Positions 1 to 32,193 of a DNA stretch of 32,193 bases are shown here, piece by piece. Below the pieces are notes generated by a model. The model did no database searches, had not been told where the DNA came from, and saw nothing but the letters and a program-made list of their open reading frames with translations. The DNA is taken from NCBI GenBank assembly GCA_025435355.1, contig JANJFQ010000009.1:1-32193 (forward strand), in the 5' to 3' direction. This DNA comes from Candidatus Methanophagales archaeon. GTDB lineage: Archaea > Halobacteriota > Syntropharchaeia > Alkanophagales > Methanospirareceae. A program made the translations under genes and the position numbers. Position 1 is the stretch's first letter, and the number at the start of each line of letters is the position of its first letter.

Positions 1-152
1 GGCTTTTTGTTAAATTTTTTGTATTTCTCTATCGCTTCCTGCCCATTTGTTGCCACGTCCAAAATGGTGTATTCCTTCTTCCTTTCTATCATTATCCTGT
101 ATAGCACCAGTATATCCGGGTCATCATCAACAAGAAATATTGTTTTAGTCAT
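1..152 (-). CDS. CheY-like response regulator receiver domain (N-terminal part; runs off the window edge)
   Basis: Minus-strand translation from ATG at 152: MTKTIFLVDDDPDILVLYRIMIERKKEYTILDVATNGQEAIEKYKKFNKK. It has the acidic VDDDP receiver start and is open at the window edge, so it is missing from the ORF track. Overlaps the stop of the next gene by 8 nt. Confidence 0.85.
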   Translation of the reverse strand, partial: MTKTIFLVDDDPDILVLYRIMIERKKEYTILDVATNGQEAIEKYKKFNKK

Positions 153-1239
153 TATCTCCTCCTTTTGGTTTAGGAATGATTATATTAAAGATGCTTCCCA
201 GCGCGTGGTCTCCCTTTACCCGGTCTTCTACCCAGACCCCACCACCATATCTGCTTACGAGCGTTTTCACCAGGTATAACCCGATTCCACTTCCACCCTC
301 ATATTTATGCCCTTTATGAAAACGTTTAAAGATTGCTTCCTTCGCTTCGTCCGGGACTCCTCTTCCTCTGTCTTCAACGCTTATCACGTAAAATTCTTTC
401 TCGTTTTTCGCATAATCTACAACGCCGATATCAATCTCGACTTTTGTAAATGGCGTGAATTTTATCGCATTATCTAATATATTGATGAATATGTCGTTTG
501 CAAAAGAATCCGCGAGGATATATTGTTTCTCTTCTGAAGGTATATAGTTTATTTCGACTTCTTTGTCCTTATGGTCTGCCTTTACACTATCAATGCTCTC
601 CTTGATTATGTCGGTTAAATCAATAGTTTTCAGCTCAGGTTCGATTTCCTGAATCTGTCTGAGTTTTCTTACATTTTCAATTAGCTTTGCACTCCTTTTA
701 ACCGCGGATAGCGCCTTCTCTGCATAATCCTTTTGTTCTTGTTCGCGGAGACCTGAATCTGATAGCGCACTAAGATAGCCCATTATTATTTGGTTTATGT
801 TATTTATGTCGTGTGCCATCAGGTCGTTATAAAATTCCGCCTTCTCTTTCAACACGAACACTTCTTGTTCTAATCTATTTTTATCAACCCCTCTCTTAAT
901 GATTTGTTTCAGGTCTTCCACATGATAAGGCTTCGGAATATAATCGTAGCAACCTTTCTCTATCGCCTCTATCGCCGTATCTAAGGAGGGATAGCCCGTG
1001 ATGATTATTCCAATCGTATGCGGATTGACTTTTTTTGCCGCCGCTATGACCTCCATGCCATCTTTTCCAGGCATCTTTAGATCTGCTAATACCACGTCGA
1101 AAATCTGCTTTTTCAGTAAATATATTGCTTCAAATCCGTCTTCTGCTGTTGTCACCTCATAACCTTCTTCTTTCAATATTGTTTTGGTGGTGACCAGAAA
1201 AGAGGGTTCATCATCAACTATGAGTATTTTTTCTTTCAT
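145..1239 (-). CDS. Hybrid response regulator-histidine kinase (REC + HisKA-like HDINN box + HATPase_c)
   Basis: ILIVDDEPSFL, VLADLKMPGKDG and PKPYH receiver motifs; H-box MAHDINNINQ; N/G boxes (NILDNAIKFTP, DRGRGVPDE, GGSGIGLYLVK). Confidence 0.9.
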   Translation of the reverse strand: MKEKILIVDDEPSFLVTTKTILKEEGYEVTTAEDGFEAIYLLKKQIFDVVLADLKMPGKDGMEVIAAAKKVNPHTIGIIITGYPSLDTAIEAIEKGCYDYIPKPYHVEDLKQIIKRGVDKNRLEQEVFVLKEKAEFYNDLMAHDINNINQIIMGYLSALSDSGLREQEQKDYAEKALSAVKRSAKLIENVRKLRQIQEIEPELKTIDLTDIIKESIDSVKADHKDKEVEINYIPSEEKQYILADSFANDIFINILDNAIKFTPFTKVEIDIGVVDYAKNEKEFYVISVEDRGRGVPDEAKEAIFKRFHKGHKYEGGSGIGLYLVKTLVSRYGGGVWVEDRVKGDHALGSIFNIIIPKPKGGDND

Positions 1240-2570
1240 TTTCTTCTCCCTTTCCTTTTCTCGTGTACGGGTAATGATATGATAAATGTTGTACCTTTTC
1301 CCACTTCGCTTTTGACTTCAATTCGCCCATTATGTCTTTGTATTACTCCGTAAGAGACCGACAAGCCCAAACCAGTGCCTTTACCGCCTTTCTTGGTGGT
1401 GAAGAAGGGGTCAAATATCTTATTCATTCTCTCTTCTGGTATCCCACAACCGGTATCGGTAAATTTTAGCTTAATCTCAGGCTCTCCCGTATGTTCTATT
1501 TGAGAATATGTTTTTATTGCTAATTCTCCACCTTCGGGCATGGACTCTAACGCATTTAGTATGATATTCAAAAACACCTGCTTAAGATGTTCCGGAGAAG
1601 CCATAGCATCAGGCAGTTTTGGGTCATAATGTTTAATTATTTTCACGTTACGATTGGCGATTTGGTTTTTTATGACCGCCAATATTTCATCAAGTGGAAC
1701 GTTGACGTTTGTAGGTCTCATAATCTCTTTTTTGGGGCGGTATAAATCCAAAAGCCGCCGAACAATACTCGCAATACGATTCACTTCTTGCTCTGCAATA
1801 TCTAAATATTCTTTTTTATGCTCGGATACCGAATCAGACAACAGATACAGACAGTTTTTTATTCCACCTAAGGGATTGTTTATTTCATGTGCAATATCAG
1901 CAGATAATCTACCAAGAGCTGCGAGTTTCTCTGATTGAATTAACTGTTCCTGAGCGGCTCTTAGTTCTTTATTAGCCTTTGAGACTTCTTTATTTAGCGA
2001 TATTAATCCGTAAAAGACCAGGAAAGCCATTCCAATAAGACTTAATCCAATCACCAGGCTTCCCCATAACATCCTCCATACCTCTAAATAAACTTCTTTA
2101 AGAGAGAAGCCCAACCAAACCGTATGACCACGATAACTGGGTGCTACAATGACTTTTATTTTCTCTACCTTATATATATCCTCTTTTATCACCGTTTTAT
2201 CCGTGGTGATTGCAGGGTTCCTGATGAACATACCTCGCTCTTCCAGTATATTGGATAAATAAATCTCACCAGTAGGCTTTACTATTCTACAATATACAAT
2301 ATCATCGGGTTCTGCTAATTTCCTCACTATTTCTCGTTTATGCGCGGGAACTGCGTGTACTTCTGCTGACCCGATGCTCATGGCTGCTGTCTCAGCTAAC
2401 AAAACTTTCTCTTCGATCGCGGATTCAATCATATACTCCTCCTCATTAATAATTGTCAGATAAGTTTGCACGCAGATAATGAAGATTAAAAAAATAAATA
2501 AGACGAAAAAGAGATTTAGATATGCTTCTCTGCTTTTGTCCTTCAACATATTACTGATTTTTTTATTCAT
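1236..2570 (-). CDS. Membrane sensor histidine kinase (two TM segments, HisKA, HATPase_c)
   Basis: N-terminal hydrophobic helix, extracellular region, second TM ([22 protein letters not shown]), [17 protein letters not shown]-box, [11 protein letters not shown]...[16 protein letters not shown]. 4-nt ATGA overlap with the downstream gene. Confidence 0.92.
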
Positions 2571-2581
2571 CTCATCCTTTC

Positions 2582-3538
2582 TTAATATCCAAATGCTGGA
2601 GACGAGCTGTGGTCTGCATACACAAGTGTTAGTTTTATGTTCTCGTCCATTCCTTCTATCTTCTTTATAAACTCTTCATTCCAATTACTCCAGCGGATAA
2701 GGCTATCTTTTGTAATCCTTCCACCTTTATTGAAAGGCACGATGGTGATTGGGGTGATTACACGGTCATCTAAATATTCGGCTAATTCCCATTGCGCAAG
2801 TACCACCGGGTCGTACATTCTTACTATTTTCCCTAACTCATCCACCGTGACGTGGTCTACATGCCCGTGTGTCAGTAATATCAGGTCAACATCCTCGAAA
2901 TCCGCGAAATCTTTGCATTCAGCAGGGCAGTCGGGATTTGCTTCCAGCCATGGGTCTATCATAATTCTCGTGCCGTTCACCGACTCGATGAAAAAAGAGG
3001 CATGCCCCAGCCAGAGAAATTTTATACCCTCTATTTCACGCCAAGCGCCGTATTCCAAAACGATAGGTTCTGCTCTTGTTTCTCCTCTATCTCTGAATTC
3101 TTTTACTCCTGCTACGAACTCAGTTGCATTTTGTGTCATCTCAGCAAAAGCATGGTAGTGATGGGGTACTACGAACTTCGGATTTATCAGTGTAGTAGCG
3201 TATGCTGCATCCTTTGAATCCATTGTATAAAAGTTTCCAATGGGTAGAAAAGCAATGTCTGGCTTGTAGTAGTCGCCTATGATAAATTTCATATCTCCGA
3301 AAAGGGCGGTATCGCCAGCAAAGTAAAGTTTCACTCCGTTCTCAAATTCAATCACGTAGCCATTGGAAGTCCCCGTGTAAATCGGTCCTTCAAATCTAAC
3401 GCCTTCTATCGGAACTTCCGACGTAACTATTTCTATCCTATCCTTTGTCGCTCGCTGATATCCTGCAAATGAAATAATAAGCGAAGCCACGGAAATCACT
3501 ACAATTATTCCTATTGCTATCCCTATTTTTTTATCCAT
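2582..3538 (-). CDS. Membrane-anchored metallo-beta-lactamase-fold hydrolase (UPF0173-like), circularly permuted
   Basis: N-terminal TM anchor. FAGDTALFGDM...LPIGNFYTM...VVPHHYHAF (normally C-terminal half) precedes FLWLGHASFFIES...IDPWL...LLTHGHVDHVT...YADHSSS (normally N-terminal half) in one continuous ORF. Confidence 0.88.
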   Translation of the reverse strand: MDKKIGIAIGIIVVISVASLIISFAGYQRATKDRIEIVTSEVPIEGVRFEGPIYTGTSNGYVIEFENGVKLYFAGDTALFGDMKFIIGDYYKPDIAFLPIGNFYTMDSKDAAYATTLINPKFVVPHHYHAFAEMTQNATEFVAGVKEFRDRGETRAEPIVLEYGAWREIEGIKFLWLGHASFFIESVNGTRIMIDPWLEANPDCPAECKDFADFEDVDLILLTHGHVDHVTVDELGKIVRMYDPVVLAQWELAEYLDDRVITPITIVPFNKGGRITKDSLIRWSNWNEEFIKKIEGMDENIKLTLVYADHSSSPAFGY

Positions 3539-3778
3539 TTTTACATCCCTTTTAAAAAATTAATATCTAATAAAACTATCACGTATTATTAATTTTATTT
3601 AAATTGCCGAAAATTTTTTGTTACTCTCTGGCGGGGTGATGATGATGAACAAAAAATGTCAAATGTATTAAACTATTTTTTCACACACTTTCAAAAAATT
3701 TGGCAGTTACTGTAAAAAAAACAGCAACAAGCCGGAATATTTATAAGGCGAAGAAAGAAAAAGTTATAACGTCCAAAA

Positions 3779-4225
3779 ATGAAAGGCAACCCGGCGGAGA
3801 TCCTGCTTGTTGAAGATGAGGCGGCGCATGCAATGCTTACAATGCGCGCAATTGAAGATGCAAAGATTGCGAATGAGATTCATTGGGTAGCTGATGGTGA
3901 GGAAGCAATGAACTATCTCTTCCGTCGTGGCGAATACGCAGATAAGAAAAAAAGTCCTCGTCCTGATTTAATTCTTCTCGACTTGCGACTTCCTAAACTC
4001 GATGGTCATGAAGTGCTGAAGGCGATAAAAGAATCTGGTGATTTGAAGCATATACCCGTAGTAGTGCTTACCACTTCGGAAAGCGAAGGTGATTTGGCCA
4101 TGGCATACAGCAATTATGTCAACAGTTATCTTGTAAAACCCATAGACTTCGGTGAGTTCTCAGAAATGATACGCGAACTGGGTTTTTATTGGCTTATATG
4201 GAACAGGCATCCATGGAGAGGTTGA
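3779..4225 (+). CDS. Rcp1-like single-domain response regulator
   Basis: EILLVEDEAAHAMLTMRAIEDAKIANEIHWVADGEEAMNYLFRRGEYAD...PDLILLDLRLPKLDGHEVLK...PVVVLTTSE...VKPID...LGFYWLIWN. Confidence 0.92.
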   Translation: MKGNPAEILLVEDEAAHAMLTMRAIEDAKIANEIHWVADGEEAMNYLFRRGEYADKKKSPRPDLILLDLRLPKLDGHEVLKAIKESGDLKHIPVVVLTTSESEGDLAMAYSNYVNSYLVKPIDFGEFSEMIRELGFYWLIWNRHPWRG

Positions 4226-4226
4226 A

Positions 4227-4664
4227 TCAAACGAGCGAAATTATAGCATCTAATAGCCCCTCCATCTTTCCTCTCTTTTGAACAATAAACGCGGATTTTA
4301 GAATGTAACTTTTAACTCCCTCCTCGTATGTCCTGATTATATCTTCATCCCTCTCTGAAGCTGTAAGAACTACGACAGGAATATCTTTGATTTCTTCTTC
4401 CTGCTTTATTTGCTCCAGCACCTCTATTCCATCAAGCTTTGGCAGACGCAGGTCAAGCAGGATTACGTCCGGCTTCGGATACTTCTTTTCATCGGCGTAA
4501 TCGCCCCGGTTATAGAGGAAATCAAGTGCCTCTTCTCCATCTCTTGTAACAAAAACCATGTTTCTCAGCCTACTTTCCTTTAAAACCTTCTTTATAATAA
4601 GCACATGCTCCTCCAAATCTTCTATAAGCAATATCTTTATCTCTTTTTCTTCTCTTTCTTTCAT
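4227..4664 (-). CDS. Rcp1-like single-domain response regulator, paralog of the 3779-4225 gene
   Basis: KILLIEDLEEHVLIIKKVLKESRLRNMVFVTRDGEEALDFLYNRGDYADEKKYPKPDVILLDLRLPKLDGIEVLE; convergent, 1 bp from the neighbouring stop. Confidence 0.9.
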   Translation of the reverse strand: MKEREEKEIKILLIEDLEEHVLIIKKVLKESRLRNMVFVTRDGEEALDFLYNRGDYADEKKYPKPDVILLDLRLPKLDGIEVLEQIKQEEEIKDIPVVVLTASERDEDIIRTYEEGVKSYILKSAFIVQKRGKMEGLLDAIISLV

Positions 4665-4667
4665 TTT

Positions 4668-5051
4668 CTATCTCTTCTTCAATACACCCCCTATACGTGC
4701 TTCGATTTCTTCCGCGGAGAATGGCTTCCTCAAATATCCCTTTATTCCTGCTTTCACTGCTTTCACTATTAAATCAGGCGTATCTGAGGATTCCGCAACC
4801 ATCAGGATAACAATGGCAGAGGAATTCTCTGTTTCTATAATGCGCGTTGCCTCGATACCTTCTATATCCTTTAATGCCGCATCTACGAGCATAATATCCG
4901 GCTTCAGTTTCATATATTTATCTATTGCTTCTTTTCCATCTTTAGCTGTGCCAATGACCTCGAAACCAAGTTTTTCCAATACCGTAGTGAGCATGATACA
5001 TATAAATGAAGAACTATCAGCTATCAATACCCTCATCCTCTCCTTATCCAT
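4668..5051 (-). CDS. CheY-like response regulator receiver protein
   Basis: RVLIADSSSFICIMLTTVLEKLGFEVIGTAKDGKEAIDKYMKLKPDIMLVD...RKPFSAEEI. Confidence 0.88.
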   Translation of the reverse strand: MDKERMRVLIADSSSFICIMLTTVLEKLGFEVIGTAKDGKEAIDKYMKLKPDIMLVDAALKDIEGIEATRIIETENSSAIVILMVAESSDTPDLIVKAVKAGIKGYLRKPFSAEEIEARIGGVLKKR

Positions 5052-5094
5052 TGTATCCTTTATCTCCTTTATAATCCTAGTATAAAAGCTTTTC

Positions 5095-5937
5095 TTAAAA
5101 GAAAAATAAGCATAATAATATCACGGGTATCCATTCGCCGTCAACGAGCAAATCCAGTGATTTCCCTATTTTTAGACCTTCTTCTTTGCAAAAATGTATA
5201 ATGTACCAGTATCCATATGCGATGGCGAAGATTAAAACGAAGAGATGTTGGTGAAAAAAGCCCGAGAGATAAGAAATTGCGAGCCATGGTATGAATGTTG
5301 AGTTAAGAACAAGAAGAAGGTTTTTCGTTTTTCGCCTTCCAAAAACTACCGGGATTGTTCGCACGCCGCATATTCTATCGCCTTTGATGTCTCGAACGTC
5401 GAATAAAAGCGAGTTTATAACGCTTTTAGTAAAAAAGAAATAAAAAACAAAAACAATCTGTATAAAGTATTTTTCTGGTAAGCAAATTGCAGGAAGGAAA
5501 GTTGAACATACGCCCCAACTAAATGCTACGATTAAATTTTTCATGCCGAGCATATCTTTTAACCGAGGAAGGTTAGATGATACTCTTACACTGTAAATAA
5601 TCCCTGTGAATAGTGGAAAAAGAAGAATTGGTACACATAAAATATCTTGCAAAACACCCAAAAATAGAGAAATCATAAGCGAAAATAACAAAAAACTTGC
5701 GATAATATGCTCTTTTCCTTTGATAAATTTCGTCCGTTCTGGGACATTAATAGTATCTTCTTTCCGGTCTGTTAGTTTGTTAAGTCCATATATGCTAAAG
5801 GTCACAAAAAAAAAGCTGAGTAGTATATCCAAAATTGGAGTTGTATTAAACAATAAAAATGAGAAATAAAGTTCTAAAATGCTGTTTATCGATAGAAAAA
5901 TAGAAGTCGATAAAAGGAATATAATAAGCTTATTCAT
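5095..5937 (-). CDS. UbiA-superfamily prenyltransferase (integral membrane)
   Basis: Polytopic hydrophobic protein with NKLTDRKED (first Asp motif) and DVRDIKGDRICGVRTIPVVFG (second Asp motif). Confidence 0.8.
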   Translation of the reverse strand: MNKLIIFLLSTSIFLSINSILELYFSFLLFNTTPILDILLSFFFVTFSIYGLNKLTDRKEDTINVPERTKFIKGKEHIIASFLLFSLMISLFLGVLQDILCVPILLFPLFTGIIYSVRVSSNLPRLKDMLGMKNLIVAFSWGVCSTFLPAICLPEKYFIQIVFVFYFFFTKSVINSLLFDVRDIKGDRICGVRTIPVVFGRRKTKNLLLVLNSTFIPWLAISYLSGFFHQHLFVLIFAIAYGYWYIIHFCKEEGLKIGKSLDLLVDGEWIPVILLCLFFF

Positions 5938-5942
5938 AACTT

Positions 5943-6119
5943 AACCGCTTTTGATATTTAACGATGGTGCTTATAAAATGCGTCTTCTTATGACAGAGCT
6001 CTTCTAACATAAGACCTATAACTCATTACTCTGTTCCTATGCCTAGTCATCGGCGAACAACCCATACTAAAAAACGCTCTCATTAACAGCAAGAGCAATT
6101 TTTACACCTTTTTCCATCA
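5943..6119 (-). pseudogene. Degenerate 3' fragment of a FilR1-type wHTH regulator, tandem copy of the gene at 6126-6998
   Basis: Minus-strand translation gives GVKIALAVNESVF*YGLFADD*..., matching DVKIALTITDTAFNLGLFTNEGVYDYN of the intact gene. DNA alignment runs through ttttgatatttaacgatggtgcttataaaatg versus ttttgatagttgacggtagtacttatacaatg. Several in-frame stops. Confidence 0.8.
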
Positions 6120-6125
6120 CCATCA

Positions 6126-6998
6126 CTAGATCCCGTCAACCTTTTTTGATAGTTGACGGTAGTACTTATACAATGTTCTCCCCCATAAGAGCCCCTTTTT
6201 ATCATAACCTACCAAGTCTCTATTATAGTCATATACTCCTTCATTAGTGAACAATCCAAGATTAAAAGCAGTGTCGGTAATAGTGAGGGCTATTTTTACA
6301 TCTTCGTTTATCACCAATGAAGTAAAGTTTGGCTGACGTAAAAGTTTTTTAAGTACTCCTTCTGCTACCGCTAATGTCTTATTCAATACCTTATCAGTAA
6401 ATATAAGCTCTACCTCAATCCCTTTTCTTATTGCCAATTTTTCGATTATTGCGGGATACTCTGGATGAAAAATGGGAGAAATGCCTTTCACATCGTTAGC
6501 AGTTTCAAGTATTTGCAGAAAGGTCGCATGTGCTTTGAAAATGTCAGTAGGTGTATCCTCTAATAGAATAGAATTATTTAAATCCCCGATCTTCTCAAGT
6601 AAAGGCTCTGGAATACCGCTGAGGTCATGTTCAAGCCAGAAGTCCTCGTGCTTCTTCAATACCTCAATCGCATCTACGAAATCGCTTAATTTTAACGCTA
6701 TAACCTCGCCGATTTTCGTTAGCGCGTAATATCTTTTTTCATTTTCAAAAACGAGTCTATTCTTTTCGAGCTCCCTTAATGCGTGTATTGCGGTTGTAGA
6801 ACTTACTCCCAGTTCTTCTCGTAATTCGCTTAGCGGTTTCTTACCTGCCTGTAAAGAGATAAAGATAGACTTTCTCAGGTCAGAGCAAGTAGCGAGTCGA
6901 AGCGTATTTTGCATACGCTTCGGTTTATTTTCTCTATCCATACCTGACTTCAGCATTACTTCTTCTCCACCCATTCCGACTACTTCGCTCTCTACCAT
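6126..6998 (-). CDS. Winged-helix transcriptional regulator with FilR1/DUF1724-like effector domain (COG4742-type)
   Basis: LRKSIFISLQAGKKPLSELREELGVSSTTAIHALRELEKNRLVFENEKRYYALTKIG wHTH, followed by the LVINEDVKIALTITDTAFNLGLFTNEGVYD C-terminal region typical of archaeal FilR1-like regulators. Confidence 0.82.
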   Translation of the reverse strand: MVESEVVGMGGEEVMLKSGMDRENKPKRMQNTLRLATCSDLRKSIFISLQAGKKPLSELREELGVSSTTAIHALRELEKNRLVFENEKRYYALTKIGEVIALKLSDFVDAIEVLKKHEDFWLEHDLSGIPEPLLEKIGDLNNSILLEDTPTDIFKAHATFLQILETANDVKGISPIFHPEYPAIIEKLAIRKGIEVELIFTDKVLNKTLAVAEGVLKKLLRQPNFTSLVINEDVKIALTITDTAFNLGLFTNEGVYDYNRDLVGYDKKGLLWGRTLYKYYRQLSKKVDGI

Positions 6999-7053
6999 TG
7001 CTTATAGACGTCATTTTAAATAAACGTTGGTTATATAGTTAATGAAATGAAAT

Positions 7054-7072
7054 ATTGCTCAATTTAAGCAAT
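7054..7072. promoter_or_regulatory. Palindrome ATTGCT-N7-AGCAAT in a divergent promoter region (candidate operator)
   Basis: attgctcaatttaagcaat, located between the minus-strand TATA-like element (~7030-7037) for the wHTH gene and the plus-strand TATA-like cttatata (~7092-7099) for the RR-HK. Confidence 0.45.
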
Positions 7073-7132
7073 GTTGTTGGGGTATAGAAACGCTTATATA
7101 CACCTTCGGCAAAGCTACTATTGTGTTCTAAA

Positions 7133-8347
7133 ATGGAAGAGGCATCCCCGGCGGGGGAAGAAACGGAGAAGAATGGAAGCGGAAGCATGGCTGACTCGAA
7201 CGAACCAGATGTGCGAGCTAAGACTGTTTTACTGGTTGAGGATGAAGAAGCGCATGCTGAGCTTATCCACAGAACATTCGAGCAGAACGGCTCAGAATGG
7301 GACATTCATCATGTTGTAAGCATCCGCGACGCTTTAAAATGGCTGGAAGAGAATAAAAAACCTTCACTCGTCATCGCGGATTATCGCCTGCCTGATGGCA
7401 CGGGCTTGGACCTTGCTAAGGGAGCGACGAGTGCTGAAAAAGTTGGCTTCCCGCTTATCATCCTCACAGGTTTTGGCTCCGAACGATTGGCAGTTCGCTC
7501 CCTCAAATCAGGCGCCATGGATTATATAGTGAAGGGCGCAGAAGGGATACATGAACTGCCATCTACGGTGGGGCGTGCAATTCGTGAATGGGGGAATATC
7601 ATCGGGTTGAAGCGAGCGGAGGAAGAGTTTGGGAGATATGTGAAGGATTTGGAACGAGCGAACCAGGATCTGGACGATTTCGCAGTCACGGTATCACATG
7701 ACTTAAAAGCACCTCTACGCACTATCCAGGCTTTTAGCATGCTCCTCATGGAAGATTATGCAGATGCGCTCGATGAAACAGGACGAGGATATTTAGATAA
7801 AGTGAGAAAAGCAGCAGAAAGGATGAGTTTGCTAATTGAAGACCTCCTAAAATTGAGTCGTGTTGGGCGAAAATTCACCGAGCTGGAAAAAGTTGATCTG
7901 AATGCGCTGTTGGAGGAAATAAAAGCGGATTTAAAGGTACGAATCGAGGAACGAAGCGGAGAAGTTGTGGTAGAAAAGTTGCCCGGCATTTTCACGCAGC
8001 GTGTCTGGATGAAGGAACTGCTCACGAATCTTATTGACAATGGATTGAAGTTCAATAAGTCGGATAAGCCAAAAGTAGAGATTAGTTGTGAAGAGAGTGA
8101 GAAAAGTTACCTGTTCAAGGTGAAAGATGACGGTATTGGGATCGAAGAGAAATATCAAGCTAATATCTTTAATCTCTTTGAAAGGTTGCATTCACAGTCT
8201 GAATATGAAGGCACGGGTGCAGGATTGGCAATTTGCAAGAAGATCGTAGAAGAACTTGGCGGGACTATCCGGGTTGAAAGCAAATCCGTGGAGGAAGGCA
8301 GCACGTTTTTCTTTACCATACCCAAGAATTTCACACAAAAGGAGTGA
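7133..8347 (+). CDS. Hybrid response regulator-histidine kinase (REC + HisKA + HATPase_c)
   Basis: KTVLLVEDEEAHAELIHRTFEQ, VIADYRLPDGTGLDL, DFAVTVSHDLKAPLRTIQAF, LIDNGLKFN, KDDGIGIEEKY, GTGAGLAICKKIVEELGG. The ORF opens at TTG 7121; the ATG at 7133 is preferred. Confidence 0.92.
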   Translation: MEEASPAGEETEKNGSGSMADSNEPDVRAKTVLLVEDEEAHAELIHRTFEQNGSEWDIHHVVSIRDALKWLEENKKPSLVIADYRLPDGTGLDLAKGATSAEKVGFPLIILTGFGSERLAVRSLKSGAMDYIVKGAEGIHELPSTVGRAIREWGNIIGLKRAEEEFGRYVKDLERANQDLDDFAVTVSHDLKAPLRTIQAFSMLLMEDYADALDETGRGYLDKVRKAAERMSLLIEDLLKLSRVGRKFTELEKVDLNALLEEIKADLKVRIEERSGEVVVEKLPGIFTQRVWMKELLTNLIDNGLKFNKSDKPKVEISCEESEKSYLFKVKDDGIGIEEKYQANIFNLFERLHSQSEYEGTGAGLAICKKIVEELGGTIRVESKSVEEGSTFFFTIPKNFTQKE

Positions 8348-9713
8348 ACTTAAGCAGGTGGTCCTCCTTTTTCCTTTCCCCGGCGCCTGAAGGCAAGGGT
8401 GAGATATTATAGATGACCGTGTGAGGTTTAACGCCGTAGATATTAAGCGTGCCGTTGATGGGGATAAAGCGGAGATGAACGTCAGCCATCTCGCGTATCT
8501 CGCTCTTTAACTTCATAGACGGTTTCAAAACACCTACGAAAACGTCATTTGTTGTTCTCACCTGCGATATCAGCTCCGAAAGCATTCCCCTTATGTCATC
8601 CTCAGGGTAACCATTCAGCCTTGTTAAGCCAAGCACCTGCAATACTGGCTTTTTCAGCCCCTTATATACCTCATGATGCGTCGTTAAGTATTCTTTTAGT
8701 GATTCACCTTCAAGATAGGTTAAACACGGGTCTCCACTTTCACTTTCAGAAGTAGTAGGCATCCGCAAGTTTTTATCGAGCACTTCTTCGCTGACATAAT
8801 CACCAAAAAGCTTCTTCACTGAAGAAGAATAAGAGCCATCCTCCGGCATGTACATAACGCCATGGTCATTTAGCAAGAAATCGGAAATCGTGTGAAATAA
8901 AACGGACCTATAACTCCAACTTATGCTATCATCCGCTATTTCTAACAAGATAAAGCCCCCCTCCGGATAGCCACCAATTATCCTATCCAGATCCTTTATC
9001 CCCGTGGAATAATACCCTGGGGGAAGTTCTTCGTTCTTGATTACCCTATGCCTTCCGCTGCCCAATCCTGACCCGGGAGTTACAAAATGAGTAAACTTAC
9101 CGCCTTCTAAGGTGTAGGGATAGTTACTGCGGGGAACTTGGAAACCCCTCATTTTATCTATAAACACCTTTCTTACGACTCTATCAGCTATCTGCTCCTT
9201 TTCCAATCTTAAAATACCGTCAACGAGATAATCCAGTCTTCTCCTTCCGGTATATTCACTTATTAAAATCAAATGCGTTTTCGTTTTTCGCGAGATGTCC
9301 AGCATAGCGGTTTCAAGCTTTTCTACGTCATGGTTTTCTTTGCCTACCTGAAAAGAGACCGCATCCCAGCTATCAATTATCAGAATCGTAACGTCCTCTT
9401 CGGCAACAACGGAGTAAACGGACCGCAAGAAACTTGTGAGGTCTTCGTATAATACTTGCGACTCCGCTTCCGAAAATTCCGATTGCGTGGCATCAATGAC
9501 ATTTTTCACCGGCACTCGCTTTTCCAAATCCGGAAACTGGTTATACAGCGCCGTAGGGTCGATACGAGTTGAGATATAAGCGCCTTTAGCATCTCCCTGG
9601 CATAGCCTTTCGAGAAGCGTCATCGCATACGTGGTCTTTCCAGTCCCCGGAGCTCCTTTAAACAAAATGATATAGCCCCCCATTAACTTAAGTGCGTCTT
9701 CTACTTCGTACAT
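8331..9713 (-). CDS. Two-domain KaiC/RAD55-like ATPase (GvpD-like); ORF opens at 9740 but an internal ATG at 9713 fits the TATA position better
   Basis: Domain 1 Walker A GAPGTGKTTYAMTLL and Walker B VTILIIDSWD. Domain 2 STGIKDLDRIIGGYPEGGFILLEIADDSISWSYRSVLF lacks a canonical P-loop. TATA-like tttatataat at ~9744-9753 on the minus strand. Confidence 0.8.
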   Translation of the reverse strand: MYEVEDALKLMGGYIILFKGAPGTGKTTYAMTLLERLCQGDAKGAYISTRIDPTALYNQFPDLEKRVPVKNVIDATQSEFSEAESQVLYEDLTSFLRSVYSVVAEEDVTILIIDSWDAVSFQVGKENHDVEKLETAMLDISRKTKTHLILISEYTGRRRLDYLVDGILRLEKEQIADRVVRKVFIDKMRGFQVPRSNYPYTLEGGKFTHFVTPGSGLGSGRHRVIKNEELPPGYYSTGIKDLDRIIGGYPEGGFILLEIADDSISWSYRSVLFHTISDFLLNDHGVMYMPEDGSYSSSVKKLFGDYVSEEVLDKNLRMPTTSESESGDPCLTYLEGESLKEYLTTHHEVYKGLKKPVLQVLGLTRLNGYPEDDIRGMLSELISQVRTTNDVFVGVLKPSMKLKSEIREMADVHLRFIPINGTLNIYGVKPHTVIYNISPLPSGAGERKKEDHLLKFTPFV

Positions 9714-9830
9714 GGTTGATTTACCTATGCTTGATTTCATTTTACATTATATAAATATTTGGAACAGTTAAAAAAATCTTTACTTATATAAAGTATTTTT
9801 GCAATTGTGGACTCAAACCTCACCTGTCCC

Positions 9831-10166
9831 TCAAGTCTCCCTCGCCGCCAACACTGCCCTCTTCGCTATTATATCCTCTATGCTTCTCTTCTCTTTTACA
9901 CTCTGCACCGTATTGATGAAATTGAATAGCGTCTCGGTATAGGGGCTCTTCTCATTTATTCTTATCACACGAGATTTCCCGATGTCCAGTTCGGTCAGTA
10001 TGCCTGCGGATACGAGGTCAGAAACAGCTTTTCTGACGGTAACGTGACTCTTATCGAGTGAGGTTGCAAGTTTAGTGATATTAGTGAAGTACCCCGGGTT
10101 ATTGTAGAACAGGAGCACTACCTCAAGGTGTGTGCTATTACCGAATATCTTCTCCAATATTTCCAT
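9831..10166 (-). CDS. Winged-helix (MarR/ArsR-type) DNA-binding protein, copy 1
   Basis: MEILEKIFGNSTHLEVVLLFYNNPGYFTNITKLATSLDKSHVTVRKAVSDLVSAGILTELDIGKSRVIRINEKSPY. Start chosen by alignment to the paralog at 10320-10664 (ORF opens at 10196). Confidence 0.82.
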   Translation of the reverse strand: MEILEKIFGNSTHLEVVLLFYNNPGYFTNITKLATSLDKSHVTVRKAVSDLVSAGILTELDIGKSRVIRINEKSPYTETLFNFINTVQSVKEKRSIEDIIAKRAVLAARET

Positions 10167-10319
10167 GGTATTTTTAGCTATACCTCCTATATACAAAAAA
10201 TCTTATCTTATATAAATACTATAAAAATATACCTTTAAATATTCACTAAAAAATCGTAGTTATAAGTAAAAAAGAAAAGTAGTTTTTGCATTTTTCAGCG
10301 TCGCCGTCAGACGATATAA

Positions 10320-10664
10320 CTACCTGTACTTGAACTTGCTCGCTTTGGTCTCTGTTCTCTGCTCTATTATCTCACCTATGCTCTTGCCTTCCTTTATACT
10401 GTGCATGGAATTAATGAATTTGAAAAGAGCCTCTGTGTAAGGGTTGTTCTCATTTACCTTTATCACCCTTGACTTCCCTATATCCATTTCGCTTAATATC
10501 CCTGCCTCTAAGAGGTCAGAAACGACTTTTCTGACGGTAACGTGGCTCTTATCCAGTATCTTTGCAAGCCCGGTGATATTATTGAAGTATCCGCCGTTGC
10601 TGTAGTATAGCAGTATTACCTTGATGTGCGTATTATTTCCGAATATCTTCTTCAATATTTCCAT
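10320..10664 (-). CDS. Winged-helix DNA-binding protein, copy 2
   Basis: MEILKKIFGNNTHIKVILLYYSNGGYFNNITGLAKILDKSHVTVRKVVSDLLEAGILSEMDIGKSRVIKVNENNPY. Confidence 0.82.
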   Translation of the reverse strand: MEILKKIFGNNTHIKVILLYYSNGGYFNNITGLAKILDKSHVTVRKVVSDLLEAGILSEMDIGKSRVIKVNENNPYTEALFKFINSMHSIKEGKSIGEIIEQRTETKASKFKYR

Positions 10665-10896
10665 TGTTAGTTATGTTATCGATATACCTTATATACTTTT
10701 CGATGTAATGGAAAAAAATTTACAATGAATTTAATAATATTAACAATTACCTGCCAAAAAAGTTAATTCGTTTTAACTTTCTTTATCTAATAACTCGACC
10801 GGAAGCAAACTATTTATTCCTTCTTGTGTTAATCTCGTGAAATCTCGTGGTTTATTACTTGCAATTTATTACTGGAATGACTCTATATATAAATAA

Positions 10897-10977
10897 CTTG
10901 ACTTTGCCACATTTCAAATTTACCGCAGAGAACGCTGAGTTCTCCGTGAGCTCTGCGGTTAATCTGACAATGTCAAG
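10897..10977. repeat. Nested imperfect inverted repeat (~81 bp)
   Basis: Outer arms cttgactttgccac (10897-10910) and ctgacaatgtcaag (10964-10977). Inner perfect arms accgcagag (10922-10930) and ctctgcggt (10951-10959). Further gagaac/gttctc inside. Confidence 0.7.
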
Positions 10978-10987
10978 ATAATACGTC

Positions 10988-11015
10988 TGCTCAAAAATCT
11001 GTGGAATTTTGAGCA
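10988..11015. repeat. Perfect 9-bp inverted repeat tgctcaaaa-N10-ttttgagca
   Basis: tgctcaaaaatctgtggaattttgagca. Confidence 0.7.
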
Positions 11016-11070
11016 ATTACAAAGGGCTAACCAATACGTTCATGAATTTGAACTACTATTTAAAAATTTA

Positions 11071-11110
11071 TTTCAACTATTTGCTAAATTCGTTTCAATC
11101 ATTTGCTAAA
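11071..11110 (+). promoter_or_regulatory. Direct repeat upstream of the archaellin promoter (candidate regulator binding sites)
   Basis: tttcaactatttgctaaa (11071-11088) and tttcaatcatttgctaaa (11093-11110), 22-bp spacing, just upstream of the TATA-like ctttaaatac. Confidence 0.5.
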
Positions 11111-11130
11111 ATGATTCCACTTATCGTGAC

Positions 11131-11140
11131 CTTTAAATAC
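11131..11140 (+). promoter_or_regulatory. TATA-box-like element for arlB1
   Basis: ctttaaatac ~30 nt upstream of the AGGAGGT ribosome-binding site and archaellin start. Confidence 0.5.
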
Positions 11141-11183
11141 CACCATTTTCAAACTTCCTAATCAGGAGGTGAAACTGAAAAAA

Positions 11184-11867
11184 ATGAAAACAATAAAATC
11201 GCTGAGAAAAGACAAAAAGGGATTCACTGGTTTAGAAGCAGCAATCGTGCTGACCGCGTTCGTCGTAGTCGCCGCAGTCTTCAGTTACGTCGTGCTAAAC
11301 GCAGGATTCTTTAGCTCGGAGAAGGCAAAGGAGGTGGTGCATACCGGCGTGGAGCAGGTGACTTCGTCATTCGAACTCGCTGGTAATGTTATCGGGTATG
11401 GATTGCAGTATACTGGCACAACATATTATCCTCCCGTTGTTGACGACACCAACCTGACGGTAGTAGAATTATACCTGACACTGACTGCCGGGCAGTCTCC
11501 AATAGACCTGGACAAGCTCACAGTCTCGTACACGGACCGAGACACACACGTAGGAGCGTTGAACTATACTAAGATATACTATACTGATTACGTCGGGGGC
11601 TACCCTAACGAGACAAATAATGCGAATGTGACAAGAATCAACATGAGTATGGGCAACTGGACCTATTACACGGCGGACACACCCGGAGCAACCCATAACA
11701 ATCTGTTAGAGCCACAGGAGAAAGCAATTATTCTCATTACACTACCTGAGTACGGTGTAACAGCAAACAAACCGTTCACACTTGAATTGAAGCCATATAC
11801 CGGAGCTGTAATCGCGATACCGAGAACGGCACCCGGACAAATAGACAAAACGATGACTTTGTATTAG
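11184..11867 (+). CDS. arlB: Archaellin (type III signal peptide); ORF opens at GTG 11169, ATG 11184 preferred
   Basis: KKGFTGLEAAIVLTAFVVVAAVFSYVVLNAGFFSSEKAKEVVHTGVEQVTSSFELAGNVIGYG: archaellin N-terminus with prepilin-peptidase-type site. AGGAGGT RBS at 11164-11170. Confidence 0.93.
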   Translation: MKTIKSLRKDKKGFTGLEAAIVLTAFVVVAAVFSYVVLNAGFFSSEKAKEVVHTGVEQVTSSFELAGNVIGYGLQYTGTTYYPPVVDDTNLTVVELYLTLTAGQSPIDLDKLTVSYTDRDTHVGALNYTKIYYTDYVGGYPNETNNANVTRINMSMGNWTYYTADTPGATHNNLLEPQEKAIILITLPEYGVTANKPFTLELKPYTGAVIAIPRTAPGQIDKTMTLY

Positions 11868-11878
11868 CGAAAGAGGAG

Positions 11879-12511
11879 ATGAAAAGAAAAAAAATGAGAA
11901 CAAATAGAAGAAAAAGAAAAAGTATAAGGAAAGATAAGCGAGCGTTCACCGGGTTGGAAGCAGCAATCGTGCTGACCGCATTCGTTGTCGTGGCTGCGGT
12001 GTTCTCATACGTAGTCCTGAATGCTGGTTTCTTCACCACGCAAAAAGCCAAATCTACCGTTCATACCGGCATTACGCAGGCTACTTCTTCTGTCGAACTC
12101 GCTGGTGACGTAATCGGATTCGGATATGGAAACATTGCTCTGGATAATGTAAGGTTCTATATACGGCTTACTGCAGGGCAAAGTAAAGTGGACTTAAATC
12201 AAACCATACTGTCGTATACTGCCAGCTCCGGGCACATCATGATGGTGAAGAATTCCGCTCTTTGCGGGAGTGCGAGCTCCCTATCTGGTACCATGCCTAC
12301 CACTAATAATGAGTGGTCATTTGGATGGATCGAAGGTGCAGATGGGGACAGCCTTTTGGAAAGGGGCGAAAAAGCAGAAATGCTCGTTAATATGGCAAAC
12401 CTGGACCCAAATGATGAATTCGTGATTGAGGTGAAACCACCAGAGGGCACGACACTGGGAATAGAGAGAGTAGTACCAGCAGCGATTTACGGCGTGATGA
12501 ACATGCACTAA
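11879..12511 (+). CDS. arlB: Archaellin, second paralog
   Basis: KRAFTGLEAAIVLTAFVVVAAVFSYVVLNAGFFTTQKAKSTVHTGITQATSSVELAGDVIGFGYG. Confidence 0.93.
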   Translation: MKRKKMRTNRRKRKSIRKDKRAFTGLEAAIVLTAFVVVAAVFSYVVLNAGFFTTQKAKSTVHTGITQATSSVELAGDVIGFGYGNIALDNVRFYIRLTAGQSKVDLNQTILSYTASSGHIMMVKNSALCGSASSLSGTMPTTNNEWSFGWIEGADGDSLLERGEKAEMLVNMANLDPNDEFVIEVKPPEGTTLGIERVVPAAIYGVMNMH

Positions 12512-12539
12512 ACAGCATGAAAAAACAAACCGAAAAAAT

Positions 12540-12590
12540 AGAGGGTTTTTTGTTTTTTCCCTCTCCCCTTTTTTATTTTTTTAAAAATTT
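12540..12590 (+). terminator. Candidate terminator downstream of arlB2 (gaggg/ccctc hairpin plus T-tracts)
   Basis: agagggttttttgttttttccctctccccttttttatttttt; strong oligo-T tracts typical of archaeal termination. Confidence 0.55.
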
Positions 12591-12626
12591 TTGAAATAGA
12601 GGAAGAAGGAGCTGAGAAACGAGAAA

Positions 12627-13532
12627 ATGGAACTGATAGAGCGTATAAACGTACTGGAAGGCGAAGTGAAACTGGTAAAGAGCGAGATAAAGAAAGTTCT
12701 CGTTGACTTACGTGAGACGATGAACAGCGCCGAAAACCCGTTTGCTTATCTCGAACAGTTCCGGAGAGGTCTTGGTGGCATTGACGAAGAGCGACTGAAA
12801 AATCTGGAGGATGCTCTGGAACGATTAAAGGAAGTGGGTGGAGGTAATGGAATAGAAGAAGAGCGAATAAAAAATTTGGAGGAAGTTGTGGAACAATTAA
12901 AGGAAATGGGAAATGGAATGGATGAAGAGAGGCTAAAAAATTTGGAGGATAGGATGGAGGAATTAAAGGAACTGGGTAGTGTAGAGGTAGAGAAGCTGCA
13001 AAATTTGGAGGGTGCTATTGAGAAGTTAGCAGAACTGAAAACACAATTGCAGCCGGAAAAACCGATAATTCACAATCCGACGGCTTTAGAATCAGAATCA
13101 GAGCTGAGTGGAATTGGAGTCGAAACTGGAACTGGAATGGTTGACACGGTTACGCTTGCACAACTTATGCAATGGGCTGACACTGCACTCAATCTCATCG
13201 GAATGGCGAAGTTGAATCAACTCGTCGAATTGTATGAACTGACCGGTCGTATATCACGCGAGATGAAGGATACAATTTTAAAAGTCGCTGAACTCCCGGA
13301 CGCCGTTCTAAGTCCGGAGAAAGGGCACGTAGAAACGAAGCACTGCGTTACCGCGCTGTGTGAATTAGACAGGATTCTCAACGGTGAGCACCAGGAAGTG
13401 TTCGTGCTTCTAAAGGAACTGTGCAACGACTACGGCCCTTTAAAAAAGCCCGATGTCAAACACTCCCCCAACCCAATCCAAAGTAAATCCCAATCTCCCA
13501 ATCCCAGGACCGAGAAAGGGAAGAAAAAATAA
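12627..13532 (+). CDS. ArlC/D/E-type archaellum accessory protein with repetitive coiled-coil N-terminal half
   Basis: C-terminal DTVTLAQLMQWADTALNLIGMAKLNQLVELYELTGRISREMKDTILKVAEL matches the FlaD/E-type domain; position follows arlB genes; internal repeats EERLKNLEDALERLKE. Confidence 0.8.
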   Translation: MELIERINVLEGEVKLVKSEIKKVLVDLRETMNSAENPFAYLEQFRRGLGGIDEERLKNLEDALERLKEVGGGNGIEEERIKNLEEVVEQLKEMGNGMDEERLKNLEDRMEELKELGSVEVEKLQNLEGAIEKLAELKTQLQPEKPIIHNPTALESESELSGIGVETGTGMVDTVTLAQLMQWADTALNLIGMAKLNQLVELYELTGRISREMKDTILKVAELPDAVLSPEKGHVETKHCVTALCELDRILNGEHQEVFVLLKELCNDYGPLKKPDVKHSPNPIQSKSQSPNPRTEKGKKK

Positions 13533-13601
13533 AACAACCAATAGGTAGCACTGCGATTTCATAAGAGCGGACAAATACATACGGTAAAGAGGTGTGAAAG
13601 A

Positions 13602-14084
13602 ATGTCAGAAGCTGCGATTACCACTGCAATAATAACTATTGCTTGCGTGATATGCGCAGGCATGCTCGTTAGTGCAATCTATCCTGCTATGAATCGTGCT
13701 ACTTCGTCCGTCATCTCAACCAGCGAAAAACTCGGCGAGCGGATTGAAACTTCCATTGCTATTATCGCAGAAGCGAACCAATCTTCGTATGAATACGTTT
13801 GGGTAAAAAATACAGGGTCTTCGGAAATACCACAGATAGATAACGCTGATGTCTTCTTCGGTAAAATAAACGAGTTTCAACGAATCCCTTTCAATTCGTC
13901 CCTTTCAGCACTGGCTCCAAGCTGGACTTATTCTATTGAAAATGACGATGGTGATGGAAGATGGGACGTTGGAGAAACGCTAAACATATCGATACACGCG
14001 TCCAATGTAATCACCGCAGGCGACTATTACGTTAAAATTATCGTGTATAATGGAATATCAGATGAGGAAGTATTTTCGGTTTGA
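13602..14084 (+). CDS. arlG: Archaellum stator/anchoring protein, ArlG-like
   Basis: MSEAAITTAIITIACVICAGMLVSAIYPAMNRATSSVISTSEKLGERIETSIAIIAE: N-terminal TM followed by beta-sandwich-like domain; position in the arl locus. Confidence 0.72.
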   Translation: MSEAAITTAIITIACVICAGMLVSAIYPAMNRATSSVISTSEKLGERIETSIAIIAEANQSSYEYVWVKNTGSSEIPQIDNADVFFGKINEFQRIPFNSSLSALAPSWTYSIENDDGDGRWDVGETLNISIHASNVITAGDYYVKIIVYNGISDEEVFSV

Positions 14085-14087
14085 AAA

Positions 14088-14636
14088 ATGGGCTTCGGAA
14101 CTATATTCGCTACTATCGCGATGGTCGCAATAATTGGTATCGCGTCTTACCTGTTCATAACTGGCGCTCTGTTTACTATGGATACGTTATCCAACTCGCT
14201 CAAGATAATCAATGAAATAGATAACGCGAGGCTTAAAACAGAAATAGAAATAGGAAACGTTTCTGTAAAACCCTCAAACCCTGGCTCAGGAAGCGATATA
14301 AATGTTTCTATCAACAACACGGGCGCAACGAAAATATTGAATTCCGAGTTCGAGCATATAGACGTCTTCGTCTATTATCATAACGACACGGCAGGAGGAA
14401 ATATCGCAATCCACAGATGGATACCATACAATGATACTAATTATGATGGCAGTGCATTGCAGGATAACGAATGGACGGTTGTGAACATCACGCAGGATTT
14501 AATCAATCCCGGAATATTTGACCCTGATGAGGAGATAAAAATCATGGTTCGCATTTACCCTGCGATAGACGGCACCATCCGGAACTGGCTGAAAGTAGTC
14601 ACGCCAAACGCAGTTTCGGATGCGAAATATTTCTAA
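14088..14636 (+). CDS. arlF: Archaellum stator/anchoring protein, ArlF-like
   Basis: MGFGTIFATIAMVAIIGIASYLFITGALFTMDTLSNSLKIINEIDNARLKTEIEIGNVSV; N-terminal TM, extracellular domain; adjacent to arlG. Confidence 0.72.
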   Translation: MGFGTIFATIAMVAIIGIASYLFITGALFTMDTLSNSLKIINEIDNARLKTEIEIGNVSVKPSNPGSGSDINVSINNTGATKILNSEFEHIDVFVYYHNDTAGGNIAIHRWIPYNDTNYDGSALQDNEWTVVNITQDLINPGIFDPDEEIKIMVRIYPAIDGTIRNWLKVVTPNAVSDAKYF

Positions 14637-14642
14637 TTTATT

Positions 14643-14718
14643 TTTAGAGGTTTAGAGGTTTAGAGGATAATAACCAACTAACCAACTAACCAACTAATCC
14701 GCTAACCCGCTAATAAAC
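14643..14718. repeat. Two adjacent 8-bp-period tandem arrays
   Basis: TTTAGAGG x3 (14643-14666), then TAACCAAC x3 (14671-14694) plus TAATCCGC, TAACCCGC, TAATAAAC (14695-14718); ends flush against the rps7 stop codon. Confidence 0.85.
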
Positions 14719-15282
14719 TCATCGCGCTGCCCTCGCCATTCTTTCCTTCTCCTCCTTCTTGCTTATCGAGTAACACTTCGCGTTTTTTGCCGCATTTATT
14801 ATCTCATTTGCAAGGCACCGCTCTATACTCTTCTTGCTCTTGAATGCACACTTCTGTGTCCCATGCGCGATGAAAAGCAGTGCCTGGTCCACTTTTCTTT
14901 GCGAGGTCACATCCACCGGTTTAGGAACTAATATGCCGCCAAATCGCAGCCTGATTGTTTCTTCTCTCGGACCCACATTTTGGATTGCATTCACGAGCAA
15001 CTGAATCGGGTTCTCCTTTGTATCCTCATATATCAAATCAAAAGCGTTTTTAACGATTTTGTAGGCTTTCAGTTTCTTCCCCGTGTTCCTCTTGCTCAGC
15101 ATTAATTTGTTAATCAGCCGTTCCACCACGCAAACTTTTGATTGCTCAAACTGCTGTTTTGCATGTCTCCCTCCTGTATGCAGCACTGACACAGATTGGA
15201 GACTGCTGTGCCTTTCCACACCTATGTCCCTTATCTCCACTTCCGTGATGTCCCATTTATCAAATATCTTATCAAATGGCAT
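14719..15282 (-). CDS. rps7: 30S ribosomal protein S7
   Basis: NAIQNVGPREETIRLRFGGILVPKPVDVTSQRKVDQALLFIAHGTQKCAFKSKKSIERCLANEIINAAK...KKEEKERMARAAR. Confidence 0.95.
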   Translation of the reverse strand: MPFDKIFDKWDITEVEIRDIGVERHSSLQSVSVLHTGGRHAKQQFEQSKVCVVERLINKLMLSKRNTGKKLKAYKIVKNAFDLIYEDTKENPIQLLVNAIQNVGPREETIRLRFGGILVPKPVDVTSQRKVDQALLFIAHGTQKCAFKSKKSIERCLANEIINAAKNAKCYSISKKEEKERMARAAR

Positions 15283-15303
15283 TTGTTCCTCCGTTTATTT
15301 CCT

Positions 15304-15732
15304 TTACCTGATGATCTTCTCCTTCCTACCTTTTATCAATTCATTCAATGATATGTCCGTTACCGCAACTACCTTAAATCTCACGCCTGGGAGGTCCCCA
15401 TACGACCTTCCTTTTCTCCCCCCCATTCCCACTATCAATACCTCGTCATGCTCGTCTATAAACTTTATGGCACCATCACCGGGGCAAAAAGCGGTCACCT
15501 GCTTACCATTTTTGATTAACTGAACGCGAACACATTTCCTTATTGCGGAGTTCGGCTGCTTCGCTTCTACTCCCACCTTCTCCAGAACAATAGCCCTTGC
15601 CATGTGTGCTCCCTCCAGTGGGTCCGCTTTTTTAGCGGATTTCAATGCCCTTCGCACAAACTCCTCACTCTTCCACCTGAACTTCTTTCTACGCTTATTC
15701 GCCTTTTTTGCCGCATATAGTCCTCTTCCCAT
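15304..15732 (-). CDS. rps12: 30S ribosomal protein S12
   Basis: [65 protein letters not shown]. Confidence 0.97.
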
Positions 15733-15750
15733 ATCTTTACCTCATAGAAT

Positions 15751-16185
15751 TTATATTATTATCACGTTGTCTATATTTTGGTTTCTTTTTACTAATAATT
15801 TTACCTTTTTTATCTTCTCCCCCTTCTTTCCGATTGCAATGCCCTTGTCTTTATTGAAAACCTCCACGTATGCACAGATCTTGTCATTCTTGGTCAACAG
15901 CTCTATACTCCTCACATAAGCCGGACGAAACAGATTCTCTATGAATTCCTTTATATCCGCGGAGTGTTCCACGACCTCTACTTCCTTTCTTAGCAGTTTT
16001 TTTACCTCATTTATCTTTGAACCACCCTTACCGATAGCTAAACCCATGTCTCCTTTTTTTACCACCATTATCACCTTATTCGCTTCGTTATCCACCACGC
16101 AATCCATGACTCTCGCACCCGTAAGACTCTCGAATACCCCTATGCACCTTATTCCCTCAGTGTCCAACTTCACGGTCAATTTCAA
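15751..16185 (-). CDS. nusA: NusA-like transcription termination/antitermination factor (KH domains)
   Basis: VVKKGDMGLAIGKGGSKINEVKKLLRKEVEVVEHS...CAYVEVFNKDKGIAIGKKGEKIKKVKLL; position in the operon. Confidence 0.93.
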   Translation of the reverse strand: MKLTVKLDTEGIRCIGVFESLTGARVMDCVVDNEANKVIMVVKKGDMGLAIGKGGSKINEVKKLLRKEVEVVEHSADIKEFIENLFRPAYVRSIELLTKNDKICAYVEVFNKDKGIAIGKKGEKIKKVKLLVKRNQNIDNVIII

Positions 16186-16571
16186 TCACCTGCATTTTCA
16201 CTCAATATTTTCTTTTTAGCGTGAAAGTTAGAGGTAAGAAGCCGTAAAAGTTCCGACTCCTCGGTATCTATAATACATAAAGAAGCAATAGTATAAGGTT
16301 TCCCGCATGCAAGCCCGAGTTCGATACCATTCGCGGGATATTCATAAACGATGATTCTTTCGTTCTCATCTTTATCCATTTCTTTAAATTTCTCTTTTAT
16401 CTCTTCTGGGCAATTAGAAGCATGAATGACAATTTTTGCTCCTTCTCCACCTCCCCTGATCGCTTTTATCGTCTCCTTTGACCCCATCAGCACTTTACCG
16501 CTCCTCATCACCTTTTGTAATTCCATCTCTACATCCGAGAGCTCAACCGACTTCCCTTTTGTTTTCGCCAT
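16182..16571 (-). CDS. rpl30e: 50S ribosomal protein L30e
   Basis: MELQKVMRSGKVLMGSKETIKAIRGGGEGAKIVIHASNCPEEIKEKF...NGIELGLACGKPYTIASLCI. Confidence 0.93.
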   Translation of the reverse strand: MAKTKGKSVELSDVEMELQKVMRSGKVLMGSKETIKAIRGGGEGAKIVIHASNCPEEIKEKFKEMDKDENERIIVYEYPANGIELGLACGKPYTIASLCIIDTEESELLRLLTSNFHAKKKILSENAGD

Positions 16572-16572
16572 T

Positions 16573-17931
<1,359 letters not shown>

Positions 17932-20900
17932 CTACGCTCCTACCTCTGCCCCCATTGCTTCTCTTATTATCTCGTCTATATCTACAACTTTTCCATACTC
18001 GCCTTTTGAAGGCTCCACGCTATCTTCGCCGTATTTAAATTGCACGATCGTATCCCTTGTTTCTCTGACTGTCTCGTCATTCTTCACTTCGAGGTCTTGT
18101 AAAGCGTTGATGAGCCTCCTCTGAAAGTATCCACTCTGAGAAGTGCGGACTGCAGTATCCACCAATGCTTCCCTTCCTCCAACAGCGTGGAAAAAGTATT
18201 CGGTCGGGGATAAGCCATCTTTGAAAGACGATTTTATGAACCCGCGAGCATTTGCACTACGGTCTCCGGGTTTAAAGTGTGGCAACGTTCTCCCCTGGTA
18301 TCCCCTTCTTATCCTTTCTCCCCTAACAGATTGTTGACCTACGCATGCAGCCATTTGCGTTAAATTAAGCATAGAGCCACGTGCACCGGACTTTGCCATG
18401 AGCACACCTGCGTTTTCCATACCAAGGTCTCTCTCTGCAATCTCGCCAGCAGCATCTCTTGCACGACCAAGTTCCTGCATTATCAGTAGTTCCAGCGTCT
18501 CCTCAAGCGACCTCCCAGGTAGAGCCTCAAGCTCTTCTGCTTCATACGCCATTATCAATGCATCAACTTTCTTCTCAGCTTCACGCACCGCCTCTTCTCT
18601 TATCTGCTTCTTCCCTTCACGCGGTATATCCTCATCGCTTATACCGAAGCTAAAACCTGCTTGCAGGATATAATTAATGGCAATCCGGGAAGCATCATTT
18701 ATGAACCTTTTCGCAGCTTCTTCCCCGTATTGCCTGAAGATTCTGTCAATTATTCTCCCTTTGAACGAGCCCACCGCCATTTCATCTATTACACCACTTA
18801 TTATTTCCCCTCCCTTTATTATAACATACGCCTCATGGGGGCATTTCTCCTTCTCGCATACCAAACCTCTCTCAATGCACTTCTCGCACATCTTCCCTCG
18901 AAATTGTAAGTTCAAGTCCTTCGGTAATATCCTGCTGAATATTTGCTTCCCAGTCCAATAAGGGACTTCAATGCCCGAAGGAGACACAAATGTCCCCGCA
19001 GCCTCTCCTAAATCATCAATATCTATTTTCTTCAATATCTCCAGCACTTCTTCCCTCTCAAACCTCTTCTCTCCATGCGTAAGTAAAAACAAACCCGTAA
19101 TGTAATCATGGATGGCACCTATAATTGGTCTGCCAAATCTGGGCGATATTATATTGCATTGCACCGCCATCAGGATCTTTGCCTCCGCCCTCGCTTCTTC
19201 GGTCTGCAAAACGTGAAGGTTCATCTCGTCACCGTCATAATCGGCATTGTAAGGTGGACAAACGGCAGGATTTAACCTGAATGTCTTACCCGGCATTATC
19301 CGCACATAATGTGCCATTAAGCTCACTCTATGCAGAGATGGCTGTCTGTTGAACAACACGATGTCTCCGTCCCGGATATGCCTTTCTACCTTCCACCCGA
19401 TATCAATCTCTTCTGCTAACGCCTCGTAATTGCTTTCTGTTATTTTTACCTTTTTACCATCTGCTCTTCTCACATAATTCGCACCTGGATGTTCTCTCCC
19501 CCTCCTTACTACCTCCTTCATGTGCTCGATGTTTCTTTCGGTCACGTTAATGCCGATCGTCAACTCTTTTGCTATCTCTTCGGGCACCCCAACTTCATCT
19601 ATGTCTATGTCGGGGGCAGGGGATATAACCGTTCGAGCGGAAAAATTCACTCTCTTTCCAGATAACGAACCTCTAAACCTGCCTTCCTTTCCTTTTAGTC
19701 GCTGCGACATCGTCTTAAGAGGTCTGCCACTCCGGTGCCTCGCAGGTGGTAAGCCCGGGATTTCGTTATCGAAATAGGTGCTTACGTGGTATTGAAGAAG
19801 CTCCCACAAGTCCTCTATTATTAACTGTGGTGCACCGGCATCTCTATTTTCCATAAATCTCTGATTTATCCTTATTATATCCACCAATTTATGTGTCAGG
19901 TCGTCCTCGCTTCGTTGTCCGCTTTCTAACGTGATAGAAGGTCTTGCGGTTACTGGAGGAACCGGTAATACCGTAAGCACCATCCACTCCGGTCTTGCAT
20001 CTTTTGCATGCATTCCGAAAAGGGCTATATCTTCGTCAGGTATCCTTTCAAGTCGCTCTCTCACATCAGTAGGCATTAGTCTACGCTCTCTCTCTTCTTC
20101 ATCTATTTCTACATAAGTGGTGGGCTTATCATATTTTATGACCCTTTGGGGCACACCACAGTAAATATTTAGCTTTTCCTCTTCTTTTTTGACTATGTAC
20201 GTCTTTTCTTTACCAGTTATCACCCAGTTATCATCTATTTCTTTCCTAATAGCGCTGTTTTTAGAAAGCGGACATCCCCTCGTCACGAACATCTTCTTCA
20301 ATTTTTCCGAGATAACGCCCTTGTTTAACTCATTTTCTAATCTTGCCGTATTAGTGCTAAACAAATAATCCCTACAATAAGTGCATACACCTTTTTTCGA
20401 TGCTTCTTTGAACACACGCTTCACTACTTCTCCAACGTCCGTTTGCTTCTCTCGTTGCAGCTCTATTTCTCTTAAAAAGCTCCTCTTTTCTCCGGCATCG
20501 TAAATGCTTAGCTCCTCCTCCTCTTTCCTGATAATGAACATTTTTTTACCTGTTACTACTACCCATTCACCATTTTTTTCTTTCGTAACACCCACGTCAT
20601 TCGAAAGTGGAGCGTCGTTGGTTTTGAATATGTCGCACAATTCTTCCGAGATAACGCCTTTGTTTAACTCACGTTCTATTTCTGCATCTGCGTCTGTGAC
20701 TGAGAACAAAAAATACCCTTCTCCCAGTAAAACCCTTCCACACTTCCTGCATGTCGCACTCAGCATCTTGTATATCAATTTAGCATACCCTACGTGTATA
20801 ACGGGTGCAGCAAGCTCGATGTGCCCGAAATGCCCCGGACATTCCCCCATTCGACCACCACAGGTCTTACATCTTAACCCCGGATCGATAACTCCTATCC

Positions 20901-21042
20901 TCTGATTCACCAACCCCATCTCTATCGGAAAGCCGTCTTCACCATAAGTGTCAGCAGTTATTATCCTCGCAGCACTCATCTTCCTTATCTCCTTTGGCGA
21001 GAGCAGCCCGAATTTCATCCCTCTTATCCTTTTCGTCCTCAT
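17932..21042 (-). CDS. rpoA1: DNA-directed RNA polymerase subunit A' (Rpo1N), with two inserted modules
   Basis: CKTCGGRMGECPGHFGHIELAAPVIH, FRGSLSGKRVNFSARTVISPAPDID, NADYDGDEMNLHVLQTEEARAEA catalytic NADFDGD-type motif. 1036 aa, longer than the usual ~880-900. Confidence 0.97.
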   Translation of the reverse strand: MRTKRIRGMKFGLLSPKEIRKMSAARIITADTYGEDGFPIEMGLVNQRIGVIDPGLRCKTCGGRMGECPGHFGHIELAAPVIHVGYAKLIYKMLSATCRKCGRVLLGEGYFLFSVTDADAEIERELNKGVISEELCDIFKTNDAPLSNDVGVTKEKNGEWVVVTGKKMFIIRKEEEELSIYDAGEKRSFLREIELQREKQTDVGEVVKRVFKEASKKGVCTYCRDYLFSTNTARLENELNKGVISEKLKKMFVTRGCPLSKNSAIRKEIDDNWVITGKEKTYIVKKEEEKLNIYCGVPQRVIKYDKPTTYVEIDEEERERRLMPTDVRERLERIPDEDIALFGMHAKDARPEWMVLTVLPVPPVTARPSITLESGQRSEDDLTHKLVDIIRINQRFMENRDAGAPQLIIEDLWELLQYHVSTYFDNEIPGLPPARHRSGRPLKTMSQRLKGKEGRFRGSLSGKRVNFSARTVISPAPDIDIDEVGVPEEIAKELTIGINVTERNIEHMKEVVRRGREHPGANYVRRADGKKVKITESNYEALAEEIDIGWKVERHIRDGDIVLFNRQPSLHRVSLMAHYVRIMPGKTFRLNPAVCPPYNADYDGDEMNLHVLQTEEARAEAKILMAVQCNIISPRFGRPIIGAIHDYITGLFLLTHGEKRFEREEVLEILKKIDIDDLGEAAGTFVSPSGIEVPYWTGKQIFSRILPKDLNLQFRGKMCEKCIERGLVCEKEKCPHEAYVIIKGGEIISGVIDEMAVGSFKGRIIDRIFRQYGEEAAKRFINDASRIAINYILQAGFSFGISDEDIPREGKKQIREEAVREAEKKVDALIMAYEAEELEALPGRSLEETLELLIMQELGRARDAAGEIAERDLGMENAGVLMAKSGARGSMLNLTQMAACVGQQSVRGERIRRGYQGRTLPHFKPGDRSANARGFIKSSFKDGLSPTEYFFHAVGGREALVDTAVRTSQSGYFQRRLINALQDLEVKNDETVRETRDTIVQFKYGEDSVEPSKGEYGKVVDIDEIIREAMGAEVGA
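20164..20373 (-). repeat. Inserted module copy 2 within rpoA1
   Basis: Encodes RDYLFSTNTARLENELNKGVISEKLKKMFVTRGCPLSKNSAIRKEIDDNWVITGKEKTYIVKKEEEKLNI, flanked by TATTGT (20374-20379) and TACTGT (20158-20163), sense orientation. Confidence 0.85.
20494..20718 (-). repeat. Inserted module copy 1 within rpoA1
   Basis: Encodes GYFLFSVTDADAEIERELNKGVISEELCDIFKTNDAPLSNDVGVTKEKNGEWVVVTGKKMFIIRKEEEELSIYDA, flanked by perfect GGAGAA repeats (20719-20724 and 20488-20493, sense orientation). Confidence 0.85.
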
Positions 21043-21049
21043 TTCAACC

Positions 21050-24000
21050 TCAAATTGCCTCCTCTAATTCTAATCTCGGTGCAATACACAGCACTTTCAT
21101 CTCATCCAGAAGCAACTTGAATGCATAACTCATCTCCACAGGGTATATGTCCGTGTCTGCACCACAATTCGGGCAAAATGCTGACCCTGTTTTCCTATCA
21201 AGAGTCGCAATCATACCACAATTCCCACATACCAGCTCAGCAACCTTGTCTGACTCATCCAATAGTCGGTCCTTTAGCGATATCGCAGCTCCATAACCTA
21301 CAAGAACGTCTCTTTCCATCTCCCCAAAACGAAGCCCACCTTCCCTTGCTTTACCTTCCGTGGGTTGTCTTGTTAATATTTGCACGGGACCTCTCGCTCT
21401 CGCATGCATCTTTGCTGATACCAAATGGTATAGCTTCTGATAATACACCACGCCAATAAACACATCAGCCCCTATTTTCTCCCCCGTTGTTCCATCGTAC
21501 ATCACTTCCGAACCGGTATGAGAGAAACCAGCCCGCGCAAGTGCTTCTCTTAAGTCTTCCTCGGGCTCACCGGAAAAAGCGGTCCCGTCTATGTATCTCC
21601 CTTCCAATGCACCCACTTTCCCCCCTATCATCTCCAGCACGTGTCCTACCGTCATCCTCGAAGGAATGGCATGCGGATTTATAATCATATCAGGAATGAT
21701 TCCTTCTTCAGTAAATGGCATGTCCTCTGGTGGCACGATTAACCCAATAATACCCTTCTGTCCATGTCTGGATGCGAACTTATCCCCTATCTCTGGTATC
21801 TTCTGGTCTCGAACACTGATCTTCGCTAAGCGTCTGTTGCTACTTGATTCCATAAGCACGACAGAATCTACTATCCCACGCTCGTTAGAGCGAGTACAAA
21901 CAGAACTATCTCTTCTTTCTAAAGGGCTTAAAAGCTCTGTCGTTTCCTCTAAAAACCTTGGCGGGCTTGTCTTCCCTATTAACACATCATTTGGTGCTAC
22001 TTCCGTCTCCGAATTTATTATCCCGCCCTCGTCAAGTTGGTCATACGCTTCATGACTCCTCACCCCTACAATCTCCATATCCGGTATCTCAAATCTATCC
22101 TCCTCGCCCCCCGGATACCTTCTTTCTTCTCCTTCGTAGGTTCTGAAGAAATGACTCCTTCCTAACCCCCGGTCTATTGCAGCGCGGTTCAAAATCAGTG
22201 CATCCTCCATATTATACCCCTCATAACTTAATACCGCAACGACAAAATTCTGCCCCGCTGGTCTTTTATCATGCAAAATAAGGTCGGCAGTCCTTGTCTT
22301 TACCATCGGCTTCTGCGAATAATGCAAATGATGTGTTCTGGTATCGGTACGAGTTTTATAATTCGCTGCGATAAGTCCTAAAGATTGCTTCAACATAGCA
22401 CAGCCCATTGTGTTACGAGGCGACGAATTATGATCGGGATATGGTATCAACCCTGCGACGATGCCTAAAATCAAAGCTGGGTCTACTTCCAGGTGTGTAT
22501 ATTCCAACCCATCTGCTTTCGTCAAATCCGCTTCGTTTAATGCAATCAGCGCATTCTCCTCCTCTTCTGCGTCCAAATACTCTATCACCCCTTCCTTTAC
22601 CAAATCTCCAAACTCCATCTCGCCATTTCTCAGTTTCGCTATGTGCGATTCTGTAACCAATGGTCTTCCATTCTCCACTATTATAACCGGTCTTCTCGCC
22701 CTTCCTCTGTCGGAATTTATTATTATATCTCTCCTATCCCTATAATATGCGATGTTTACCTGTGAGGATGTTTCACCCCTTCTTCTCTTCCTTCTCACGT
22801 CTTCCACAAATCTCTCCGGCTCGGTAGAGAAACCGATGAAGTCACCATTCACGAACACGCGAATCCTGTTCTCGGCATTTATTTTCAAAGCCCGAGCAGG
22901 AGGGATAACACCGAGCTCGTATAACGTGTTTTTAAAGCGCTCATGGTCTTCTCCCACGGATAATTCAACCATCTGCGAGAAATTCTTCACCAATCCGCAA
23001 TTTGGACCTTCCGGTGTCTCAGTTGGACAAATTTTTCCCCATTGCGTGGGATGCAAATCACGAGCTTCAAAATGCGGCTGCGCCCTCGAAAGCGGTGAAA
23101 TTATCCTCCTCAGGTGGCTCACCGTAGCCACATAATTACTCCTTTCCAGCAATTGAGAAACACCCGCCCTACCACCCACCCAATTCCCGGTTGCCACGGC
23201 ATGTAATATTCGTTCAGTGAGCACATCAGACCGAATTGCCGTTGCGATCTTCAGTTCTCGGCTTCGCATATTTGCACGCTCCAACTGATACCTCATATCC
23301 CGTGTCAACTTGGTAAATGAGACCCTGAAAAGGTCTTCCATCAGGTCGCCTGCGAGTTTCAGCCTTTTATTCGCGTAATGGTCTTTGTCATCCTCGCCTC
23401 TCTTTCCCAAAGAAAGTTCATAGCATGCTTCCGCCATTCTTCCAATGAAATGCGCCTTCGCTATCCGGTCATCAAGATGCGGGAGGAAATAACGGTCGAG
23501 GATATAATTAACGCGTCTTTCTCTATACTCCCTTGCCTGTGTGGGTGCAACTCTACGACCCAATTTATCCAGTGCATCTTCTTTTGTGCGCACCTCACTC
23601 TCTTCCATGTTCTCGCGGATGTATTTTTCTATTTGTGGGTCATCAGAGACGGCTTTCAGTATCTCTTCGTCACTTTCGAGCCCCATAGCTCGCATAAGCG
23701 TTGCGAATTCTATTTTCCTGGCTACTGCTGGAAAAGAGACCTCAAGTATACCTTTTTTATTTATTCCCACCCTTATTGGGACTCTGAATCCATGTTTAAG
23801 AGAAAAAACCTTTGAAAGCGCACTTTTACTCCCGTATTTCACTTCGAAATTCACAAATATCCTGTTTGGTGCGAGGTCTTCCAGCGTTATTATTACATGC
23901 TCTGAGCCATTTACGATGAAATAGCCACCGGAGTCGAGAGGGTCTTCGCCATCTCTTATCAATTCTTCCTCGGAAAGCCCGTAAAGGTTACACCTTTCTG

Positions 24001-24406
24001 ATTTCACCATGATTGGGAGCTCACCGATTTCGACTTCTTTCTCCTCCCCCTCCTCCTCTATTTCTCCGTTTTCGTATTTCTTCACCAACTGCATCCCCAA
24101 ATATACGGAAGCGGAGTAGTTTAAATTCCTTAATCTCGCCTGTGAAGGGAAAATCGATTCATAAGAGCCATCTGCTTCCCTTGCCTTCGGCATGCCCACG
24201 CTTATCGTACCAAACTTCACTCCCAGTTTATGCTTCCCCTTTTCGTCTTCGCCGCCGATAGAAGTTTCTATATACGACTGCTCCTCCACTATTTTTTGCA
24301 TGCCTTCTCTGAGGAAGTAATTAAAGGAATCAAGCTGATGCTGTGCTATCTTTTCCCTTTTTAAATACGCTTTTGAAAGAACACTCCGGTCTAACATATT
24401 ACACAC
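21050..24406 (-). CDS. rpoB: DNA-directed RNA polymerase subunit B (Rpo2), unsplit
   Basis: [154 protein letters not shown]; continuous over 1118 aa. Confidence 0.98.
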
Positions 24407-24413
24407 ACCCCTT

Positions 24414-24656
24414 TTACTCTATAACCAGTCGGTAAGATATAAATTTCCCCGCTGTTCTGCTTCTCCTTTTTATCTTTACAACATCTCCCACCTCTGCTTT
24501 TATCTCTTTTATGACAGGGTCGGAGAATTTGATCTTAGGCAGTTGTTCCTTTTTTACTTTATACTTTTCCAAAAGCTCTTTTTCTTCTTCTTCTTCCATT
24601 ATCTCGTGCTTGGGCACTAACTCATGTTCGCGTATAGAAACCTTTCCCTTCTTCAT
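24414..24656 (-). CDS. rpoH: DNA-directed RNA polymerase subunit H (Rpo5)
   Basis: [69 protein letters not shown]. Confidence 0.96.
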
Positions 24657-24686
24657 TTCACTTAATTTTGGCTTTGACTTTAATAA

Positions 24687-24760
24687 CGGGCTCGACGGGA
24701 TTTGAACCCGCGACCGACGGGTTAAAAGCCCGCTGCTCTACCTTTCTGAGCTACGAGCCC
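24687..24760 (-). tRNA. tRNA-Lys (anticodon TTT), CCA not encoded
   Basis: GGGCTCGTAGCTCAGAAAGGTAGAGCAGCGGGCTTTTAACCCGTCGGTCGCGGGTTCAAATCCCGTCGAGCCCG; full cloverleaf, loop CTTTTAA, GGTTCAAATCC T-arm. Confidence 0.96.
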
Positions 24761-25226
24761 TTTTTAAGAGTTGTTTTTTTAGCATCTCAAGGGCAGCATC
24801 CGCCGCCTTACGCTTGTTCTCTTCCCTATCCCCATGGAAGATATGTTTCTCATGATAGACATATTCTTTTGTTGCCAATGCTATATAAACTAATCCAACC
24901 GGTTTGTCAGGCGTCCCCCCGGTGGGTCCTGCAATGCCCGTAGTTGCAATACCAACGTCAGTATCCAGCAGCTTTCTCACACCTTTCGCCATTGCAACTG
25001 CGCATTCCGTGCTCACCGCACCTTTTTCTTCTAATGTTTCCCTCGCTACGTGTATATTTTTTTCCTTTACTTCATTGGCATAAGCGATTACACCGCCTTT
25101 ATAATAGTCTGAGCTGCCGGAGACGTTTGTTATCCTGTGGGATACCAGTCCACCGGTGCAAGATTCAGCCGTGGATATACTTAGTCCTCTTTTTCGTAAC
25201 TCGTCGCCGATTTCCCCTTCTATCAT
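24738..25226 (-). CDS. CinA C-terminal-domain protein / nicotinamide-nucleotide amidase (PncC-like)
   Basis: LSISTAESCTGGLVSHRITNVSGSSDYYKGGVIAYANEVKEKNIHV...GAVSTECAVAMAKGVRKLLDTDVGIATTGIAGPTGGTPDKPVGLVYIAL. Confidence 0.94.
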   Translation of the reverse strand: MIEGEIGDELRKRGLSISTAESCTGGLVSHRITNVSGSSDYYKGGVIAYANEVKEKNIHVARETLEEKGAVSTECAVAMAKGVRKLLDTDVGIATTGIAGPTGGTPDKPVGLVYIALATKEYVYHEKHIFHGDREENKRKAADAALEMLKKQLLKRARSSER

Positions 25227-25313
25227 CTATCTTTCCCCTTTCTTTTCCCCTTTTTCTTTTTACCTTGCGAGAAGATAAAGTTAACTTTCATTCATGTTCG
25301 AGGATAATAGAAC

Positions 25314-25793
25314 TCACTTCTCAATGCCATACCTCACCTTCACTGCCACTCCGTGCTCGAATATTTTCATCTCTTCACCTGATAACATAGCTTTTCCCGT
25401 TGCAAGCAATCTATCTTTTTCATCCATCACCATAACTTCATCGTAAGCCCTTATCGCCGGGTCGGCATCTATTACATGTTTACAGAACGCGGTTCCTCCT
25501 TTTCTTATAAATTCACTGCTCTCTTCATTCATAACAACCCTTATTCTCGGATATTTGAAAACGTCCTGCAACCTCTTTGCTCCTTCTATGCTCAGCGTTA
25601 GCAATCCGTCAAAACTCCTCAGCGTGGCTATTCTCTTCCCGTTCTCTTTTATCTGCGCTATTCTTTTTGTCTTCGAGAGGACAAATTCTACGCTATCAGG
25701 GAACAGGATTTCACCTGCACCGGCACCGAATTGATAATCTGCTACGATCCTCGCCTTTTTGAGCTGCTGTTGTTTTGTATTCTCTTCCACCAT
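25314..25793 (-). CDS. PUA-domain protein (archaeosine-TGT C-terminal-like)
   Basis: ARIVADYQFGAGAGEILFPDSVEFVLSKTKRIAQIKENGKRIATLRSFDGLLTLSIEGAKRL...VMNEESSEFIRKGGTAFCKHVIDADPAIRAYDEVMVMDEKDRLLATGKAMLSGEEM. Confidence 0.88.
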   Translation of the reverse strand: MVEENTKQQQLKKARIVADYQFGAGAGEILFPDSVEFVLSKTKRIAQIKENGKRIATLRSFDGLLTLSIEGAKRLQDVFKYPRIRVVMNEESSEFIRKGGTAFCKHVIDADPAIRAYDEVMVMDEKDRLLATGKAMLSGEEMKIFEHGVAVKVRYGIEK

Positions 25794-25852
25794 CCCCTTT
25801 TCTTATGTTTATCAGCATTTAAACCTTTCTTCCTAATTCAAAGCAAGCTTTA

Positions 25853-26224
25853 ATGAAGAGAAGGAGAAGAAGGATAGAAGACATCGCATTGCAGCGGATA
25901 GAGCGACTGTTCGAGCTGGCAGAAGCAGAAGCGAGGAAAACGAAGGAAAGAAGCAGGAGTGATAGGTATGTGCAGCTTGCTCGTGAGATCGGGATGCGGT
26001 ATCGGGTGCGAATACCATCGCATTTAAAGATGCGGATTTGTAAAGGCTGTTATACTTTCTTAATACCCGGGGAAAACGCACGAGTTCGTCTCAAGGGCGA
26101 TTATATTACGACAACCTGTCTGGGGTGTGGGAAGCAAATGAGACGACCTTATAAAGCACCTCGTGCTCCTTCGCCGAGGAGGAACGAAGATGTGAGCATG
26201 AAAGATTTCTATAACTGCCCTTGA
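25853..26224 (+). CDS. rnp4: Ribonuclease P protein component 4 (Rpp21/Rpr2 family)
   Basis: IALQRIERLFELAEAEARKTKERSRSDRYVQLAREIGMRYRVRIPSHLKMRICKGCYTFLIPGENARVRLKGDYITTTCLGCGKQMRRPY; CxxC pairs. Confidence 0.93.
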   Translation: MKRRRRRIEDIALQRIERLFELAEAEARKTKERSRSDRYVQLAREIGMRYRVRIPSHLKMRICKGCYTFLIPGENARVRLKGDYITTTCLGCGKQMRRPYKAPRAPSPRRNEDVSMKDFYNCP

Positions 26225-26278
26225 ATGAACGAGAAAAGAGGTGGAAGGATGCTTTGAACAGTCCGATATTTTTCTCTT

Positions 26279-27394
26279 TCACCACACCACTTCCTTCATT
26301 ATCTCAAAAGCCCGCTTCAAATTCTCAAAGCTCGTAGCATACGATATTCTCACGTGATTCTTACCGAGACTTCCAAAGGCAGACCCGGGCGTGACTATTA
26401 TCTTCCTCTTCCTTAGTGTCTCCACAAATTCTTTCTCGTCCCTCAGTCGTGGAAAAATATAAAATGCTCCTTTTGGAATCCGGAATTCCATACCCATATC
26501 ACGAAGAGCTTCAACAGCGAAATCTCGCCTCCTTTTAAATTCGCTTCTCATCTCAGCTACACATTCCTGGGGACCAGTAATAGCAGCCAATGCCGCTTTC
26601 TGCGAAATAGACGATGCACATGCCTGTATATATTGATGTATCTTCAGCATTTGCTCCACGTATTCATCACAAGCAGCAACATAGCCTAATCTGAACCCGG
26701 TCATTGCGTATGTCTTTGAGACCGCATTTACCGTGATGACCTCGTCAGAGAACCTCGCAGGGCTTATATGCTTCAAGCCATCGTATATGAGATGCTCGTA
26801 AACCTCATCAGAAATGATGGTTATGTGCCGGTCATTGGCGATGTCAACAAGCGCTTTTATGTTCTCCTCGCTTTCCACTGCCCCTGTGGGATTGGCAGGA
26901 GAATTTATTATGAGTGCTTTTGTTTTGTCCGTAATTTTTTCCTTCACCGCTTCTTCTGAGATCGTGAAGTCATCGCTTAGCGGAACTCCTACTGGCTTTC
27001 CCTCTGCCAGTTTCGTTAGTGGGGCGAAAGAAACAAACCCTGGATTCGGCATCAACACCTCATCTCCCTTTTCCACTACCGAAAGAATGGCGATATGTAA
27101 TGCTTCGCTCGCTCCTGACGTGACTATTATCTCCTCAGGGCTAACGGAAAAGTTATTATCACGTTTGAACTTAGCGCTTATCGCCTCTCTCAGTTCCTCT
27201 ATGCCTTTATTGAGTGTGTAAGAGGTGAATCCGGAATCAATCGCATGCACAGCGGCAATTTTTATGTGTTCCGCCGTATCGAAGTCAGGTTCTCCGAGTC
27301 CGAGGTTGAAGAACTCGCCTGACGAAGCTTCAAATGCTTTTCTTATACCTGAGATTTCTATGGTTCCAATGCGAGATGCAAATTTTTTGACCAT
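26279..27394 (-). CDS. Class I/II pyridoxal-phosphate aminotransferase (aspartate aminotransferase-like)
   Basis: FFNLGLGEPDFDTAEHIK, NSPANPTGAV, ISDEVYEHLIYDG, VNAVSKTYAMTGFRLGYVAA, GKNHVRISYA. Confidence 0.95.
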   Translation of the reverse strand: MVKKFASRIGTIEISGIRKAFEASSGEFFNLGLGEPDFDTAEHIKIAAVHAIDSGFTSYTLNKGIEELREAISAKFKRDNNFSVSPEEIIVTSGASEALHIAILSVVEKGDEVLMPNPGFVSFAPLTKLAEGKPVGVPLSDDFTISEEAVKEKITDKTKALIINSPANPTGAVESEENIKALVDIANDRHITIISDEVYEHLIYDGLKHISPARFSDEVITVNAVSKTYAMTGFRLGYVAACDEYVEQMLKIHQYIQACASSISQKAALAAITGPQECVAEMRSEFKRRRDFAVEALRDMGMEFRIPKGAFYIFPRLRDEKEFVETLRKRKIIVTPGSAFGSLGKNHVRISYATSFENLKRAFEIMKEVVW

Positions 27395-27517
27395 TTCCTT
27401 CTGCCTTATTTTTCTCGTTTAATCCGTTGACGAAACGGCAAAATGTATTGCAAAATAGAACAAATATTTTTTAGATGAGGCGGTATTTAAAGTGTTATAA
27501 ATCTAAATGATACAACT

Positions 27518-28303
27518 ATGATGATAAAGAAAGAGTTATTAAAAATATTTGAAGACCTATCGGGCTATTGTCAGGAGCATAAGGTAATATCAGAAGGCGA
27601 ACTCGTTCTGAAGATAAAGGAGTGTGTAGAATCACTCAACGATGCCGAAAGAGAAGTGTTAGAGAGAAAATTAGGCAGAAATTTGGAAGATTTGATTTTC
27701 AAAAGCATAACGAGCGAAGATAAAATCTCGGTCTTTTCTCCTGACATGCGCACCCGGATAAATTATCAAGGCGAGATATTTTACTGTTTGCCAACGCATA
27801 GATACATGGGTGAGGAATTGGAGGAAGCTTTTTTACGATGGGCAAGGATAAGAAGCCCGCTAAGTGCGCTGAAGAACGTGGTGAAGGATTTCATGGAACG
27901 GTGTGGGTATCAGATTAATAACAAGGAGCGTGAAAATGAGCATATCGAGATGATGGCGGTGAAAAATAAAAACAAACACAGAAGCATACCTATTTCCATT
28001 TTCCCTTCGATAAAGTTTGTTCCTTATTTCATAGAAGAAGCATTGTTAGAGAAGTCTGAAGCAAGCGAGGAAAAAATAGTCGTTGTTCCGACAGAAAAAA
28101 CCCCGGCTCCTTTTATCTCTTTCTTCCGGGAGCAAGACATTGGTGATGCAATGATCTGGATTGCAGATGTGGAGAAGAAAACAATAGACCCTTTCATAGG
28201 CAATCCCGAAGATGAAGAAATAGAATGCAATTTTGCAAATCCTGAACAGGCGAGAAGAGCGGTAAGCGTATGGATGAGGAAAATGCACTTCCTTGAGTTG
28301 TGA
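27518..28303 (+). CDS. Hypothetical protein, 261 aa, family not recognised
   Basis: Long ORF with coding-like composition preceded by promoter-like tatttaaag/ttataaat; no motif recognised. Confidence 0.7.
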   Translation: MMIKKELLKIFEDLSGYCQEHKVISEGELVLKIKECVESLNDAEREVLERKLGRNLEDLIFKSITSEDKISVFSPDMRTRINYQGEIFYCLPTHRYMGEELEEAFLRWARIRSPLSALKNVVKDFMERCGYQINNKERENEHIEMMAVKNKNKHRSIPISIFPSIKFVPYFIEEALLEKSEASEEKIVVVPTEKTPAPFISFFREQDIGDAMIWIADVEKKTIDPFIGNPEDEEIECNFANPEQARRAVSVWMRKMHFLEL

Positions 28304-28343
28304 TTCACCACCCATCAACGGGATCACCTTACCCCTGCTTATC

Positions 28344-29495
28344 TCAGAACAAAGGCGCTATTGTTTCGTTTGTATCCATCAACTCTTTATATTCTCTCTC
28401 TTTCTCGCTTAATACTCCTTTTATTTTGTCCTGTGCTTCCGCACCTATTTCTTGTAACTCTTTTATCCTTGGAATATCTGATACACCTGAAAACAGAACG
28501 GTGGTCGCTACATGCTGCCCCTTTACGAGTGGAAAATCCCCACCTCTTACTTCTGTTCCTCTTATCATCTCCTCGATTCGCACCTTTGACTTCTCCATAC
28601 CCTTTCTACTTAGCTCCTTAGGTGGTCCCGCTGCGATTATCAATGCTTTTTCCGCAGTTGAGACATCGCATGGAATCGTTAATCTGCCCGCTACTGCTCT
28701 CCTTACCAGAGAAGTAATTCGTGTAACTGAATCCATCTTCTCCAGACTCCCTTTCTTACCAAAGAACTTCTTTAAAAATCCTTCGCTCTCTATTTCTTCC
28801 GCGGCATAGCCAATCGCTGATATTCCACCTCCTTTAAGCGTGTTAATCACCTCTGATGCATCTACCACCATCTGCCCTACTTCATTCGCTTCCCCCGCTC
28901 CAAACAAAAGCCCGAACCTTCTCACTATCTCTTCATTTATATCCGTAAACGCCTCCTTTACACTCTCTCCACCCTTCTTCCACGCATCGTTATCGAAAAG
29001 GAAAAGATTATCCACTTCGTTCACGAACGTCATCAGACTCCTTGCGGCATTTAAAGAATATAAGCTCCCTTCGTCCTTCGATGGCAAAACCCCGAGTCCA
29101 TAAACTGGCTCCTCGTATAGCTTCCTCAGTCTTCTTGCCAATACGGGCGCGCCTCCGGAACCCGTTCCGCCTCCCAAACCCGCTATTATCAGGAAGGCGT
29201 CAATCTTGTGTGTCCCGCGTTTGTCTATTGCGCTCTGTATGGTATAAAGTTCATCAGTGGCAACCTCCGCCCCAAATTCGTTATCTGCTCCTATCCCATG
29301 CCCCTTCACTAGTGACTCTCCTACAAGCAACCTGTCTTCCATTGGTATGTTCTGTAACCCAACCAAATCCGATCTCGCGGTATTAATAGCCAATGCACGA
29401 ACCACGAACTTCTGCCCCGTTCGGTTAGCAAACTCTACAAATGAATCCGCTACTCTTCCACCCGCTTGCCCATAGCCTAACATAAATATCCTCAT
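28344..29495 (-). CDS. cetZ: CetZ-type tubulin/FtsZ superfamily GTPase
   Basis: MRIFMLGYGQAGGRVADSFVEF, IIAGLGGGTGSGGAPVLARRLRKLY (tubulin signature), NLFLFDNDAWK. Confidence 0.92.
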   Translation of the reverse strand: MRIFMLGYGQAGGRVADSFVEFANRTGQKFVVRALAINTARSDLVGLQNIPMEDRLLVGESLVKGHGIGADNEFGAEVATDELYTIQSAIDKRGTHKIDAFLIIAGLGGGTGSGGAPVLARRLRKLYEEPVYGLGVLPSKDEGSLYSLNAARSLMTFVNEVDNLFLFDNDAWKKGGESVKEAFTDINEEIVRRFGLLFGAGEANEVGQMVVDASEVINTLKGGGISAIGYAAEEIESEGFLKKFFGKKGSLEKMDSVTRITSLVRRAVAGRLTIPCDVSTAEKALIIAAGPPKELSRKGMEKSKVRIEEMIRGTEVRGGDFPLVKGQHVATTVLFSGVSDIPRIKELQEIGAEAQDKIKGVLSEKEREYKELMDTNETIAPLF

Positions 29496-29610
29496 TTTAT
29501 CTTATTCCTCCTTTATTTATCATTATTAATGGCAATGTCCTATATAAAATAATAGGTTGTTTGAAAAAATTATTTCGTATACTTTCATTTTTTTAACAAT
29601 ATAAGGAATT

Positions 29611-30297
29611 TCACTGCCCAAACCGTCGCTCTCGCCATTGAAAATCTCGAACAGCCCTCAGGAGGTCTATTTTCCTGAATTTTACCCAATTGACATCTGT
29701 GAAATAAAATTCGCTGTACACAGATTGCCATATCAGGAAATCAGTTAAACGAGTTGCACCAGACCTGATAACGAGGTCGGGTTCTGATTTGAATATCAAC
29801 TCGGATTCTATCAGCTTCTCGTCTATCTCGTCAGGCTCTATTTCGCCTGTTTTCACTCTCTTTGCAATCTCTTTTATCGCCTTCGTTAGCTCGCTTCTAC
29901 CACCCAATCCTATTGAAATATTTATTTTCTTTTCGTTATCTGCACCTTTTATGATTTTTGCATACGGTGGTTCTGCTTCCGGTGTGTCAGCATATATTGC
30001 AATGGACGCTTTTTCTTTAGTCAACGCCTTTGTTATATGTTGCATGAGGTGAGTGTGTGCTTTTTCCAGCAACTTCTGTTCCATCCCCTCCCTGATAATG
30101 CCGATATAAACACTTATAATATCTATTTTCAGTGCATGGCACCACAGTATGAAATGCCTTAGCTTTTCCATTTCCATCCCATCGGCAAGAAGGTCTGTTT
30201 CATCCAGAACGAGAAGGACATGATTCACGGGGATAGGCGAATTCACGATTCCTCTTTTCAATATTCTTTCATATACACACAAAGTTGGGTTCAACAT
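29611..30297 (-). CDS. cis-prenyltransferase (UppS/DHDDS superfamily) lacking the canonical DGNRRWA motif; the ORF-track start at 30354 lies inside tRNA-Ser and is an over-extension
   Basis: GGRSELTKAIKEIAKRVKTGEIEPDEIDEKLIESEL...PDLVIRSGATRLTDFLIWQSVYSEFYFTDVNWVKFRKIDLLRAVRDFQWRERRFGQ; N-terminus PVNHVLLVLDETDLLAD replaces HVAIIMDGNxRWA. Confidence 0.88.
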   Translation of the reverse strand: MLNPTLCVYERILKRGIVNSPIPVNHVLLVLDETDLLADGMEMEKLRHFILWCHALKIDIISVYIGIIREGMEQKLLEKAHTHLMQHITKALTKEKASIAIYADTPEAEPPYAKIIKGADNEKKINISIGLGGRSELTKAIKEIAKRVKTGEIEPDEIDEKLIESELIFKSEPDLVIRSGATRLTDFLIWQSVYSEFYFTDVNWVKFRKIDLLRAVRDFQWRERRFGQ

Positions 30298-30300
30298 AAG

Positions 30301-30385
30301 CGCCGGGAGAGGGATTCGAACCCTCGCTCCCCGTAAGGGGAAGTAGGTTAGCAACCTACCGCCTTAACCTCTTGGCTATCCCGAC
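30301..30385 (-). tRNA. tRNA-Ser (anticodon GCT), long variable arm, CCA not encoded
   Basis: GTCGGGATAGCCAAGAGGTTAAGGCGGTAGGTTGCTAACCTACTTCCCCTTACGGGGAGCGAGGGTTCGAATCCCTCTCCCGGCG; type II variable arm, loop TTGCTAA. Confidence 0.96.
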
Positions 30386-30411
30386 ATTGTTTATGTTTAC
30401 GTATCAGTCTT

Positions 30412-30990
30412 TTATAAATGTTTCCATCGCTTTATTAAACCATTCTCCTCCCCAGCTCCGAGTTCAATTCCAAATACATCAAGTGCCCTTCCCACGATAA
30501 AATCTGCCATATCAAGCACGGTTTTTGGCTTATGATAAAATGCCGGTGATGCAGGCAAGAGAATAGCACCTGCTTTTTTCACCGTAACCATGTTCTCCAG
30601 ATGTATAAGGCTGAGTGGTGCTTCTCTTGGTATAATCACCAATTTTCGACTCTCCTTTAAGCATACTTCCGCGGCTCTCGCGATTAGCGTAGTAGATATC
30701 CCGGATGCGATACAGCCCAAAGTTTTCATGCTGCAAGGCGCTATTATCGCTCCGTCATACCGCACTGATCCACTGCTTAGCGGCGCTGTGAGGTCTGAAT
30801 TATCATAGACATGAGAAGCAAGCGCGTATATTTTCTCAAGTTCATAATCGGATTCTATGGATATTATCTTCTTTGCACTCTCTGATACGATGAGATAGGT
30901 CTCTGCAATGTTTCTTTCTCTTAACACTTCTAACAATCTTATTCCGTACACAACACCGCTTGCTCCTGTAATTCCCACTATTATTTTCAT
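30412..30990 (-). CDS. ubiX: UbiX-family flavin prenyltransferase; ORF opens at 31053, start at 30990 preferred
   Basis: MKIIVGITGASGVVYGIRLLEVL, SVRYDGAIIAPCSMKTLGCIASGISTTLIARAAEVCLKESRKLVIIPREAPLSLIHLENM. Confidence 0.94.
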   Translation of the reverse strand: MKIIVGITGASGVVYGIRLLEVLRERNIAETYLIVSESAKKIISIESDYELEKIYALASHVYDNSDLTAPLSSGSVRYDGAIIAPCSMKTLGCIASGISTTLIARAAEVCLKESRKLVIIPREAPLSLIHLENMVTVKKAGAILLPASPAFYHKPKTVLDMADFIVGRALDVFGIELGAGEENGLIKRWKHL

Positions 30991-31012
30991 TTTTCTCCCT
31001 AATCCGGGACAA

Positions 31013-31993
31013 CTATAACCGCAATCTACTTCTAAAAGGCTCCAACACCGCATTTAGAGGGCTCGAAGTGTTCGCTTTCAAATCTGATGGATGTAACTTC
31101 CCCTGTACATAATCGTCTTCGAGCTCATTATAGCTAGCATAACTGGCGTTTCCACCGTATTTATCATCTCTCACTATCTCCACTTCACTTATCTTTTCAC
31201 TTGGAAATATCGTATGCTTGTAGATTTGCAGTATCGGATTATCCTCCGCCTTTTTTGGGGGACAAAAAGAATTATTTATTTGCTTTTCCACGAGGTCCTC
31301 GGGATCATCCACCGCTATATAATTGCCCTTTGATGAGGACATCTTCTCGCCGTTTAAACCGATTAATAGCGGCGTATGAATACAGATAGGGGCTTTAAAA
31401 CCCAATTTCGGCAGATTCTCCCTTGCAAGCATGTGTATTTTCCTTTGGTCTATACCGCCTACTGCTACATCTATGTCAAGGAATGCAATGTCTATGGCTT
31501 GCATCAGAGGATATATCGTCTGAGATACTTTTCGGTCTTCTTTGCTGCGAGATAGCTCATCCATGCTCCTTCTCGCTCTTTTTTCCGTCGTTACCGTGGC
31601 AAGCTTTAACACATTCATCATATATTCCTCATCCATTTGAAAAGAAGAGCCAAAAATGAACTCGGTCTCTTCGCTTAAGCCCGCCGCTGCAAAGCATCTC
31701 TTGTTGTATTCCGCAGTCTCCCTTATTTGCTCAAAACTCCCTTTCTCATTCAGATACGCATGTATATCAGCGAGAAGCACGATTATGTGAAAACCAATGC
31801 GTTGCAGTTCCTTTAACTCATTTATTATAGGCAAATGCCCGATGTGCACACTGCCACTCGGTTCAAATCCTACGTACGCTCTTAGTTTCCTCTTCGAATT
31901 TGACATTGACGCCAACGCCTCCTCCAATTCTTCTCTTGTTATTATCTCCTCCACATTCCTTTCCCAAGTCTTCATCGATTCGCTGTCTGTCAT
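31013..31993 (-). CDS. tyrS: Tyrosyl-tRNA synthetase; exact start uncertain (ORF opens at GTG 32071; ATG 32002 or 31993 likelier)
   Basis: AYVGFEPSGSVHIGHLPIINELKEL (HIGH motif), QAIDIAFLDIDVAVGGIDQRKIHMLARE, LLIGLNGEKMSSSKGN (KMSKS motif). Confidence 0.95.
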   Translation of the reverse strand: MTDSESMKTWERNVEEIITREELEEALASMSNSKRKLRAYVGFEPSGSVHIGHLPIINELKELQRIGFHIIVLLADIHAYLNEKGSFEQIRETAEYNKRCFAAAGLSEETEFIFGSSFQMDEEYMMNVLKLATVTTEKRARRSMDELSRSKEDRKVSQTIYPLMQAIDIAFLDIDVAVGGIDQRKIHMLARENLPKLGFKAPICIHTPLLIGLNGEKMSSSKGNYIAVDDPEDLVEKQINNSFCPPKKAEDNPILQIYKHTIFPSEKISEVEIVRDDKYGGNASYASYNELEDDYVQGKLHPSDLKANTSSPLNAVLEPFRSRLRL

Positions 31994-32193
31994 TGCCTTC
32001 ATCCCTCTTATGCGTAAAATATATATCCCTCCAAGCAAATTTTCTTTTTCGTCTTTATAACATTTTTCCACCTATATTTCGCAGTATATAAAAACGTACC
32101 CACTTAAGACCGGCAAGCGAGCCAACTTTTACGGTTACATTTCTATCCACTATTCAAGAGCATGATAGACATTACCCTTATTTTCGCTGCAAG

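Follow-up and report, generated by a model that had tools for sequence, protein, structure and literature searches.

Near one end of the analysed stretch of DNA (the window, 32,193 nucleotides of a Candidatus Methanophagales archaeon), an open reading frame encodes a metallo-beta-lactamase (MBL) fold protein whose conserved motifs appear in a permuted order. Three signalling genes follow it on the same strand.

2582..3538, minus strand: circularly permuted UPF0173-type MBL-fold protein (318 aa, ATG start, stop included)
1236..2570, minus strand: membrane histidine kinase that has an extracytoplasmic region, located downstream of the permuted gene after a gap of 11 nt
145..1239, minus strand: Receiver-HisKA-HATPase hybrid, whose gene shares 4 nt with that of the kinase
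1..152, minus strand: receiver-domain protein, of which only the start is present (contig end); complete in the three related MAGs named below

The sensor-kinase gene cluster

Full-length permuted relatives were found in three further MAGs with separate accessions, namely ANME-1 GoMg2 (L031, 81% identity), Methanophagales CR_Bin_179 (L032, 68%) and CSMAG_1265 (L033, 68%). In all three and in the window, the permuted gene is followed in the same order by the kinase, the receiver-kinase hybrid and the receiver protein. The preliminary description had placed the permuted gene at the head of a sensor-kinase operon, and the 11 nt gap together with the gene order conserved in four MAGs supports this assignment. 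The kinase contains two hydrophobic segments that flank a region without domain assignment. Among 51 genomes, close homologues of its membrane and sensor part (54-81% identity) were detected only in the four that carry the permutant, and no MBL gene was seen among the neighbours of more distant kinase homologues. As the genes are adjacent, this co-occurrence shows that the unit was inherited or transferred together and not that its products interact.

Three free-standing response regulators, one of them divergent from the operon, are located beside it (3779-5051), a layout that recurs in L032 and L033. Further, a KaiC/GvpD-like P-loop protein (8331-9740, minus strand) adjoins a receiver-kinase gene, and an archaellum cluster (11169-14636, plus strand), is present, three tested proteins of which match the archaeal flagellin model. 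Several free-standing response regulators also lie within the window.

Circular permutation of a UPF0173-type domain

Within the 318-residue protein, a transmembrane anchor is followed by GYVI, AGDT and PHHYH and then by GHASF, IDPWL, HGHVDH and HSSS, corresponding to a motif order of 4-5-1-2-3. The collinear UPF0173 order 1-2-3-4-5 with the GHA strand first is absent. The segments of the chain are as follows.

3443..3529, minus strand: transmembrane signal anchor, aa 4-32, with an N-terminal MDKK and predicted N-in/C-out orientation (Kyte-Doolittle 2.8, charge bias, model helix 3-32)
3386..3442, minus strand: linker between the anchor and the first conserved strand, aa 33-51 (alignments)
3032..3385, minus strand: ancestral C-terminal half (motifs 4-5), aa 52-169, with GYVI, AGDT (D76) and PxHYH (H127); profile positions 129-225
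3011..3043, minus strand: seam, aa 166-176, a predicted beta-hairpin in which roughly one added residue (aa 170) links the former C-terminus to the former N-terminus
2585..3028, minus strand: ancestral N-terminal half (motifs 1-3), aa 171-318, with GHASF, IDPWL, HGHVDH and DHSSS; profile positions 8-108, remainder by alignment
2852..2869, minus strand: metal-binding motif HGHVDH, aa 224-229
2645..2704, minus strand: insertion of about 20 residues before the last strand, aa 279-298, missing from canonical homologues (alignment, profile)
2600..2611, minus strand: HSSS motif, aa 310-313; the ligand H310 lies eight residues ahead of the new C-terminus

UPF0173 is represented in NCBIfam by NF001911 (PRK00685), a metal-dependent hydrolase family, against which the protein scored 178.1 bits (cut-off 144). 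The match was split into two stretches, the best of which placed residues 53-149 on profile positions 121-214. The UPF0173 chains 6hrg and 3x2z from the PDB each yielded two matching pieces as well, in swapped order compared with the 318-residue protein. A canonical profile was then built from 34 canonical archaeal homologues and, as a permutation test, the same profile was doubled head to tail (478 positions). The single profile aligned residues 52-150 to positions 129-225 (108 bits) and residues 167-278 to positions 8-108 (62 bits), with a short third piece at background level. With the doubled profile, the main match was one piece of 175 bits, residues 52-278 on positions 129-347, that ran across the copy boundary. 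This boundary was crossed by all four permutants and by none of the 34 canonical controls. Residues 299-318, comprising the last strand and HSSS, align to the family by position, but an insertion of about 20 residues ahead of them leaves them with a score close to zero when taken as a separate piece. Rearranging the two halves to the canonical order resulted in a clean alignment with canonical homologues. The NF001911 stretches, the swapped PDB pieces and the doubled profile all confirm the 4-5-1-2-3 permutation within one reading frame that had been proposed earlier, and we regard the protein as almost certainly a single UPF0173-type MBL domain that has undergone natural circular permutation.

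The seam itself can be read in the alignment: IVLEYGAWREI, the former C-terminal end, leads via roughly one additional residue to GIKFLWLGH, the former N-terminal start, in line with the end-to-end fusion suggested in the preliminary description. This residue is Glu in three permutants and Met (ATG) in L031 (709-1665), where it could be a leftover of the ancestral start codon, although this is only suggestive. The alignment and the profile pieces likewise locate the new termini in the loop between HSSS and GYVI, as had been predicted. The chain is thereby cut within the loop equivalent to PVR5 of Igni18 (residues 117-126), which carries a metal ligand, forms the trimer interface and, in simulation, moved more than any other loop of the monomer. 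With the new termini in this mobile interface loop, the anchor would therefore enter beside the active site. The anchor, also part of the preliminary description, is borne out by charge bias and by a 19-residue Kyte-Doolittle maximum of 2.8, compared with at most 1.43 in the canonical set. In this the permutant differs from the soluble UPF0173 proteins, which contain no transmembrane segment; all 34 canonical proteins fall below the hydropathy of its anchor.

All seven metal ligands (five His and two Asp: H224, H226, D228, H229, H310, D76 and H127) are present, and the set is that of Igni18 (PMC7846560). Together with the second-sphere residues H179 and E251, which match His8 and Glu73' of TM1162, they are invariant in the 34 canonical homologues and the four permutants, and the complete ligand set noted in the preliminary description is thereby borne out. 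The permutant thus has all motifs, the seven ligands and the second-sphere His and Glu in common with UPF0173/NF001911 proteins (TM1162, PDB 3x2z; Igni18, PDB 6hrg; 7e3v/7e3w), at roughly 30-50% identity per half. It differs from them in its motif order of 4-5-1-2-3, its membrane anchor, the insertion of about 20 residues and the position of its termini in the PVR5 loop, whereas canonical proteins start with the GHA strand. There are two further changes: Phe or Leu occupies the position before AGDT where 33 of 34 canonical proteins have His, and the LPIG motif is altered to LSS[C/G] in two permutants.

ANME-1 genomes also encode canonical-order MBL paralogues (L034-L038) that share MBL motifs 2-5 and the archaeal family with the permutant but belong to a different subfamily, with a first strand lacking GHA and with identity confined to the C-terminal half (about 32-35%). 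In this paralogue group, which also includes L041 with its divergent start, WFPPSWFQI takes the place of GHA and consequently the second-sphere His is missing; HHKDH or HHMDH and AGDT are kept.

Distribution, selection and origin

The permuted gene is single-copy in its own genome. The four permutant MAGs span three genera of Methanophagales (ANME-1) and represent 4 of 51 family genomes; no further permutants turned up in the rest of the class (58 genomes in all). Of 397 genomes drawn from the phylum Halobacteriota, 221 gave a match, and full-length matches were restricted to the same four. All other phylum loci for which the order was checked were canonical or matched by one half, with no permutant among them. 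Across the approximately 450 Halobacteriota genomes searched, canonical forms are common and the four remain the sole permutants found. When 85,462 species genomes were scanned with a pattern sensitive to close relatives only, just the three related MAGs were returned. Viral contigs searched with permutant and canonical alignments gave no match, and two proteins found on such contigs by motif pattern turned out to be unrelated. Matches in plasmid and phage records stayed below 60% identity, many covering one half only, and no permutant was evident (motif order was not checked record by record). PADLOC assigned no defence family.

For five of the six pairs of permutants, dN/dS was 0.14-0.20, with 0.28 in the sixth and closest pair; synonymous sites were near saturation in some of these comparisons. 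Values were low on both sides of the seam. Judged from these sequence comparisons, the permuted gene is under purifying selection. An assembly or binning artefact, a concern raised at the outset and one that could be argued from the window being one contig of a MAG of 227 contigs, is excluded: three independent relatives in other MAGs, 68-81% identical, carry the same permuted gene followed by the same downstream genes, and low dN/dS extends across both seam sides.

In trees of each half, computed from sampled proteins, the permutants form one clade on a long branch among canonical UPF0173 proteins. The two trees place this branch differently, with weak support, and the sample contains no close canonical sister of either half. 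The permutation probably arose once, through tandem duplication and trimming, before the four lineages split. Plant Pot II inhibitors are natural circular permutants generated by tandem duplication (PMC2259423); the type of rearrangement is alike, the fold unrelated. Duplication with trimming serves as the default explanation but is not demonstrated, since neither a tandem-duplicated intermediate among the relatives examined nor a remnant in the linker was found: a stretch of the N-terminal linker that by eye seemed to lie in register as a duplication remnant did not outscore shuffled sequences. G276, G195 and G316, considered as tandem MBL genes on the basis of matches that ran through stops, each proved to be a single canonical gene. 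The missing intermediate and remnant, as well as the differing and weakly supported position of the long branch, would also fit an origin from split half-genes re-fused in swapped order or from fused halves of two paralogues. We consider such an origin possible but rather unlikely, as no split halves were seen and the permutants form one clade among canonical UPF0173 proteins in both half-trees.

Predicted fold and proposed role

The protein was modelled by AlphaFold twice, once with the anchor included and once with it removed, from an alignment of the four sequences. Confidence was moderate (pTM 0.67 and 0.74, pLDDT 66-69) and lowest around some active-site loops. The models contain an anchor helix at residues 3-32 and a beta-hairpin at the seam (166-169/172-176), which fits the sheet order of Igni18, where the C-terminal strand beta14 is listed beside beta1 (PMC7846560). 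The best Foldseek matches were UPF0173 structures, covering about 106 columns at an rmsd of about 2 and a TM of about 0.39 of the target, i.e. one half, as obtained with a sequential aligner and a model of moderate confidence. MBL structures in general were matched by halves or loosely over the whole model, again with the sequential aligner. A half-length match is what a sequential aligner would be expected to give for a permutant and does not constitute proof of full superposition.

These data lead to the following scheme. As the profiles and alignments show, the ancestral C- and N-termini were fused and the chain was opened after HSSS, in the mobile trimer-interface loop of the solved homologue. 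The two halves would then come together again as one alpha-beta-beta-alpha fold within a single chain, given that the former C-terminal strand beta14 adjoins beta1 and the fusion is modelled as a beta-hairpin; this step draws on the model and the literature. The same hairpin seam, formed in a single chain between termini that are adjacent in the fold, renders improbable a domain-swapped oligomer in which halves pair between neighbouring membrane-bound subunits, an arrangement brought to mind by the trimeric state of canonical Igni18, whose interface loop is the cut site of the permutant.

For a domain refolded in one chain, the invariant ligands point to a dinuclear metal site and to a hydrolase that would probably act on ester or phosphoester bonds. 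Loss of the otherwise conserved His before AGDT, the altered LPIG motif in two members and the tie to a sensor kinase would also be compatible with a pseudo-enzyme, that is, a permuted MBL fold serving as a ligand- or metal-binding co-sensor of the kinase with little or no catalysis. This is unlikely given that the seven metal ligands and the second-sphere His and Glu have been retained under purifying selection. Returning to the hydrolase, hydropathy and charge suggest that a signal anchor holds the domain outside the cytoplasmic membrane, a location we consider quite probable, and tethers it beside the active-site rim, where it would probably be kept from assembling into the canonical trimer. 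The tight, conserved gene order and the co-occurrence further suggest that it may be a partner of the membrane histidine kinase, for which it would process or bind an extracellular ligand; such functional coupling, proposed from linkage, is a tentative assignment. Taken together, we favour a folded single-domain, extracytoplasmic and tethered metallohydrolase working with the downstream kinase as the probable overall reading, and its working form is likely an extracytoplasmic membrane-tethered metallohydrolase or a metal-dependent co-sensor for the two-component system. More speculatively, the permutation may have been a functional invention, in which ends placed in the active-site and trimer-interface loop let a tether enter by the metal site and so made a co-sensor, tethered on the extracytoplasmic side and gating a histidine kinase, out of a hydrolase that had been soluble and trimeric.

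In conclusion, the circular permutation is real and conserved. The MBL superfamily is very large and much studied, yet the open-access literature searched yielded no report of a natural circular permutant of it. If the reading as a tethered co-sensor is true, this would be the first such permutant and one whose permutation was selected for signalling. Being conserved and complete in its ligands, the protein provides a naturally occurring test case for the loop in which this fold accepts new chain ends, and for the influence of that loop on quaternary structure and active-site gating. Profiles used for naming may pass permuted proteins unnoticed, as happens here because the score exceeds the NF001911 cut-off. 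The permutant further leads to an uncharacterised signalling operon in the methane-eating ANME-1 archaea.
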